The translations under genes and the position numbers were made by a program. The notes under the pieces are model-generated. The model saw only the letters and a program-made list of their open reading frames with translations. It was not told the origin of the DNA and did no database searches. A DNA stretch of 64,000 bases from Burkholderiales bacterium. GTDB taxonomy: Bacteria > Pseudomonadota > Gammaproteobacteria > Burkholderiales > SG8-41. The stretch spans positions 1-64,000 of the forward strand of contig JAUXMZ010000048.1 in assembly GCA_030683105.1 (NCBI GenBank), given 5' to 3'. Shown here in pieces: positions 1 through 64,000 of this stretch. How positions within the stretch are numbered: the stretch's first letter is position 1; the number at the start of each line of letters is the position of its first letter.

Positions 1-223
1 GCCGATAAACGCCGATGAATTCTTTTTTATACCCGCTTGACGGGTACGCAGATGAGAACAACCGCAATAATCCTTGCTGCACAAAATACTTTTTAATCCT
101 CCATGGAGAGGTTATGGCTCTTGCAGTGCGACTTCGGCGAAAAAGCATGGCCTCGCTCCCGCTTTATTTCAGTAGTCTCTATGGCTGTCTGTTCTTGATG
201 TTATCGGCGTTCATCGGCGGTTC
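1..223. repeat. GCCGAT-family hairpin element upstream of ileS
   Basis: A left arm of 10-base units (gccgataaac, gccgatgaat; 1-20, perhaps continuing off the window) and a right arm of the reverse-complement units (ttatcggcgt, tcatcggcgg; 200-220) enclose a core of about 180 bases. The palindrome acccgcttgacgggt (31-45) is nested just inside the left arm. The stretch stays open in frame with ileS, but its translation resembles no synthetase sequence and I regard it as non-coding. Confidence 0.7.
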
Positions 224-239
224 CAAAGGTTTGTTGATC

Positions 240-3074
240 ATGGCTGATTACAAAAAAACACTGAACCTCCCCGACACGCCGTTCCCAATGCGCGGCGATC
301 TCGCCAAGCGCGAACCGCTGATGCTGAAAAACTGGCAGGAACGCGGCTTCTATCAGCGCATCCGCAAGGCCAGCCAGGGCCGGCCGAAGTTCATCCTGCA
401 TGACGGCCCGCCGTATGCCAACGGCGACATCCACATCGGCCACGCGGTCAACAAGATCCTCAAAGACATCATCGTTAAGAGCAAGGCGCTGTCGGGATTT
501 GATGCGCCTTATGTGCCGGGCTGGGACTGTCACGGCCTGCCGATCGAGCACCAGATCGAGAAACTGCACGGCAAGACCATTCCGGCAGACAAGGTGCGCG
601 AGTTGTGCCGCGCCTTCGCCGCAGAGCAGGTCGAGCGCCAGAAACAGGATTTCATCCGCCTGGGGGTGTTCGGCGACTGGGAACATCCGTACCTGACCAT
701 GGATTTCAGGACCGAGGCCGACATCATTCGCGCCTTGGGAAAAATTCATGAACAGGGCTATCTTTACCAGGGCAGCAAGCCGGTGCACTGGTGCGTGGAT
801 TGCGGCTCGGCGCTGGCCGAGGCCGAGGTCGAATATGAAGACCGCAACTCGCCGGCGATCGATGTCGCGTTCGCAGTCGGGGATACGGCTCAGCTTGCGA
901 AAGCCGCCGGAATCAAGCCATTTGACGATCCGGCCTATGCCGTGATCTGGACCACCACGCCGTGGACGCTGCCGGCGAACGAGGCGGTCAGCGTTCATCC
1001 CGATCTCGATTACGTGCTGGTGCGCAGCGCCCGGGGCCTGCTGATCCTGGCGCAGGAACTTGCCGATGCCTGCCTCGCGCGTTGCGCGCTGGAGCAGCAG
1101 GGTATCGTTGCCCGCTTCAAAGGTGCTGCGCTTGAACACCTGAAACTCAAACATCCGTTCTACGACAAACAGGTGCCAGTCATCCTGGGCGATCATGTGA
1201 CGCTCGATGCCGGCACCGGGTTGGTGCACACCGCACCCGCGCATGGCCTCGAAGACTACGTGGTCGGCGCCCGCTATAAGCTGCCGCTCGAGAATCCGGT
1301 GGGCGACGACGGCAGGTTTTATGCCAGCACACCGTTGTTCGCCGGGCTTACGGTGTGGAAGGCCAACGATGCTGTGATCGAGACGCTGACGGCAAACGAC
1401 CGGCTGCTGCACTACGAGAAAATCAAGCACAGTTACCCGCATTGCTGGCGCCACAAGACGCCGATTATATTCCGCGCCACCAGCCAGTGGTTCATCGGCA
1501 TGGAAAGCAAGGCAACGCGCGGTGACCAGACGCTGCGCGAGATCGCGATGCAGGCGGTCGAGGCCACGGCGTTTTTTCCGGGCTGGGGTCGCGCGCGGCT
1601 CGAGAGCATGATCAAAAATCGCCCTGACTGGTGCGTTTCACGCCAGCGCAACTGGGGCGTGCCGATGGCGCTGTTCGTGCACCGCGAGACCGGCGCGCTG
1701 CATCCGCGTACTCTGGAACTGATCGAAGCCGTGGCCCAGCGCGTCGAGCTTGGCGGCATCGAGGCCTGGTTCAGTCTGGCCGAAGCAGAATTGCTCGGCG
1801 AAGACGCCCGGCACTACCGCAAGGTGCCCGACACTCTCGATGTGTGGTTTGACTCCGGCATCACTCACGCCAGCGTTTTGCGCCGTCGCGAGGATCTCGG
1901 CTACCCGGCCGACCTCTACCTTGAAGGCTCGGACCAGCATCGCGGCTGGTTCCAGAGTTCGCTGTTGACGGCATGCGCGATCGACGGTCGTGCGCCGTAT
2001 GAGGGATTGCTCACCCACGGTTTCGTGGTCGACGGCCAGGGACACAAGATGAGCAAGTCCAAAGGCAATGTGATCGCACCGCAGAAAGTCATGGACGAAC
2101 TGGGCGCCGACATCCTGCGCCTGTGGGTGGCGACTACCGATTATTCCGGCGAGTTGTCGATTTCGAAAGAAATTCTCAAGCGCGTCGTCGAGTCCTATCG
2201 CCGCATACGCAACACGCTGCGCTTCCTGCTGGCCAATCTTGCCGATTACGACCATGCGCGCGACGCACTGCCGATGGAGGAATGGCTGGAGATCGATCGC
2301 TATGCGTGTGTCATGACCATCGACCTGCAGACCGCGCTCGCCCCCGTTGCTAAAGATTCAGGGGGGCCGCAGCCCGGTCATTACGGCAGCTACGAGTTTC
2401 ACCTGGTTGCGCAAAAGCTGCAGAGCTTCTGTTCGGAAGATCTTGGCGGCTTTTATCTCGATATTCTCAAGGACCGCCTATACACTGCGCCCGCGACCTC
2501 AGCTTCGCGGCGCTCGGCGCAGAATGCGCTGTATCACATCACCCACAGCCTGGTGCGGCTGATGGCGCCGATCCTCTCGTTTACCGCGCAGGAAGTCTGG
2601 GAGACCCTGCATGGCGGTGAAGCCAGCGTGTTCGAACAGACCTGGTATGAGCATCCCGTTCCGCATGACGCGGCCATGCTCGGGGCGCGCTGGAAAAAAC
2701 TGCGCGTGCTGCGCTCGGACGTGCAAAAGCAGCTCGAAGCGCTGCGTATAGCGGGCAGCATCGGCTCTTCGCTCGCCGGTGAAGTGGAACTCCACGCCGA
2801 CGGCGAGAACCGTGCCTTTCTTGAATCGTTTGCCGATGACCTCAGGTTCGTGTTTATCACTTCTCAGGCGCGGCTCGCTGATGCGGCGCCGGCCGATGCC
2901 ATCGCAAGCACACTGCCCGATGTCCGCATCAGGGTCACGCCCAGCCCGCACGCAAAATGCGAACGCTGCTGGCATGTCCGCGAGGACGTCGGCGCCGATC
3001 CGGCGCATGTGGATTTGTGCGGGCGCTGCGTGTCCAATCTGTATGGCGCGGGCGAACCGCGCCGGCACGCATGA
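240..3074 (+). CDS. ileS: Isoleucyl-tRNA synthetase
   Basis: Cytoplasmic class Ia aminoacyl-tRNA synthetase that charges tRNA-Ile. The start at 240 ([10 protein letters not shown]) gives 944 residues, the usual family length; the upstream in-frame extension falls in a repeat. The HIGH motif is at about residues 65-68 and KMSKS at about 603-607. The C-terminal zinc site has the CERC and CGRC pairs (about 907-930). The editing domain shows the threonine-rich [11 protein letters not shown]. At about residues 700-715, where relatives have a short link before [10 protein letters not shown], there is an extra glycine/proline-rich stretch (KDSGGPQPG) of roughly 11 residues; the frame stays open, so it may be a real insertion. 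The stop overlaps the lspA start (ATGA), so the two are translationally coupled. Confidence 0.97.
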
Positions 3075-3562
3075 TGGCGAAATGGCTGGCACTCGCATTC
3101 GGCATCCTGCTGGCCGACCAGCTGACCAAGTATGCAGTGCTGCAGCATTTCGCGACCGGCAGGGCCATCGAGGTCACCTCTTTTTTCAATCTGGTGCTGG
3201 TCTACAACACGGGCGCTGCCTTCAGTTTTCTGTCCGATGCTTCGGGCTGGCAGCGGGAATTTTTCATCACCATCGCGCTGTTAGCCTCGGTCTGGATCAT
3301 TTATCTGTTGCGCAGGTACGGGCAGCAGACGCTTTTCTGTCTGGCGCTGAGCATGGTCCTGGCAGGCGCGCTGGGCAATGTCATCGACCGCTTCCTGTTC
3401 GGCGCGGTGGTCGATTTTCTCGACTTTCACGCTTTCGGCTATCACTGGCCGGCGTTCAATGTGGCCGATTCCGCGATTACTATTGGTGCGGTGCTGCTGA
3501 TCTGGGACGGCTTCCGGCCACCGAAGGCCGGGAAATCGGAACCGCCGATTAACGCCGATTAA
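3071..3562 (+). CDS. lspA: Lipoprotein signal peptidase (signal peptidase II)
   Basis: Inner-membrane aspartyl protease that removes signal peptides from prolipoproteins after diacylglyceryl transfer. The 163 residues carry four hydrophobic segments and the two catalytic aspartate motifs NVIDR and AVVDFLDFH. It overlaps ileS by four bases (ATGA); a second ATG at 3074 would remove one residue. The last residues (PPINAD) are written by 10-base repeat units (gccgattaac) of the adjacent intergenic element, so the natural C-terminus seems to have been replaced or extended by repeat sequence. That tail lies after the last membrane segment and need not affect activity. Confidence 0.96.
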
Positions 3563-3672
3563 CGCCGATAAAATAATCCTTCGCGGCAGTGTGGTTTTAG
3601 TTTTTTGATCTCATCCGCGTTTATCGGCGTACCCGTCAAGCGGGTATTAAAGTGAATTCATCGGCGGTTCCA
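3541..3672. repeat. GCCGAT-family hairpin element between lspA and ispH
   Basis: Left arm of gccgattaac/gccgataaaa units (3541-3571, overlapping the lspA 3' end) and right arm of ttatcggcg/tcatcggcgg units (3609-3672). The right arm is split by the module acccgtcaagcgggtatt (3631-3648) plus about 10 further bases. Confidence 0.75.
3631..3645. repeat. Nested palindromic module (acccgtcaagcgggt)
   Basis: Five-base-pair inverted repeat (acccg/cgggt) around tcaag. It interrupts the right arm of the GCCGAT element and is followed by attaaagtgaatt. The same core recurs at 31, 26745, 30820, 42491 and, as a variant, 62656. Confidence 0.65.
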
Positions 3673-3683
3673 TTTGCGCGTTG

Positions 3684-3689
3684 TATAAT
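3684..3689 (+). promoter_or_regulatory. Possible -10 box for ispH (leaderless start)
   Basis: A perfect TATAAT ends seven bases before the ispH ATG. If used, transcription would begin at or next to the A of the start codon. No Shine-Dalgarno sequence precedes the ATG, consistent with a leaderless message. No convincing -35 box is visible. Confidence 0.35.
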
Positions 3690-3695
3690 CCGATC

Positions 3696-4649
3696 ATGAA
3701 AGTCCTGCTAGCCAATCCCCGCGGTTTTTGCGCCGGCGTCGACCGTGCCATCGAAATCGTCGAGCGCGCGCTCGATGTGCATGGCGCGCCCATCTATGTG
3801 CGCCACGAAGTCGTCCACAATAAATTCGTGGTGTCCGACCTCAAATCCAAAGGCGCGATTTTCGTCGAAGAACTCGACGAAGTGCCGGCCGGCAGCACCG
3901 TGATCTTCAGTGCGCATGGCGTGTCGCAGGCGGTGCGCCGTGAAGCCGACGCCCGCGGGCTCAAGGTGTTCGATGCCACCTGTCCGCTGGTGACCAAAGT
4001 GCATGTCGAAGTCGTCAAGAAAAATAAAGAGGGCAAGGAGATCATCATGATCGGCCATCAGGGCCATCCCGAGGTCGAAGGCACGATGGGGCAGAGCGAC
4101 GGCGGCATGTATCTGGTCGAAACGCCCGAGGATGTGCAGCGGCTCAAGGTCAGGGACGAGAGCAACCTCGCCTTTGTCACCCAGACCACGCTCTCGGTGG
4201 ACGATGCGCGGCTCATCATCGAGGCGCTGAGAAAACGGTATCCCGGGATCAAGGGGCCGAAGAAAGACGACATTTGTTATGCCACGCAAAATCGCCAGGA
4301 TGCGGTCAAGGCGCTCGCGCAGCAATGCGACGTTGTGATCGTGGTCGGCTCGCCGAACAGCTCGAACTCCAACCGGCTGCGCGAAGTCGCGCAGAATCAG
4401 GGTGTGGCCGCCTTCATGGTCGACAACGCGTCAGAACTCAGACCCGAGTGGCTGACCGGGAAGAATACCGTCGGCGTCACGGCCGGCGCCTCCGCGCCCG
4501 AAGTCCTGGTGCGCCAAGTGGTGGAAAAACTGAAAAGCCTGGGCGCGGAGCGCGTCGATGAAATCCACGGCACGCCCGAGAAAGTCGTATTCCCGTTGCC
4601 CAAAGGGCTGGCGCTGCGGAGATCCGTCGAGGCGGATGCCCAGGGCTAA
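3696..4649 (+). CDS. ispH: 4-hydroxy-3-methylbut-2-enyl diphosphate reductase (LytB)
   Basis: Last enzyme of the MEP isoprenoid pathway: it reduces HMBPP to IPP and DMAPP with a [4Fe-4S] cluster. Length is 317 residues. The three cluster cysteines are in RGFCAGV (near residue 12), ATCPLVTK (near 96) and [11 protein letters not shown] (near 197); the conserved histidines ([18 protein letters not shown]) are present. The start is [14 protein letters not shown]; five extra upstream codons are in frame but would precede the -10 box. Downstream of lspA, the usual betaproteobacterial order, separated from it by a repeat element. Confidence 0.97.
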
Positions 4650-4677
4650 GCATTGAAATCCGCAGAAATTGGCGTGA

Positions 4678-5352
4678 CTAGCGCGCGCCGGTCTGCGCGT
4701 TCAGACCTTCCGCAGTTTCGTAGTTCACTTCCAGCACCAGCAGGCTTTTTACCGCATTGTTACCTTTCATTCCCGGCGTGAAGCGGGCGGCACTGAAGGC
4801 GCTGATGGCGGACTCGTCAAAAATGCCCGGCGGCTCAGCCCGCACCACTGCAACTTCATCGACGGTCCCGCTGGCACTGATGAAGATGTTGACGATCACC
4901 CTGCCGGTAAGGTTAACGGCGGACTCCGGATAAACCGGAATCACCCGGTCCCTGATCTGGGGCCGCACGTCGAGATCCCCTGCGCGGAAATATAAATCCG
5001 GAGGCGGCACCGAGCCCCGCGGCGCTGGTTTGACTGCCGCGTCCTGCGGCGGCGGGGAAGCGGTAGGTGAGGGCGCCGCCGCCGGGGAATCAGACTGCGT
5101 TACCCGGACCGCGTCATCTGGCGGTGGCGCCGGCAACAGGTCGATACGCACCTGCAATGGGGCGACTCCGACGAGTTCCAGCGCAACATGGGGACCGCTG
5201 CCGATGCTGGAATGATATTTGATCCCGAGCAGCATCAAGCTGTGGATAGCCGCGGAGACAATCAATGCCAGGAGCAGGCGTTCCGCCGCCAGAAATTTCG
5301 GCAGGGACGGGGACGCGATCATGGTCGGGGAGCGGAAGACGTGAGGCGCCAC
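4678..5352 (-). CDS. TonB-family energy-transducer-like protein
   Basis: A protein of 224 residues with TonB architecture: one N-terminal membrane anchor (about residues 24-44), a proline/alanine-rich periplasmic linker (PAPPPDDAV, PTASPPPQDAAV) and a C-terminal TonB domain (TGRVIVNIFISASGTVDEV through ARFTPGMKG). A GTG start at 5352 has a GGAAGG-like sequence before it; an ATG at 5322 would give a protein ten residues shorter without an obvious ribosome site. It begins about 20 bases after the pilY1 stop on the same strand, so it is probably co-transcribed with the pilus genes. No TonB-dependent receptor, ExbB or ExbD is present in the window. It may serve pilus or envelope function rather than iron uptake; that is inference. 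Confidence 0.8.
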   Translation of the reverse strand: MAPHVFRSPTMIASPSLPKFLAAERLLLALIVSAAIHSLMLLGIKYHSSIGSGPHVALELVGVAPLQVRIDLLPAPPPDDAVRVTQSDSPAAAPSPTASPPPQDAAVKPAPRGSVPPPDLYFRAGDLDVRPQIRDRVIPVYPESAVNLTGRVIVNIFISASGTVDEVAVVRAEPPGIFDESAISAFSAARFTPGMKGNNAVKSLLVLEVNYETAEGLNAQTGAR

Positions 5353-5371
5353 GCCTTCCGCTTGCTCCAGC

Positions 5372-8300
5372 TTACTGGTCCGTCGTAATTTCGCGCCACG
5401 ACACGCGCTTGCCCTGGAACGTGGTGGCTGCCACCGGGGTTTCCTGACTGAGCTGCTGGTTGTCGGCGGTGGTCACGATTGCCTTGACCGCGCCGCCAGG
5501 GAGCTGGATCACGTTGATGCCCACTACCACCGAACTCGACAGCTTGGTGCTGGCGATGTTGCTGGAATCGCTGGTGATATAGCTGCCGGTCTTGTAGTCG
5601 AAGGTGTTGATCCATGCGTAGCCGCCCGCGGTGCAGGTATCGGTGGAGGGCACGTTGGATGCCACGATCAGCGAGCCGAGCTGCAGTTGCGGATCGACGC
5701 TGACGCGCTCGCCGGGGTCCGGCAGATTTACGTACCAGCCGCGAACCAGGGGACTGGTCCAGTCCACCGCGTTGGAAGTCGCGCTGCGGGTGGTCGTGCC
5801 GGAGATCAGCGACTGCTGGATCAGGGTCGTGCGGCCGATCACCGGCACATTGGTGTTCAGGTCGTCCTTGATGGCATAAATCGTCTGTCCCGTCGTGTCG
5901 GTCTTGTCGGAGACGCCCAGGAATTTACCGGTCGCAACGAATACCACGTGGTAGGTGCTGATCATCCCCAGTTCGGGTTTGGTGGTGATGGGCTGCGGGG
6001 TCACGCCGGACGTGAGTGTTGCCACCTTGACCGCGGTCAGGTACGACGAACTGGCCGAGTCGAGGTCGAAGCGCCACAGATTGCCTTTGAGATCCCCGCC
6101 GTAGACCGCGGTCGTGGTGTTGTTGAGCAGCGCATTGTCCACCCAGTTGTTGATGCGCGCCAGGCCGCTGGGGTCGGCATCGGTGTAACTCGCACCGGCA
6201 GTGCCGCCGTCTCCGACGCCGGTGCCGATCTTCTTGATGATGGCGCCGGTTACAGCGTTGAGGATGTAGAGATAGCTTTTGCCGTCGCCCTGACGCTCGG
6301 TGCCGCCGGGCTCCAGACCGGTGTTGTTGTAGCCCGAGGTGACGAAAACCACCCATTGCCCGTTGAACTTGGAGAGTACGGGATTGCCGTAGGTAAGGCC
6401 CAGATCGCAGTCGTCGGTGGCGCCAACGGCATCGGCCGTGGTGATCGCGCATGAGGTCTCGCTGGGTTTGCGCACCTTGAATTCCCACAGCAGCTTGGGC
6501 GCGAGCGGATTGGTGACATCGAGCGCATAGTAGCCGCGCCCGCCGGAATTCAGTCCGGCGACCAGCATGGTGCGCCAGTCGGAGAGCCCGGTGCACGGGT
6601 TGGAGAGGCAGACATCGCCGACCGCCGGCGAACCGTCGGTGAAATAGCGGTGGGAGTAAGGCGTGGACGCCAGCTTGTAGAGGTTGGGCAGCACCATGCT
6701 GGGGATGAAGGCCCAGCGCTCCTCGCCGTTGCCGGCATTGTTGCCTTCATACGTGTCATCGCTGGTGATGGCCGTGCCGATGCCGCTGGTCTGGAAATAG
6801 GGGTCGTTGTTCACGTCGGTCTCGAAAGCATGCAGCATGCCGTCGTTGGCCGCGGCGAACACCGTTCCGCGCCGGGGTTGCCCTGGTGTCGGGAACTGCG
6901 TCGACGGGCAACCCGTGCCCGAGCCTTCGGTGCATGCCTTGAATTCAAGATAACCTGTGTCGGTGTAGTTAAACGGCGAGGTCTTCACGTACGCGGGCTG
7001 CGCGTTGATGATGTCGCCGAGGATGGACACGCGATTGCGGAACAGATCGGTCGAAGCCACGGTGCCAGTGTCCTCGTAGGCGGTTTCCCCGCGCAGCCAA
7101 TTGACCAGGATTCGTCCTGTGTCGCTGGTTACGACATCTACTGCAGCGACGGCTTTCTGCGCGGAGTTCCAGCTGACGGATTGCGGCAGTCGGTTGGGAT
7201 TGAAATAGGCCTGCTCCGCGGCGTCCAGCCCCGAGCCGTCGCTGCAGGTGGTGCCTGAGGTGCCGGGCCAGCAGAAATGCTTGAGCTTGTTGCCGGTGGA
7301 CGTGGCGTCGGTGAGATCGGGCATGTAGATGTTACGCGTGGAATAAACTTTGGCGTCGAGCAGCGCCTGGGCCGACCACAGCGGGACCGCGGACACGATG
7401 CCCGAGCTGAGATCGATAGTGCGCGCCTTGAGATCGCCTATCCAGTCGGAGGTCTGATACTGCGCGGTGAAGGCGAAATTGTCGCCGGCCACCGGTTGCA
7501 GGTTACTGGTAGCGGCGGCGGCGCCTGCGCCGACGCGCTTTTGCAGGGCATCGAGCGTCTCCGACAGGCTGTTTGCGAGTTCCTGGGGATTGCTGGCGCT
7601 GAAAAACGCGCCGCGGCCATTGACTGCGGCATGCCACAGATCGTCCAGCGCGGCCGGGGTGTCTCCCACAGGGTTCGGCCAGTTCAATGAGCCTTGGGTG
7701 ATGCTCTTGAAATCGCCAGCAGTCGCAGTTTCATAATCCGAACGGTAGGTCAGGTTACCGTCCAGACCCAGCCCCAGCGTGAATGTGGTCATGTGCTGGT
7801 GCGCGGCAAAGTCCTTCTGGGTAGTCGGCACGTTGTCGGGCCAGCTCGTGCCGCTGCGAAGATCGGTCTGGTAGTAATAGAGCGCGACGTCGGCGAGTCC
7901 CACCGTGGTGCTGCTGCCGCCGTCGAACACGCCGTCGGTGCGTTTGGAATAGGGGCCGGTATCGGTATTGTCCTGCTGGGTCATGGCAGTGCCGTTGATC
8001 TTGTCGCCGGCGTTGCCGTTCCAGTAGCCATCGGTGCTGAGTATCGCGAAGTTAGGCTGGCAGGAATATTGCATGGGATCGTCAGCGCTGAGGATGCCGT
8101 TGTTGATGCCGTCGAACTGGCCGGCGTAGAGCCGTCCGACGCGCGACAGCGCTTCGCGCAGCGGCGTGCCGTTTCTTGGTATCTGTGCAGTGAACTTCGA
8201 ATACCACGCCGATTTATGCGCGGAATCGAAAACATTTATTTTCAGGTACTTGTCGGACCGAACTGAACTACCGCAGGTGGTGGTGCCGTTCTGGCAGGTA

Positions 8301-10270
8301 GGGTTGATGGTGATGAAGCCGACGCGATAGGTGTCGTCGATCGGAATGAAGGCCCGCCCGGCGGCCGATTTCATCATTTGCATGCGCGTGCGGTAGTAGC
8401 TGTACCAGTTGGCGAAATTGGTCATTTCCTCCTGGTAAGTGCAGGTCGCGCCCGAGCAGTCGATACGCTGCGGGCCCTTCGGGTAATCGGTGGTGGATGA
8501 CACGATGTCGGTATGGTTGAACAGGCCAACGCCGATGCGCACTGTCCGGGCGCCGGTAGAGCTGGCGGCGCCCCCCGTCATATTGGTGATGGTGGAGAAA
8601 ATGCCGGCAGATTGCCCGCCGCTGAAATTGCTGCCGGTAGTCGAGATGGTGCCGGATTCGGCAAGCGCTCTGCCGTTGGCGTTGGCGCCATCGGCCAGCG
8701 ATGCCTGCACCGTTACGACGTTGGCGCTCGAGGTCGCGCTATACCCGCCGTTGGTGGCGGTTGCGGCGTTGATGCAGCTGGCGACCGCTGATGCAACCGC
8801 GGCGCGCTCGTTCGTGCTGTTGGTGCCGGTGCCGGCGGTGATGGTGCCGCCGGAGGCGGTAACGCTGTTGCCAAAACTGCCGCTGCAGGTCGCGCTCATG
8901 ATGCTGATTGCATTTGCGGTGATCTGGGTGATGTTGCGCGAATTGTTGTTCGACGAGCTGTCGATGGTCAGCGTGGCGCTGGCGCGTACCGTGCCGGTGC
9001 TGGGGGCGGTGACCGCGACGGCATAGCCGTTGGGGCCGGTTCCGGTAATAACCGCGGTAACGGTGACGGTGCTGCCCGAGGCCGAGGCGGTGTAATCGGG
9101 CGTCGAGGCATGGCTGTTGATGGCGGCGGCGATCTGCGACGCAGTGGTGCTGGTGCTGGAGCTGCTGGCGGCGATGGCGCCGGAAATGACGGCGATACCG
9201 TTGACCGTGATGCCGGTGATCTGGGAACTGACGTCAGACTGGGTGACGGTGATGGTGCCGGTTGCAGCTCTCGCCGGTATCGTCACGGTAGTGCTCGTGG
9301 TGGTGCCGAGATGCTTAGCATATTTGAAATTGCCGATTTTCTTGCGCTGGCAGGTGAGCAAGGTGCCATTGTCGCTGCACCAGCGCACGCCGGAATAGAT
9401 GTGGGCTGCGGTCAGCGCCGTGCCCACCGCGCAGTCGGTGAGTTCAGAGTCGGTGCAGAATTCGCCGGCTATAAAAGTGTGGGTTCCCGGGACGACCGCC
9501 GAACCGCTTTTGCAGGTCGAGGCGGTCAGCGCGGCACTGGTGCAATATTGCGCGGACTGCATGGTGTAGTAATGAGGGCTGCCGAAGCGGTATTTGATGT
9601 TGCCGCTGCTATCCCGGCCATAGGGATAAATGGAGTCCGGATAGGTGTAACCTGAATTTACCACGCAATTGGCGCTGGTGGGGCTGTCGCCGGGCGAAGT
9701 ACACCACACCCGTTCTGGATAGCCGGTGACCAGATTGACCGTAGAAACGTTATTGCCGAGCTGATCGTTGTTTTGTATGCCAAAGGCGTCGGTCGGCACC
9801 GCAGTCCAGTTCGAGGTATTGCCGGCGTTCATCACGGTTTTGTCCGTGCCGTCGGCATTCGCGGCGGGCCGGTAATAGATCGCGGGGTTGTAATAAACCT
9901 TGTTGAAGTTCGAACTCATGAACGGTGGATCTCCAACGGCACAGGCATCGGGCCGGCCGCTGATCAGTCCTGCGGCATCGTCTCTGTCGTTGCTGGGGCC
10001 GGTGGTATCGCCTGAGTCGAAGCACGCCGCGGTGGTCGATGCGGTCGAAGTATGACTGTCGTTGACGTAATCCGGGATGAAATCCCACGCCATACTGCCG
10101 GAGTCGTCGAGGATGAACATGATGTTGGGCTTGACCCCGCTTGCCGCCTGCGCCAGCGGTTCGCTGGCGATGTCGGTATCGGCGGTCTGGGCGTAAAACG
10201 CCACGCCGAACACGCCGGCAAGGGCGAGGCCGATCTGGCAAATCCGGAATTTGAGAGTGACGGGTTTCAT
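5372..10270 (-). CDS. pilY1: Type IV pilus tip adhesin/assembly factor PilY1
   Basis: Large exported protein (1632 residues) that works with the minor pilins in pilus extension, adhesion and mechanosensing. A signal peptide (VFGVAFYAQT) is followed by a von Willebrand A-type segment with the metal-site motif DDSGSM (about residue 55). The C-terminal half is the PilY1 beta-propeller (ANDGMLHAFE, RWAFIPSMVLPNLY, GGRGYYALDVTNP). Between about residues 312 and 560, inside the N-terminal half, lie two related modules of about 110 residues. Each shows an IT-x-IT-x-N-x-I start, an alanine-rich helix (QIAAAINSHAS; AAVASAVASCINAA) and a Y-x-A-x-x-S-x-x-V-x-V-x-A strand. Such serine/threonine-rich modules are unusual next to the better-known PilY1 proteins and probably vary the adhesive surface. 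Sixth gene of the operon, about 24 bases after pilX. Confidence 0.95.
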   Translation of the reverse strand: MKPVTLKFRICQIGLALAGVFGVAFYAQTADTDIASEPLAQAASGVKPNIMFILDDSGSMAWDFIPDYVNDSHTSTASTTAACFDSGDTTGPSNDRDDAAGLISGRPDACAVGDPPFMSSNFNKVYYNPAIYYRPAANADGTDKTVMNAGNTSNWTAVPTDAFGIQNNDQLGNNVSTVNLVTGYPERVWCTSPGDSPTSANCVVNSGYTYPDSIYPYGRDSSGNIKYRFGSPHYYTMQSAQYCTSAALTASTCKSGSAVVPGTHTFIAGEFCTDSELTDCAVGTALTAAHIYSGVRWCSDNGTLLTCQRKKIGNFKYAKHLGTTTSTTVTIPARAATGTITVTQSDVSSQITGITVNGIAVISGAIAASSSSTSTTASQIAAAINSHASTPDYTASASGSTVTVTAVITGTGPNGYAVAVTAPSTGTVRASATLTIDSSSNNNSRNITQITANAISIMSATCSGSFGNSVTASGGTITAGTGTNSTNERAAVASAVASCINAATATNGGYSATSSANVVTVQASLADGANANGRALAESGTISTTGSNFSGGQSAGIFSTITNMTGGAASSTGARTVRIGVGLFNHTDIVSSTTDYPKGPQRIDCSGATCTYQEEMTNFANWYSYYRTRMQMMKSAAGRAFIPIDDTYRVGFITINPTCQNGTTTCGSSVRSDKYLKINVFDSAHKSAWYSKFTAQIPRNGTPLREALSRVGRLYAGQFDGINNGILSADDPMQYSCQPNFAILSTDGYWNGNAGDKINGTAMTQQDNTDTGPYSKRTDGVFDGGSSTTVGLADVALYYYQTDLRSGTSWPDNVPTTQKDFAAHQHMTTFTLGLGLDGNLTYRSDYETATAGDFKSITQGSLNWPNPVGDTPAALDDLWHAAVNGRGAFFSASNPQELANSLSETLDALQKRVGAGAAAATSNLQPVAGDNFAFTAQYQTSDWIGDLKARTIDLSSGIVSAVPLWSAQALLDAKVYSTRNIYMPDLTDATSTGNKLKHFCWPGTSGTTCSDGSGLDAAEQAYFNPNRLPQSVSWNSAQKAVAAVDVVTSDTGRILVNWLRGETAYEDTGTVASTDLFRNRVSILGDIINAQPAYVKTSPFNYTDTGYLEFKACTEGSGTGCPSTQFPTPGQPRRGTVFAAANDGMLHAFETDVNNDPYFQTSGIGTAITSDDTYEGNNAGNGEERWAFIPSMVLPNLYKLASTPYSHRYFTDGSPAVGDVCLSNPCTGLSDWRTMLVAGLNSGGRGYYALDVTNPLAPKLLWEFKVRKPSETSCAITTADAVGATDDCDLGLTYGNPVLSKFNGQWVVFVTSGYNNTGLEPGGTERQGDGKSYLYILNAVTGAIIKKIGTGVGDGGTAGASYTDADPSGLARINNWVDNALLNNTTTAVYGGDLKGNLWRFDLDSASSSYLTAVKVATLTSGVTPQPITTKPELGMISTYHVVFVATGKFLGVSDKTDTTGQTIYAIKDDLNTNVPVIGRTTLIQQSLISGTTTRSATSNAVDWTSPLVRGWYVNLPDPGERVSVDPQLQLGSLIVASNVPSTDTCTAGGYAWINTFDYKTGSYITSDSSNIASTKLSSSVVVGINVIQLPGGAVKAIVTTADNQQLSQETPVAATTFQGKRVSWREITTDQ

Positions 10271-10294
10271 GTTGTTCTCCGAAAGGCGCTGGCC

Positions 10295-10873
10295 CTAGTT
10301 CACGACAACCTGGACATAGCTGACGGTGTTGCGCGGGCCCACGACCCGGGTGGTGATGCGGTAATAGATCTGCGTCGTAGAGGATAGCGCGAAGGTGCCG
10401 TAGGCGGCGCCGCCTTTGGTGCCGCTGCTGCTGCCGCCGGTGGTGCTCCTGATGCAGTTGACGCTGGCGGAGGGGCCGGCAGCATCGCACAGGCGGTGGA
10501 TCACAAACTGAACGTCGTTGCCGTTGCCGTCGGCGACAGCGGCAGAGGCCGTGCTCCAATTGAAAGCGGTTTTGGTGGCATCCCTGCCGGTGAAATCGAG
10601 GTTGGTTTGCACGTTGGCCCAGTAAGCGGTGCCGTTGGTGACGCCGGGCTGGTCGGAGTAAAGCGTCACCGCGCTCTGGCTGTCGAGCCAGGAGCGCGCC
10701 AGTTCCACGCCCCAGTCTGCGGCGTGGGTCGCGCCCTGCCTGAATGCGAGGTTGCCTGCGATAAGATTGGCGTTATCCACGCCGCGTATCAGGGCAACGC
10801 CGGCGAGCGACATGGCCACCAGAACGATCAGCGCGATGAACAGGATGACGCCGCGTTGCCGTCGTAAGATCAT
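10295..10873 (-). CDS. pilX: Type IV pilus minor pilin PilX
   Basis: Minor pilin of 192 residues. The N-terminal segment QRGVILFIALIVLVAMSLAG and the following ALIRGVDNANLIAGNLAFRQ match the PilX family, which lacks the Glu5 of ordinary pilins. The start at 10873 is chosen because an ideal GGAGG lies five bases upstream and the ATG overlaps the pilW stop (ATGA); an ATG four codons earlier is less likely. The globular domain has paired cysteines (HRLCDAAG, SVNCIRS). Acts in the inner membrane/periplasm to prime pilus assembly with PilV, PilW and PilY1. Confidence 0.93.
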   Translation of the reverse strand: MILRRQRGVILFIALIVLVAMSLAGVALIRGVDNANLIAGNLAFRQGATHAADWGVELARSWLDSQSAVTLYSDQPGVTNGTAYWANVQTNLDFTGRDATKTAFNWSTASAAVADGNGNDVQFVIHRLCDAAGPSASVNCIRSTTGGSSSGTKGGAAYGTFALSSTTQIYYRITTRVVGPRNTVSYVQVVVN

Positions 10874-12003
10874 GACTGCCTCCATATCATGTTGCGCAGC
10901 GGCACCACTGTTTCGAATGCGCGGTATTTGTAGCAGCTCGGAATGCCGCCGGGCACGGCGAATGTCCCGCCCTGCCAGGTCGGTGCAACGGTGGTGGCGG
11001 TACAGGCGCCGCCGGGCGGATCCGGTTTTTCATAGTTCTGGCTGCGCGCCAGCACGCCGATGCGTATTGATAGCACCTGTTGCCAGGCTGCCGCGGTCGC
11101 CGGTTTGACCGTGTCGTAGCTGTCGACTATGCCGTCATTCGCGGTATAGCTTGCATTGGTGATGGTGCCGTTGTTGACCCCGTTGTCCTTGCCATATTGC
11201 GCTTGCAGATCGACGATGTCGCTGATGAGACTGACAGGCGTGGCGTTGTAGCTGGGAACGACAGTCGTCGAAGACGCGGTGAACATGCTGAGCAGCTGCA
11301 GGCTGCTGGAACTGATGGAATAGGTGTTCACCAGCGGCCGTCCGAGGTTGAAAACCGATGTGCCCTGACTGTACGCGGGGAACAGGCTGCCGCCCCCCGC
11401 CGGATTCCAAAGCGCGGTGCCCCCGGGGTTGTGCTGGAGCTTGAGAGCAGATACTTGCACCTGAGTAACCTGCATCAGGGTGCAGACACCGCCTTGCGAC
11501 AGGATGATGAGATCGCCAGGGTTGTCGGAGAAGCCGGTCGGGTTGTCGAGGTTGAGCTCCGCGGAAGCGGTGGGCATGCTCTTTGAGAGCGTTGCGGGAA
11601 CGATCCGTTCCGCATCGGTGCTGTACATGACGGTGATAGTATCCGGCCCGGCGCCGCCATCGGTGATGACGACGGGCGCGAGCTCCATCGGGGGCAGCGC
11701 TCCGCTTGCCGAGCCAGGTGGAGATGAATAAGCGCCATTGTAATAGTATTGGATCTGACCGCAGCCAAGCGCGTCGGAACTGGCGATGCCGTAACCCGCC
11801 ATGCGCAGGTCGCGCTCCAAAGTGTAGAGCGCAATCGCGCCGTTGACCTGAGCGCCCCCGGCGCCGGTCGTCGAGCGCTTGTAACTCTCATTGACCAGGT
11901 AGACCTGGGTAATGATGATGATGCCGATGAGGCCGATCACCATGCCGATCATGACCTCGATCAGGGTAAGGCCGCGGTGGCGTGAAAAAAGATGCGTGGG
12001 CAT
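10870..12003 (-). CDS. pilW: Type IV pilus minor pilin PilW
   Basis: Minor pilin of 377 residues, starting MPTHLFSRHRGLTLIEVM. The prepilin cleavage site is at RG/LTLIE, with the hydrophobic helix VMIGMVIGLIGIIIITQVYL, then the family motif ALYTLERDLRMAGYGI. The ATG at 12003 is preferred to upstream in-frame codons because it follows the pilV stop by 14 bases and puts the cleavage site after a short positive leader. Co-transcribed with pilV and pilX. Confidence 0.92.
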   Translation of the reverse strand: MPTHLFSRHRGLTLIEVMIGMVIGLIGIIIITQVYLVNESYKRSTTGAGGAQVNGAIALYTLERDLRMAGYGIASSDALGCGQIQYYYNGAYSSPPGSASGALPPMELAPVVITDGGAGPDTITVMYSTDAERIVPATLSKSMPTASAELNLDNPTGFSDNPGDLIILSQGGVCTLMQVTQVQVSALKLQHNPGGTALWNPAGGGSLFPAYSQGTSVFNLGRPLVNTYSISSSSLQLLSMFTASSTTVVPSYNATPVSLISDIVDLQAQYGKDNGVNNGTITNASYTANDGIVDSYDTVKPATAAAWQQVLSIRIGVLARSQNYEKPDPPGGACTATTVAPTWQGGTFAVPGGIPSCYKYRAFETVVPLRNMIWRQS

Positions 12004-12016
12004 GGCGCGTCTCGGG

Positions 12017-12448
12017 TCAGGATGCATTGATTTGGGCAATGGTGCGGAAATTACGGGTCGTCGAATCGGCACCCGGAATCTTCCAGAACACCGTCACGGT
12101 AACTGTATTGCCCGCCACATCTATGGTTGGTGAATTTGTCCCGCCGGCGACAACGCCGGGCAGCAGCGCCGCAACGTCATTGCGCCATTCGGTCATTTTG
12201 GCATTGGTACCGCTGGCGGTATCAAACGAGGACAGGGTAGTGCAGGTCACGCCACATTCGGTCCACATCTCGCCAATGATCTTGTTGGCTACAAAGCTGG
12301 CCTCGGTGCGATATTTGGCTTCGACCGTGTTTTTGATCGAGATGGCCTGCAGTCCCATCATCGCCAGAATGCCGAATGAAAAAATGAGGATGCCGACCAG
12401 GGCTTCGATCATCATCACACCCTGCTGATTTTTCCGGGATATTCTCAT
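12017..12448 (-). CDS. pilV: Type IV pilus minor pilin PilV
   Basis: Minor pilin of 143 residues. It has a short basic leader (MRISRKNQQG), the prepilin site G/VMMIEALVGI with Glu5, and the family segment FGILAMMGLQ. It carries two cysteines (TECGVTCTTL) likely to form a disulfide. Short spacing to fimT upstream and pilW downstream supports one operon. Role: part of the minor-pilin priming complex in the inner membrane. Confidence 0.9.
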   Translation of the reverse strand: MRISRKNQQGVMMIEALVGILIFSFGILAMMGLQAISIKNTVEAKYRTEASFVANKIIGEMWTECGVTCTTLSSFDTASGTNAKMTEWRNDVAALLPGVVAGGTNSPTIDVAGNTVTVTVFWKIPGADSTTRNFRTIAQINAS

Positions 12449-12461
12449 TTTTCTCGGCTCT

Positions 12462-13070
12462 CTAACAGATACGCGGATCAGTGGCGTCGGTCACGGCCGG
12501 ATCGCACATCTTGATCTGACCACCGTTCGAAATCGTGATACGCAGGCAACGCATGGTGCCGTTGGTGGCGTCCACGTGCTGGCATACGCCCGCGGGATTC
12601 GCGATGTCGATCTGGGTGATATTGGCCGCTCCGCCGGGACTGGCCAGCCGGCCCAGTCCGTTGAAAAAGATCGTCGAAGCATCGGCGGTGACTGTGGCGC
12701 GCTGGGAGCCCTCGGCGCCGGATTTTTTCTGGATGATCTGCGGGGCCGCGGTATTCGAGGGGGCCGCGTCGCAGGCGCCAGCCGGATTAGTCAGGCTCAC
12801 CACCCAGTTGGTGCCGGTGGTGGACAGCGCGCAGGCGCTGTCGAGTGTCGTTGTCGTCTGGAACCGTACCACGGTGTTGTTGCGCAGTGCTTCCGTGCGC
12901 GCCAGATTGATTCCGGCAAGCAGGGTCTCGCCGGCGGTGCGAATCTGGGTATTGTTGAGCCAGGTCGACATGTTGGGGAGCGCGAGAAAAATCAGCAAGG
13001 TCATAATGGTCAGCGCGATCATCATTTCGATGATCGTGAAGCCGGCCTGACGCATGGACCTGATCAGCAC
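12462..13070 (-). CDS. fimT: GspH/FimT-family minor pseudopilin
   Basis: Minor pilin of 202 residues. The prepilin site is [12 protein letters not shown], followed by [20 protein letters not shown] and the FimT/GspH motif [16 protein letters not shown] start (13070) overlapping the pilE-like stop and preceded by an AAAGG ribosome site is used here; an ATG at 13055 giving [10 protein letters not shown] is also possible. The C-terminal part (GGQIKMCDP) is typical of the GspH domain. Function within the pilus tip complex follows from operon position. Confidence 0.88.
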
Positions 13071-13525
13071 GAGCCGCCTTTACGGATGACCCAGCAGTTG
13101 GCATTCGACGCATAGCCGGCACTGGCCATGGCGGAGCCGCCGGTCACCGTGGTGGATTTGACGTTGGATTCGGTAATCGAGTAGCTGATGCCGCCTAACC
13201 CTTGACCGGCGATGCCGGTCGCGGTGAGGGTATAGGTATTCGCGGTGGGGCCGGGACAGGTAAAGTCGAAGAACTTGATGCCTTGCGCGGTGCCGGGCAT
13301 GGCAACGCCGCACGCGGCACCATTAAGGTAAGAGCGATTGTCCTGGAACCACTGTTCCATTTTTACCCGCAGGTCGGCCAGCTGCGAATGCGCTTCGGCC
13401 AGTTTGCCGCGCCGCACATAATCGTTATAGGCCGGCAACGCAACGGCGGCAAGAATGCCGACGATGGCCACCGTGATCATAAGTTCAATCAGGGTAAAGC
13501 CCGCATACCGGTTTTTCGTGTTCAA
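13064..13525 (-). CDS. Type IV pilin, PilE-like
   Basis: Pilin of 153 residues and first gene of the seven-gene operon. It has the leader MNTKNRYAG, the cleavage site [19 protein letters not shown], then the long helix continuing to [20 protein letters not shown] and the motif [13 protein letters not shown]. The C-terminal disulfide loop is bounded by [11 protein letters not shown]. In betaproteobacteria such PilE genes usually close the minor-pilin cluster; here it opens it. Whether it is the major subunit or a minor pilin cannot be decided, since no other pilA is in view. Confidence 0.9.
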
Positions 13526-13832
13526 GTCGGTTGCTCCCGTTTTTGGTTCAAAGTTTCAGATGTTCGAATTTTGCAAAATGCGAAGACGGTTTGCCAGCTT
13601 TACCCGATAAACGGCGCGATTCCCGGCACGAAAGGCGGAGAGGCAGGATGGGGGGTGTTAAAAAATGGGATTTAACGGGAAAAAGTCACGTTTTGCTGAA
13701 CCAACGTCGCTTGAATGACGTTCTTTTCGCCTCGTTCTTGAGTTTTTTCATTTTAGGAGTATGTCAAATCCAAGTCCGACAAACTCCTAGCCGAATTAGA
13801 CACAGTCCAAGTCTTGCATTAAAATTAATCAA
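13526..13832. other. Divergent intergenic region, pilus operon / Irr-like gene
   Basis: About 300 bases without a gene, AT-richer than its surroundings, serving as the control region for the leftward pilus operon and the rightward regulator. The clearest structure is the inverted repeat at 13754-13789, described separately. I found no convincing sigma-54 site for the pilin. Confidence 0.5.
13754..13789. promoter_or_regulatory. Inverted repeat, possible operator
   Basis: Arms taggagtatgtc (13754-13765) and gacaaactccta (13778-13789) are reverse complements over 12 bases with one mismatch and are separated by 12 bases. The repeat lies 43 bases before the Irr-like start codon. It could be the binding site of that regulator (autoregulation) or a cruciform. 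It does not match the Fur box. Confidence 0.4.
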
Positions 13833-14267
13833 ATGACTCTGAAACCGCATCCTAACTATACGCGTGGGGAATTGGTCGAGGTGCTGCGCAACCACGGCAT
13901 CAATCCCACCCACCAGCGCATTGAAATCGCCTACGTACTGTTTTCACGCTGCGAGCACTTGTCGGCCGACCAACTGCTGGCGCTGGTCAACGACCGCAAT
14001 TCCGAGACGTCCAAGGCGACGGTATACAACACGCTCAATCTGTTTCTCGAGAAAAAACTGATCCGGGAAGTCATCGTCGATCCCAGCAAGGTGTTTTACG
14101 ATCCCAACACGGATGTACATCACCATTTCTATGACATCGACACCGGTGAACTGACCGATATCGATGCAGCCGACATCGAGGTTTCCGGGCTCCCGCAACT
14201 GCCGGAAGGCGTGGTCACTGAAGGCGTCGACATCATCGTGCGCATACGTTCCGAACAAGCGGTATAA
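13833..14267 (+). CDS. Fur-superfamily regulator, Irr-like
   Basis: A DNA-binding regulator of 144 residues. The N-terminal winged helix carries GINPTHQRIEIAYVLF and the recognition helix SKATVYNTLNLFLEKKL. The dimerisation domain has VFYDPNTDVHHHFYD, the triple-histidine motif (residues 96-98) typical of Irr, the heme-responsive iron regulator described in rhizobia. The C-terminal CxxC zinc pairs of Fur, Zur and PerR are absent. It faces away from the pilus operon and lies 35 bases before tRNA-Thr. Its regulon cannot be read from here; assignment to Irr rather than general Fur is by motif only. Confidence 0.82.
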   Translation: MTLKPHPNYTRGELVEVLRNHGINPTHQRIEIAYVLFSRCEHLSADQLLALVNDRNSETSKATVYNTLNLFLEKKLIREVIVDPSKVFYDPNTDVHHHFYDIDTGELTDIDAADIEVSGLPQLPEGVVTEGVDIIVRIRSEQAV

Positions 14268-14302
14268 TCACGCCTCGGAAAAATCGCGTTTTTCCCTAAT
14301 CC

Positions 14303-14378
<76 letters not shown>

Positions 14379-14393
14379 CACAGCAAAAAAAAG

Positions 14394-14419
14394 GGTTGCC
14401 ACATGGCAACCTTTTTTTT
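14394..14419. terminator. Bidirectional rho-independent terminator
   Basis: Stem ggttgcc/ggcaacc with loop acat, followed by eight T and preceded by eight A. It can end both the tRNA transcript and the leftward Bug transcript at 14441. Confidence 0.92.
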
Positions 14420-14440
14420 GTAATTGCCGCCACGTGGCGG

Positions 14441-15403
14441 TTACTCGAGCTGGATGCCGGACTGCTTGATCACCTTTGCCCAGCGCGCAAGTTCCCGCCG
14501 GATATGCGTGGCGAATTCTTCGGGTGTGCTGCCGACCGGGATGATGGCCTCGTCATTGAGGCGCCTGGTGATGTCGGGCGTATGGATGATGGCTGCGACT
14601 TCCTTGCTCAATCTGTCGATCGCGGGTTTCGGCGTGCCGGCAGGTGCGACGATGCCGTACCAGGAGCCGGTTTCATAGCCGGGCACGCCGGCCTCGGCCA
14701 CGGTCGGAATGTCGGGTATCGCCGGGGAACGCTTGGCGCCGGTCATGGCAATGGCGCGCAGTTTGCCCGACTTGACCTGAGGCAGCATGGCGACCGCGCT
14801 GCTGAACATCACCTGCACTTCGCCGCTCAACAGTTCGGTCAGCGCCGGCGACAGCCCTTTATACGGGATATGGACCAGGTTGGTGCCGGTCATCATTTTG
14901 AACAGTTCCACCGCCATGTGCGACGAACCGCCGGCGCCGTTGGAGGCATAGTTGATCTTGCCGGGCTGCGCTTTGGCGAGCGCGACCAGTTGCTTCACCG
15001 ATTTTACGGGCAGAGACGGGTGCACCACCACCAGCAGCGGCGCAGAGGCGATGAGACTCACGGCGTCGAAATCCCTGACCGGATCGTAGCTCAGCTTTTT
15101 GCGCAGATTGGGATTGATGCCATGAGTGGCGACCCCCGCAAGAAAAATGGTGTAACCGTCGGCGGCAGATTTCGCCGCCGCTTCAGCGCCGATCGCACCG
15201 CCGGCCCCCGGACGGTTGTCGATGATGACCTGTTGCCCGGTGGCGGCAGTGAGCTTCTGCCCGATCAGCCGCGCGATGGTGTCGTTGCCTCCTCCCGGGG
15301 TAAACGGGACGATGAATCGTATGGGTTTGCTCGGATAGGTTTGCGCGAATGCGGCAGCGGGCCACAACGCGAATGCCAGCAGCATGAGCGCGGTTTTTCT
15401 CAT
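14441..15403 (-). CDS. Bug-family (TctC) periplasmic solute receptor
   Basis: Periplasmic Venus-flytrap receptor of the Bordetella uptake gene family, the substrate-binding part of tripartite tricarboxylate transporters; 320 residues. Signal peptide LAFALWPAAAFAQ; then the family landmarks YPSKPIRFIVPFTPGGG, VIIDNRPGAGG and ADGYTIFLAG. Substrates in the family are carboxylates, but this one cannot be specified. It starts at the stop of the upstream SDR gene (ATGA overlap), so the two form a coupled pair and may act on the same compound. No TctA/TctB membrane genes are nearby. Confidence 0.93.
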   Translation of the reverse strand: MRKTALMLLAFALWPAAAFAQTYPSKPIRFIVPFTPGGGNDTIARLIGQKLTAATGQQVIIDNRPGAGGAIGAEAAAKSAADGYTIFLAGVATHGINPNLRKKLSYDPVRDFDAVSLIASAPLLVVVHPSLPVKSVKQLVALAKAQPGKINYASNGAGGSSHMAVELFKMMTGTNLVHIPYKGLSPALTELLSGEVQVMFSSAVAMLPQVKSGKLRAIAMTGAKRSPAIPDIPTVAEAGVPGYETGSWYGIVAPAGTPKPAIDRLSKEVAAIIHTPDITRRLNDEAIIPVGSTPEEFATHIRRELARWAKVIKQSGIQLE

Positions 15404-16173
15404 AGCACTCCCGAAATGCCACCGTCGAGATTGATGCTGCTGCCGGTCACGTAGCTTGCGGCGTCCGAAACCAGGAAGGCAATGACGTTGGCGACTTCCT
15501 CCGGTTCCCCGACACGTCCGAGCGGGATTTCCTTCGCGGTCCGCGCGTAGTACTCGTTCGCGTCCAGCCCTTGTTTTTTAATGTTCCGCTCGTGCTGCCC
15601 CGACTTGATCTTGCCGATGCAGATGGTGTTCACCAGTATGTTGTCGGCGGCAAATTCCTTGGACAGCGCCTTGGTCAGGGCAAGCCCCGCTGCGCGCGAT
15701 ACCGAGGTGGGCATGGACTGCGCGCCCGGCTGCTTGGCGCTGGAGATGGTGATGTTGACGATGCGCCCGCCGCCCTGCTGTTTCATGTGCGGCACTGCCA
15801 GCCGCGTGCAGCGGATCGCGCCGAACAGCTTCAGTTCGAGGTCCGCGCTCCACGTGGCGTCGTCGACCTCCAGGAATTTCCCGCGCGCCGAGGTGCCGGC
15901 GTTGTTGACGAGGATGTCGAGCCGTCCGAAGCGTTCGATCACCGCTTTCATGAAGCGCCCGATATCGGCAGGCTTGCTCATGTCGGCTGCGACCGCCAGC
16001 ACTTCAGCGCCGGTTTTACCGATCTCGGCGGCGGTTTTATCGAGCAGATCCGCGCGCCTGGCGCAAATGGCGACTTTGGCGCCTTCCTGCGCGAGTTTGA
16101 GGGCGGTTGCCCGGCCTATGCCTTCAGTTCCGCCAGTGACGACGGCAACTTTGCCTTTTAATCCGAGATCCAC
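15400..16173 (-). CDS. SDR-family protein with altered catalytic motif
   Basis: Rossmann-fold short-chain dehydrogenase/reductase homologue, 257 residues. The cofactor motif TGGTEGIG (13-20), the acidic AADMS segment, NNAG (90-93) and the catalytic-region serine (ISSAK) are intact. The Tyr-x-x-x-Lys pair is not: the aligned segment reads MPTSVSRAAG, putting Thr156 and Arg160 where Tyr and Lys should be. The C-terminal segment ITGSSINLDGG-like region is normal (YVTGSSINLDGG). Either this is a subfamily with a different mechanism or a non-dehydrogenase binding protein. First gene of a two-gene operon with the Bug receptor. Confidence 0.88.
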   Translation of the reverse strand: MDLGLKGKVAVVTGGTEGIGRATALKLAQEGAKVAICARRADLLDKTAAEIGKTGAEVLAVAADMSKPADIGRFMKAVIERFGRLDILVNNAGTSARGKFLEVDDATWSADLELKLFGAIRCTRLAVPHMKQQGGGRIVNITISSAKQPGAQSMPTSVSRAAGLALTKALSKEFAADNILVNTICIGKIKSGQHERNIKKQGLDANEYYARTAKEIPLGRVGEPEEVANVIAFLVSDAASYVTGSSINLDGGISGVL

Positions 16174-16390
16174 GTTATCTCCTTATGAAACAAGAATTTT
16201 GTTACGGTTCGCGCCCGCGCCAGCAGGCTGTTTTTTGCGTTCCCTGCCTTGCCGCCTTCGCCATTGACCATTGTAGCGTGAACGGTATTCTGATGGATGG
16301 CAGGCTAAAAATTAGCACTTATCAGTAGCGGTAATTCGTCGTAGCATAGACGCCATGTGGCCATCTTGGGCCAGCAAGCAAGGAAGCAAT

Positions 16391-17452
16391 ATGAACCAGA
16401 CATCAGCGTTACCGCGGCAGACCCTGAATGCGCGCAGTCTGAGTTTACTCGCCCGCATGCTGACCCTTGCTATCGCTTTTCCGGGGATGCTGGCGTTATC
16501 CCATGCACAGGAAGCCGCACCCCAGCCGCCGTCTGCGCGCACCGGACAGGTGGTGACGGTCGATGCCCTGTCCGTGGTGAAAGTAAGCAGTAAAGTGATA
16601 GCGAATGCACGCAGCTTGGCTACCCTGGGTCAGAGACGAGAAGGTACGGGGGTGGTGATAGATTCCAGCGGTCTGGTGATGACGATAGGCTATCTGATTA
16701 TCGAAGCCGAGAATGTCGAATTGTCCACTGCGGACGGGAAAGTTTTCCCGGCGACCGTGATCGGCTATGACAATGCCACCGGCCTGGGACTGGTGAAGGC
16801 ACTGACGCCGCTGCCCATCAAGCCGGTCGATATCGGCCAGTCGGAAATCGCCCAGGAGCGCGAGATGGTACTTATCGTCGGCTTCGACGGCGTGGCGCCG
16901 GCCTACATCGTGTCCAAGCGTCCTTTCGTCGGCTACTGGGAATACCTGCTCGATGAAGCGATTTATACGGCGCCGGCGACGGTCAACTGGAGTGGCGCCG
17001 CATTGCTAAGCCGCGAGGGCAAGCTGCTCGGCATCGGCTCGCTGGTGGTCAATGATGCGATGGGCACCAGCGCCCATGTTCCGGGCAATATGTTCGTGCC
17101 GATCGACATTATCAAGCCGGTGCTGGGCGACTTCATCGCCAACGGCAAGTCGACCATGGCGGCGCGGCCGTGGATCGGCATCAATACCCAGGAAGTCCAG
17201 GGCAATCTGGTCGTGACCCGAGTGTCGCTGGAAAGCCCGGCTGAGGATGCGGGGCTCAAGGCGGGCGATATTATCGTCGGCATCGGCGGTCAGCCGTTCA
17301 AGGGCCAGGCCGATTTCTATACCAAGCTGTGGGCCAGCGGCGGCGCCGGAGCCGAGATTCCCGTTGACGTGCTCAAGGGCAACCGCGTGGAAAATTTCAA
17401 AATAAAATCCATCGATCGCAACTCGTATTTCCGGGCGCAGCCGATGTATTGA
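16391..17452 (+). CDS. HtrA/DegP-like exported protein with degenerate protease triad
   Basis: A protein of 353 residues from ATG 16391 (AGGAAG ribosome site just upstream). It has a signal peptide, a trypsin-like S1C domain (about 45-235) and a C-terminal PDZ domain (about 250-340; AARPWIGINTQEVQG, SPAEDAGLKAGDIIVGIGG). The catalytic blocks are changed. The usual TNxHV block reads MTIGYLIIEAE (no histidine), the usual TDLAL block reads NATGLGLV (no aspartate), and the serine block GNSGGP reads NWSGAAL (serine kept). It is therefore probably a non-proteolytic periplasmic binding or chaperone protein. Transcribed alone, divergently from the SDR/Bug pair. Confidence 0.85.
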   Translation: MNQTSALPRQTLNARSLSLLARMLTLAIAFPGMLALSHAQEAAPQPPSARTGQVVTVDALSVVKVSSKVIANARSLATLGQRREGTGVVIDSSGLVMTIGYLIIEAENVELSTADGKVFPATVIGYDNATGLGLVKALTPLPIKPVDIGQSEIAQEREMVLIVGFDGVAPAYIVSKRPFVGYWEYLLDEAIYTAPATVNWSGAALLSREGKLLGIGSLVVNDAMGTSAHVPGNMFVPIDIIKPVLGDFIANGKSTMAARPWIGINTQEVQGNLVVTRVSLESPAEDAGLKAGDIIVGIGGQPFKGQADFYTKLWASGGAGAEIPVDVLKGNRVENFKIKSIDRNSYFRAQPMY

Positions 17453-17458
17453 GAAGTG

Positions 17459-17559
17459 CAGTGTTGAGTTTTTAGTTTTGAGTGTTTAGTTAATACCCCA
17501 TCGGAATTCGAAAACTCAACACTCAACACTCAACACTCAACACTCAACACTCAACACTG
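17459..17559. repeat. Seven-base tandem repeat (CAACACT) with inverted partner
   Basis: The right part (17514-17558) has about six uninterrupted copies of the heptamer caacact. The left part (17459-17491) has the reverse complement in decayed form (agtgttgag, ttttgagtgtt). It fills the gap between two convergent genes and could fold into a hairpin serving as terminator. The same heptamer, reverse-complemented, recurs at 62541. Confidence 0.8.
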
Positions 17560-17561
17560 TC

Positions 17562-18728
17562 CTAAAACATTCCAATCCCCAGCACGCCGGTCGTCAGATC
17601 CATGTGCTCGACCAGTTTTTTCCCAACCAGATTGCGCAGGGTCTCGGTGGTGCCGCCGCCGAGGCTGCCGTAACGCGCGCCGCGGAAAAAGCGCGACACC
17701 GCGAACTCGTCGGTGAAGCCATAGCCGCCGTGTATCTGGATCGCTTCGCTGGTCACGCGTATGCTCATCTCGTTGGTATAAATTTTCGCCATGGCCGCCA
17801 GCGCCGGGTCGGGGAATTCGCCGCCGCTCACCGCCGCGCGATAGAGCAGGCCGCGCGCGGCTTCGATCTCGATCAGCATGTCGGCCACTTTCCAGCGCAG
17901 GCCCTGGAAGTCGCCGATTTTCTGGCCGAATGCCGAACGGTCGCGCATGTAGCGCACCGCTTCCTCGAGCGCACCTTCAGCAAGCCCCAGGCAGATGGCG
18001 GGGTTGAGGCAGCGCTGGGTGTTGAAAGCCGATAACAGGCGTTTCATGCCGTTGTCGCGGAGCACCAGGTTTTCGAGCGGCAGCTCGACGTCATCGAACA
18101 CCACTTCGGACAGATTTTCACCGCCCATGGTGTGGAAGCTGGCCGTGGTCGACAGTCCTTTGATGCCGCCAGGCACCAGCACACAGCCGATGCCGGCCGC
18201 GCCCGGCACGCTGTTCACGCGCGTGAACACCACGAACATCTCGGCGATATCGGCGCGCGATATCAGCGTCTTGACGCCCTTGAGGATGACGCGATCGCCC
18301 TTGATTATGCAGTTGGTCCTGTAATTCGGCACATCGGTGCCGGCATCGGGTTCGGTCATGCAGATGGCGAGGATCGCCTCGCCGCTGGCCACGCGCGGCA
18401 GGATTTTCCGCTTGATGGATTCGGGCGCGTAAGTTGCGATGACCCGGGTCTGGGTGCCCAGTTCGCCCAACGCCGCCATCGCTGTGACGTAGCACACCTT
18501 GCCAATTTCCTCGAGCACCAGCACGGTGTCGAGGATGCCCAGGCCCGAGCCGCCATATTCCTGCGGCACGGCCATGCCGAGCACGCCGAGCTCGGCGAGC
18601 CGCTGCATGTTTTCCGTGGGCCAGGTGCCGTCGAGGTACTGAATGGCGCGGGGCGCGAATTCCTTCTGGCACGCGCGGCGCACGGTGTCGACGAACGCGC
18701 GCTGTTCTTCTGAGATTTTGAAGTCCAT
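17562..18728 (-). CDS. Acyl-CoA dehydrogenase family protein
   Basis: Flavoprotein of 388 residues. It has the N-terminal helical domain (DFKISEEQRAFVDTVRRACQ), the FAD-binding segment MTEPDAGTD and the C-terminal helical domain with RSAFGQKIGDFQGLRWKVAD and IQIHGGYGF. Where most family members carry the catalytic glutamate (EGT), this protein reads LGGGTTETL (about residue 356), so the base must lie elsewhere, as in some long-chain or CaiA-like members, or be absent. Substrate unknown. Single gene ending at the heptamer repeat; upstream is a CACAGAG element. Confidence 0.92.
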   Translation of the reverse strand: MDFKISEEQRAFVDTVRRACQKEFAPRAIQYLDGTWPTENMQRLAELGVLGMAVPQEYGGSGLGILDTVLVLEEIGKVCYVTAMAALGELGTQTRVIATYAPESIKRKILPRVASGEAILAICMTEPDAGTDVPNYRTNCIIKGDRVILKGVKTLISRADIAEMFVVFTRVNSVPGAAGIGCVLVPGGIKGLSTTASFHTMGGENLSEVVFDDVELPLENLVLRDNGMKRLLSAFNTQRCLNPAICLGLAEGALEEAVRYMRDRSAFGQKIGDFQGLRWKVADMLIEIEAARGLLYRAAVSGGEFPDPALAAMAKIYTNEMSIRVTSEAIQIHGGYGFTDEFAVSRFFRGARYGSLGGGTTETLRNLVGKKLVEHMDLTTGVLGIGMF

Positions 18729-18745
18729 TTGGTTACACCCCTTTT

Positions 18746-18869
18746 GCCACAGAGGCCACAGAGAACACAGAGAAAAGCGAGAACAAGATCATGCAGCCTC
18801 CCGCGCTTTCCCTTCGGTCGAGGGTTAGGGTGGAGATGTACCTCTGTGATCTCTGTGGCCTCTGTGGCT
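18746..18869. repeat. CACAGAG-family hairpin element
   Basis: Left arm gccacagaggccacagagaa and following bases (18746-18774); right arm of ctctgtgat/ctctgtggc units ending ctctgtggct (18841-18869). The core contains a small hairpin (tttcccttcggtcgagggtta region). The rest of the 316-base gap (18729-19044) holds no gene I can support. Confidence 0.75.
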
Positions 18870-19044
18870 TGATTGTGTCTAGCGCCAGTACGGCGAGTGG
18901 CGCGTGTCGAGTTGGTAGAGATAGTATAGGCTGCGGGCGGAACGCACATCAAACCCAAGCCCGAAATTTGACGCATGGTGACCCGTGTCCTAGACTTCAA
19001 TCCCTACACCTGAAGCATCGCTCAACTCATCAACGAGGAATTCC

Positions 19045-19968
19045 ATGGATCTGCCCCAAGCTAATGTAAAAATCACCGGCCAGGAACACTGGACCAAAAA
19101 GGGGGATATCAAGCTCTTTTTATGGGAAAAATTCGCGGGCACGCCCGCCGGCAAGAAAGGTACTGTTTTGTTTGTGCACGGCTCGTCGATGGCGTCGCAG
19201 CCCACTTTCGATCTCCAGGTGCCGGGCCGCCCGCATTCCTCGGCCATGGATTATTTCGCGGGGCTGGGCTACGACACCTGGTGCGTCGACATGGAGGGCT
19301 ACGGACGCTCCGACAAACACCGTGATATCAGTTATGACATCGCCAACGGCGCCGACGATCTGGCCGCCGCCTCAGAATATATCATGCAGACCCGAGGCGT
19401 GAGCCGGTTCCTGGTGTATGGCATTTCGTCGGGCGCGCTGCGCGCGGCCTTGTTTGCGCAGCGCCATCCCGGGCGCGTGCAGCGACTCGCGCTCGATGCG
19501 TTCGTCTGGACCGGCAAGGGCAGTCCGACACTCGAGGAGCGCACCAAGAAGCTCGCGCAGTGGCGGAGCATGCGCCGCCGTCCGATGGACCGCGCCTTCG
19601 TGCACAGCATTTTCAACCGGGATCATCCGGGCTGCGCCGAGGAAAAAGTGGTCGAGGCCTTTGCGGACGCCATTCTTGCGCTCGATGATTCGGTGCCGAC
19701 CGGGACCTATATCGACATGTGTTCGAAATTGCCGGTGGTCGATCCGGAAAAAATCACCGTGCCGACCCTCATCATGCGCGGCGAGTTCGACGGCATCGCC
19801 GGATTTGACGATTTACAGGCATTTTTCAAGCGTTTGCCCAATGCCGACAAACAATTTTCGGTAATGGCGGGCATTTCGCACGCCAGCTTCCAGCAGATCA
19901 ACTATATGATGGTATATCATATCCTGAGTTCGTTTTTCACCCAGCCCGAGCCCATATACCGGGGATGA
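19045..19968 (+). CDS. Alpha/beta-hydrolase
   Basis: A protein of 307 residues with an alpha/beta-hydrolase fold: oxyanion-hole motif FVHGSSM (about 43-49), nucleophile elbow YGISSGA (Ser near residue 127), acid candidate RGEFDGIAG and histidine candidate GISHASF. Homologues include esterases and C-C bond hydrolases; the substrate is not predictable. Cytoplasmic (no signal peptide). It lies 59 bases before a Bug receptor on the same strand, suggesting a shared substrate. Confidence 0.85.
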   Translation: MDLPQANVKITGQEHWTKKGDIKLFLWEKFAGTPAGKKGTVLFVHGSSMASQPTFDLQVPGRPHSSAMDYFAGLGYDTWCVDMEGYGRSDKHRDISYDIANGADDLAAASEYIMQTRGVSRFLVYGISSGALRAALFAQRHPGRVQRLALDAFVWTGKGSPTLEERTKKLAQWRSMRRRPMDRAFVHSIFNRDHPGCAEEKVVEAFADAILALDDSVPTGTYIDMCSKLPVVDPEKITVPTLIMRGEFDGIAGFDDLQAFFKRLPNADKQFSVMAGISHASFQQINYMMVYHILSSFFTQPEPIYRG

Positions 19969-20027
19969 GCAAACCGCAAGAATAACGGTATGACGATGTT
20001 CAATATATTCAAGAGAGAGGAGAGCAC

Positions 20028-20999
20028 ATGAAACTGCAAAAACTGATAGGCGCGACGGCGTCAGCGGTTGCCGCGCTATGCCTGACGGGCGGCGCGCTGG
20101 CGCAGAACTATCCCACCAAAGCCGTTCGCATAATCGTGCCTTTCGGGGCCGGCGGCGGCACCGACATCCAGGGGCGCCTGCTCTCGAAAAAATTCTACGA
20201 GAGCATGGGGCAGACTTTCGTGATCGACAACCGCCCCGGTGCCGGCGGCCTGATCGGCGCGGATCTGGCGGCCAAGTCGCCGCCCGACGGCTACACCATC
20301 CTGTTCACCACCGCGTCGCTGTCGGTGAATGTGACCCTTTACAAGAAAATTTCGTTCGACCCCGTCAAGGATCTGGTGCCGGTGAGCTGGATTTCTTCGG
20401 TGCCGCTGGTGCTGACCGTGCATCCCAGCGTTCCTGCCAAAAACCCGAAGGAGCTTATCGCGCTGGCCAAGAAACGCGCCGGCAAGATGAACGCTGCATC
20501 CAACGGCAGCGGCACCACCAGCCATCTGTCCATCGAGATGCTGAAGCAGATGGCAGGCATCAATGTTGCGCACATCCCGTATAAGGGAGGCGGTCCGGCC
20601 ATTGCGGCGCTGATTGGCGGCGAAGTCGATTTCACCTTTGCAACGGCGCTCGCGGTGCAGCCGTTCGTCAAGTCCGGCAAGGTCAGGCCAATCGCAGTGA
20701 CGGGGGATAAAAAGTCGTCCGCGTTCCCAACTTTGCCGACGATGACCTCGATCTATCCCGGCTTTGAATCCGACAACTGGTACGCGATGTTCATGCCGAC
20801 CGGCACGCCGCAGCCCATCGTGGACAAGATCAACGCGGAAATCATCAAGGCGCTCAACTCCGCCGAAATCCGGAACTTCATGTCCAAGGAAGGAGCTGAC
20901 CCGGTGGGCAGCACACCTGAACAACTGGCGAGATACTTCAAGCGCGAAGTGGACAAATATGCCAAGGTGATCAAGGCCGGCAGGGTCGAGGTCGATTAA
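20028..20999 (+). CDS. Bug-family (TctC) periplasmic solute receptor
   Basis: Receptor of 323 residues with signal peptide AVAALCLTGGALAQ, the N-terminal YPTKAVRIIVPFGAGGGTD, VIDNRPGAGGLIG and PPDGYTILFT. An AGAGAGGAGAG ribosome site lies directly upstream. It ends at a strong terminator and may be co-transcribed with the hydrolase at 19045. It differs from the other copies in the window in the ligand-facing loop (FTTASLSVNVTLYKKI), so the seven copies are not recent duplicates. Confidence 0.93.
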   Translation: MKLQKLIGATASAVAALCLTGGALAQNYPTKAVRIIVPFGAGGGTDIQGRLLSKKFYESMGQTFVIDNRPGAGGLIGADLAAKSPPDGYTILFTTASLSVNVTLYKKISFDPVKDLVPVSWISSVPLVLTVHPSVPAKNPKELIALAKKRAGKMNAASNGSGTTSHLSIEMLKQMAGINVAHIPYKGGGPAIAALIGGEVDFTFATALAVQPFVKSGKVRPIAVTGDKKSSAFPTLPTMTSIYPGFESDNWYAMFMPTGTPQPIVDKINAEIIKALNSAEIRNFMSKEGADPVGSTPEQLARYFKREVDKYAKVIKAGRVEVD

Positions 21000-21039
21000 T
21001 CCAAAGCGGCCCTGCGGGCCGCGTGATTCCGGTTTCATA

Positions 21040-21065
21040 ACGGGGCGCAATGCCCCGTTTTTTTT
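21040..21065 (+). terminator. Rho-independent terminator after Bug gene
   Basis: Stem acggggc/gccccgt with loop gcaat, then a run of eight T. It lies 40 bases after the receptor stop. A second GC-rich palindrome (gcggccctgcgggccgc) sits just before it. Confidence 0.93.
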
Positions 21066-21153
21066 CGGATCGCGCGACTGCCGCGGTACGGCTGCGATAA
21101 AATGACCACATACACCACACTGTCGGGTGCACACAAGCTAAGGGGATGCGCGC

Positions 21154-21774
21154 ATGCCGGAATTCGATGCCGCCACGCTGGCGTGGCAGGACCAGTACAA
21201 GCTGATGATAGGCACGGTGACGCCGCGGCCGATCGCGCTGGTGACCACGCTGGGCAAGGAAGGCCCCAACGCGGCGCCGTTCAGTTTTTTCAACTGCATC
21301 GGCGGCCCGCCGCCGATGGTGATGTTCTCGGTCGGCGACGTGCAAGGCCGGACCAAGGACACGGTGCAGAATATCCGGGAAATACCCGAGTTCGTGGTTC
21401 ATATCGTGAGCGACGCGATCAAGGACGGCATGAATGTCTGCGCCGTCGATTTTCCGCATGGAGTGAACGAAATCGCCAAGGCCGGTTTTACCGCTGTGGC
21501 CTCGCGCAAGGTGCGGCCGCCGCGGATTGCAGAAGCGCCGATCGCCATGGAATGCCGCCTGCTGCAGATCCTGGACATCGGAGAGCAGCCGTATCATCTG
21601 GTGATCGGCGAAGTGGTCTACTTCCATTACCATGAAGGCATCGTCAACGAGCGTTTCCATGTGGATATCGGCAAGGTCAACCCGATCGGTCGTCTTGCGG
21701 GCAAGGGCGGCTATACGCGCATCACCGACCGCTTCGAGATGCCGCGCTTGAAGCTCGGCGTCGACATCGACTGA
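21154..21774 (+). CDS. Flavin reductase-like FMN-binding protein
   Basis: A protein of 206 residues of the flavin reductase-like/FMN-binding split-barrel family. It has LMIGTVTPRPIALVTTLG at the N-terminus, the FMN-contact segment NAAPFSFFNCIGGPPPMVMFS, and the central HIVSDAIKDGMN. Members are reductase partners of oxygenases or stand-alone oxidoreductases. No oxygenase is next to it. It is followed after 16 bases by a GNAT acetyltransferase and then a Bug receptor, probably one transcript. Confidence 0.88.
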   Translation: MPEFDAATLAWQDQYKLMIGTVTPRPIALVTTLGKEGPNAAPFSFFNCIGGPPPMVMFSVGDVQGRTKDTVQNIREIPEFVVHIVSDAIKDGMNVCAVDFPHGVNEIAKAGFTAVASRKVRPPRIAEAPIAMECRLLQILDIGEQPYHLVIGEVVYFHYHEGIVNERFHVDIGKVNPIGRLAGKGGYTRITDRFEMPRLKLGVDID

Positions 21775-21790
21775 TCGCGGCCGTTCATCC

Positions 21791-22513
21791 ATGTCACAAC
21801 ACCTGAATTCCCTGGGCCAGCCGGTTGGCCCGGCACTGCCCGGCTGGAAAGCTCCGCCCGTCCCGCCGCGCGAGACTATGCACGGACGCTTCTGTCGCAT
21901 GGAGCCGCTCGACGCTTCGCGCCACACCGACGAGCTATTCGAAGCCTATGCGCTCGATGCCGAAGGGCGGATGTGGACGTATCTCTCCCGTGGTCCGTTT
22001 GCCACGCGCGAGAGCTACCGTGCATGGATGGGCGGTGTGTGTGCAGGCGACGACCCGCTGTATTACGCCATCGTCGATCTCGCAACGGGCAAAGCGATTG
22101 GTGTAGCCAGCTACATGCGCATCGATCCGGCGAACGGCTGCATCGAGGTCGGCAATCTCGCCTTCTCGCCGCTGCTGCAAAAAAAACCCGCGGCGACCGA
22201 AGCCATGTATCTGATGATGAAGCGCGCATTCGATCTCGGCTACCGCCGCTATGAATGGAAATGCGATACGCTCAACGCGCCGTCGCGCGCAGCGGCGCTG
22301 CGCCTCGGATTTGCATTCGAGGGAATTTTCCGCCAGGCCGTGATTTACAAAGGCAGAAGCCGTGATACTGCATGGTTCTCCGTCCTCGACCAGGAGTGGC
22401 CCGCGCTGAAAGACGTGTTCGAACGCTGGCTAGAGCCAGCGAACTTCGATGAACGCGGCAGCCAGAATATCCGGCTTTCGGTTCTGAGTTCTGGCGCTGT
22501 CAGACGCGATTGA
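21791..22513 (+). CDS. GNAT-family N-acetyltransferase (RimJ/RimL type)
   Basis: A protein of 240 residues with the GNAT fold of the RimL-like group. It has the N-terminal segment RFCRMEPLDASRHTDELFEA, then GVASYMRIDPANGCIEVGNLAF, and the acetyl-CoA-binding region with Gly/Ala-rich helices ending WKCDTLNAPSRAAALRLGF and FEGIFRQAVIYKGRSRDTAW. Such proteins acetylate amines or ribosomal-protein N-termini; the target here is unknown. Second gene of a likely three-gene transcript. Confidence 0.9.
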   Translation: MSQHLNSLGQPVGPALPGWKAPPVPPRETMHGRFCRMEPLDASRHTDELFEAYALDAEGRMWTYLSRGPFATRESYRAWMGGVCAGDDPLYYAIVDLATGKAIGVASYMRIDPANGCIEVGNLAFSPLLQKKPAATEAMYLMMKRAFDLGYRRYEWKCDTLNAPSRAAALRLGFAFEGIFRQAVIYKGRSRDTAWFSVLDQEWPALKDVFERWLEPANFDERGSQNIRLSVLSSGAVRRD

Positions 22514-22556
22514 TGCGGGCGCCTGAGCACGGCGATTTTTTGTAAAGGAGTTGGAC

Positions 22557-23516
22557 ATGATGTCTCGATTGGCGATGGTATTGCTGATGGCGCTGGTCAT
22601 GAGCGCGGTTGCGGCGCAATCCTACCCGCAGCGGCCGATACGCCTGGTGGTGCCGTATGCAGCCGGCGGCTCGACCGATACCGTCGCGCGCATTGTCGGG
22701 CAGCGGCTCTCGGAACGCCTGGGCCAGCAGGTGGTGGTGGACAATCGCACCGGCGCCGGCACGCTGATCGGCACCGGCATCGTCGCCCAATCGGCGCCAG
22801 ACGGTTATACGCTGCTGATGGCGACCCCGCCGCTGGTGATCAACCCCACACTTTACCCGACAGTGCCGTATGTGCTTGAGCGCGATTTTGCGCCGGTGAC
22901 CAACATCGCGGCCTCAAGCAACCTGCTGGTCGTCCATTCTGCACTGCCGGCGAAATCGGTCAGAGAGCTGATTGCGCTGCTCAAAGCGCATCCCGGCAAA
23001 TACAACTACGGGTCGAGCGGGATCGGTGGCGCTTCTCACCTGGCGATAGCGCTTTTTGCCAGCATGGCGGGCGTGGAAGTGGTACACGTTCCCTATAAGG
23101 GCGGCGCGCCGGCGGTCGCCGACCTCGTCGCCGGGCGCCTCGATCTCATGATGGCCAACCTGACCACTGCGCAGCCGCACATACGCGCCGGCAGATTGCG
23201 CGCGCTGGGCGTGGGCACGCAGCAGCGCACGCCGCTGTTTCCCGAGATGCCGACACTGGCGGAATCCGGCGTGCCCGGTTTCGAAGCCAACAACTGGAAC
23301 GGCATGGTCGCGCCGCGCGGCACGCCGCGCGCCGTCGTTGATCGTCTGCACAAAGAAGTGGTTGCCGTGCTTGGAGAGCCGGCTATCGCCGAGCGGCTGA
23401 CCCGCGCCGGGCTCGATCCGATCGGCGATACGCCCGTCGAGTTCTCCAAATACCTGAAAGCCGAAGCCGACAAGTGGGAGAAAGTCGTCAAGTCTGCGGG
23501 CATCAAGGCAGAGTGA
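22557..23516 (+). CDS. Bug-family (TctC) periplasmic solute receptor
   Basis: Receptor of 319 residues. ATG 22557 is chosen because AAAGGAG ends six bases before it; a TTG two codons earlier is in frame. Signal peptide LLMALVMSAVAAQ; then YPQRPIRLVVPYAAGGSTD and VVVDNRTGAGTLIGTG, where the usual GAGG is GAGT. The C-terminal helix (KWEKVVKSAGIKAE) is canonical. Third gene after the flavin reductase-like and GNAT genes. Confidence 0.92.
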   Translation: MMSRLAMVLLMALVMSAVAAQSYPQRPIRLVVPYAAGGSTDTVARIVGQRLSERLGQQVVVDNRTGAGTLIGTGIVAQSAPDGYTLLMATPPLVINPTLYPTVPYVLERDFAPVTNIAASSNLLVVHSALPAKSVRELIALLKAHPGKYNYGSSGIGGASHLAIALFASMAGVEVVHVPYKGGAPAVADLVAGRLDLMMANLTTAQPHIRAGRLRALGVGTQQRTPLFPEMPTLAESGVPGFEANNWNGMVAPRGTPRAVVDRLHKEVVAVLGEPAIAERLTRAGLDPIGDTPVEFSKYLKAEADKWEKVVKSAGIKAE

Positions 23517-23711
23517 CCGCCTGACGCAACGTTACGGTCACAATCACTTCAGCGTACTTGAAGATCTCGCGATCCCCGAAGGCGGGCTGACGAGGCCGGT
23601 TCACGACCTTACCGGTATCGGGCCGCGCCCATATCCGCGCTAGAATGACGGCGACGACGGCAATAACCCGGAAAACCGCCATGCCGTCTTCACGAAAGGG
23701 AAGGAATCATC

Positions 23712-24155
23712 ATGCCAACGGATCCGATTATCACGGGGATTGCCCACGTGATCCAGCTCGCAGTCGCGCCGGTGTTCCTGCTGACGGGTGTCGGCGCGCT
23801 GCTGTCGGTGATGACCAACCGCCTGGCCCGCGTCATCGACCGCGCGCGGGTGCTGGAGGCGCAGTTCGCTAATTTCAATGAGGCAGCGGTTCCGGCGGCA
23901 ATTGCCGAACTGAGCGTGCTGGCCAAGCGCGCGCGGCTCGCGAGCTGGGCAATCAATTTCTGCACCTTCGCGGCGCTGCTGGTGTGTTCCGTGGTCGCCA
24001 CGCTGTTCATCGACGCCTTTCTCGGCACCAATCTCAAGTGGCTGGTGGGCGCGCTGTTCGTCACCGCGATGGTGGCGCTGATCGGCGGGCTCGTTTCCTT
24101 TCTGCGCGAAGTCTATTTTGCAACCCACACGCTGCGCATCGGCCCGCCGCAATAG
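23712..24155 (+). CDS. DUF2721-family membrane protein
   Basis: A protein of 147 residues with three hydrophobic segments (about 15-35, 78-98, 103-128), matching the DUF2721 pattern: IAHVIQLAVAPVFLLTGVGA followed by the basic stretch TNRLARVIDRAR. Function of the family is unknown. It has an AAGGAA ribosome site and stands alone, before a CACAGAG repeat element. Confidence 0.82.
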   Translation: MPTDPIITGIAHVIQLAVAPVFLLTGVGALLSVMTNRLARVIDRARVLEAQFANFNEAAVPAAIAELSVLAKRARLASWAINFCTFAALLVCSVVATLFIDAFLGTNLKWLVGALFVTAMVALIGGLVSFLREVYFATHTLRIGPPQ

Positions 24156-24195
24156 CGCCGCGATGATGCAGGCAGATAAGAACCTCAAGAACATT

Positions 24196-24340
24196 AGCCA
24201 CAGAGAGCACAGAGAGCACAGAGAAAAACAACAGAGAAATATTCATAATCCATTGTATATAAACATATTATAAGGCTCCGCCATGGGGTTCTGCTCTGTG
24301 TCCTCTGTGTCCTCTGTGTCCTCTGTGTCCTCTGTGGCTA
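24196..24340. repeat. CACAGAG-family hairpin element
   Basis: Left arm gccacagagagcacagagag and following bases (24197-24236), AT-rich core (about 50 bases, with cattgtatataaacatatta), right arm of four 9-base ctctgtgtc units ending ctctgtggct (24292-24340). Lies between the DUF2721 gene and prpD. Confidence 0.8.
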
Positions 24341-24386
24341 TAGGTTTTCGCTTTTCCTGATTAACTAACCAGAGGTCCGGTTTGCC

Positions 24387-25829
24387 ATGTCATCCCCTGT
24401 TTCCAACCTCCGTCCCGCCCCCGACAAGGTCATTGCCGACATTGCCGCTTACGTCGATGGCTACACGATAAAAAGCAAACTCGCGCGGGAAACCGCGCAT
24501 CTGACCCTGATCGACAGCCTGGGCTGCGGTTTCGAAGCGCTGGCCTATCCCGGTTGCACCAAACTGCTGGGCCCGCTCGTGCCGGGAACCCTCGTGCCCA
24601 ACGGCGCGAAAGTGCCGGGCACGCCGTATCAGCTCGATCCGGTGAGCGCGGCGTTCAATCTCGGTGCGATGGTCCGCTGGCTCGATTACAACGATGCGTT
24701 CTATGGCGCAACCGTGATCCATCCCTCGGACAACATCGGCGCGCTGCTGATGCTCGCCGATTACCTCTCGCGTACGCGCGTGGCGCAGGGCAAGCCTCCG
24801 CTCCCGATGGGAGAGGTGCTGGACGTCATCGTGAAGGCGTATGAGATCCAGGGCGGGCTGGCGCTCGAAAACGGATTTACCGCGGTTGGTCTCGACCACA
24901 CCATGCTGGTGAAAATCGCCACCAGCGCGGCGGCGGCGAAATTGCTCGGCTGTACGAGCGAGGAAATCGTCAACGCGGTATCGAACGCGTGGATCGACGG
25001 TCACGCGCTCGCGGCTTTCCGCCGCCGTCCCAACACCGGTCCGCGCAAGTCATGGGCGGCGGGGGATGCTTCCGCGCGCGGCGTGTGGCTGGCGCTGCTC
25101 GCGAAAAAAGGCGAGATGGGCTATCCCTCGGCGCTGACCGCAAAGACCTGGGGGTTATACGACGTGCTGTTCAAGGGCAAGCCCTTCAAATTCCAGCGGC
25201 CGTTCGGCAGCTACGTCATGGAAAACGTGCTGTTCAAGATCGCCTACCCCACGGCGTTCCACGGCCAGAGTGCGGTGGAAGCGGCGATCAAACTGCATCC
25301 GCTGATGAAAGACCGGCTCGATGACATCGTGCGCATCGACGTGCGCTGCCACAATTCGTCCATGGTCATCCTCGACAAAACCGGCCCGCTGCACAACTTC
25401 GCCGACCGCGACCACTGCATGCAGTACATGATCGCAATCGGCCTGATCTTCGGCAGGATGACCGCGGAGGACTATGAAGACCACGTTGCGGCTGATCCGC
25501 GCATCGACCGGCTGCGCGCAAAAATGAAACTTTCGGAATACGCGCCATACGAGAAGGACTACCACGACCCCGCCAATCGCACCAACTCCAATTCGATCAG
25601 GGTGTACTTCAAGGATGGCGGCAGCACGCCGCTGTCCGAAGTGCTGTATCCGCTGGGCCACCGCCGCCGGCGCGAGGAGGGCGTGCCGCTGCTGATGGAG
25701 AAATTCGAGAAGAACGTCGCGCGCGTGTTTGCCGCGAAACAGCGCACCAGGATACTCAAGGTGTGCCTCGACCGGAAAAAACTGGAGGGGATGGCAGTAA
25801 ATGAATTCATGGACTTGATGACGGTGTGA
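24387..25829 (+). CDS. prpD: 2-methylcitrate dehydratase, PrpD family
   Basis: MmgE/PrpD-family protein of 480 residues. It matches the E. coli PrpD pattern over its full length: LGCGFEALAYPGCTKLLGPL, VPGTPYQLDPVSAAFNLGAM, RWLDYNDAF, HPSDNIGALL, KSWAAGDASARGVWLALLAK and FQRPFGSYVMENVLFKIA. In the propionate pathway PrpD dehydrates 2-methylcitrate to 2-methyl-cis-aconitate. The partners prpB, prpC and acnD are absent here and the next gene is a hydrolase. WLDYNDAFYGATVIHPSDN differs from the usual substrate-site segment (an EWGH-like stretch), so a related hydroxy-acid substrate is possible. Confidence 0.9.
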   Translation: MSSPVSNLRPAPDKVIADIAAYVDGYTIKSKLARETAHLTLIDSLGCGFEALAYPGCTKLLGPLVPGTLVPNGAKVPGTPYQLDPVSAAFNLGAMVRWLDYNDAFYGATVIHPSDNIGALLMLADYLSRTRVAQGKPPLPMGEVLDVIVKAYEIQGGLALENGFTAVGLDHTMLVKIATSAAAAKLLGCTSEEIVNAVSNAWIDGHALAAFRRRPNTGPRKSWAAGDASARGVWLALLAKKGEMGYPSALTAKTWGLYDVLFKGKPFKFQRPFGSYVMENVLFKIAYPTAFHGQSAVEAAIKLHPLMKDRLDDIVRIDVRCHNSSMVILDKTGPLHNFADRDHCMQYMIAIGLIFGRMTAEDYEDHVAADPRIDRLRAKMKLSEYAPYEKDYHDPANRTNSNSIRVYFKDGGSTPLSEVLYPLGHRRRREEGVPLLMEKFEKNVARVFAAKQRTRILKVCLDRKKLEGMAVNEFMDLMTV

Positions 25830-25864
25830 CCGGGATTACTTGATAAACCTGAAGGAGAGGACAG

Positions 25865-26659
25865 ATGCCTAAAGTTACAGTCGGCGGCGGCGAGATCTAT
25901 TACGAGGAAACCGGCGCCGGACATCCGCTGATACTGGTGAGCGGCCTGAACGGGGTGGGCCGCTACTGGCAGCCGCAGCTCGCCGCATTTGGTGAACGCT
26001 ACCGGGTGATCACTTATGACCAGCGCGGCACCGGGGCGAGCGACCGCGTGCAGCGCAAGTTCTCCATCGACCAGATGGCGGCTGAACTCGCGGCGCTGAT
26101 GGACGCGCTGAAGATCGAGCGCGCACACCTCGTCGGCATGTCGACCGGCGGCGCGATTGGCCAGACACTCGCCATCGAGCAGCCGCAGCGCGTCGCGCGC
26201 CTCGTGCTGTGCAGCACCTGGACGCATTGCGATCCGTGGTTCCGGCGGCTGTTCGAGGCACGGCGCGAAATGTACCGGCAATGCGGCCCCGAACTGCACG
26301 CCATGTTCCATCCGCTGTGGCTGTATCCGCCTGACTATGTGAATGCGCACGACGCCGAGATTACCGAGGAGCGGCAGAAGGCCGTCGGGAGCGCGCCGCC
26401 GGCGGAAGTATCGATCGGACGCATCGATGCGCTGCTCGCATTCGACCGGCGCGCGGACCTGCCGCGCATCAAGTCGCCAACGCTGGTCATCGCCAGCGAC
26501 AACGACTACATCACGCCGAGCTATTACGCCGAAGCGATCGCGCGCGCGATCCCTGGCGCCAGGCTCGTGATTCCACGCGGCGGCGGGCATTCGATTTCGA
26601 AGACCCGGCCGGAGGAGATCAATCGCATCGTGCTCGATTTCCTCGAAGCCGCCGGGTGA
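25865..26659 (+). CDS. Alpha/beta-hydrolase
   Basis: A protein of 264 residues of the RutD/3-oxoadipate enol-lactonase-like group: VSGLNGVGRYW oxyanion region, YDQRGTGASDR, nucleophile elbow LVGMSTGGAIGQ (Ser near residue 94), acid ASDNDYITP and histidine GGGHSISK. GGAGAGG precedes the start. It follows prpD by 35 bases on the same strand and is likely co-transcribed. Possible roles are lactone or ester hydrolysis in the same catabolic route. Confidence 0.88.
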   Translation: MPKVTVGGGEIYYEETGAGHPLILVSGLNGVGRYWQPQLAAFGERYRVITYDQRGTGASDRVQRKFSIDQMAAELAALMDALKIERAHLVGMSTGGAIGQTLAIEQPQRVARLVLCSTWTHCDPWFRRLFEARREMYRQCGPELHAMFHPLWLYPPDYVNAHDAEITEERQKAVGSAPPAEVSIGRIDALLAFDRRADLPRIKSPTLVIASDNDYITPSYYAEAIARAIPGARLVIPRGGGHSISKTRPEEINRIVLDFLEAAG

Positions 26660-26673
26660 TGCCACATCACGAC

Positions 26674-26811
26674 GGTTCGCACGGAGAACACGGAGTTCAC
26701 GGAGGTAATTTATGAATTCCTGCTTTTCTCAGTCCACTCCGAGTACCCGTCAAGCGCACCCGTCAAGCGGGTATTGTGAAGAAGGTATTGAAAAGAATTC
26801 TCCGTGCGAAA
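26674..26811. repeat. CACGGAG-family hairpin with nested palindromic module
   Basis: Left arm ttcgcacggagaacacggag and on (26676-26706), core with cctgcttttctcag (26719-26732), then the right arm actccg...ctccgtgcgaa interrupted by a doubled copy of the acccgtcaagcg module (26745-26772) and gaaaagaattc. Its core has the same orientation as the copy at 33149. Confidence 0.75.
26745..26772. repeat. Doubled palindromic module (acccgtcaagcg)
   Basis: Two head-to-tail copies: acccgtcaagcgc then acccgtcaagcgggt. They interrupt the CACGGAG right arm and are followed by attgtgaagaag, as at 30820 and 42491. Confidence 0.65.
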
Positions 26812-26870
26812 CGGTTTCCCGGTTCCTGGGCGCAAGGTAAAGACCGAAACCATTCCTGGCTATGCCTTGT

Positions 26871-26896
26871 TTTTCTCTGTGTTCTCTGTGGTTAAG
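26871..26896. repeat. Single CACAGAG-type arm
   Basis: Units ttctctgtg/ttctctgtggtt form one right arm 19 bases beyond the 3' end of the SMP-30 gene. No matching left arm is near; the sequence before it (26812-26870) shows no gene. Confidence 0.6.
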
Positions 26897-26914
26897 TGAT
26901 TTTTGCAGTAGATG

Positions 26915-27835
26915 TCAGTAGTGCGAATACATCTTGCGTCCCGCCGTCGGCAGCCGGGCGCTGAGGATGCAGCCCGCTTCCGAATCGACGATATAGAGCG
27001 TCTTGCGGTCGGCGCCGCCGTAAGCGCAGTTGGTGACGATTTCGCTTTTCGGCGACTGGATTCGGTATAGCGGCTCGCCGCGGTGGTTGAACACCCACAC
27101 CGCGCCCATGTCGGGATGCGCGACCGCCAGCCCGTCGGCTTCGTCTATCGTCATGCCGTCGGGGCCGCGCCCGCCCGAGAGCTGGAGGTAGACACCCATG
27201 CGCGACACCGTGCCGTCGGGCAGCAGCGGCAGGCGCCACACCGCGTTGGCGCGCGTCACGGCGACATACAACGTATTTTCCTTGTTGTTCAGCACCAGTC
27301 CGTTGGGGCTCGGGATATTGTCGGCGAGCACCGTAAGCTTGCCGGCGGCGCTTAACCGGTACACGCGGCCGACCGGGTCCTGCAGTCCGCTCTGTCCCTG
27401 GTCGGTGAAATACAGATCGCCGTTGCCGGCAAAAACGAGATCGTTCAGCCCCCTGAAGCCCTCGAGGTTATGGCGGGAGAGGATGGTCGCTATGGTGCCG
27501 CGCCTGGCGTCGAGCAGCATCAGGCCGTTCATGTGATCAGCGACGAAAATGCGCCCGTCCTTGTGGATCTTGAGGCCGTTGGGTTCGCCGTCGTATTCGA
27601 CGATCAGTTCCCACTCCGCCTTGGGCGTGATGCGGAAAATGCGCCCGAACGGAATGTCGGTCACATAGAGGTTGCCCTTGCGGTCGAACGACGGGCCTTC
27701 GAGAAAGCAGCCGCCGGCGGGCGCGGGCCTGCCCGCCGCGACGCGCTCGGCGGAGACTTTGGTTCTGCGGAATTTTTTCGGCAACTCGGCGTAGACTTCG
27801 GCGGTGATGAGCTCGGGCGGGGCGAACAGGTTCAT
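26915..27835 (-). CDS. SMP-30/gluconolactonase/LRE family protein
   Basis: Six-bladed propeller of 306 residues. Metal-site segments of the SMP-30 family are visible: GCFLEGPSFDRKGNLYVTDI (Glu), GFRGLNDLVFAGNGDLYFTD (Asn/Asp), SPNGLVLNNKENTLYVA and GPDGMTIDEADGLAVAH (Asp). Family members hydrolyse sugar lactones or other esters. No signal peptide. It is divergent from an acyl-CoA ligase across an 81-base gap, implying shared control; the exact substrate is open. Confidence 0.9.
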   Translation of the reverse strand: MNLFAPPELITAEVYAELPKKFRRTKVSAERVAAGRPAPAGGCFLEGPSFDRKGNLYVTDIPFGRIFRITPKAEWELIVEYDGEPNGLKIHKDGRIFVADHMNGLMLLDARRGTIATILSRHNLEGFRGLNDLVFAGNGDLYFTDQGQSGLQDPVGRVYRLSAAGKLTVLADNIPSPNGLVLNNKENTLYVAVTRANAVWRLPLLPDGTVSRMGVYLQLSGGRGPDGMTIDEADGLAVAHPDMGAVWVFNHRGEPLYRIQSPKSEIVTNCAYGGADRKTLYIVDSEAGCILSARLPTAGRKMYSHY

Positions 27836-27916
27836 GATTGCAGGCAGCCTTATCGGTTATTTCCGTCACGATTGTATGTCAAAACCTGTAGAATTTCCGC
27901 GCTGGTTCCTAGAAAA

Positions 27917-29542
27917 ATGAAAACACCCCTCCAGGTTCTGAAGCGCTATCCGCAGCACGATTACACGCTGCACGGCGCGCTGCAAAGCCGCATGGCGCGC
28001 GATCCGCAGCGCCCGTTTCTGTTGTTCGGCAACAAGGTCTGGAGCTGGCATGAATTTGCCGCCGCCGCAGACAAGCGCGCGCGCGCGCTCACCGCGCGCG
28101 GCATCGCCAAAGGCGACCGCGTGGCGGTGATGGCCCAAAACAGCGACGGCCATGTGCTGCTGCTGTTCGCGCTGGCGCGTCTCGGCGCCATCATGGTGCC
28201 GGTCAATCCCGAATTCGGTGTCGAAGAAGCGCGCTATGTGATGCATCATGCCGAAGTCAGCGGCGTAGTGGCGGCGGGCGGCACGCTCGATGTCGCGCGC
28301 GCGGCTTGCCAAGGGCTCGCGCTCGCACCGTGGTTCGTGCTGCTCGATTCCAGCCATGATAAGGCGCTGCTGCTAGGCGATCTGATTGCGCACGCGCCGG
28401 ACATCGCGCTTCCAGTTAACGGTAGCGCCGACGACACCTGCCTTATCGTCTACACCTCGGGCACCACCGGTTTTCCCAAAGGCGTGATGCACAGCCAGCG
28501 CAGTTTCGTCACCTGCGGCGAAGCGTTCGTGCAGCGCGTCCATCTGCAGCCTGACGACCGCGTGATGATCGTGCTGCCGCTGTTTCATATCAACGCGCTG
28601 TTCTATTCGCTCGCCGGCACGCTGGCGGCAGGATGTAATATATTGATATTAAACAAGTTTTCTGCGTCGACTTTCTGGCAGTCGATAGCCGATCACGGCG
28701 TCACCCAGGTCAACATCATCGAGGCGGTCGGCGCTATTCTCATGAACCGGCCGCGCAGCGAGTTCCGCCCCGGGCACAAGGTCCGCGTGATTTACGGCGT
28801 GCGCGAAAGTGTAGCCGACTGTTTTCGCGACGAGTTCGGCATTGCGCACCGCATCGGCGGCTACGGCATGACGGAAATTCCGGGAGTGGCCTGCAACCCG
28901 TACGACGGGCCGCAAAAGCCGGGCAGCATGGGGCCGGTCGGCCGGCATCCCGACCCGGCGCGCCCGTGGGCCGTATGCCGCGTGGTCGACGATGCAGGCA
29001 GCGATGTGCCCGACGGCGAAGTCGGCGAGTTGATCGTGAAAACACCCATCATCATGCAGGGCTATTTTCGCGACCCGGAGCAGACGCGCGCGGCGTTCCG
29101 CGACGGCTGGTTCCTGACCGGCGACCTGGTGCGGCGCGATGCCGACGGTTATTTTTATTTCGTCTCGCGCAAGAAAGACATCATCCGCCGCCGCGGCGAG
29201 AACATCGCCGGCGCCGAACTCGACCGGGTGATCGGCGCGCATCCCGCCGTGCACGAAGCAGCTGCGATTCCCGTGCCGGCGGAACTGGGCGAGGACGAAA
29301 TACTGGTTGCCATCGTCAAGAAGCCCGGCAGCGAGCTGACGGCCGAAGCGGTCTCGCAATGGTGCCGCGAGCGCCTGGCGCCGATGAAAGTGCCGCGCTA
29401 CGTGCTGTTCATGGACGAACTGCCGCACACGCCGACCCACAAGGTCGCCAAGGCCGTGCTGCGCGCCGATGCGTCGTTGCGAGTCCGCGCTGTGGATCTG
29501 CAGGCGGCCGCAGAGAAAGGTAGTAGCACCACGCGTCGATAA
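27917..29542 (+). CDS. Acyl-CoA synthetase (AMP-forming), CaiC-like
   Basis: ANL-superfamily ligase of 541 residues, starting MKTPLQVLKRYPQHDY; the long in-frame extension upstream runs antisense into the SMP-30 gene and is excluded. Motifs: ATP loop IVYTSGTTGFPKGVMHS (about 175-195), aromatic GGYGMTE, hinge WFLTGDLVRRDADGYFYFVSR, and the adenylation lysine region near THKVAKAVL. Activates a carboxylic acid to its CoA thioester; resemblance to crotonobetaine/carnitine CoA ligase is at subfamily level only. Next gene downstream is a hydrolase, about 100 bases away. Confidence 0.93.
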   Translation: MKTPLQVLKRYPQHDYTLHGALQSRMARDPQRPFLLFGNKVWSWHEFAAAADKRARALTARGIAKGDRVAVMAQNSDGHVLLLFALARLGAIMVPVNPEFGVEEARYVMHHAEVSGVVAAGGTLDVARAACQGLALAPWFVLLDSSHDKALLLGDLIAHAPDIALPVNGSADDTCLIVYTSGTTGFPKGVMHSQRSFVTCGEAFVQRVHLQPDDRVMIVLPLFHINALFYSLAGTLAAGCNILILNKFSASTFWQSIADHGVTQVNIIEAVGAILMNRPRSEFRPGHKVRVIYGVRESVADCFRDEFGIAHRIGGYGMTEIPGVACNPYDGPQKPGSMGPVGRHPDPARPWAVCRVVDDAGSDVPDGEVGELIVKTPIIMQGYFRDPEQTRAAFRDGWFLTGDLVRRDADGYFYFVSRKKDIIRRRGENIAGAELDRVIGAHPAVHEAAAIPVPAELGEDEILVAIVKKPGSELTAEAVSQWCRERLAPMKVPRYVLFMDELPHTPTHKVAKAVLRADASLRVRAVDLQAAAEKGSSTTRR

Positions 29543-29643
29543 CAGGCCGTCGTTTGATTGACCGCGGTGCGGGCGTTGACTACACTTCAACGCTCCCCAG
29601 AGCTTAAACCAATCCAGCACGCCCACGTTGCGAGGAGAAAGCA

Positions 29644-30786
29644 TTGAGAGCCGGCTTCCAGTATTTCCCCGAGAATTTCATGTGGTCCCAGGGCATGATG
29701 ATCGTGATCGAAATGGCGCGCTGGGGCGGCGCCGCGATGAGCGAAGTCGACCGCGTGGGAAAACGCCTCAAGGACAAGGTCGGGGACAACGAGGCCTGGG
29801 GCAGCGAATGGGAGAAGGAGGCGCAACGCATCGAGACCATGGGCGATGACGCGGCGGCGGAGAAGTCCCCGCTGTCTGCGGCCGGTCATTATCTGCGCGC
29901 CGCGACCTACTATTTCGTCGGCGAGCGTTTCGTCGCACCCGGCCCGAAGAAAACCGAACTCTACGTGAGCTGCCTGCGGTGCTTCCGCGCCGGCATCAAG
30001 GGGCGCTATCCCAATATCGAGCGCGTCGAAGTGAAATTCGAAGGCACGACGCTGCCGGCGTGGTTCATGAAAGCGCCGGTTGCGGGCAAAGCGCCCACCG
30101 TGTGTTTCTTCGACGGGCTCGACAGCACCAAGGAGTTGTCCATCCTGTTCGGCGGCGTCGAACTCGCGCTGCGCGGCATACACACGCTCGCCATCGACGG
30201 CCCGGGGCAGGGCGAGGCGCTGCGGCTGCAGAATATTCCGAGCCGCCCCGATTACGAGGTGCCGGCCGCGGCCGCGTACGATTACGTTGCATCGCGCGCC
30301 GATGTCGATCCGAAGCGCGTCGCGGTCATGGCCTACAGCATGGGCGGTTACTATGCGCCGCGCGCCGCGGCGTTCGAAAAACGTTTCGCGGCGTGCGTGG
30401 CGTGGGGCGGGCATTTCGATTATCACGCGACCTGGATCACGCGCCGCAAGATCCTTGAATCCGGCGGCAACCGCGTATCGGCGCCGCATTTCCAGCTGCC
30501 GTGGGTGATGGGCATGCCGGACATGGATGCCGCGATGAAAAAAACCGAGAGCTACAAGCTCGCGGGCGTGGCGGAGAAAATCACCTGCCCGTTCCTGGTG
30601 ACGCACGGCGCGGACGACTCCATTTCGCCGGTCGAGAACGCGCGCCTGCTCTACGACGCCGTAAGTTCAATACAGAAAACGCTGAAGATTTTCACCGCGG
30701 AAGAAGGCGGCAGCGAGCATTGCCAGGGGGACAATCGTTTCCTCGGCGCGACGTACGTCGCCGACTGGCTGGCCAAACATCTGTGA
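29644..30786 (+). CDS. Alpha/beta-hydrolase, dihydropseudooxynicotine hydrolase-like
   Basis: A protein of 380 residues. The helical N-terminal cap (about 1-125) precedes a hydrolase core with VCFFDGLDSTKE, IDGPGQGEALRLQ, the nucleophile elbow VMAYSMGGYYAPR (Ser near residue 225), THGADDSISP and the histidine in GGSEHCQGD. The cap-plus-core layout matches the family of 2,6-dihydropseudooxynicotine hydrolase and FrsA-like esterases. A TTG start is used, backed by GAGGAGA ten bases upstream. Probably acts on a carbon-carbon bond next to a carbonyl or on an ester; substrate unknown. Confidence 0.85.
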   Translation: MRAGFQYFPENFMWSQGMMIVIEMARWGGAAMSEVDRVGKRLKDKVGDNEAWGSEWEKEAQRIETMGDDAAAEKSPLSAAGHYLRAATYYFVGERFVAPGPKKTELYVSCLRCFRAGIKGRYPNIERVEVKFEGTTLPAWFMKAPVAGKAPTVCFFDGLDSTKELSILFGGVELALRGIHTLAIDGPGQGEALRLQNIPSRPDYEVPAAAAYDYVASRADVDPKRVAVMAYSMGGYYAPRAAAFEKRFAACVAWGGHFDYHATWITRRKILESGGNRVSAPHFQLPWVMGMPDMDAAMKKTESYKLAGVAEKITCPFLVTHGADDSISPVENARLLYDAVSSIQKTLKIFTAEEGGSEHCQGDNRFLGATYVADWLAKHL

Positions 30787-30872
30787 TTCGTAATTCGTAA
30801 TTCGTGATTCGTGATTCGTACCCGTCAAGCGGGTATTGTGAAGAAAGATTCGTGATTCGTAAATCGTAAGCG
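30784..30872. repeat. ATTCGTR heptamer tandem repeat with nested module
   Basis: Five copies of gattcgt/aattcgt (30785-30819), then the palindromic module acccgtcaagcgggtattgtgaagaa (its core 30820-30834), then further degenerate copies (gattcgtgattcgtaaatcgt, up to about 30868). The module splits the array cleanly, with gattcgt on both sides. Confidence 0.8.
30820..30834. repeat. Nested palindromic module (acccgtcaagcgggt)
   Basis: Interrupts the ATTCGTR array; followed by attgtgaagaaa and a resumed gattcgt unit. Confidence 0.65.
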
Positions 30873-30942
30873 GTAAGCGGAAAGAAAAACTCCCTCACCT
30901 TCAGGGTGATGGTTTACACCAGCGCGTTACGCAGGAGGAATG

Positions 30943-31923
30943 ATGGCAGGCAAATTTAAAATTGTGCTTGGCGTGGTGATTGGTGCATGCGCAGTTGTTC
31001 TCGCCCCTTCGATCGCAATGGCGCAGGCTTATCCGACGAAACCGGTCCGCTTCGTGGTGCCTTATGCTCCCGGCGGCCCGTTCGACGAAATCGCACGCGT
31101 GGTCGGGCAGCGGCTGACCGCGGTATGGGGCCAGCAGGTGCTGGTCGATAATCGCAGCGGCGCCGGCGGCAGCATAGGCGCCGATGTCGTGGCCAAGTCG
31201 CCGCCCGACGGCTACACCATGCTGCTCGGCAACTCGGGGCCGATCACCGTCAATCCCAACCTGCGCCGCGACCTGCAATATGACTCCCTGCGGGACCTCG
31301 CCCCTGTCACCCAGATCGTCGCCGCGCCCATGGTGCTCGTCGTGCATCCTTCGCTGCCGGTATATTCGGTAAAGGATCTGGTGAAGCTCGCCAAAAACAA
31401 TCCCGGACGGCTCAACTATGCTTCGGCGGGAATCGGCAACCTGCAGCACTTGGGCATGGAATCGCTGCAGTCGATGGCGAAGATCAAAATGAGCCATGTG
31501 CCGTACAAAGGCGCGGCGCCGGCTTTCATCGACCTGCTGAGCGGCCAGGTCGACCTAATGTTCGCCAATATCGTCGGCGTGCTGCCGCACGTCTGGTCCG
31601 GCAAGGTGCGTGCCATCGCCGTCTCCGCCTCGGGCGGCGCGCCGGCGTTGCCCGGCATTCCCGGGGTCGCGGCGACGCTGCCGCAATTCCACCTCGACGG
31701 CTGGATGGGCATTCTGGTGCGCGCCGGCACGCCGCCTGAAGTGATCGCCAGGATGCACAAGGACATCGCCGCGGTGGTCGAGGGCAAGGATTTCAGGGAG
31801 CGATTCGAGAAACGCGGCGCCGAAATCACGGTCGGCGGGCCGGAAGGGCTGGCCAGGATCATCCGCGGGGAACTTGTGCTTTATGGCAACATCATCAAGA
31901 CGGCTGGAATAAAGCCCGAGTAA
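30943..31923 (+). CDS. Bug-family (TctC) periplasmic solute receptor
   Basis: Receptor of 326 residues. AGGAGG ends just before two successive ATG codons (30940 and 30943); the second has better spacing. Signal peptide GACAVVLAPSIAMAQ; then YPTKPVRFVVPYAPGGPFDE, where the usual serine/threonine-aspartate pair is FDE, and VLVDNRSGAGGSIGAD. An amidohydrolase follows after 56 bases, suggesting the transported acid is that enzyme's substrate or precursor. Confidence 0.92.
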   Translation: MAGKFKIVLGVVIGACAVVLAPSIAMAQAYPTKPVRFVVPYAPGGPFDEIARVVGQRLTAVWGQQVLVDNRSGAGGSIGADVVAKSPPDGYTMLLGNSGPITVNPNLRRDLQYDSLRDLAPVTQIVAAPMVLVVHPSLPVYSVKDLVKLAKNNPGRLNYASAGIGNLQHLGMESLQSMAKIKMSHVPYKGAAPAFIDLLSGQVDLMFANIVGVLPHVWSGKVRAIAVSASGGAPALPGIPGVAATLPQFHLDGWMGILVRAGTPPEVIARMHKDIAAVVEGKDFRERFEKRGAEITVGGPEGLARIIRGELVLYGNIIKTAGIKPE

Positions 31924-31979
31924 TTTAATTTTCGAGACCACTGCTCACCGCTCACCGTTTCTATCAACCAAGGAAAAAA

Positions 31980-32966
31980 ATGAATATCGATCTGCACAAC
32001 CACGTCATCCCGCCCACCATGATCGCCGCGCTCGAGCGCGATCCGGTCCGGTTCGGGCTGAAAATCGAAGACAAAGACGGCAAGCGTTATTTCAACGCGC
32101 ACGGCAAGCTGGCCGAGCTGCAGCAGACGTTTTACGACGCCGACGCCAAAGTCGCGTGGATGGACCGCGTGGGCATGGACATTTCCGTGCTGTCGGTCGG
32201 GCCGCCGATTTATTTTTACAACCTGTCGGCGGAAACAGGCCTGGCCGCGGCCAAGCTCAGCAACGACGGCATCGCGCAAATGGTGGCGCAGCATCCGGGC
32301 CGGTTGCGCGGCATGGCGACGCTGCCGATGCAGGACCCGGACGCGGCGATCGTCGAACTCGAGCGCGTTGTGAAAGAGCACAAGTTCAAGGCGGTGGAGA
32401 TGGGCACCTCGATCGAGGGCCTGCCGCTCGCCGACAAGAAATTTCGCAAGCTGCTGAAAACCATAGAGCAGCTCGGCTGCTTCATCTTCGCCCATCCCTA
32501 CCAGTGCCTGGCCGACGGCTGGATGGACGACTACTACTTCAAGAACTTCGTCGGCTTTCCGCTCGACACCACGCTGATGATAGGCCACCTGATGTTCAGC
32601 GGCGCGCTCGATGAAATGACGAAGCTGCGCATCCTGTGCGCGCACGGCGGCGGATTTTTCCCGTACCAGATCGGGCGCTTCACCCACGGCCAGCAGGTCC
32701 GGGCCGAACCCAAGGTCAATACGCAGACCTCGCCGCGCGAACTCGTGAAGCGCTTTTACTTCGACGCGCTGACGCATGACGCCAAGGCCGCGCGCTACCT
32801 GATCGACCAGGTCGGCGCCGACCATGTCGTGATCGGCACCGATCATCCGTTCGACATGGGGCCGGTCGATCCGATCGGCGGCATCGATGCGATACCCGGG
32901 TTGACGAAGCGCGAGCGCGAGCAAGTGTGCGAACTGACGGCGAAGGCGCTGCTCGGGGAAAGCTAA
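31980..32966 (+). CDS. Amidohydrolase-2 family protein (ACMSD-like decarboxylase)
   Basis: TIM-barrel metalloenzyme of 328 residues. Expected zinc ligands are visible: N-terminal DLHNHVIPP (H-x-H), FAHPYQC (His near 177), LCAHGGGFFPYQ (His near 221) and GTDHPFDMGP (Asp near 284). This set is typical of the ACMSD group, which decarboxylates aromatic or semialdehyde acids without water addition, though hydrolases share the fold. Cytoplasmic. Probably co-transcribed with the Bug receptor 56 bases upstream; a 9-base-pair hairpin follows the stop. Confidence 0.9.
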   Translation: MNIDLHNHVIPPTMIAALERDPVRFGLKIEDKDGKRYFNAHGKLAELQQTFYDADAKVAWMDRVGMDISVLSVGPPIYFYNLSAETGLAAAKLSNDGIAQMVAQHPGRLRGMATLPMQDPDAAIVELERVVKEHKFKAVEMGTSIEGLPLADKKFRKLLKTIEQLGCFIFAHPYQCLADGWMDDYYFKNFVGFPLDTTLMIGHLMFSGALDEMTKLRILCAHGGGFFPYQIGRFTHGQQVRAEPKVNTQTSPRELVKRFYFDALTHDAKAARYLIDQVGADHVVIGTDHPFDMGPVDPIGGIDAIPGLTKREREQVCELTAKALLGES

Positions 32967-32977
32967 AACACTTGTCT

Positions 32978-33000
32978 CCTCTCTCCCGCTCGGAGAGAGG
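32978..33000. terminator. Hairpin after the amidohydrolase gene
   Basis: Perfect stem cctctctcc/ggagagagg with loop cgctc, 12 bases after the stop codon, without a T run. A similar stem recurs at 59469. It may stabilise the 3' end or act as a weak terminator. Confidence 0.45.
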
Positions 33001-33061
33001 GCTCGAACCCCGATGAGATCAAAAGCTGAGACACGAAGGACACAGAGGACACGAAGTAAAA

Positions 33062-33268
33062 TATATAATAAAAACAGAGGGTTAAAATAATTCCGGTGAA
33101 TGGGGGCACGCTGCGGGATGCCTGAATAGTTCGTCGTGCTACATCCGTTTCGCACGGAGGACACGGAGTTCACGGAGATAGTTCATCGATCTCTGCTTTT
33201 CTCAGTGTTCTCCGTGTGCTCAGTGGGAACCCTCATTCATGCCCATTTTGGAGAGCTAATCCAAGGCT
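33062..33268. repeat. Composite long repeat, copy 1 (CACGGAG hairpin inside)
   Basis: Left flank with tataataaaaac and ggcacgctgcggga (33062-33147), a CACGGAG hairpin (33149-33229) and right flank ending aatccaaggc. The same arrangement recurs at 62787-63028, but with the hairpin core inverted. A CACAGAG-type stretch (33029-33055) lies just before it. The rest of the 480-base gap (32967-33446) is AT-rich and has no gene I can support. Confidence 0.75.
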
Positions 33269-33446
33269 CGAACCGTGCAGTATTTAATTTGGTTTTCCTT
33301 CGCATTCCTTCGCGCTTTTCGGCAATCGATCCCAACTCCGAATGTTTCCTCACGGGTGTCTGACAATTCGATTTTGGGTAGACTGCTAGTGTTCATGCCA
33401 TTCTTATAGCCGCTATTCAGTCATATTTCGATGGGGAACGACCGAC

Positions 33447-34307
33447 GTGAGCATTTCATACCAAAGTTTCATCATCGCTGATTTCAGGTATGTCGGTATT
33501 TCTGGGGCTGTTGGCATCGGTTGCTACCGGTTGCGATTTAGCTTCGAATATACGACGCCAGCCCACGAAAAAGACATATATATTTTCAAGAACGCCAGAG
33601 CATACGTTTACGCTGCACCTGCGGGGAAACAAGCCCAATTCCTTGGCTTCGCTCAACCAGAGAATGCCTTAATTGTTCGCACGACGAAGTATTCCGGGAA
33701 ATCCACCGTAATGTTTGAGATCGATTTAAATAACTATCAAATGCACGCCATTGAAGAAATGCGGCAGGGGCAGGATCTTAGTTTTCGATTAACGATCTTT
33801 GGAGAGGTCTACGGCCCGGGCGATCCGTATTCCGCCACCGGAGATGTCAATGCGCTCGTGAATCAGAAGGAATGGGCAAAAGTGCTCGGCGAAATGGAAT
33901 TCGCCGACATATTGTTATTTGAGTTTGTATTGCCAAATCAGGATGGCAACGAACACCTAAAAGAACCTATAGCGCAATTGATGAAAGCTCGTCAGCAATT
34001 TGTCGACGGTAATTACGATCTGGTGATTTCGATATGCAGACTAGCGCTTGATAGCTTAACCAAAGTAATGAAAGACAAGGAAAAACTTGCGGAGTCAATC
34101 AAATTGTATCGGGCAAAAGATCAAAATCCGATGACAAAGGAGCAGCGAGAGTTATTGATACGGGAAGCAGTAAAAGTCTATACACAACTTTCCCATCACG
34201 TTGGCGAGGCCGGAGTGGTAACCGAATATGGTAGAAACGACGCGAATTTTATACTGGCTTCTACAGCGTCAGTCATTTCAAGAGCTTTATCCAGAGGAAA
34301 AATATAA
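33447..34307 (+). CDS. Uncharacterised protein, possible HEPN-like C-terminus
   Basis: A protein of 286 residues with a GTG start and GGGGAA ribosome site. The gene is clearly AT-richer than the catabolic genes on its left, which suggests transfer. The first 170 residues look beta-rich and match no family I know. The last 110 residues are helical (AQLMKARQQFVDGNYDLVIS, LIREAVKVYTQLSHHVGEAG, ASTASVISRAL), a pattern resembling HEPN-type or AbiJ-type helical domains, although a clear R-x4-6-H motif is not seen. It opens a run of four genes on one strand. Function unknown; anti-phage or stress role is inference from neighbours. Confidence 0.7.
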   Translation: MSISYQSFIIADFRYVGISGAVGIGCYRLRFSFEYTTPAHEKDIYIFKNARAYVYAAPAGKQAQFLGFAQPENALIVRTTKYSGKSTVMFEIDLNNYQMHAIEEMRQGQDLSFRLTIFGEVYGPGDPYSATGDVNALVNQKEWAKVLGEMEFADILLFEFVLPNQDGNEHLKEPIAQLMKARQQFVDGNYDLVISICRLALDSLTKVMKDKEKLAESIKLYRAKDQNPMTKEQRELLIREAVKVYTQLSHHVGEAGVVTEYGRNDANFILASTASVISRALSRGKI

Positions 34308-34418
34308 AACGCCCCCGTTCGTGCCATCACTCCCGTCTTATCCTGAGCGTCGTTTTATAGGATGGTGGGACGGGAAGTGCACTGTCATACTCTCAACATA
34401 TTTTCGACGTGAATCGCA

Positions 34419-35894
34419 ATGTTTGCATTTTTTCCATACTTGAAGACATCAGAACCCGTGAGGTTCCGTTCGGTCACCATCCGGAGCACCGACGATGCGA
34501 CCGGGTTGCCTGCCGAAGCCGCCAAGGACTTTGAGCTGCTGCGCTCAGTGTTCTTCCTTCGAGATCACGAGCGTATCAAACGGATGTCCTACGCGTTTAG
34601 TCCCGACGACGCCGGGGAGATAGTCGCCACCGAGTTCGTCCGAGACATCAGCGAGCTGCGCGAGTTTCTCGCATACCTTTACTCGTCTCCGCATAAATCC
34701 TCGGGCGAACTCTTCTTGCGCAATGAGCACAGCGGTCTCTACATCTTCAGGCCGAAGCGCTTCTTCCGTTCGCTCGTCGAGAACGATTACAATGTTGAAC
34801 CGGTACAGCCGTCTGAATACCCTGATGTCGATGACCGGCACGAGATTCCTGGATACGAATGCGAGGTCGATAACCGCTCGATGACTTGGGTGACGAAGGG
34901 TAGCCGCCTGTATCCTCCCTGCATTCGCTTTTGGCTCAACATTTCGCAGGACCTGGCACGAGACTTCGAGCGCATCCCGCAGTCAGCGCGCTACGATCCG
35001 GTCTTGGCTTTTTTTGCCTGGAGGCGAGAGGCACCAAGCGAACTCTACGGAAGACTTCTCACCGCCCTGAAGTGGTACAACCGGAGCATCGGAGCGGACG
35101 TGCCCGACGATGCCGCGCTCGTGCACCTCGCGACCGCCTTTGAGAGTCTACTGGGCCTCGAGCAAGGGCCGGACGTGACCAAGCGTTTCAAGGCGGCCGT
35201 CATGCTCCTGATCGGAAACGTGTCGAGAGCCGAGGCTTGGGTTGAACAGTTTTACCGTGCGCGTTCAGAAATTGTGCATCGGGGCGAAGCTAATGCGCTT
35301 CGATTCAATCCGTATCACGGGACGAAAGGAGCGCCCGACGATGCGGACTCCGGCTACCGGTCGCTGACTTCGTATGGCTGGTTTATTTTTCAGATCTGCG
35401 CTGCGGCAGTCAGCAGCGGATCGCTGGTCGCGAGGCAGGTAGGCCTCGAATCGATGCTCCTGACGAATCGTCAGCGGCTGGAGCGGGTTTGCAAGGTGCT
35501 CTCGTCGACCGACACTGCTGACAACAAACTCCGGGCCGTCGCGAATGATGTATCAGACATCAATCAGTATCAGTTCGTCGGCGAGCCGGGGTTAACCGTT
35601 GAGCACCTCCTCGGCTCGGTCAAACTGCTCGCACGATGCTATATCGAGGACAATCCAAGTGAATCCCAGATTGCAGCGGAACTTAAGGCGGTCGCTGAAT
35701 CAAGTTCTTCTGAAACATTCGAGGCGCTCCACAGGCTTCGGACGCTCGATGAAAAGATCGCCAGTACTTCATGGACGAGCGGCGCCGTGCCTGGAGATCC
35801 GCGGATCACGCTTTCGACTCTGGTGCACAGTTCGTGGCATTACACTTTCATGACTTATTTTTACTTGGAGCGAACGGCCAAACGAGCGCCTTGA
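34419..35894 (+). CDS. HEPN-domain protein (ApeA-type HEPN)
   Basis: A protein of 491 residues. The N-terminal 200 residues are unassigned. From about 230 the sequence reads ALVHLATAFESLLGLEQG, TKRFKAAVMLLIG and AWVEQFYRARSEIVHRGEA: the layout of the ApeA-type HEPN domain, with the R-x4-H motif (RSEIVH, about residues 284-289) used by HEPN ribonucleases. The remaining 190 residues are helical and unassigned. ApeA-type HEPN proteins occur in anti-phage abortive systems. Start weakly supported by ribosome-site sequence. It is second of the four-gene accessory run, 45 bases before the next HEPN gene. Confidence 0.8.
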   Translation: MFAFFPYLKTSEPVRFRSVTIRSTDDATGLPAEAAKDFELLRSVFFLRDHERIKRMSYAFSPDDAGEIVATEFVRDISELREFLAYLYSSPHKSSGELFLRNEHSGLYIFRPKRFFRSLVENDYNVEPVQPSEYPDVDDRHEIPGYECEVDNRSMTWVTKGSRLYPPCIRFWLNISQDLARDFERIPQSARYDPVLAFFAWRREAPSELYGRLLTALKWYNRSIGADVPDDAALVHLATAFESLLGLEQGPDVTKRFKAAVMLLIGNVSRAEAWVEQFYRARSEIVHRGEANALRFNPYHGTKGAPDDADSGYRSLTSYGWFIFQICAAAVSSGSLVARQVGLESMLLTNRQRLERVCKVLSSTDTADNKLRAVANDVSDINQYQFVGEPGLTVEHLLGSVKLLARCYIEDNPSESQIAAELKAVAESSSSETFEALHRLRTLDEKIASTSWTSGAVPGDPRITLSTLVHSSWHYTFMTYFYLERTAKRAP

Positions 35895-35939
35895 GCGTCA
35901 GGCTGCCGCCATGACCTTTCCGTCCATGACTTCGATGGT

Positions 35940-37529
35940 ATGAATGATTCATTGACGCGCTGGTTGGAAATTGCCACTGATGCAGCTCAGTCTATCGAGA
36001 GTCGTCTCAATGCCCTGGCACAGGCGATCGATGTTGCCACCGATTCACGTGATCGCGCCGGCCTGGAACGGGCAGATGTCTTGGCCGAGCAAATTTCCGG
36101 AAGCGAGATCCCTCCAAGTTCCGCCGCCACTTTGGCATATTTTCGCGCCAATATATGGAGCGGGATATACGCGCTAAAGACGCTAAGCAAGCCGGAGGAA
36201 TGGGACTGGCAAGGGGAAGAGGTACAGCGCGAAATCTTGTATTTGCGCCAATCGGCGCACCATCCCGGCTTCGCGGAGCTGGATGCAGTTCGCCAGTGTC
36301 AGATCAATACGAATCTTGGCAACCTACTCAGCCGTGTGGGGCGATTTGTGGACGCCATAGAGTCCTGGGACCGCGCCTTGGCACGAATCACACACTTTGC
36401 CATGGCGCGAGGTAACAGGGGCCAGGGACTGAGCTTCTATTCGCGAGCACTCTATGATCCTGGCCACAAGGTCATCATGATGCTGGCAGCCCACGACGAT
36501 TTTTCGGCAAGCCTGGAGCCCGATGCTTTCTTTGATAGCCCCGACACTCAGGGTGCGCAGGAAGCATTTCGCCGCTTGCGGGACGAAATTGCCGGGCACA
36601 TGAACGTGGCCGCAGTTAGAGAGCAGTTTGCGAAGCTCACCGGCTCATCAGTTCGATCGAAGCGCGAGCAAGCCTATCGTCATTGGTGCTTGGACCAGCG
36701 CCTATTCCTGAACCCGCTAAATGACTTGGGACCTTTGCCAGTCGCCGATCACGACGTGCTCACCACGCCAAACTTCGTCACCGATGTATATGAACCGCCC
36801 AGTCTCATCCAGTTTTTCAACATCATGAAACAGGAGTTCGTTTCCGCTCGGTTCCTACTTCACAGCGGCCTACATTCGGAACAGGTGCACTATTCAGACC
36901 GCGGCGTCTTACTCTACAACACTCTAGACTATCCCGCATACGGGCTCGCTGTCGAACAGGTTAAGTGCGCCTTTCGTATGGCCTACTCACTTTTTGACAA
37001 AATTGCTCAGTTCATAAACAACTACTGGAAACTGGGTATAAACGGAAAGGACGTGGCGTTTCGCAGCATATGGTTTAGGAAAACGAAGACTGGATACGTA
37101 CTGCGAGATGAGTTTCGCCAGGAGCCTAATTGGCCGTTGCGTGGGCTGTATTGGCTTTCGCGTGATCTGTACGACTCTACACTAGGTTTCCAAAACTATA
37201 CCGAGCCAGATGCGCGCGCGTTGGACAAACTGCGCAATAGGTTAGAACATGGGTTTGTTTCGGTGCATGAGATGGATTGGTCTGGCCCGTTTGCCGATAT
37301 GCGGCAGCCTGGTGGTGAGCCTTTCGGTCCAGATCCAAGCATCTATGCTATAGCGCGCGGCGATCTCGCCGCAAAAACCCTGCGAATCCTCAAGCTTGCG
37401 CGCGGCGCGCTGATATATCTTGCATTAGCGATGCACGCGGAGGAAAGGCGACGGGCCGGAAACCGGCAAGACAATGCGGTGATCGTACCGATGGAGCTGG
37501 ATACTTGGGAAGACGACTGGAAGAGATGA
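35940..37529 (+). CDS. LA2681-family HEPN-domain protein
   Basis: A protein of 529 residues. The N-terminal half (about 1-240) is helical and TPR-like (RQCQINTNLGNLLSRVGRFV, DAIESWDRALAR). The C-terminal half has the recognisable LA2681 pattern: GVLLYNTLDYPAYGLAVEQV, KCAFRMAYSLFDKIAQFINN, RGLYWLSRDLYD and ARALDKLRNRLEHGF, with the putative RNase motif RNRLEH (R-x4-H) near residue 433. The family is predicted to act in RNA-targeting defence; no direct function is known to me. Third gene of the accessory run. Confidence 0.88.
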   Translation: MNDSLTRWLEIATDAAQSIESRLNALAQAIDVATDSRDRAGLERADVLAEQISGSEIPPSSAATLAYFRANIWSGIYALKTLSKPEEWDWQGEEVQREILYLRQSAHHPGFAELDAVRQCQINTNLGNLLSRVGRFVDAIESWDRALARITHFAMARGNRGQGLSFYSRALYDPGHKVIMMLAAHDDFSASLEPDAFFDSPDTQGAQEAFRRLRDEIAGHMNVAAVREQFAKLTGSSVRSKREQAYRHWCLDQRLFLNPLNDLGPLPVADHDVLTTPNFVTDVYEPPSLIQFFNIMKQEFVSARFLLHSGLHSEQVHYSDRGVLLYNTLDYPAYGLAVEQVKCAFRMAYSLFDKIAQFINNYWKLGINGKDVAFRSIWFRKTKTGYVLRDEFRQEPNWPLRGLYWLSRDLYDSTLGFQNYTEPDARALDKLRNRLEHGFVSVHEMDWSGPFADMRQPGGEPFGPDPSIYAIARGDLAAKTLRILKLARGALIYLALAMHAEERRRAGNRQDNAVIVPMELDTWEDDWKR

Positions 37530-37634
37530 CCATCGCGCTTCACAATTGCAGCCCGTTCTGCGAATTGATATTTCCTGCTGAAGCGGTGGCCAGCGAGATT
37601 GAACAGGCTATATAAAATGGCGTTCAACTCCGAT

Positions 37635-37650
37635 ACTCCGCCAGCGGAGT
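37635..37650. terminator. Small hairpin between HEPN gene and DUF4238 gene
   Basis: Stem actccgc/gcggagt with a two-base loop, followed by ttcattt. It may weakly separate the LA2681-type gene from the next one. Confidence 0.35.
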
Positions 37651-37703
37651 TTCATTTGCCGACTCGCGGGCGGATGACTCCGCCTAAAAGTTGAGAGTGA
37701 GTC

Positions 37704-38621
37704 GTGACCCGCCCCATTAATCAACATTGGGTTCCACGGTTTTATCTCAAGCACTTCTCGACGCCGGAAACCAAGAAGAGTAAGCAACCGCAGGCATGGG
37801 TTTTTTCAAAGGATGACGGCGGCGGTGACCCAATCCTTACTAACATTAGGAATATTTGCGCGAAACGTTATCTATATTCACCAGAATCTGAAGTAGGGCT
37901 ACGAAATTGGTCCTTAGAGTCGAAGCTTCAAGACCTCGAATACCTTCTCGCACAAATCTGGCCTGCGTTCGCAGAGGAGTTTATTGCTCTTGACGCGGAA
38001 TCAATTAGGAAGGCGGTCGCCCTGTTCGTTGCGGTCCTGTATTTGCGTCACCCATCGAACATAGAGGTCGTCACACATCTTCACCAGCAGTTGGCGTCAA
38101 TATTCGAAAAAGCACCACGCGGCTCGGATGGAGCACCGCTCATCGATGCTATCGAGATTGACGGGAAACGATTGCCGTTCGATTCCTCTGGGTGGCAGGA
38201 TTACAACAAGAGCACTAAAGCAGATCACCAGAAGGTTTTCGTCGATGTTGTGCAGTCTGAAGCAATAGTGCTCGCAACGATACTGCTGAAGAAACGCTGG
38301 TCGGTGATATCTAGTGGTAACCCCGTATTTGTTACGTCTGATAACCCCGTGAGCAAACAACACCAGTCGCGATCAGCGTTTGGTTTTGGGACGGAAGGCG
38401 TAGTTGTTACGTTCCCCGTAAGTCCAACAAGATTACTGGTGATGGATGATCTATTTGAGCAACCGGCCGGGCAATATTATGAACTCAGTAACAGTGGTCC
38501 TGGACCGTACAATCTCCTCATTTGGCGTAATGGCAGTTTGATGATTTCACATCGAAACTCGGATGCCGTAATGAGGGAGATGATTGAATGGGCTGACCGG
38601 CATCAAAGTGAGCACGGATAG
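37704..38621 (+). CDS. DUF4238-family protein
   Basis: A protein of 305 residues with the DUF4238 N-terminus (NQHWVPRFYLKHFSTP), the middle segment ALFVAVLYLRHPSNIE and the C-terminal strand region NPVFVTSDNPVSKQ with TFPVSPTRLLVM. GTG start. The family has no known biochemical role but is common in accessory and defence islands. Fourth gene on the plus strand of this island, convergent with the restriction-modification gene. Confidence 0.85.
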   Translation: MTRPINQHWVPRFYLKHFSTPETKKSKQPQAWVFSKDDGGGDPILTNIRNICAKRYLYSPESEVGLRNWSLESKLQDLEYLLAQIWPAFAEEFIALDAESIRKAVALFVAVLYLRHPSNIEVVTHLHQQLASIFEKAPRGSDGAPLIDAIEIDGKRLPFDSSGWQDYNKSTKADHQKVFVDVVQSEAIVLATILLKKRWSVISSGNPVFVTSDNPVSKQHQSRSAFGFGTEGVVVTFPVSPTRLLVMDDLFEQPAGQYYELSNSGPGPYNLLIWRNGSLMISHRNSDAVMREMIEWADRHQSEHG

Positions 38622-38713
38622 CTAATTCAATCGACCGAATCGTCAAGGAGCAATTAAGAATGGGTTTGACGAATATGCAGAGCCCACTGCATCGTTACGC
38701 AGCTACAGATGGG

Positions 38714-41700
38714 TCACGCAATTACAGCGAGCCCATCCTTCCTTCTGCGTACGCGGCCGACCGCGACCAACGTATCGATAATCTGTGGCAGGCGCTTCTT
38801 CCACGCACCGCGACCGGTGAAGCGCGCGGCGATGGCGTCGTCTGCCAGCGGTGCGCGCGCTGCGGTTAGTACTTCGGCCACCGCTTTGACCTGCTCGGGC
38901 AGTGTAGCCGGCCACGGGCGGCGCACGCCGGGCTTGGCGGCAACCGCAACTTCCTCGCCGGAATCGATCTCAAGCTGCTCGGCCGGCCGCGTTTGCGGCT
39001 GGCCCGATGCCGGAATCTGGAACTCGGGCCGCAGCCAACGGATCAGGCCGCGTTGTTCTTCTGCCGCGCGCTCGGCGTTGAGCGCGACGAGTCGTTCCAG
39101 CAACGCATCGTCGAGCGCGCGCTTGCAGTCGTCGCGTGTCGCCAGCGTGCCGCTCGCACCGGCAACAGCATTGCCGTTCACCACTTCCAGCAGCGGCGCG
39201 AGATCGCTCCAGCCATAGGCATCGAGCACCGCGCAGTCGAGTTCGTCGTGCAGCGTCTTGAGCACCGCCACCAGTCCGTGTTCGTGAATGACTTTCTCTT
39301 TCGCGTTGAGCGGTTCGCCGGTCTTCAGCTTTTCGAGCACGTTATACATGCCGGTCAGCGTGAGGTCGGCGTGTTGTGCCTGCTGGCGCTTGCGGTGCGC
39401 GTCGAGTTGTTCAGCCAGGTCGCGGATGCGAACCTTAAGCTCGGATTTAGCGTCAGGGAATGGAAAAGTTTCAAAGCACTTTGTTTTGACATACACCGGG
39501 TCGTTTCCAACCCCGAGCCAGCTACCAGCGGCAAGCGCCCACGCGACGTGTGGGGGGCTCGAAAGCACGCCCAGATCGTGCGCATCGCTTAGCGCGATAG
39601 CAACGAGCTTGTTGTCCGGCAGGATTGACGCATCGAGAAATTGAAAGGTTCGATGTTTCGAGGTCTCTACTGTAGCAATGTAACGGGACAAGCCAGCAAG
39701 CTGTTTGCGCAGCTTGGGATTGGTCTCGCCGAACAGCCACCAATTCCGTCGACGCACCTCCCGGTTATTTTGATCGCGCTCTGGCTTCACCCGTTCGAGC
39801 ACTCGCTGAAAGACCGCCGGAAAGCGTTCACGCACCTGCTCTGCATTCAGCCCAAATAAATCGATCACCATCACGTCGCGTGGCCTGTCGGTCAAGTCAC
39901 GGCCATTGCGATAAGGACGAACGTGCTGCTCAATTCCAGCAACGTTGCCGAGGCCAAGCGCGGTGGCTTCCTCTCGCGTTACGATGAAGCCTGCACCGAA
40001 GAGTTGCACTCCACGATTGCTGAGGTCGCGATTGCCTTCAAGCTGTGCCGCGCCTGCAACGTTTGCTCCCGTAGTCAAATCGGCGTGAATCACACCCAGT
40101 TTGGCAACCAGCGTAACGTCGATCGCTCCATCACCACCTGGCGTTTCCGCCGCGGCCGTGAGCAGCGTGCCAATGCCGGTTTGCGGCGAGCCGACCGTCA
40201 TCGCGATCCGTACCGCCGCGCCGTCGGTGCTATCGACCCACGGATGATCGGGAATCGCAAAAGCGAGCGACAGCGGCGGCTTCGCGGCCATGTGCCGCTC
40301 GATCACTCGCCGGTTGAACGTCTGGCGCAGGCTATTGGTTGTAATCAAACCAAAACGGCGCAACTCACCGGCACGAGTGTGATCGGCGGCATGGTTCCAC
40401 CAATACATGACGAAGTCTGCGGACTCCGGAACCTCGGGCCAGGTTTTGCGCAGCGATTCGGTGTAACCATCGCCTAGCGCGGCACGCATCGAAGCCGCAC
40501 CGATAAACGGCGGATTGCCAATTACGAAATCCGCTTGTGGCCACTCCGCCTTGCGCGGATTGACATACTTTTCGACCGGCATGCGCACCGTCTCGTCGGG
40601 CACGTCCTCTCCCGTAACCGGATGTTTCTTCAACGTTTTTCCGTCCCAGCGCATGACCGGCACGCCGCGGTCGTCGGTCACGTATTCCATGCGGTCGTAA
40701 GCGAGAACGGCATCACGGCATTCGATGTTGTGAAAATCTTTCAGCACCGGCTGCGGCGGCATGATCTGGCCGCGCGTGCGGAAGTGCCACTGCAGGTAGC
40801 CGATCCACAGCACCATCTCGGCGATTTCGGCGGCGCGCGGGTTGAGTTCGATGCCGAGCAGTTGATGGGGGTCAACAGAAACGCCCTGGAGATCCAAACG
40901 GCCTTGCGTGTCTCCGAGTTCATCCAGTTGGTTAAGAATCTCTCCTTCAAGCCGCTTCAGATGTTCGAGCGTCACGTACAGAAAGTTGCCCGAGCCGCAC
41001 GCCGGGTCGAGCACGCGCACCTCGCACAGATGCTTGAGAAATTCCCGCACCTGCTGCTGCGCCTCCTTGAGCTTAGCTTCACCGGCCAGCACCAGCGCGG
41101 CGGCCTGGACATTCTTCCAGTCCTCGCGCAGAGGCTCGACGATGGTCGGCAGCACCAGCCGCTCGACATAAGCCCGCGGCGTGTAGTGCGCACCGAGCGC
41201 ATGGCGCTCGGTGGGGTCGAGCGCGCGTTCGAGCAGCGTGCCGAAAATGGCGGGCTCGACCTCGCGCCAGTTGGCCCGCGCGGCCGCGAGCAGCAGCTCG
41301 ATCTGATCGCGGGTTAGCGGCAGCACCTGCGGGTTCTTGAACAGCTTGCCGTTGAACTTCAGCAAGTCGGCGCGAACGGCGGCGGAGAATTCCCCGCGAT
41401 CCATCGCGCGCCAGACTTCGCCCACCAGCGGTATGAACTGCGCGGGATTGTCTTTCAGGCTTTCGAGCAGATCGACGAACGCGCGCTTGGGCAGCAGGCC
41501 GACGTCCTCGGCGAACATCGAAAATAAACAGCGGCTCAGAAAGCCCGCGACGACCTCGGGCGCGTGCCCGGCCGCTTCGAGCACACGGGCCACTTTGGCC
41601 AGCCGTTCGGCAACCTCCCGCGTCACTTTGGCGGATTGGCGCGTCGGGTCAAGCGACAGCGGATCAAGCCACACCGCGCGCAGCCGTTGGCGCGTGGCCT

Positions 41701-42199
41701 CATCGCGCAGGTTGGCAAGCTGAATGCGATGCGAGCGTGGGTCGGGAAACGGTGTGTAGGTTGCGCCGGAGCGTGTGAACTCGGCGTACAGCTCGATCAC
41801 GTTGCCGACATCGACCACCAGCAGGAACGGCGGGCGGCCTTCCGTGGCTGGCAGCGCGCGGGCATATTGCTCGGCCTGACCACGGGCGCGCAGTAACGCG
41901 TCATCAAAACCCTTGCCCTCGGCCTGCTTGACCTTCTTTGCTTCGAGCACGAACGTTGCGCGGCGGTAGCAGTCGATGAAACCGGGCGATTCGGTACCGT
42001 CACCGTGCCGGAAAGTAATGCGGCGCTCGAACACGTAAGCGTTGTCTCGCGTGTCCTCGCGTGCCGGGTCGGGCGTGGGCAATTCGAGCAGTGTGCACAG
42101 TTCATGCACGAACAGTTGATAGTTGGCGCGTTCCGAACCGCTGGCGGATTGCCAGCGTTCTATGAACTGATCGACATCGCCATTCGAGGGTTTAGCCAT
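38714..42199 (-). CDS. MmeI-like single-chain restriction-modification enzyme
   Basis: A protein of 1161 residues combining the activities of a type IIL/IIG enzyme. The N-terminal nuclease-like domain has an acid pair and lysine in [20 protein letters not shown] (about residues 72-92). The N6-adenine methyltransferase core has motif [14 protein letters not shown] (about 395) and motif [12 protein letters not shown] (about 561). A target-recognition region follows ([31 protein letters not shown]). The final 80 residues look like an added winged helix ([20 protein letters not shown]) not typical of MmeI itself. One strand would be methylated and the enzyme would cut at a distance. Convergent with the HEPN/DUF4238 genes. 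Confidence 0.87.
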
Positions 42200-42600
42200 T
42201 ATCTATCCGGGTTCGAGCGCGCTGGTGGATCGCCTAAATCGAACTCAGCTCCATTTTTTTCAAAATACAGCGTCATTTTGCCGGAAAACGCCTATCCATG
42301 CGCTTTGCCGACAAATTACCACTTGCGTGCAGGCGCGCGAATAAAGGGGACACACGAATGGCACTACCTTAACACGCGTTGTCGCTGTGCAATGATCGCT
42401 GCGCGTGCCGCTGCTCTGGGCACGCTGAGCAGCCAATATTGCTTCGGCCTTCGCTCGATGGATCGAGGCTCGATCTGACTTTCTCCGTGTACCCGTCAAG
42501 CGGGTATTGTAAAGAATCCTCCGTGTGCTCAGTGCGAACCGCTGTTAACGGAATATTGAAAAGAATGCTCAGTGCGAATCCTGATCACACCAAACAAAAA
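42200..42600. other. Intergenic region upstream of the restriction-modification gene
   Basis: About 400 bases without a supported gene. 42200-42480 has moderate GC content and should hold the leftward promoter. 42481-42590 consists of repeat-type units (ctccgtg, ctcagtgcgaa) and the palindromic module. Confidence 0.5.
42484..42580. repeat. CTCCGTG units with nested module
   Basis: ctccgtgt, then acccgtcaagcgggtattgtaaagaat (core 42491-42505), then cctccgtgtgctcagtgcgaa, then gttaacggaatattgaaaag and gctcagtgcgaa. The last part (42543-42577) is nearly identical to 62956-62990. Confidence 0.7.
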
Positions 42601-42622
42601 CGGCCGTGGAAATCCACGGCCG
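42601..42622. terminator. Bidirectional terminator hairpin
   Basis: Perfect 10-base-pair stem cggccgtgga/tccacggccg with a two-base loop, flanked by an A-rich run on the left and T-rich sequence on the right. Serves as the 3' end of the leftward Yip1-family gene. Confidence 0.88.
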
Positions 42623-42644
42623 TTTGGTTTCGCGCGCCTGAAAT

Positions 42645-43229
42645 CTACCGCATGAGAGGCATGGTCATGGTTGTGGTGGGCATAAACACGGCGCTGACCG
42701 CGCCGGCGACCGCCCAAATGATAATGCCCGCGACGATCACCACGACGGTGTAGAGCGCCGCCTTGTCCGCCGGCACCTTCATGAGAACGGGCAGGCCGAG
42801 GTAGAGCAGATAGAAGCTGTACAGTCCGAGGAGACTCAGGATGCCGAGCATCGGCAGGATATGGAAAATGCCGGCAAGCCACGCTGCCGTCATGGAGTAG
42901 GCCGCCACCTTCAGCGCCTGGGCCTGATTTTTCTCGCCGCCAAAATTAGGCGCAAGAAAGTCAATCACCAGGGCCAGGACAAATACTCCAGCCAGCGCCA
43001 GCACGAACTGCGTCACCATGATCGACAGGCCGGTCATCATGCTCAACCGTCCGATGAAGGGCAGTCCGACGAGGCTCAGGCCGACGAATGAGGCTACTGC
43101 CGGAATGGCCGCCAGCGGAATGATGTAATTCGTATACAGTTCCGCCGTCGAGGTGGTTTCACCGGCGATGACGGGCCACTCTTCCTTGGGTTTCAGCAGG
43201 ATGTTTTTAATGCGATCAACGATATTCAT
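42645..43229 (-). CDS. Yip1-family membrane protein
   Basis: A protein of 194 residues with five hydrophobic segments (about 36-56, 62-92, 105-130, 128-150, 158-180) and the Yip1 N-terminus MNIVDRIKNILLKPKEEWPV with the following ETTSTAELYTNYIIPLAAIP. Bacterial Yip1 proteins are inner-membrane proteins of unknown function. Single gene with its own terminator. Confidence 0.88.
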   Translation of the reverse strand: MNIVDRIKNILLKPKEEWPVIAGETTSTAELYTNYIIPLAAIPAVASFVGLSLVGLPFIGRLSMMTGLSIMVTQFVLALAGVFVLALVIDFLAPNFGGEKNQAQALKVAAYSMTAAWLAGIFHILPMLGILSLLGLYSFYLLYLGLPVLMKVPADKAALYTVVVIVAGIIIWAVAGAVSAVFMPTTTMTMPLMR

Positions 43230-43361
43230 GATCTGGCCTCCCCGGTTGGCAGCGAATGTGCCGGATACAGTCTATACCCTTTTATTTTGCGGGCATAAGT
43301 CCGCGGGGGGAGTTGTTCTAAGGTAAAGACCTTATAAGACACAAACCCAATCGGACGCTGA

Positions 43362-43398
43362 CGCCGGGCTTAAGCGATCATCGTGCCCAAGCCCGGCG
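43362..43398. terminator. Hairpin downstream of the exported hypothetical
   Basis: Stem cgccgggctt/aagcccggcg, 17-base loop. It begins eight bases after the stop of the leftward gene at 43406. No T run follows, so termination is uncertain. Confidence 0.45.
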
Positions 43399-43405
43399 CA
43401 TTACG

Positions 43406-44089
43406 TTAACGGCTAAAAGGCCAATGCGTTTGCCCGCGCCCGCGATCCTCGTGGTCGCCGTCGCTGATCCGTATCAGGGTGCGGGAGCGGTGGCAGTAAC
43501 GAAAATTGGTAGGAATCCCGCCGTTCAGGGCTGCGGCCTCGGAGGCATATTCGGTTTCGAGCACCGAACCCGGCGTAGCGACCACAATCGTCTTGAAATC
43601 CTGGGAGACATGGCCCTTGATATTGATGCCCGTCCAGGCACCCGTCTGGCCAATATTGGGCCCTTCGACCTGGGTATGCGTGAGCGGCTCATTTACGATG
43701 TGGATGGACCGGTCGGACGCAACCGTATAGGTGAACTTGGCACTGAAGTTATTCGTAAATGCTGGGCCAAAGTTGGTGTTTCCAGTGGTATTGTTCGCGG
43801 GGAAGGCGTTGTGACCGATCTCCACCGCGCGGCCTTTGACCGTCCCGGTGCCGTCGCCATTGAACTTCCGGACGCCGTGCACGCTGAAGGATCGAATCAG
43901 ACCCGGTTTGCTGGGAGCGGGATTCGCCCGGAAGTTGACGAATCCGTTCTCCGAATGGAGACACGAACCATCGCCCGAGAACGCGTAGTCGCCGCGCAGG
44001 GCCCTGGTTAGATCGTTCGGTGCCGCCCCGGCGACAGCCGGCAGCGAGAGCGCGAGACTCAATGCGGTAATGGAAACCAGTCGATTCAT
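43406..44089 (-). CDS. Exported protein of unknown function
   Basis: A protein of 227 residues with a clear signal peptide (ALSLALSLPAVAGAAP). The mature part begins DLTRALRGDYAFSGDGSCLH and is strand-rich with GTGTVKGRAVEIGHNAFP. It has two widely spaced cysteines (GSCLH, FRYCHRS) that could pair in the periplasm. The C-terminus is charged. I do not recognise a family. An AGGAG site precedes the start. Single gene; neighbours give no clue. Confidence 0.78.
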   Translation of the reverse strand: MNRLVSITALSLALSLPAVAGAAPNDLTRALRGDYAFSGDGSCLHSENGFVNFRANPAPSKPGLIRSFSVHGVRKFNGDGTGTVKGRAVEIGHNAFPANNTTGNTNFGPAFTNNFSAKFTYTVASDRSIHIVNEPLTHTQVEGPNIGQTGAWTGINIKGHVSQDFKTIVVATPGSVLETEYASEAAALNGGIPTNFRYCHRSRTLIRISDGDHEDRGRGQTHWPFSR

Positions 44090-44138
44090 GGGTGATGCTC
44101 CTTGTGAGTTATAGGATCGTTGGTAATTTCAGGGATGG

Positions 44139-44327
44139 TTAGTTCGAAAAGCTAATGTCGCACGGACTGCCGTCTAAGGTGATTTTGCCCACTACCTTTT
44201 TGACGTCCCCTACCCCTCCAAATGGCGGTGTGCCACCGCCAGAGGCAAGGATAAGGGTTTTTACTTTGTAGTTCCAGCCCGCTTTTCTGACAATCAAAAC
44301 CTCAGGGATAGCCTCCGGTTTAAGCTG
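44139..44327 (-). pseudogene. Possible gene remnant
   Basis: Open minus-strand frame of 62 codons with no ATG or GTG start, ending GSPCDISFSN. It reads like the C-terminus of an exported protein (KAGWNYKVKTLILASGGGTP). It may be the 3' end of a lost gene; I cannot name a family. The rest of 44090-44629 holds the repeat elements listed separately. Confidence 0.25.
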
Positions 44328-44397
44328 TCAGGATGAGCGAAAATCGGTTTGTCGATTCCGATTGCTTTAGAGCCCGTAATAAAATCTAAAAAATTAG

Positions 44398-44562
44398 TCG
44401 CCGATGAACGCCGATAGACGCCGATCGAACCAACCGCGATAGCTCAAGTTGCTTGGTACGCAATAAAAATCCATTAACAACAACAAACTACGCAACATCT
44501 TTGTGTTTCGTGGTCTGGTATTTTTATTTTCATCGGCGTCTATCGGCGTTCATCGGCGGTTA
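44398..44562. repeat. GCCGAT-family hairpin element
   Basis: Left arm gccgatgaacgccgatagac and on (44400-44426), right arm catcggcgtctatcggcgtt and on (44530-44562); the arms are near-perfect reverse complements over about 30 bases. The core differs from the copies at 48270 and 59316. Confidence 0.8.
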
Positions 44563-44589
44563 CTTCGGTCTTGGTCTTTTTGCTCTTAA

Positions 44590-44611
44590 TCTCTGTGATC
44601 TCTGTGGCTAA
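44590..44611. repeat. Single CACAGAG-type arm
   Basis: ctctgtgat/ctctgtggct, one right-hand arm just before the 3' end of the next Bug gene; preceded by tcttggtctttttgctc, a tail also seen near other elements. Confidence 0.6.
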
Positions 44612-44629
44612 AAGTCTTTCGGGTTTGTT

Positions 44630-45607
44630 TCAACCGCCCGACGCCGCCTTGATCCCCGCAGCCTTCACCAGCTTGCCGAACTTCTCAATTTCCGATTGCA
44701 GGTAGGCGTGGAACTGCTCGGGCGTGCCGCCGATGATCTGCGCACCGACGTCGGCATGTTTCTTCTGGATGTCCGGCATGGTCAGGATGCCGGCGAATTC
44801 CTTGTGCAGGCGCGCGATGATAGGCTGCGGTGTTCCCGCCGGCGCGGCGACTGCCGACCATGAGGAGTTTTCGTAACCGGGCACGCCTGCTTCGGCGACG
44901 GTAGGCAGGTCGGGCAGGGCGGATGAACGGGTGGCGCCGGTCGTCGCCAACGCCCGCACCCGGCCGCTTTTCACAAACGGCACGGTCGAGATCGCGTTGT
45001 TGATCAGCACCTGGATCTGGCCGCTGATGAGATCGGTGAGCGAGGGCGCCGAGCTCTTGTACGGGACGTGCGTCATTTTGGTCTTGGTCATCAGCGTGAA
45101 CAACTCGCCGGAAACATGGCCGAAGCCGCCGACGCCCGAAGAGCCGTAGTTGAGTTCGCCGGGCCGGGCCTTAGCCAGCGCGATCAGTTCCTTCACGGTT
45201 TTCACCGGCACCGAAGGATGCACCACCAGCACGCCGGGCGAGGAGGAAATCTGGATGATGGGCGCGAAATCCTTCAGCACGTCGAACGACAGCTTGTAGA
45301 GATGCGGATTCACCGCCCAGGTGCCGACGGTGGCGATCACGATGGTATAGCCGTCGGCCGGCGCCCGCGCGACTGCTTCCATGCCGATGTTGCCGCCGGC
45401 GCCGCCGCGGTTGTCGATGATCACTTGCTGGCCGAGACGCTGGGTGAGTTTATCGCCGAGCATGCGTCCCTGGATGTCGGTGGGACCGCCGGGCACGAAC
45501 GGCACGACGAAGCGGACCGGTTTGGTTGGGTATTCCTGAGCAAATGCGGGAACAGCAAAGCCGGCCGCGACGACACAGACAAGGATGCGAAATGTTGCAG
45601 ATATCAT
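44630..45607 (-). CDS. Bug-family (TctC) periplasmic solute receptor
   Basis: Receptor of 325 residues: signal peptide CVVAAGFAVPAFAQ, YPTKPVRFVVPFVPGGPTD, VIIDNRGGAGGNIGMEAVAR and a canonical C-terminus (FGKLVKAAGIKAASGG) with a short extra tail. Flanked on both sides by repeat elements. An Asp/Glu racemase-like gene lies upstream on the same strand, but 264 bases and a repeat separate them. Confidence 0.93.
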   Translation of the reverse strand: MISATFRILVCVVAAGFAVPAFAQEYPTKPVRFVVPFVPGGPTDIQGRMLGDKLTQRLGQQVIIDNRGGAGGNIGMEAVARAPADGYTIVIATVGTWAVNPHLYKLSFDVLKDFAPIIQISSSPGVLVVHPSVPVKTVKELIALAKARPGELNYGSSGVGGFGHVSGELFTLMTKTKMTHVPYKSSAPSLTDLISGQIQVLINNAISTVPFVKSGRVRALATTGATRSSALPDLPTVAEAGVPGYENSSWSAVAAPAGTPQPIIARLHKEFAGILTMPDIQKKHADVGAQIIGGTPEQFHAYLQSEIEKFGKLVKAAGIKAASGG

Positions 45608-45676
45608 GGTTTTCCTCCTGGGACGACTGTTGGAATATCGAGCTTATTTAGAGTCCTGACAAAATCTAAAATCGTA

Positions 45677-45790
45677 AGCCACAGAGAGCGCAGAGAACAC
45701 AGAGGAAAACAAACAACGAAACATGATTTGTATCTGATTATTAAATAATATTTATGGTTTCTCTCTGTGAACTCTGTGTCCTCTGTGGCT
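45677..45790. repeat. CACAGAG-family hairpin element
   Basis: Left arm gccacagagagcgcagagaa and on, core with catgatttgtatctgatt and aatatttatgg, right arm ctctgtgaactctgtgtcct and on to ctctgtggct. The core is homologous in the same orientation to the element at 52444 (catg-ttNgtatc-ggtt...ttttat). Confidence 0.85.
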
Positions 45791-45871
45791 AATGTTCTTC
45801 GGGTTTTAGCCTTTTTGATATGCGCTAGTATGCATCAGTGGCAAGCGGTGCGCTTGCGGACCGCATCTTTA

Positions 45872-46531
45872 TCAACCCGACAGCAGTCGCTTGAGCCGGA
45901 TCACCGCAGAGGTGGGGCTGGTGAGCACCTTGCGCCCGACCCGCGATTCGATGACGACCGCCGCGCTGGCCATCGAGAACTGCGCGAGGATCAGCGCATC
46001 GCAATCGCCGATTTCCTCGGCCGCGGCGGCGATCAGGCGGTTATGTTCGTACACTTTGCCCGCGTGCAGGGCGACCAGTGCGTCCGGCACTGCGCGCGAA
46101 CGGACTGAAATGACCATGTTTTTTTCTTTGGCCAGTTTTCTGATTTCAGCCTCGAGAGACGGGATGCTGGGCTCGAAGGTCGCGATGAGCCCGATGCGAG
46201 TGCCCGCGGCCAGCGCTTCTTCTAGCATCGCTTCGTTGGGCTTGAGCACCGGGATCGGCAGCGCCGCTCTGGCGGCTTCGATCGCGGGACCAAACGCCGA
46301 GCAGGTGAACAGGATGGCGTCCGCGCCGTTATCGCAGGCGTAGCGCGACAGCGTCAAAAAACGCGTTACCATTTTCTCGGTGAGCTTGCCATCGGCTGCC
46401 AGATCGGCGGGTAGCGAATCCTCGAGCAGGTTGGTGGTGCGCGCCTCGGGCCAAAGATTCCTGAACGCATCCACGATGGGTTCGATGGCGACGGGGGTGG
46501 CATGGATCAGCGCGATGCGGGGTGAGGGCAT
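45872..46531 (-). CDS. Asp/Glu/hydantoin racemase-superfamily protein, one catalytic Cys
   Basis: A protein of 219 residues starting MPSPRIALIHATP; an in-frame extension upstream is unlikely. The first half has the conserved ADAILFTCSAFG with Cys77. In cofactor-independent racemases the second half carries a matching cysteine; here that block reads DALILAQFSMASA, with no cysteine. One-cysteine members include arylmalonate decarboxylase-type enzymes, though that enzyme keeps the other cysteine. A decarboxylase, isomerase or lyase role is therefore as likely as racemisation. Confidence 0.82.
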   Translation of the reverse strand: MPSPRIALIHATPVAIEPIVDAFRNLWPEARTTNLLEDSLPADLAADGKLTEKMVTRFLTLSRYACDNGADAILFTCSAFGPAIEAARAALPIPVLKPNEAMLEEALAAGTRIGLIATFEPSIPSLEAEIRKLAKEKNMVISVRSRAVPDALVALHAGKVYEHNRLIAAAAEEIGDCDALILAQFSMASAAVVIESRVGRKVLTSPTSAVIRLKRLLSG

Positions 46532-46974
46532 GGTTTTAAAAGGCGATGTAGATGCAAATAATTTACCGCGATCCCGGGTGACGGACACGAGGATGGCGAG
46601 TGTAGCATCAGCGGGACTGTGATGCACTCCGGCGATCGCGCCCGGCCGCCCCGAGATGCCGTGACTGCCACCTCAACACAGTCATGTCATATGCATGCGA
46701 CGCTTTGTGTTGACAAGACTGTCCGAGCGTGCAAAATTCGAAGTGTCGCACGGTGCCGTCATCCTGCCTGCGGTGTCTTCTGCCGGTCAACACCAATCAT
46801 CGAATTGCGCATCAGCGGATCATAACCGGTGCCGTGATAGGCCCTCGACCCGGCACGCAGGGCAGTTTGCAGGAGCCATCAACGGCGAAACGGCGCATCA
46901 TGCCCCAGCCTGATCCAGGGTTTACGGCTAGAGCGCATACTGAACACGATCTGGTCAATACGGAGAGCAAAGCC

Positions 46975-47952
46975 ATGAAAAAGCCCCAGTCCCTGCACTA
47001 CGTGATCGCGGCAGCCTGCGCGCTCGTCACAACGTTTGCCGCCACCGCGGCCGAGCAGTATCCGTCGCGTCCGGCCCGTTTGATCGTGCCCTTCGCACCC
47101 GGCGGCCCGACCGATACCATCGCGCGCGTGGTCGCGCAGCAATTGACGGAACGGCTGGGGCAGCAGATCGTCGTCGATAACCGCGCCGGCGCGGGCGGCA
47201 ATATCGGCATGGGCCTGGCGGCGCGCGCAACGGGTGACGGCTACACGCTGCTGCTGGTCAGTTCGAGTTTCGTCGTCAATCCCTCGCTCTACAAAGACCT
47301 GCCCTACGATCCGTACAAGGATCTGATGCCGATTTCCAACCTGGCGGCGTCGCCGAACGTGTTTACGGTGCACCCGAGTTCGACGGTGAAGTCGATCTCC
47401 GAACTGGTTGCTTATGCGAAAGCCAATCCGGGCAAGGCGAACGTCGCCACGCCGGGCATCGGCACCACGCCCGATCTTTCAGCGCGTCTGCTTGGACTCA
47501 CTGCAAAGGTCGACATGATCGCCGTACCGTATGGCGGGGCCGGGCCCGCGGTCGCGGCCACGGTAGGCAACCAGGTCCCCATCGGCTGCACCGCGCTGCC
47601 GCCGACCACGCCGCATATCCAGGCCGGGCGACTGCGCGCGCTGGCGGTGACGAGTGCCAAGCGGTCGCAGGCGCTGCCCGACGTGCCCACCATGGCCGAA
47701 GCCGGCTTTAAAAACCAGGAAGCCGAAACGCTGCAGGGCATGCTGGTCCCGGCGGGAACGCCCAAGGCGATCGTCGACCGGCTGAGCAAGGAACTGGTGT
47801 CGATCATGCGCGTGCCGGCGGTTCAGACCAAGGTGACCGATCTCGGCTTTTACATCATTGCCAGTTCGCCGGCGGAATTCCGCGCCCAGATCAAGGCTGA
47901 AATCGCGAAGTGGGGCGAGGTCATCAAGAGCGCCGGCGTCAAAGTGAACTGA
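46975..47952 (+). CDS. Bug-family (TctC) periplasmic solute receptor
   Basis: Receptor of 325 residues from ATG 46975 (GGAG ribosome site nine bases upstream); 82 in-frame codons further upstream are not coding by composition. Signal peptide CALVTTFAATAAEQ; YPSRPARLIVPFAPGGPTD; VVDNRAGAGGNIGMG; the usual PPDGYT is ATGDGYT. Ends at a strong terminator. It lies before a mini-Bug gene and a D-tartrate dehydratase-like gene, so tartrate or a similar hydroxy-diacid is a candidate ligand (inference). Confidence 0.92.
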   Translation: MKKPQSLHYVIAAACALVTTFAATAAEQYPSRPARLIVPFAPGGPTDTIARVVAQQLTERLGQQIVVDNRAGAGGNIGMGLAARATGDGYTLLLVSSSFVVNPSLYKDLPYDPYKDLMPISNLAASPNVFTVHPSSTVKSISELVAYAKANPGKANVATPGIGTTPDLSARLLGLTAKVDMIAVPYGGAGPAVAATVGNQVPIGCTALPPTTPHIQAGRLRALAVTSAKRSQALPDVPTMAEAGFKNQEAETLQGMLVPAGTPKAIVDRLSKELVSIMRVPAVQTKVTDLGFYIIASSPAEFRAQIKAEIAKWGEVIKSAGVKVN

Positions 47953-47954
47953 GC

Positions 47955-47988
47955 AATAAGCCGTGGTCAGGCCACGGCTTATTTATTT
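47955..47988 (+). terminator. Rho-independent terminator after Bug gene
   Basis: Perfect stem aataagccgtgg/ccacggcttatt with loop tcagg, then tattt, beginning three bases after the stop codon. Confidence 0.9.
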
Positions 47989-48043
47989 GAACATGAAGTG
48001 ACGCAGCGGCTGCAAAGAGTGTTGCAAAAAGAGGGGGACTGAC

Positions 48044-48253
48044 ATGCTTGTTCTGATCAGGTGGGTAGTGGCGGTGGCGGCCGTGGCTGTTGCCGGCATT
48101 GCGGCAGCCCAAAGCTGTGCTCGCCGGGGGCCAAGGGCGACCGGCACCGAGGAGTCGCAGCCGATCCTGCCGGATGAACTGGCGCAGTGGATGCACAAGG
48201 AAACCGTATTCTGGGCGGATATCGTGCGCGAGACCGGTATCCTCGCGGAATAA
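48044..48253 (+). CDS. Mini Bug-like exported protein (internal deletion)
   Basis: A protein of 69 residues preceded by a good ribosome site (GAGGGGG, six bases before ATG). A signal peptide (VAVAAVAVAGIAAAQS) is joined through about 17 linker residues to LAQWMHKETVFWADIVRETG and ILAE, which matches the last helix of Bug receptors (compare KAEADKWEKVVKSAGIKAE in the gene at 22557). The ligand-binding body is missing. It is either a deletion remnant or a small periplasmic protein kept after the loss. Composition and frame are intact. Confidence 0.65.
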   Translation: MLVLIRWVVAVAAVAVAGIAAAQSCARRGPRATGTEESQPILPDELAQWMHKETVFWADIVRETGILAE

Positions 48254-48269
48254 AAACAGACCTATTGAA

Positions 48270-48417
48270 ACCGCCGATGAACGCCGATAAACGCCGATAA
48301 GATCAAGAGCGAAACGCCATAGACAGGATTAACAATATTCACATGATTTATTTGATGTTTTTGATTCCATCCTGATCATCCTGTAAATCCTGTTTGTTTC
48401 ATTTTTATCGGCGGTTA
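48270..48417. repeat. GCCGAT-family hairpin element, oriented copy
   Basis: Left arm gccgatgaacgccgataaac and on (48272-48300), then gatcaagagcg and catagacaggattaac, core catgatttatttgatg, then atcctgtaaatcctgt, right arm atcggcggtt. This whole element is the reverse complement of the element at 59316, at roughly 80 percent identity by eye. Confidence 0.85.
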
Positions 48418-48447
48418 ATTTTCTGTTTTTTTTCGGGGATTTAAATA

Positions 48448-49617
48448 TTGCGCATCGTTGATATCCGAGAAACCGCGGTCCCGCTGAAGTCGACGCTGCG
48501 CAACGCGGTGTTCGATTTCAGCGAGATGACGACTTCGGTGGTCGCGGTGATCACCGATGTGGTCCGTGATGGCAAACCGGTCGCGGGCTTTGCCTTCAAT
48601 TCCACCGGCCGCTATGCGTGCGGCGCGCAGATGCGCGACCGTTTCATCCCACGCATCATGAAAGCGCCGCCTGATTCATTGCTGAATAAAGCGGGCGACA
48701 ATTTCGACCCTGAAAAAATTCTCGCCTGCATGATGCAGCGCGAGAAGCCCGGCGGGCATACCGAGCGCTCGGTGGCCATCGGCACCATCGAGGTCGCGGT
48801 GTGGGATGCGGTCGCCAAGATCGCGGGCAAGCCGCTGCACCGTGTTCTCGCCGAGACATACAACGGCGGTAAAGTAATAGACAAAGTGCCGTGTTACGTC
48901 GGCGGCGGCTGGTACCAGCCGGGCAAGGGCATACGGGAACTGCAGGACGAAATCAAAAGCCGGCTGGACCAGGGCTACACCACGATGAAAATCAAGGTGG
49001 GCGGTGCAACCATCCCCGATGACGTCGAACGCGTCGAAGCGGCGCTGAAAATCGTCGCGTCGAGCGCCAACCTTGCAGTTGACGCAAACGCCGGATTCGA
49101 TCGTGAGCGTGCGCTGGCTTATGCCAAAGCGCTCGCACCGTACAAACTGCGCTGGTTCGAGGAACCGACCGATCCGCTGGACTACGCGCTGCTCACGGAA
49201 GTCGCGGCAATCTATGATGCGCCCATCGGCACCGGCGAGAACCTGTTCTCGACCCAGGACGTGCACAACCTGATCCGTTTCGGGGGCTTGCGCGCCGACC
49301 GCGACATCATCCAGACCGACGTGCCGCAGTCCTACGGCATCGCCCAGTTCGCGCGCACGCTCGAAATGCTCAAACAAAACGGCTGGGACCGCAGATCCGT
49401 GTTCCCCCACGGGGGCAACCAGATGACGCTCGCCATCGTCGGCGGCTTCGGGCTCGGCGGCTGCGAAGCCTATCCCGGGGTGTTCGGCGTGTTCGCCGGC
49501 TTTGCCGACGATGCGCAAGTGGAAAACGGCTATCTGACGCTGCCGCAGCGGCCGGGAATCGGGTTCGAAGCGCAGAACCACCTTTATGCGGTGATGCACG
49601 AGCTCGTTGCGGTTTAG
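48448..49617 (+). CDS. tarD: Enolase-superfamily dehydratase, D(-)-tartrate dehydratase-like
   Basis: A protein of 389 residues, TTG start with CGGGGAT upstream. It resembles rhizobial D-tartrate dehydratase (TarD) over its full length and has the same length: MRIVDIRETAVPLKS, EKPGGHTERSVAIGTIEVAV, WDAVAKIAGKPL. Active-site features of the mandelate racemase group are present: KIKVGG with the K-x-K pair (near 180), metal ligands in AVDANAGFD (near 211), WFEEPTDP (near 237) and GTGENLFS (near 263), and the general-acid histidine in VFPHGGNQM (near 321). Expected reaction: dehydration of D-tartrate or a related hydroxy-acid to an oxo-acid. Neighbouring Bug receptors fit uptake of such acids. 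Confidence 0.82.
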   Translation: MRIVDIRETAVPLKSTLRNAVFDFSEMTTSVVAVITDVVRDGKPVAGFAFNSTGRYACGAQMRDRFIPRIMKAPPDSLLNKAGDNFDPEKILACMMQREKPGGHTERSVAIGTIEVAVWDAVAKIAGKPLHRVLAETYNGGKVIDKVPCYVGGGWYQPGKGIRELQDEIKSRLDQGYTTMKIKVGGATIPDDVERVEAALKIVASSANLAVDANAGFDRERALAYAKALAPYKLRWFEEPTDPLDYALLTEVAAIYDAPIGTGENLFSTQDVHNLIRFGGLRADRDIIQTDVPQSYGIAQFARTLEMLKQNGWDRRSVFPHGGNQMTLAIVGGFGLGGCEAYPGVFGVFAGFADDAQVENGYLTLPQRPGIGFEAQNHLYAVMHELVAV

Positions 49618-49723
49618 CAGGAGCCGGACGCGACACAAAATAAATGAAAACAATAAGTTACAATAGTTCACGCCAAGTGCTCTGCGAAGCTGAATTTACG
49701 AGGCAGCACAGCCTTGGCTGGTA

Positions 49724-49739
49724 GTAACTTATAGGTTAC
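49724..49739. promoter_or_regulatory. Palindromic operator before the toxin gene
   Basis: GTAAC-N6-GTTAC palindrome ending seven bases before the toxin ATG. A related half site (ataagttac, 49653-49661) lies upstream and forms a wider inverted repeat with gtaacttat (49724-49732). Typical of autoregulated toxin-antitoxin promoters. Confidence 0.6.
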
Positions 49740-49745
49740 AATGCA

Positions 49746-50102
49746 ATGGCCACGCGTAAGGTTCTCGTTTACCAGGCCGCTGACGGGCGCCGACCATTCA
49801 CCGAATGGCTGGCGGCGTTGAAAGACCGGCAGGCGCGAGCGCGAATCCAGACGCGTATCAACCGCCTTGCGCTCGGCAATCCTGGTGATCATCGGGCACT
49901 TGACGGCGGCGTTTTTGAACTGCGTATTGATTGGGGCCCGGGTTACCGGGTCTACTTTGCACAGACGGGTGACGTCATTCTTCTTCTCCTTTGCGGGGGA
50001 GACAAGACCACCCAGCAAAAGGACATTGCACATGCCAAAGCCAGCCTCCAGGATTACAAAGACCGCGCGAAAAAAAGCCGCGGCGCCGGCAATCGCCTAT
50101 GA
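49746..50102 (+). CDS. RelE/HigB-superfamily toxin (HI1419 type)
   Basis: A protein of 118 residues of the addiction-module killer family: RRPFTEWLAALKDRQARARI, INRLALGNPGDHRALDGGVF, ELRIDWGPGYRVYFAQTG and GGDKTTQQKDIAHAKA. These mark the RelE/ParE-fold HI1419-type toxins, predicted mRNA interferases or related ribosome inhibitors. It overlaps the downstream antitoxin gene by 71 bases, so the two are tightly coupled. The C-terminal tail KDRAKKSRGAGNRL extends past the usual end, through the overlap. Confidence 0.9.
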   Translation: MATRKVLVYQAADGRRPFTEWLAALKDRQARARIQTRINRLALGNPGDHRALDGGVFELRIDWGPGYRVYFAQTGDVILLLLCGGDKTTQQKDIAHAKASLQDYKDRAKKSRGAGNRL

Positions 50103-50385
50103 ACCATGGTTGATTGAGCGTCTGAAAGACCCCGCAGAAGCGGCGGCTTACATTGAAGCGGCGATCGAGGAAGACAATCAGCCGGCGCTGATGATGGCGC
50201 TGCGCCATGTGGCGCAAGCCCAGGGGGGGATATCGAAGATCGCGCGGAAATCGAAACTTACGCGCGAAGCCACGTATCGGATGTTGTCCGCGTCGGGTAA
50301 CCCGGAACTGCGCAGCCTGACAGCGATCCTGGACGCGGCGGGATTGCGGCTGTCGGTAAAGCCGATTGGCCGGCGTGCCGCCTGA
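50032..50385 (+). CDS. Antitoxin of the HI1420 type
   Basis: A protein of 117 residues from ATG 50032 (AAAGGA nine bases upstream, inside the toxin gene). The basic N-terminal tail (KPASRITKTARKKAAA) precedes the family sequence LKDPAEAAAYIEAAIEEDNQ, ALMMALRHVAQAQGGISKIA and a helix-turn-helix (RKSKLTREATYRMLSASGNP). It should neutralise the toxin and bind the palindrome upstream. An earlier in-frame start lies inside the toxin and is unlikely. Confidence 0.9.
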   Translation: MPKPASRITKTARKKAAAPAIAYEPWLIERLKDPAEAAAYIEAAIEEDNQPALMMALRHVAQAQGGISKIARKSKLTREATYRMLSASGNPELRSLTAILDAAGLRLSVKPIGRRAA

Positions 50386-50460
50386 CCATCCCGGTTCGTG
50401 GCGATTGACAAACTGGCGTGATCATTCTGGAAACGGGCAGTTGAATTTTCTGAAGCAGCT

Positions 50461-50769
50461 ATGACCAACATGCGCGTGCGTAAAGAAATGTTCGAGACCG
50501 CCCGCGGTCTCTACGATCTGGGTGTGGTGGATGCGGAAACGCTGCGCGAATTCGATGCTGCGCGCCTGCCGGCGCTCAAGCCGTACGCGGCGGTGGAGAT
50601 CAAGCGCCTGCGGCTCAAGGCCAAGGCCAGCCAGGCCGTGTTTGCCGCTTATCTCAATACCAGCGTATCCACGGTGCAGAAATGGGAGATTGGCGACAAG
50701 AAGCCGAGCGGGCCGGCGCTGAAGCTGCTCAATATTGTCGAGCGCAAAGGCTTGAAGGCGCTGGCGTAG
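50461..50769 (+). CDS. HigA-like helix-turn-helix regulator (orphan antitoxin)
   Basis: A protein of 102 residues with an N-terminal segment FETARGLYDLGVVDAETLRE and an XRE-type helix-turn-helix (KASQAVFAAYLNTSVSTVQK, WEIGDKKPSGPALKLL). This is the NadS/HigA2-type antitoxin layout, normally preceded by its own toxin gene. No toxin frame is found in the 75 bases before it, and the pair upstream is complete by itself. It may be an orphan or a secondary regulator of that pair. Confidence 0.85.
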   Translation: MTNMRVRKEMFETARGLYDLGVVDAETLREFDAARLPALKPYAAVEIKRLRLKAKASQAVFAAYLNTSVSTVQKWEIGDKKPSGPALKLLNIVERKGLKALA

Positions 50770-51448
50770 GTGTTCGAATCATAAGGGGGCAGACTCGTCA
50801 GTCCGTACGCGATCAACGATCTTAGGAGTCTGACCCTTTGCGACGTTGTTATCCGGCGGGAAATAAACGGCAACGTTGATTCGTCCCCGGTTTTGAAAAT
50901 CCTGCCAATCTTCGGTTGATGAATTTCAGAAATGGGGTTGAAGTAATTTATTGCGTTGAGGTCGCCTCTAGCTGCAGTGCGGATTTGTGGACCCATGCGA
51001 GCCGCCGAGCAGTCGCAGACCGGGCCCGGGGTTTCGGGCGAGCACTGCGCGAGCTGTGACTAGGTAAGATTTCCCGCAAAGAGTGCCCGCCCCAGTACTT
51101 ATGATTCCCGTTGCCGATGCGCGAGGAGCGCAGCCTGCCGGGCCTGGTCGAGCAGCGCAGGAGATATCCCCGAAGGGGGCGGCGAACCTGGGCGGCCTTC
51201 TTTTCGGTTACATTTTCTTGGCCGCGCAAGAAAAGGTAACCAGCTGTCGGGCTGCCCCCGACGATCCCTAGTGGCGAGGCGCCAGAAGTCCGGAACGCGG
51301 ACGCCGGCCAGTGGATTTTGAGCCATAGCGGGTTTCGATTGATCCATAGGTCTCGGGGCGTTATAGTCATACGCCAGATTTTTTATCGCCGCTTGCTGAA
51401 CAAGTGCTGAACAAGCGGCGATCCATCAAATAAAAAAGGAGAAACGCA
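50770..51448. other. Gene-free region with a conserved-looking hairpin
   Basis: About 680 bases without a supported gene. 50770-50960 is unremarkable. 51000-51330 is GC-rich with many short inverted repeats; frames here give the phrase LLFGYIFLAAQEKV often seen as spurious small proteins in proteobacterial genomes. The strongest structure is at 51206-51241. Confidence 0.5.
51206..51241. ncRNA. Hairpin element ggttac...gtaacc
   Basis: Fifteen-base-pair stem ggttacattttcttg/caagaaaaggtaacc with one mismatch and a six-base loop gccgcg. Similar hairpins recur between genes in many beta- and gammaproteobacteria, from memory. RNA or DNA function is unknown; the type is a guess. Confidence 0.35.
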
Positions 51449-52420
51449 ATGCCACATGCCATCCGTATCCATGAACACGGCGGTCCCGAGAAAATGCGCT
51501 GGGAGGAAGTCCAGGTCGGCAACCCGGGCCCGGGTGAAGTGCGCGTGCGCAACACCGCCATCGGCCTCAATTTCATCGACGTCTATCACCGCACCGGCCT
51601 TTATCCGAATCAGCTGCCGCTGACACTCGGCATGGAAGGCGCGGGCGTGGTCGAGGCGGTGGGGCCCAAGGTCAAGGAGTTCAAGGTCGGCGACCGCGTC
51701 GCCTATGCCAATCCGATCGGGTCCTATGCCGAAGTGCTGCTGCGCCCGGTGGCGCGGCTGGTGAAGATTCCCGCCGGCATCGACGACAAGATCGCCGCCT
51801 CGATCATGCTGAAAGGTATGACGGCGTGGTACCTGTGCCGCCGCACCTACAAGGTCAAGAAGGGCGACACCATCCTGGTGCACGCTGCTGCCGGCGGCGT
51901 CGGCCAGATCCTGTGCCAGTGGGCGAAACACCTCGGCGCCACCGTCATCGGCACCGTGGGCAGCGAGGCCAAGGCCGCGATTGCGAAGAAGGTCGGCTGC
52001 AAACACGTGATCGTGATTCCAAAAGAAAAGTTCTCGGAACGGGTCAAGGAGATCACCAAAGGCGCAGGCGTGCCGGTGGTCTACGACGGCATCGGCAAGG
52101 ACACCTTCATGGACTCGATCGACTGCCTGGCACCGCTGGGCATCATGGCGAGTTTCGGCAATGCCTCGGGTGCGGTCACGCAGTTCAACCCCGGCGTCCT
52201 GGCGCAGAAGGGCTCATTGTTCCTTACGCGTCCGACTCTGTTCACCTATACCTCGAAACGCGAGGACCTGCTGCAGGCGGCGAAGGAATTGTTTGCGGTG
52301 GTGAAGAGCAAGGCGGTCAAGATTTCGGTCAACCAGACCTATGCGTTGAAGGACGCAGCGCAGGCGCACGCCGATCTCGAAGCGCGCAAGACGACAGGGT
52401 CGACCGTCCTGCTACCGTAG
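51449..52420 (+). CDS. Quinone oxidoreductase (NADPH), zinc-independent MDR family
   Basis: A protein of 323 residues of the QorA type. N-terminal GroES-like domain (LNFIDVYHRTGLYP, LGMEGAGVVEAVGP, VKEFKVGDRVAYAN) and Rossmann domain with the NADPH motif VHAAAGGVGQILCQWAK (about 147-163). Zinc-binding residues of alcohol dehydrogenases are absent. It should reduce quinones or other electrophiles by one or two electrons. AAGGAG ribosome site. Single gene followed by a CACAGAG element. Confidence 0.93.
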   Translation: MPHAIRIHEHGGPEKMRWEEVQVGNPGPGEVRVRNTAIGLNFIDVYHRTGLYPNQLPLTLGMEGAGVVEAVGPKVKEFKVGDRVAYANPIGSYAEVLLRPVARLVKIPAGIDDKIAASIMLKGMTAWYLCRRTYKVKKGDTILVHAAAGGVGQILCQWAKHLGATVIGTVGSEAKAAIAKKVGCKHVIVIPKEKFSERVKEITKGAGVPVVYDGIGKDTFMDSIDCLAPLGIMASFGNASGAVTQFNPGVLAQKGSLFLTRPTLFTYTSKREDLLQAAKELFAVVKSKAVKISVNQTYALKDAAQAHADLEARKTTGSTVLLP

Positions 52421-52443
52421 CGAGGCCGTAACAAAACCAATTC

Positions 52444-52556
52444 GCCACAGAGGACACGGAGAACACAGAGGAAAAACCGATAACGAGGCATGTTTCGTAT
52501 CCGGTTGTTTTAAATAAGTTTTTATTCTCTCTGTGAACTCTGTGCTCTCTGTGGCT
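52444..52556. repeat. CACAGAG-family hairpin element
   Basis: Left arm gccacagaggacacggagaa and on, core with ggcatgtttcgtatccggtt and aagtttttatt, right arm ctctctgtgaactctgtg and on to ctctgtggct. Same orientation and homologous core as the copy at 45677; both are followed by a tail ending ctttttga. Confidence 0.85.
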
Positions 52557-52565
52557 TCGTCTGTC

Positions 52566-53486
52566 TTAGTCTTTTTGAAACGAGCTCTTGGTGTTTTCGA
52601 GGAACCTGAACATCGCCGTGTGATCAGCGGCGGGGCCCAACGTTTTTGCCGCGTCATTCCAGATCTGGGTGCAGGGCGCGGCGAGCAGCGCCGGCGTCTT
52701 CGTCGCCTGCACGATCTCCAGTGCAGTGCGTACATCCTTGGCCATCAGCCCCATGTTGAACCCGGCATTGAACGCGCCCGACAGCATGAACTGCTTCACC
52801 TTGACCTTGGTGGTGTTGTTCATGCCAGTGGATGCGTTGAGGATGTCGACTACGACTTCGGGATCGAGCCCGAAGCGCTGGCCCGCGATCACCGCCTCGC
52901 ACGCGGCGACAAGTCCAGCGGCCGACACGTAATTGTTAAGCGCCTTGATCGCGTGTCCAGCACCGAGCGGCCCGGCATGGAAAATCTGGACGCCCATTTT
53001 TTCCAGCAGCGGCCGGCATTGTGCGAACAGCGCCGCATCGCCGCCGGCCATGATCGCCAACTCTCCGCTCACTGCGCGTTTGACGCCGCCGGAAACCGGG
53101 GCGTCGATGAGTTTCACGCCGCGTTGGTCGAGCAGCGCGCCCAGCTCGCGCGTGCCTATGGGCGAAGACGAACTCATGTCGATCACGGTCGCGCCCGGTT
53201 TCAGACCCGCGGCGACGCAGTCCTGGAATCCGTCATTCTCGCCGCACAGCACCTGGCGCACGATTTTGCCGTCGGGCAGCATGGTGATCACGGTATCGCT
53301 CGCGCGGCCGAGATCGGCCAGGCTGGCTGCGATCTCGACGCCCGGCGTCGCAGCGTGTAGTTGGGTGCACGCGGGGTCGGCGTCGTAAATAACGAGCTTG
53401 AGTCCCGCTTTCGCCAGGTTGGCCACCATGGGCGTGCCCATGGCGCCGATGCCGACGAAGCCGATAGTTCCAAATGTTGAATTCAT
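52566..53486 (-). CDS. 3-hydroxyisobutyrate/tartronate semialdehyde dehydrogenase family protein
   Basis: Beta-hydroxyacid dehydrogenase of 306 residues. NAD(P) motif GFVGIGAMGTPM (about 9-20), substrate-binding DAPVSGGVKRA, catalytic lysine in AGHAIKALNN (about 178), and the C-terminal MAKDVRTALEI. Typical reaction is reversible oxidation of a beta-hydroxy acid to the semialdehyde. The stop codon lies next to the tail of the CACAGAG element. Its upstream flank is the GxxExxY-bearing element. Confidence 0.92.
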   Translation of the reverse strand: MNSTFGTIGFVGIGAMGTPMVANLAKAGLKLVIYDADPACTQLHAATPGVEIAASLADLGRASDTVITMLPDGKIVRQVLCGENDGFQDCVAAGLKPGATVIDMSSSSPIGTRELGALLDQRGVKLIDAPVSGGVKRAVSGELAIMAGGDAALFAQCRPLLEKMGVQIFHAGPLGAGHAIKALNNYVSAAGLVAACEAVIAGQRFGLDPEVVVDILNASTGMNNTTKVKVKQFMLSGAFNAGFNMGLMAKDVRTALEIVQATKTPALLAAPCTQIWNDAAKTLGPAADHTAMFRFLENTKSSFQKD

Positions 53487-53513
53487 GGTTGATTCCTAAA
53501 GGCGAAAAACATT

Positions 53514-53542
53514 AGCCACAGAGGACACAGAGGTCACAGAGA
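53514..53542. repeat. CACAGAG left arm flanking the GxxExxY gene
   Basis: agccacagaggacacagagg and on to tcacagaga. The stop codon and last codons (I-S-L) of the leftward GxxExxY gene lie within this arm. Confidence 0.85.
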
Positions 53543-53899
53543 AATCCTTTTGATGCCGTTTCTCAGATGAGATGCGCCAAAGTTAATCAACAGACCGCGC
53601 TTCAAGCCGGCAGCTTTCAGGTAAGACAGGACTTGTGCCATAGCAACATCAGGCAAGTTTCGCACTGACTTGATTTCAATCACTACTTCATCAAATGCCA
53701 GCAAATCTATTCGTTGCCCATGAATAACGCGATCCTTGTAGGTAAGATCGATGACGACCTGCCTCTTGAACGGGATGTTCTGGATCTCAAATTCGCGACA
53801 CATTGCTTCTTCGTAGGTCGATTCGAGCAACCCTGGGCCGAGATTACTATGTACTTCCATAGCTGCGCCGATGATTTTCTCCGTCAGATCGTCGCGCAT
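53534..53899 (-). CDS. GxxExxY protein (PD-(D/E)xK-like), embedded in repeat element
   Basis: A protein of 121 residues of the GxxExxY family: EVHSNLGPGLLESTYEEAMC, with the name-giving G-L-L-E-S-T-Y; then YKDRVIHGQRIDLLAFDEVV and VIEIKSVRNL, giving an Asp ... Glu-x-Lys arrangement as in PD-(D/E)xK nucleases (D near 65, E-I-K near 75). The family has no known function. Its stop codon lies inside the CACAGAG arm at 53514 and its start codon is eight bases from the opposite arm at 53907, with no room for a standard ribosome site except cagag of the arm. The gene thus occupies the place of the core in a hairpin element. Confidence 0.88.
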   Translation of the reverse strand: MRDDLTEKIIGAAMEVHSNLGPGLLESTYEEAMCREFEIQNIPFKRQVVIDLTYKDRVIHGQRIDLLAFDEVVIEIKSVRNLPDVAMAQVLSYLKAAGLKRGLLINFGASHLRNGIKRISL

Positions 53900-53906
53900 A
53901 TCGGAT

Positions 53907-53936
53907 ATCTCTGTGCCCTCTGTGTCCTCTGTGGCT
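53907..53936. repeat. CACAGAG right arm flanking the GxxExxY gene
   Basis: atctctgtgccctctgtgtc and on to ctctgtggct, reverse complement of the arm at 53514. Its last bases also supply the stop codon region of the TPP-enzyme gene that follows. Confidence 0.85.
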
Positions 53937-55626
53937 ACTTACTTTTGGCTTTCAGCGCTTCGGCGCGAATCGCACTCAAGGTGGTGCGCGGCGTGATCGA
54001 CTCCGGGTCGATGCGCAATTCGATCAGCGCCGAGGTCTTTGCATTCCACGCGCGCTCGAACGCGGGTTCGAAATCGGCGGTGGCGGTGACGATCTCGCCG
54101 TGCAGGCCGTAGGCGCGCGCCAGCGCCGCGAAATCGGGATTGACGAGCTGGGTGCCGCTGATGCGCCCCGGGAAGTCGCGCTCCTGGTGCATGCGTATCG
54201 TGCCGTACATGCCGTTGTTGACGACGATGAACACGATCTTCAGGTTGTACTGCATGGCGGTCGCGAGTTCCTGACCGCACATCAGGAAGCAGCCATCGCC
54301 GGAGAACGAAACCACCGCACACTCGGGGTGCACAAGTTTCGCGGCGACCGCCGACGGCACGCCGTAACCCATGGCGCCGCTGGTGGGCCCGAGCTGCGTG
54401 CGAAAGCCGGTGTACTGGTAGAAGCGGTGCACCCAGATCGAATAGTTGCCTGCGCCGTTGGTGACTATGGTCTTGGGCGGCAGACGCTGGCGCAGGAAGT
54501 GCACGACTTCGCTCATATTGAGCTGGCCGGGCGTGGATACCGGTTTTTGCCACACTTCGAGGTCGGCGCGCGCGCCCTCGGTCCATTCGTCCCACACGTG
54601 GCGCGCCGGAGCGAGCGCGCGCGCCGCTGCGGCAAACTCCGGCATGCCGGAGTTGATCAGCAGATCGCCCTGATAGACGCGGCCCAGTTCCTCGGCACCC
54701 GGGTAGATATGGATAAACTTCTGTTTCGGCCGCGGTACTTCGACCAGCGTATAGCCGCCGGTAGTCCACTCGCCGAGCCGGGCGCCGATAGTCAGCAGCA
54801 GATCGCAGTTTTTAATGCGCTCGGCCAGTTTGGGGTTGAGCCCCACGGCAACGTCGCCGACGTAATGCGGATCGCGGTTGTCGATCAGGTCCTGCGCGCG
54901 GAACGAGCAGCCGACCGGCAGATTGAACGTGGAAACGAAAGCCTGAAAGTCATCGCACGCCTGCTGGTTCCAGCCACCGCCGCCAACGATGACGAACGGG
55001 CGCTCCGCCTTCTCCAGCATCCCGCGCAGCTTTTGCATGTCGGCCGCGCCGGGGTGGGCGGCGATGCGCTGATAGCGCCCGGCATTGGAGATCGGCCCCA
55101 GCTCCTTTTGCATGTCTTCCGGCAGCGCCAGCACCACCGGGCCGGGCCGACCCGAGGTCGCGATGTGAAACGCGTGGCTCACGTACTCGGCGACGCGGTC
55201 GGCGCGGTCGATCTGCGCCACCCACTTCGCCATCTGGCCGTACATGCGGCGATAGTCCATTTCCTGGAACGCCTCGCGCTCGACGACTTCGCTGTCGATC
55301 TGGCCGATGAACAGAATCACCGGCGTCGAATCCTGGAATGCGGTGTGGATGCCCACCGCCGCGTTGGCCGCGCCGGGGCCGCGCGTGACAAAACAGATGC
55401 CGGGGCGGCCGGTGAGCTTGCCGTAGGCATCAGCCATGTTGGCGGCGCCGCCTTCCTGGCGGCAGATTACGAATTTGATCTGTTCGCGCGCATCGTGCAG
55501 TGCGTCGAGCACCGCGAGATAGGACTCGCCGGGCACGCCGAACGCCGTGTCCACACCATGGACCTTGAGCGCGTCGACCAGCAGTTGTGCGCCGGTGCGC
55601 GAAAATGACGAATCGGTAATTTTCAT
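53935..55626 (-). CDS. Thiamine-diphosphate-dependent enzyme, acetolactate synthase-like
   Basis: A protein of 563 residues from ATG 55626 (MKITDSSFSRTGAQ). Three-domain TPP enzyme: N-terminal Pyr domain with the catalytic glutamate in ICRQEGGAANMADAYGKLTG, central domain with GGGGWNQQACDDFQAF, and C-terminal PP domain with the Mg/TPP motif SFSGDGCFLMCGQELATAMQ ending VNNGMYGTIR. The C-terminus (ALKAKSK) ends at the CACAGAG arm. Related proteins are acetolactate synthases, benzoylformate or oxalyl-CoA type decarboxylases; no small subunit is next to it, so a catabolic role is more likely. Confidence 0.9.
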   Translation of the reverse strand: MKITDSSFSRTGAQLLVDALKVHGVDTAFGVPGESYLAVLDALHDAREQIKFVICRQEGGAANMADAYGKLTGRPGICFVTRGPGAANAAVGIHTAFQDSTPVILFIGQIDSEVVEREAFQEMDYRRMYGQMAKWVAQIDRADRVAEYVSHAFHIATSGRPGPVVLALPEDMQKELGPISNAGRYQRIAAHPGAADMQKLRGMLEKAERPFVIVGGGGWNQQACDDFQAFVSTFNLPVGCSFRAQDLIDNRDPHYVGDVAVGLNPKLAERIKNCDLLLTIGARLGEWTTGGYTLVEVPRPKQKFIHIYPGAEELGRVYQGDLLINSGMPEFAAAARALAPARHVWDEWTEGARADLEVWQKPVSTPGQLNMSEVVHFLRQRLPPKTIVTNGAGNYSIWVHRFYQYTGFRTQLGPTSGAMGYGVPSAVAAKLVHPECAVVSFSGDGCFLMCGQELATAMQYNLKIVFIVVNNGMYGTIRMHQERDFPGRISGTQLVNPDFAALARAYGLHGEIVTATADFEPAFERAWNAKTSALIELRIDPESITPRTTLSAIRAEALKAKSK

Positions 55627-55765
55627 GATGTTCTCAGGGGCTCTTAGCGGGTGTTTCCGGGGAAACATAAGCCTATCATGAACCACGTTTGCGCTGTAGC
55701 CGGCAGGAAGCCACTATACTTGGCAGTAATCACATGATTATCAATAGCAGGGAGAATATAGCGCC

Positions 55766-57178
55766 ATGCAGGAACTGTACAAGCTGACCGCGACCGAGGC
55801 CGTAGCCCTGCTGAAGAAGGGTGAGGTCACGCCGCTGGAGATGATAGACGCCGCCGCCGCGCGGATCGAAGCGACCAATCCCAAGATCAATGCGTTGGTC
55901 ACGCTGTGCCTGGACCGCGGGCGCGATCATGCGCGCCGCATCATGAAGCAAAGCAAAAAGGACGCGCCGCCACAATTTCTTCATGGCCTGCCGATCGCGG
56001 TCAAGGACAATACCGACGTTGCCGGCGTACGCTGCACCTCCGGTTCGCGCATTTACGCCGAGCGCATCGCGCCATCGTCCGACCTCGTGGTCGAGCGCCT
56101 GGAAGCCAATGGCGCAGTGGTGATCGCCAAATCCAATCTTCCTGAATTCGCCGCCGGCGGCAACACCTTCAACGATGTCTTTGGCGCAACACTCAACCCG
56201 TGGGACATGCGCATGTCTGCGAGCGGTTCCTCGGGGGGCGCCGCCGCCGCACTGGCGTCGGGCCAGGTCTGGCTCGCGACCGGCAGCGATTTCGGCGGCA
56301 GCATACGCACGCCGGCGAGCTTTTGTTCGATCACGGGACTCAGGCCCAGTCCGGGCATGGTGCCGCGCGTGCAGAAGCAGCCATTCTCCCCTCTGGCGGT
56401 AGAGGGGCCGATGGCGCGCAACGTCGCCGACGTCGCGCTGATGTTCGATGCCGAGGCGGGCTATCATGCGCTCGATCCGCTGTCGCAAGTGGGTCCGCAT
56501 GCCAGCTTCGCGCAGGCGGCGTCCCGCCCGCAGCGTCCGCTGCGCGTCGCCTACAGCACCGATCTTGGCATAGCACCCGTGGTAGACCGCGAAGTCAGCG
56601 CCGTATGCCGCGCCGCCGCCGACCAGTTGGCCAAAGACGGCGTGACGGTCGAGGAGGCGCATCCCGACCTCGGTGAAGCCGGGAAAGATTTCCTGACGCT
56701 GCGCGGCGCGGTTTATCTTGCGCGCGTTGCGCCGCTGCTGCAGAAATACCGCGAGTTGATGAAACCCGAAGTCATCGCCAATGCCGAATTCGGCATGCGG
56801 TTAAAACTCAGGGACGTCGTCGCCGCGGAAATCGCGCAGGGCGAGATCGTGCGACGCGTGGCCCAATTTTTCGAGGACTACGATCTGTTGCTATGCCCGA
56901 CCGTGCTGTGCCCGCCGTTCGATGTGAACCAGCGTTATCCCGAGGAACTCGACGGGGTGCGTTTCGATGGCTATATGGGCTGGCTGGTCATGACCTATGC
57001 CGTTACCGTGACCACCTGCCCGGTGATGGCACTGCCGTGCGGATTTACCAAGAGCGGGTTGCCGATCGGATTGCAGGCCATCGGCAAGCCGCGCGGGGAG
57101 GCGGCGCTGTTTTCAGCGGCGGCCTATCTTGAGTCGCTGTTCGAGATTGCGGCGCGCACGCCTGTCGATCCGCGGTGA
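55766..57178 (+). CDS. Amidase signature family protein
   Basis: A protein of 470 residues with the amidase-signature catalytic triad: lysine in PIAVKDNTDV (about 78), cis-serine in GSDFGGSIRTPASF (about 172-185) and SASGSSGGAAAAL (about 150). GatA is one member, but gatB and gatC are absent, so a stand-alone amidase is more likely. Starts after a GGGAGAA ribosome site; divergent from the TPP enzyme. Followed by a CACAGAG element. Confidence 0.92.
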   Translation: MQELYKLTATEAVALLKKGEVTPLEMIDAAAARIEATNPKINALVTLCLDRGRDHARRIMKQSKKDAPPQFLHGLPIAVKDNTDVAGVRCTSGSRIYAERIAPSSDLVVERLEANGAVVIAKSNLPEFAAGGNTFNDVFGATLNPWDMRMSASGSSGGAAAALASGQVWLATGSDFGGSIRTPASFCSITGLRPSPGMVPRVQKQPFSPLAVEGPMARNVADVALMFDAEAGYHALDPLSQVGPHASFAQAASRPQRPLRVAYSTDLGIAPVVDREVSAVCRAAADQLAKDGVTVEEAHPDLGEAGKDFLTLRGAVYLARVAPLLQKYRELMKPEVIANAEFGMRLKLRDVVAAEIAQGEIVRRVAQFFEDYDLLLCPTVLCPPFDVNQRYPEELDGVRFDGYMGWLVMTYAVTVTTCPVMALPCGFTKSGLPIGLQAIGKPRGEAALFSAAAYLESLFEIAARTPVDPR

Positions 57179-57191
57179 TCGTTAAAAAACG

Positions 57192-57344
57192 TAAAGCATA
57201 GACACAGAGGACACAGAGGACACAGAGGACACAGAGGACACAGAGTAAAACATACAAAAAACCTGGAACTCATCAGTTGAATGAAGTTTTTATTGGGATT
57301 ATTGGAATTCGTATTCCTCTGTGTCCTCTGTGTCTATGCTTTTG
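57192..57344. repeat. CACAGAG-family hairpin element
   Basis: Left arm with five 9-base cacagagga units (57202-57246), core with atgaagtttttattggg, right arm cctctgtgtcctctgtgtct (57315-57335). Outer ends agcatagac/gtctatgct also pair. Confidence 0.85.
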
Positions 57345-57375
57345 TTATATTTAATAAAAACAAAATGATACGCGG

Positions 57376-57960
57376 TTAGTTGTCCGGAAAGATCTTCCAT
57401 TTCCGGCGCGGCCTGGCCGCATTCCGCGTGAGTTCCAGCAGCGCTGCGCCCGACACCAGTCTTACCGGCCTGCCGGCCGCATATTCCAATGCATGGGGAG
57501 AAAAATCCCCGGCGGTGATGCACACGCAGTTAAAGGCTTCGTTTTTGTCCATGGCGTTGTGCAGTTCGCGCACTGGACCGACGCCGAGCTGATTCACTTT
57601 CCAGCGCCGGCATTGCAGCAGCGTGATCTGGCCGTTTTTGCGCAGCGTGAAGTCGAAGGCGCCGCTTTTCGATTCTTCAACCACATAACCCTGTTTGCGA
57701 TAGGCGGTGCTGATGGCCAATGCGAATTGGTCCCATGACATTTCGCGCAGCGCGGCGAGGCGTTCCACGGCATCGGCCGGCGCTCTGCCGCGGGATTGTT
57801 TCCAGGCGGCATAGACTGCGACGCCGGCGAACGGCAGCGCGACGAAGGGCGCATACAGCGGCAGGAACTGATAGGCGACCGCGTACAGCGCCGCGGCGAC
57901 GACGATCGACACCCACCACGGTTGTTCGGACAGGATGGAAAATAGCGTGCGTTTGGCCAT
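57376..57960 (-). CDS. Membrane-anchored Mrr-like restriction endonuclease domain protein
   Basis: A protein of 194 residues from ATG 57960 (MAKRTLFSIL). Two membrane segments (about 16-32 and 35-52) precede a cytosolic domain like the Mrr/PD-(D/E)xK type: ALREMSWDQFALAISTAYRK, QGYVVEESKSGAFDFTLRKN, ITLLQCRRWKVNQLGVGPVR, ELHNAMDKNEAFNCVCITAG. The usual Q-x-K site reads Q-C-R, so the catalytic lysine may be replaced by arginine. Single gene, convergent with the amidase. Role unknown; DNA processing or defence is inference. Confidence 0.82.
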   Translation of the reverse strand: MAKRTLFSILSEQPWWVSIVVAAALYAVAYQFLPLYAPFVALPFAGVAVYAAWKQSRGRAPADAVERLAALREMSWDQFALAISTAYRKQGYVVEESKSGAFDFTLRKNGQITLLQCRRWKVNQLGVGPVRELHNAMDKNEAFNCVCITAGDFSPHALEYAAGRPVRLVSGAALLELTRNAARPRRKWKIFPDN

Positions 57961-58088
57961 TGGATACCTGACAGAGCGGGTGGTTATAACGTGCTGCGCG
58001 CGCAGGGTCAAGACGAAACTGTCTGAGCGGTGCGAATTTCAATATACTCTGAATTGTTCATTGCACTGTCTGATAGTCCGCTCCCGTT

Positions 58089-59291
58089 ATGCCCGCAGAT
58101 AAACAACAGCCTCTCAAGGGGATCAAGGTCATAGAACTCGGCACGCTGATCGCCGGGCCGTTCTGCGCGCGCATGCTCGCCGAGTTCGGCGCCGAAGTGA
58201 TCAAGATCGAATCGCCCGACGGCGGAGACCCGCTGCGCAAGTGGCGCAAGATGTACGAGGGCACCTCGCTGTGGTGGTACGTGCAGGCGCGCAACAAGAA
58301 ATCACTCACTCTCAATCTCAGGTTGCCCGAGGCGCAGGAGGTCGTGCGCAAACTCGTCAAGGATGCCGATATCGTCATCGAGAATTTCCGGCCCGGCGCA
58401 ATGGAAAAATGGGGGCTGGGCTGGGATGCGCTGTCTGAGATCAATCCCAAACTGATCATGGTGCGCCTGTCGGGCTTCGGCCAGACCGGACCGTACCGCG
58501 ACCGTCCGGGCTTCGGCGCGATCGGCGAGTCCATGGGCGGGCTGCGCTTTATCACCGGATTTCCGGACCGGCCGCCGGCGCGGGTCGGGGTGTCGATCGG
58601 CGACTCGATCGCCGCGCTGCACGGCGTGATAGGCGCGATGATGGCGCTGCATAACCGCAACATGAACGGCGGGCGCGGCCAGTACGTCGATGTCGCGCTC
58701 TACGAAGCGGTGTTCAACATGATGGAAAGCGTGCTGCCGGAATACGGCATGTTCGGCCTGGTGCGCGAACGAACCGGCGCCTCGCTGCCGGGCATCGTGC
58801 CCTCCAATACCTATATCTCGCGCGACAACAAGTATGTGGTGATCGGCGCCAACTCCGATTCCATCTTCAAGCGCATGATGCACGCGATCGGCCGTTCCGA
58901 TCTCGCCGAGGATCCTGCGCTCGCGCATAACGACGGGCGTGTCGCGCGCACCGCGGAGATCGAGCAGGTGATCAGCGGGTGGGTCGCGGCCAACGATCTT
59001 GATCGTGTGCTCGAAGTGCTGGAGAAGGCGGAAGTGCCGAGTGGCAAGATCTACGATATCGCCGATATCGTCAGCGATGCGCACTTTGAGGCGCGCGGGA
59101 TGATCCGCGAATTCAAACTCGGCGACGGCAAGCCGATCAAGCTTCCCGCCATAGTGCCCAGGCTGTCGGAAACGCCGGGTGAGACGCGCTGGGTGGGCCC
59201 CGCACTCGGCGAGCATACGGCGGAGATACTCGGCAGCCTCGGCTATAGCGCGGAACAGCAACAGGACCTGAAGCGCCGCGGCGTGATTTAG
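58089..59291 (+). CDS. CaiB/BaiF CoA-transferase family protein
   Basis: Family III CoA transferase, 400 residues: KGIKVIELGTLIAGPFCARM at the N-terminus, ESPDGGDPLRKW, NLRLPEAQEVVRKLVKDADI, and the catalytic aspartate in VGVSIGDSIAALHG (about residue 175). C-terminal part VPSGKIYDIADIVSDAHFEA. Transfers CoA between carboxylic acids, and the donor and acceptor are unknown. Single gene; follows a gap after the Mrr-like gene and precedes a repeat element. Confidence 0.93.
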   Translation: MPADKQQPLKGIKVIELGTLIAGPFCARMLAEFGAEVIKIESPDGGDPLRKWRKMYEGTSLWWYVQARNKKSLTLNLRLPEAQEVVRKLVKDADIVIENFRPGAMEKWGLGWDALSEINPKLIMVRLSGFGQTGPYRDRPGFGAIGESMGGLRFITGFPDRPPARVGVSIGDSIAALHGVIGAMMALHNRNMNGGRGQYVDVALYEAVFNMMESVLPEYGMFGLVRERTGASLPGIVPSNTYISRDNKYVVIGANSDSIFKRMMHAIGRSDLAEDPALAHNDGRVARTAEIEQVISGWVAANDLDRVLEVLEKAEVPSGKIYDIADIVSDAHFEARGMIREFKLGDGKPIKLPAIVPRLSETPGETRWVGPALGEHTAEILGSLGYSAEQQQDLKRRGVI

Positions 59292-59315
59292 GACGCATAG
59301 CAAAATCAAATAATC

Positions 59316-59465
59316 AGCCGCCGATGAACGCCGATGAAAAGGCAAATAAACAGGATTTACAGGAAAATCAGGTTTGAATAAAAAACATCAAATAAATGAT
59401 GTAAATCTTGTTAATCTTGCCTATGGTTTCTCGCTCTCGATCTTATCCGCGTTCATCGGCGTTCG
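59316..59465. repeat. GCCGAT-family hairpin element, opposite orientation
   Basis: Left arm gccgatgaacgccgatgaaa (59319-59338), then caggatttacaggaaaatca, core acatcaaataaatgatgt, then gattaatcttgcc-type sequence (cttgttaatcttgcctatgg), ctcgctctcgatc and right arm gttcatcggcgttcg. The element is the reverse complement of the one at 48270. Confidence 0.85.
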
Positions 59466-59468
59466 ATC

Positions 59469-59538
59469 CCTCTCTCCCGACCTCTTTCCCAATGGGAGAG
59501 AGGAGGCAATTGTTTCCCTTCTCCTTCCGGGAGAAGGG
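59469..59538. repeat. Two tandem hairpins
   Basis: First: cctctctccc/gggagagagg (59469-59478 and 59494-59503). Second: cccttctcc/ggagaaggg (59516-59524 and 59530-59538) with loop ttccg. They lie between the GCCGAT element and the MFS gene; the first stem resembles the hairpin at 32978. Confidence 0.6.
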
Positions 59539-59585
59539 CCAGGGAAGAGGGCCGGGCGGTTTCCCCGGTCTTGGTCTTTTTGATC

Positions 59586-60881
59586 ATGGCGGCTGAGCGC
59601 CAGGGCAGTCTGGCTCCCGGCGTGCGACCGCGCGAAGTGTGGTCGTGGGCGATGTACGATTTCGCCAACTCCGGCTACACCACGGTTGTCATCACCGCCG
59701 TATTCAATGCCTACTTTGTTGCCGAGGTCGCGGGCAACGCACCGTGGGCGACATTCGCCTGGACCTGCGCGCTCGCGGTGTCCTACGCGCTGATCATGCT
59801 TACCGCGCCGCTGCTGGGCGCGTACGCTGATGCGCATGCGGCGAAGAAGCGCTTGCTGATTGTCACCACGCTCGGCTGTATTCTGTTCACTGCGGCGCTG
59901 GCTTTCGTGGGGCGCGGCGATCTGTGGCTCGCGATCGCACTGATCGTGCTGTCCAACTTCTTTTTTGGCAGCGGTGAGAACCTGATCGCGGCGTTTTTGC
60001 CGGAACTGGCGCAAAGCGAAGCGCTGGGCCGCGTCTCGGGCTGGGGCTGGAGCCTCGGTTATCTCGGCGGGCTGGTCAGTCTTGGCGCCTGTCTTGCCTA
60101 CGTGATCTGGGCGCAGGCGCAGGGCATGGAGGCCACCGGGTTCGTGCCGGTCACCATGCTGATTACGACAGCGATTTTCGCTTTGGCCAGCCTGCCCACG
60201 TTTTTATTTCTGCGCGAGCGCGCGACCCCGGTGTCGAATGCCGGCGCGGTGGTGCGCGAAGCGTTTTCCCGTCTGCGCGACACGCTGCGCCACGCGCATC
60301 GCTATACCGACCTGCGGCGCTTTCTGATCTGCATCGTGTTTTACCAGGCGGGCATACAGGCGGTGATCGCGCTGGCCGCGGTGTACGCCCAGCAGGTGAT
60401 GGGCTTTACCACGCGCGATACGCTGTTTCTTATCCTGCTCGTCAATATCACCGCCGCAGCCGGCGCTTTCCTGTTTGGCCAGGTGCAGGACCGGCTCGGG
60501 CATGTGCGCACCATCGTGCTGACCCTCGCCGGCTGGATAGTGGCGGTGCTGCTCGCCTACGCCGCGCAAAGCCCGCCGCTGTTCTGGGTCGCGGCCAACC
60601 TGGTCGGCGTGTGTCTTGGCGCCAGCCAGTCGGCAGGGCGCGCGCTGGTCGGGTATCTGAGTCCGCCGGCGCGCACCGCGGAGTTTTTCGGCCTGTGGGG
60701 CCTGGCGGTCAAGCTCTCGTCCATCCTCGGGCCAGTCACCTATGGCGCGGTCACGTGGGTCTCGAACGGCGACCACCGGCTCGCGATCCTGATCACCGGC
60801 ACTTATTTCGTGGCGGGAATCGCGATCATCGCCAGTCTCGACGTGCGTCGCGGGCGGGCCGCCGCACTCGATCCGAAATAA
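59586..60881 (+). CDS. MFS transporter, UMF1/Atg22 family
   Basis: Inner-membrane protein of 431 residues with 12 predicted membrane segments. The family marker is the N-terminal EVWSWAMYDFANSGYTTVVI; later GADVLI-type loop is AYADAHAAKKRLL, with SGENLIAAFLPELA and GWGWSLGYLGGLVSLGACLA. ATG 59586 is the natural start; the preceding codons belong to the repeat region. UMF1 members are linked to amino-acid or metabolite efflux, substrate unknown. Single gene; 103 bases before the next. Confidence 0.9.
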   Translation: MAAERQGSLAPGVRPREVWSWAMYDFANSGYTTVVITAVFNAYFVAEVAGNAPWATFAWTCALAVSYALIMLTAPLLGAYADAHAAKKRLLIVTTLGCILFTAALAFVGRGDLWLAIALIVLSNFFFGSGENLIAAFLPELAQSEALGRVSGWGWSLGYLGGLVSLGACLAYVIWAQAQGMEATGFVPVTMLITTAIFALASLPTFLFLRERATPVSNAGAVVREAFSRLRDTLRHAHRYTDLRRFLICIVFYQAGIQAVIALAAVYAQQVMGFTTRDTLFLILLVNITAAAGAFLFGQVQDRLGHVRTIVLTLAGWIVAVLLAYAAQSPPLFWVAANLVGVCLGASQSAGRALVGYLSPPARTAEFFGLWGLAVKLSSILGPVTYGAVTWVSNGDHRLAILITGTYFVAGIAIIASLDVRRGRAAALDPK

Positions 60882-60984
60882 CGGTAATTTCTCACTGGCC
60901 TGCAACCCGGCTTCATTCTACAATCCCCGGACACCAAAAAAGGTGCGCGCCGGACTCAACCCGGCGCTGACGCGGGAAAATCAC

Positions 60985-62532
60985 ATGCTCAAGTGGATTA
61001 CAGGCGACAAGCTCGATCACCCGATGGCCGACGCCAGGCAGGCGCGCGAGATCATCGCCGACCTGCCTACGATCGATTCCTCAAGAGCGCTGGAAGACAT
61101 TATCTACTGGCTCGATTCGCTGAACCATACCGAGGGTTTCAAGCTCGACCGCCGCTTCGAGAACATCGACCTTCTGGACGTGGCCGCGAAAAACCACCAG
61201 CGCAAGCTGTCGCAGGATTACCTGTCGACGGAGCGCCAGCAGAAATTCCGCGAGAACAAACTGTGGAAAGGCGTTTACGGCCTGTGGAAACATCTCGGAG
61301 ATGCGTATCTCAAATGCGTCGCGCAGTACGAGAGCGGCACAACGACTGCGTCATCCTCCAGGAAAATACTGCCGGTCATCGCGGCGCGCGGCCTGCGCGC
61401 GCTGAGCCTGCAGCTGAAATGGACGCTGCTGCGCTACGGGCTGGCGGAACCGCGGATCTGGTCTGAAATGTCGCGTCTTTACCAACTGGCGGAGGCTGGC
61501 GGCTTTGCGGACAACGTGATCGCGGTTTATCCGGGTTCCCACGGGCAAAGCACGGTCCGGCAGGAATTCCTGAAGGCGATGATGATATCGGCGTCCTCGA
61601 CCGATGGCCTGACCCCGGTGCAACAGGAAATCGCCGAGCGCGTGGTTGCTCATTTTTCCAGCCTGTTCAGGCTTGAGAAAACCCCGTCGGCGGCATGCAA
61701 TTATTATTTTGATCTGGGCGGCTCAAATCCTCCCGCACGCATGATCAAGGGCGCGGCGCCTGGTGCCACGTTGCGCTATTTTGGCGCGGGTGAGGGCCTG
61801 CCCCGGCTCAAGCGGCTGGCGGCGGAAATAAAAGAGACCGGAGGCATTCCGCAGGATGTCCATCTGGGCGGCACTTTCCAGAACGAGATGATTGTCGGCG
61901 TCCTGAATCATCTCGTGCAGTACTGGTCTGAAAATCCCCCGGAGCGCAGCACACAGCGCCACAAGATGGCCACCCGCATCACCATCGTGCCGGGCCTCAC
62001 CGATATCCTGAACACGCTCGATCCCGCCCACAGTGACGAGCTGGATTTCAGCCAGGATCAGACCGCCGAGAGCTGGATCGTCGAGAATGTGAGCGATGGC
62101 GGCTACGGTGCGATCATTCCGGCGGCACAAAGCGACTGGGTCAAAGTCGGCGGACTGATCGGCGTGCAGAGCGAAACGTCGATTTACTGGGGCATAGGAC
62201 TGGTCCGCCGCGTTGCAAGCGATGAGTACCAGCAGCGCCGCGTCGGCATCCAGCTGCTGTCGAAAACCGCGATTCCAGTCAGGATTTCTCACGCTGCCTC
62301 AGGCGTAGCGGACAGTGGTGACCGCGAGCCCGAGCCTGCGATCCTGTTGTCGACTTCGCCCGACAGCAAGGGCGAAGTCGGCGTCGTCATGCGGGCCGGC
62401 CTCTACAATCCGCGCGACAGCCTGGATATGACGGTCAGCGGCAAGCCCTATCTGCTGATGCCGGCCAGCATGGTCGAAGGCGGCGAAGATTTCGACTGGG
62501 CCCGGTTCAAGGTGATGCGGCGGGCGGGGTGA
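60985..62532 (+). CDS. Conserved betaproteobacterial protein with PilZ-like C-terminus
   Basis: A cytoplasmic protein of 515 residues (start MLKWITGDKLDHPMADARQA). The first 350 residues are helical, with IDLLDVAAKNHQRKLSQDYL and YLSTERQQKFRENKLWKGVY. The C-terminal part (about 380-500) is strand-rich: SWIVENVSDGGYGAIIPAAQ, DWVKVGGLIGVQSE, IGLVRRVASDEYQQRRVGIQ. This resembles PilZ-type c-di-GMP binding regions in related proteins, but the RxxxR signature is not clear. A signalling or surface-regulation role fits a pilus-bearing cell, by inference only. Confidence 0.75.
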   Translation: MLKWITGDKLDHPMADARQAREIIADLPTIDSSRALEDIIYWLDSLNHTEGFKLDRRFENIDLLDVAAKNHQRKLSQDYLSTERQQKFRENKLWKGVYGLWKHLGDAYLKCVAQYESGTTTASSSRKILPVIAARGLRALSLQLKWTLLRYGLAEPRIWSEMSRLYQLAEAGGFADNVIAVYPGSHGQSTVRQEFLKAMMISASSTDGLTPVQQEIAERVVAHFSSLFRLEKTPSAACNYYFDLGGSNPPARMIKGAAPGATLRYFGAGEGLPRLKRLAAEIKETGGIPQDVHLGGTFQNEMIVGVLNHLVQYWSENPPERSTQRHKMATRITIVPGLTDILNTLDPAHSDELDFSQDQTAESWIVENVSDGGYGAIIPAAQSDWVKVGGLIGVQSETSIYWGIGLVRRVASDEYQQRRVGIQLLSKTAIPVRISHAASGVADSGDREPEPAILLSTSPDSKGEVGVVMRAGLYNPRDSLDMTVSGKPYLLMPASMVEGGEDFDWARFKVMRRAG

Positions 62533-62540
62533 TTTTTTCT

Positions 62541-62575
62541 AATGTTGAGTGTTGAGTGTTGAGTGTTGAGTGGCG
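62541..62575. repeat. Seven-base tandem repeat (GTTGAGT)
   Basis: About four copies of gttgagt, the reverse complement of the CAACACT heptamer at 17514, followed by gtggcgagcggtgagcg, which resembles the ctcaccgctcaccg stretch at 31944. Confidence 0.75.
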
Positions 62576-62655
62576 AGCGGTGAGCGCGCTGTGATGGGGC
62601 GTGGTCTAAAACCTAATGAAACCGCCCAGTCTTCTTTTCAACACCTTCTTTATAA

Positions 62656-62686
62656 CACCCGCTCGACGGGTGCGCTTGACGGGTGC
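62656..62686. repeat. Doubled palindromic module, variant
   Basis: cacccgctcgacgggtgcgc then ttgacgggtgc: two overlapping palindromes of the acccg...cgggt type, flanked by ttcttttcaacac sequence that recurs at 62750. Confidence 0.55.
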
Positions 62687-62786
62687 CTAAAATCCAAAAG
62701 AGCATGAACGCGAAGGACGCAAAGGATCGCAAAGGAAAACGAAGGATTCTTTTCAACACGTCCATTCAGGGATGCGCGAAGAAAAG

Positions 62787-63028
62787 TATAATAAAAACAA
62801 CGGGTTAAATTACCCCCGTGAATGAGGGCACGCTGCGGGACAGCGGAACAGTTCTTCGTGCAACATCCGTTTCGCACGGAGCACACGGAGGGCACTGAGA
62901 AAAGCAGAGATTGATGAATTACCTCCGTGAACTCCGTGTGCTCCGTGCGAACCGCAGTTAACGGAATATTGAAAAGAATTCTCCGTGCGAACCCTGACTT
63001 GAATCCGGGGGGAGATCCAATCCAAGGC
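62787..63028. repeat. Composite long repeat, copy 2 (hairpin core inverted)
   Basis: Left flank tataataaaaacaacgggtt and on with ggcacgctgcgggac (62787-62870), CACGGAG hairpin (62871-62953) with core ctgagaaaagcagag, an extra unit gttaacggaatattgaaaag (62956-62975), and right flank to aatccaaggc (63028). Compared with copy 1 at 33062, both flanks run in the same direction but the hairpin core is reverse-complemented. The remainder of the 62533-63200 gap shows no gene. Confidence 0.8.
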
Positions 63029-63160
63029 GAAACTGGGTACTGATTTCGCGCAGATTTTTGTATCGAACCGATCTTACGGCGTATTATTCAGAGCAATGTA
63101 TCCGTAGGCACCCGTGTTACCCCCATGGGGGACAGGACAGTGTCAACGAAATCGGATTAG

Positions 63161-63175
63161 TTGACACAATGTCAA
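63161..63175. promoter_or_regulatory. TTGACA-N3-TGTCAA palindrome
   Basis: Perfect six-base arms, with another tgtcaa at 63141. It lies 26-40 bases before the next gene start and could be both an operator and a -35 element. No clean -10 is visible. Confidence 0.4.
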
Positions 63176-63200
63176 CCACTTCAAGATAGGTTTGAGTTCA

Positions 63201-64000
63201 ATGAAGCGCCCCCGTACTAGGTCGCGAGAGTTCGAGCTACTGGCGTCCCGAATTGAAGGCGCTCTTGCGCCAAAGGGAGCCAAGGTAAAGTCGCCAGACC
63301 GAATACGCGATAAAATCACAGGTCAATACCGCGAGGTCGATGTCTCAATCAGATACACGGTGGGGAGTTGCGACCTCCTAATCACCATTGAATGCCGAGA
63401 TCGCTCACGCGTTCAAGATGTTACATGGATTGAGCAGCTCGCCACCAAGCGTGCACACATCGGCGCTGATCGAACAATCGCAGTCTCATCGACCGACTTC
63501 ACTGAAGCGGCGGTGCGAGCAGGCGCGGCGCACAACATATCTCTTCGGCGGATTTCCGAGTTAACCGACGACGAAATCAGCGGTCTAACCAGTCAGCTTG
63601 AGGTGACCATCGGCTTTATTGACTTCACTCTCGGTCGCATGACTTTGGCTTACCGTTACGCAAGCGATAGGCCGCTAGCGCTTGATGAGGCCTCGCGAAA
63701 CCTCTTCAATTCCCTCGCCTGGGATGCACCTATCTTCCGCTGTAACGATGCGAAAGATCCGGTTACCTTGAATGACTTGATAGCGCGCTCTATGCCGAAG
63801 CCGCCTGGCTTCCCGAGCATGCAGTCGACAGGGGCTACAAACTCACTATCGGCAACATTCAGCCGAAACCCTATCTTGGACCACCTTCCAGAAGTACCGG
63901 CGGACGGCAGCCCCATCAGCGACACTCTTACGTTGCACATTGAGGATGAGGACGTCTCCGTCCAGACGGACCAGGGGCCTAAACTGCTTCGAGAACTTTC
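63201..64000 (+). CDS. Restriction-endonuclease-like protein (partial, runs off window)
   Basis: The open frame from ATG 63201 is uninterrupted to the window end (266 codons). The N-terminal domain is PD-(D/E)xK-like: YREVDVSIRYTVGSCDLLIT with IECRDRSRVQDV, then WIEQLATKRAHIGADRTIAV and SSTDFTEAAVRAG, a pattern shared with Mrr-like nucleases that act on or sense DNA. The acidic-x-Lys site reads E-C-R. The remaining part (LPEVPADGSPISDTLTLHIE) is unassigned. Lower GC and separate palindrome upstream suggest an accessory gene. Confidence 0.75.
   Translation, partial: MKRPRTRSREFELLASRIEGALAPKGAKVKSPDRIRDKITGQYREVDVSIRYTVGSCDLLITIECRDRSRVQDVTWIEQLATKRAHIGADRTIAVSSTDFTEAAVRAGAAHNISLRRISELTDDEISGLTSQLEVTIGFIDFTLGRMTLAYRYASDRPLALDEASRNLFNSLAWDAPIFRCNDAKDPVTLNDLIARSMPKPPGFPSMQSTGATNSLSATFSRNPILDHLPEVPADGSPISDTLTLHIEDEDVSVQTDQGPKLLREL

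Follow-up and report, generated by a model that had tools for sequence, protein, structure and literature searches.

GxxExxY genes between inverted arrays of short tandem units suggest an overlooked class of selfish DNA elements

The window analysed here, a 64,000-nucleotide stretch of the genome of a Burkholderiales bacterium, contains a small gene for a GxxExxY protein lying between two opposed arms built of 9-base CACAGAG units. This arrangement, which had been proposed by a sequence-only reading of the same DNA, was found at the following positions.

53534..53899, minus strand: gene for a GxxExxY protein of 121 amino acids, matching TIGR04256 and PF13366
53517..53541, plus strand: arm of three CACAGAG units with a period of 9, covering the gene's last codons and stop
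53909..53933, minus strand: inverted arm of three CACAGAG units with a period of 9, upstream of the ATG
53513..53516, unstranded: outer TAGC, common to several gene-free hairpins of the same genome
53934..53937, unstranded: outer GCTA, within which the gcl-like neighbour gene has its stop codon
53935-55686, minus strand: gcl-like neighbour gene, its name read from the sequence

Gene and arms together measure about 430 bp and are flanked by two long protein-coding ORFs, the locus not lying in 23S rRNA. One arm does write the last codons and stop of the gene as had been claimed, the TGA at 53534-53536 falling within arm 53517-53541. The ATG had been placed eight bases from the other arm; the actual distance is nine bases (53900-53908).

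Profile searches with the window protein gave 132.5 bits against TIGR04256 (E 8.6e-39, curated cut-off 35) and 133.3 bits against PF13366 (E 6.6e-39, curated cut-off 22). PF13366 was the sole Pfam match at E up to 1, with no known transposase domain among the results. Six residues (G21, G23, E26, Y29, D65 and R118) were invariant in 63 sequences, and E75-x-K77, Q89 and Y93 were conserved in at least 90% of them; D..ExK..QxxxY is the residue pattern of RecB/Cas4 nucleases. The structure model (pLDDT 95.1, pTM 0.88) found its best solved fold match in SSO0001 (4ic1; Z 9.8, 100 residues aligned, rmsd 4.3), a Cas4 protein; behind it, in the middling range of Z of about 6-8, came restriction-type, Holliday-junction-resolvase and Cas4-type folds. 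Searched by sequence, solved structures returned one match, at E 0.5. The PD-(D/E)xK-like layout suggested earlier is upheld by the model, by the match to 4ic1 and by the conserved D..ExK with QxxxY, and we are confident in predicting a Cas4/RecB-like PD-(D/E)XK fold and a putative nuclease. The GxxExxY protein is under strong purifying selection: in four close pairs dN was 0.011-0.046 and dS 0.16-0.44, three of the seven pairs tried being saturated. A role as a defence gene was considered and rejected, since PADLOC matched Cas4 and candidate PDC models with no E-value stronger than 0.01. Comparison of the window protein with PHROGs gave nothing better than E 0.087.

CACAGAG was present 42 times in the window as against 4.9 expected, an approximately ninefold excess, and the largest count in 100 shuffles was 10. 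Its tandem form CACAGAGNNCACAGAG occurred 551 times in the 4.12-Mb genome, with 0 occurrences of the same pattern read backwards. A chance origin of repeats and arms was ruled out by the CACAGAG excess, by the CACAGAGNNCACAGAG counts and by the comparison of unit arrays with control ORFs given below. Hairpins with such arms and lacking the gene had been reported at 18746, 24196, 45677, 52444 and 57192, and all five are present. The gene-free hairpins of the window (all unstranded) are as follows.

18748..18866: CACAGAG hairpin, core of 69 bp by the script's array definition
24199..24336: CACAGAG hairpin, core of 70 bp
45680..45787: CACAGAG hairpin, core of 58 bp
52446..52553: hairpin with four close copies elsewhere in the genome
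57203..57332: hairpin of outer type AAAGCATAGA...TCTATGCTTT, the type of the gene-bearing locus L001
44399..44558: hairpin with arms of CGCCGAT type (AT class)
62875..62947: CACGGAG hairpin

The hairpin at 52446..52553 has core and arms in common with its four copies at 80-90% identity. Homology extended past the arms on both sides in three of the four, with L348 reaching hardly past the arm edges. This hairpin and its copies are dispersed close copies with defined ends, as in a MITE family.

A search of the 78 contigs of the source assembly recovered four GxxExxY genes (L001-L004). The gene is found between inverted copies of a genome-dispersed repeat. L001 and L003, the latter being that of the window, lie between two full arms; in L004 the left arm has three units and the right arm just one, beyond which stands a gene-free hairpin, and L002 has the degenerate arm pair CACGAAGGACACAAGG / CCTTCGTGTCCTTTGTGG. 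An arm-pairing script was applied to 381,388 bases, made up of the window and 16 stretches of the source genome picked for listed repeats, close hairpin copies or a GxxExxY gene. The script paired 35 arm sets, 33 of which have cores of 13-170 bp; the two long cores, of 367 and 510 bp, are both GxxExxY genes. L002 and L004 were left unpaired because their arms are degenerate or short, and by eye these genes also lie between inverted arms. The outer-end type TAGC/GCTA (genes L003 and L004), the type AAAGCATAGA (gene L001) and the CACGAAG type (gene L002) were each found both with and without a gene. At 9449-17250 of L360 (G000:C73), three gene-free AAAGCATAGA-like hairpins lie less than 7 kb from a gene-bearing element of that type, a cluster which looks like local spread. 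A mini-hairpin like ACCCGTCAAGCGGGTATTGAAAAGAA was also seen within several hairpins, at 26745-26797 and in L352 and L360; the ACCCGTCAAGCGGGTATTGAAAAGAA-type pattern had 12 matches in the 381 kb and none in the window, where the copy deviates from the pattern.

GxxExxY loci were then collected by protein similarity irrespective of arms. The collection held 80 loci from named organisms spread over many bacterial phyla and archaea; 60 further loci, mostly weaker members, from the genomes of 46 of these; 29 loci belonging to the window's own family; 30 loci contributed by the phylum sample, every one in family f33, which is zetaproteobacterial by the contig that L043 and L100 share; and the four of the source genome. 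L157 was left out, as were the duplicates L333, L338, L340 and L344, the copies of named loci L285, L292, L309 and L332, L043, which is on the contig of L100, and L411, which duplicates the betaproteobacterial record L113. L289 (score 26) was counted, being a second gene on the contig of L101 and not a copy. Elements whose units are degenerate or of another kind escaped a strict unit test, and a motif-free test was therefore added, which scored an inverted match within 200 bp on each side of the gene with a threshold of 18.

Inverted flanks scoring at least 18 were found at 151 of 192 distinct GxxExxY loci with all samples pooled. This comprised 59/79 named loci, 43/52 further members of the same genomes, 26/28 loci of the window's own family and 23/33 in f33 and the source genome. 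Control ORFs, taken from the 80 loci, reached this score in 10 of 245 cases (raw 13/248, before removal of two GxxExxY genes and one Y1 transposase) and in 3/97 when matched for size (80-200 aa). An explicit unit pattern, correctly oriented in each of the two flanks, was present at 52/80 named loci and 26/34 others, and in controls at 1/239, that one being itself a GxxExxY gene. The association of GxxExxY genes with arms is general, and its frequency is strongly above that of background ORFs, the opposite of the outcome named beforehand as refuting the sequence-only reading. The remaining 41/192 loci fell below threshold, and no arms were seen at L300 and L315. With respect to archaea, L108 and L339 (one Thermoplasmata genome) passed and L105 (Methanothrix) failed. 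Among four annotated records, arms were seen in those of Bacteroides finegoldii (radA-GxxExxY), Sphingomonas parapaucimobilis (fabD-GxxExxY-fabG) and Bernardetia; the Treponema saccharophilum record had no clear arms. GxxExxY genes were present in 58/299 sampled genomes of the phylum and matched 7/72,556 plasmid records, and a search of phage records gave zero matches. At L320 and L321, whose proteins are GxxExxY variants with LDEKxYE, the arms point outward, as if the gene lay between two hairpins. A separate Y1_Tnp (RAYT-like) ORF at L131:5276-5716 carries its own, different inverted repeat on both sides.

The unit differs from element to element, CACAGAG, CGCAGAG, CGCGGAG, CACGAAG, CACAAAG, CGCCAAG, ACAGGAT, CGCTTAA and others being seen, and a view confined to CACAGAG was abandoned as too narrow. 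Units of C.C..AT type have longer spacing. Both flanks contained units at 121 loci, and at 89 of these the commonest unit was identical in the two arms, compared with a mean of 13.4 and a maximum of 25 in 1000 shuffles. Unit labels were placed on a tree of 170 proteins, built from few columns and with many weak forks, in which 119 distinct proteins could be labelled (99 AG-ending, 20 AT-ending) and five duplicate pairs were excluded from the counts. The distinction between AG and AT units required one change on this tree as against at least 14 in 1000 shuffles. The other variable unit positions required 26, 29 and 21 changes versus 37.5, 35.7 and 33.0 when shuffled, with no shuffle as low. When only AG-type loci of the genomes found by similarity were used the result was weaker, 35, 1 and 14 of 1000 shuffles being as low at positions 2, 4 and 5. 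One genome (G355) carries both unit classes (L286, L287). Within family f33 gene and repeat co-occur (32/13/7/22, p 1.1e-4). Among the 225 sampled genomes outside f33 the correlation of the gene with a triple AG-type repeat was not significant (p 0.30; 1 with both, 12 with the gene only, 5 with the repeat only and 207 with neither). The GxxExxY gene is absent from G037, which has 21 repeats. At trpD-trpC, related GxxExxY genes (L036, L039, L043, L051, L054 and others) have arms of differing units, and both arms have mostly switched unit together, a pattern of concerted arm evolution.

A second, unrelated protein family was found in similar arms, and the architecture is thus wider than first supposed. 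TIGR02436 four-helix genes (L365-L401) number seven in the source genome and 30 elsewhere, and 32 of these 37 loci have inverted flanks scoring at least 18, with units of 7-8 bp. GxxExxY-type units on both sides were found at none of the 37. L366, the member tested against Pfam 23S_rRNA_IVP, scored above the cut-off. In the Coxiella rRNA IVS, passages of PMC4990558 place tandem heptamers ahead of the IVP-type ORF. The window itself contains heptamer arrays of ACTCAAC / TGTTGAG at 17460-17558 and 62543-62572, the first of which resembles an IVP-type hairpin that lacks the gene.

Different genomes carry the element at different gene junctions, and single junctions are occupied in some relatives only. 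The genes adjoining the window's site are conserved in its family, which is betaproteobacterial by L411, and the site was compared in 15 family genomes. A GxxExxY gene in CACAGAG arms was present in G312 and G323, a truncated gene in G328, and gene-free hairpins with differing units in G300, G325 and G314; none was seen in G304, G319 and G329, and the remainder have other repeats or remnants. The flanks in these 15 genomes are only 69-89% identical, so an exact empty site cannot be read to the base. Gene fragments also occur in the window's family, 19 of 68 rows spanning at most 102 of 116 positions. At pyrB-pyrC in f33, 17 of 30 loci were readable on both sides and comprised three gene-bearing elements, two gene-free hairpins, three two-base gaps, one overlap and otherwise other gaps. 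In L042 and L056 the element at this junction stands in a tandem duplicate that includes about 50 bp of the start of pyrC, and in L056 the first tandem copy is without the gene.

The trpD-trpC junction was examined at 50 zetaproteobacterial loci. Gene-size inserts (>380 bp) were found at 20 and smaller inserts at 5, three of the latter having been read from end to end and being hairpins; 16 sites were empty, 4 had short gaps and 5 were not assessable. At the 16 empty sites stop and start overlap as ATGA. The same four bases lie to the left of 11/20 gene-size and 0/5 smaller inserts, at a place where the cell needs a stop and a start, and three of the 11 may owe their ATGA to the element's own TGA-ACC. 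A four-base target duplication at trpD-trpC is therefore a possible reading, attractive at first and weakened by the count over all inserts. The GxxExxY genes at this junction are nearly monophyletic: under midpoint rooting, 14 distinct ones fall in one clade of 20 leaves. Repeated insertion and a single old insertion, later lost or exchanged, are thus equally possible. With regard to a fixed target of the homing-endonuclease kind, occupation of trpD-trpC recurs in Zetaproteobacteria, but insertion sites differ between lineages. The comparison of related genomes that had been suggested as a check thus revealed sites occupied in some relatives and empty in others, and did not establish a target duplication.

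That the gene and its arms are one element is well supported. In our judgement this is probably a selfish hairpin element whose cognate nuclease acts on the arms and whose gene-free relatives are moved in trans. The two arms, opposed to each other and each made of about three 7-bp units set apart by short spacers, would be the ends of the element, and the single-domain PD-(D/E)XK nuclease encoded between them would recognise the arm unit. It would nick or cut a target or else the arm, the latter in the form of a duplex, a cruciform or a single-strand hairpin, and the cut would lead to copying of the element into new sites, namely tight operon gene junctions, where insertion may be tolerated. 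The gene-free hairpins that share these arms and outer ends would be non-autonomous relatives mobilised in trans. Action of the GxxExxY protein on the arms appears to be the most economical reading of their co-divergence, and we infer that the protein drives the movement. Against such action speak the non-significant correlation of gene and repeat outside f33, the 41/192 loci below threshold, the outward arms of L320 and L321 and the weakened case for a target duplication. The sequence-only reading had likewise taken gene and arms for an autonomous element and the gene-free hairpins for non-autonomous copies; co-divergence, the matching arms and outer ends and the site polymorphism all argue for this, and protein-driven movement is the part that goes beyond them.

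The hairpins could instead be spread by host processes or some other factor, the GxxExxY gene having been copied into them by recombination between arms and its protein working elsewhere, in repair, defence or RNA processing. The occurrence of repeats in genomes without a GxxExxY gene, the presence of unrelated TIGR02436 in similar arms and the alternation of gene-bearing and gene-free cores at pyrB-pyrC are consistent with such a passenger. We consider it unlikely, however, since the unit class is family-specific (0/37 TIGR02436 loci with GxxExxY-type units on both sides) and the unit tracks the GxxExxY tree, which is not needed of a passenger. Both long cores in the 381 kb are moreover GxxExxY genes, in stretches picked partly to contain them.

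We give little credence to an element working at the RNA level, as in the 23S rRNA IVS, in which the arms would pair in the transcript, the stem would be processed in the manner of RNase III and the protein would bind the folded RNA, with spread by way of RNA, reverse transcription or recombination. At 38/60 loci the gene and its two neighbours all run in one direction, versus 67/141 control triples, a weak excess in favour of this view. The IVP-type family has the same arm architecture at the loci compared here (32/37), and the Coxiella IVS has its tandem heptamers ahead of the ORF in the passages of PMC4990558 already cited. The fold of the GxxExxY protein, however, is predicted to be of DNA-nuclease type with D..ExK..QxxxY, and some loci are not co-directional. 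It is very improbable that the arms are domesticated terminators or regulatory hairpins with a host gene kept beside them: strong purifying selection and long persistence at one junction would fit, but the junctions differ by genome, relatives differ in presence and absence, close gene-free copies are dispersed and fragments of the gene are found. The selfish hairpin element with its own nuclease is the reading that we prefer.

No description of the GxxExxY-arm association was found in the open-access PMC literature, which holds no preprints and few subscription papers, and searches there with the repeat strings gave unrelated matches only. The architecture and the co-change of unit and protein, as read from the sequences compared, suggest what may be an overlooked class of selfish DNA elements. 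The case is evenly balanced for a still broader superclass, pan-prokaryotic in extent, in which a selfish hairpin element carries one small gene and is bounded by inverted arrays built of very short tandem units. It would include at least two unrelated families, each with its own unit class: C.C..A[GT]-like units would go with the GxxExxY Cas4-like nuclease, and units of 7-8 bp with the four-helix protein of 23S-rRNA-IVP type. The rRNA IVS would be a special case, and much anonymous short repeat content would be non-autonomous progeny. The models of the GxxExxY family assign no function, and the link to flanking repeats supplies a testable substrate. It also offers a possible source of widespread intergenic repeats (CACAGAG, CACGAAG, ACAGGAT and their kin) and, if true, would give minimal elements a further way of spreading, one based on a nuclease.

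Several known systems share parts of this design. As with MITEs and their autonomous IS, dispersed gene-free copies have the ends of gene-bearing elements; in contrast to an IS, the GxxExxY gene contains no known transposase domain. The Foldback (FB) and Galileo transposons of Drosophila have long inverted ends of short tandem repeats; these are eukaryotic and much larger than the GxxExxY element and use a different enzyme. With Cas4/RecB nucleases the protein shares its predicted fold and the D..ExK..QxxxY residues, whereas it is shorter than Cas4 (121 versus about 202 residues), matches it in sequence only at E 0.01 and has no cysteine among its invariant and nearly invariant columns.

REP/RAYT systems (TnpA-REP, REPtrons) resemble the present element in their high-copy palindromic extragenic repeats and the solo gene that accompanies these, and in them the protein is described as co-evolving with the repeat (PMC8266576). 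The analogy with RAYT/REP pairs drawn earlier fits the way of working and fails for the enzyme: the window protein is predicted to be PD-(D/E)XK and Cas4/RecB-like and not an HUH transposase, no HUH (Y1) match being found (PF13366 only, at E up to 1), and the Y1_Tnp ORF of L131 was recognised as such. Its arms are, in addition, arrays of about three short tandem units and not one palindrome. The 23S rRNA IVS with an S23p/IVP ORF (PF05635, TIGR02436) also has an inverted-repeat stem and one small ORF; passages of PMC4990558 describe a 428-nt element of this form with a 14.2 kDa ORF, for which mobility was proposed, and the tandem heptamers of Coxiella extend the likeness. The window element lies outside 23S rRNA, between protein genes, its protein is of an unrelated family (no PF05635 match at E up to 1) and its C.C..A[GT]-like units are spaced at 9-12 bp, compared with 7-8 bp in the IVS/IVP type. 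The parallel with the rRNA IVS, if true, would reopen the question of how those sequences move.
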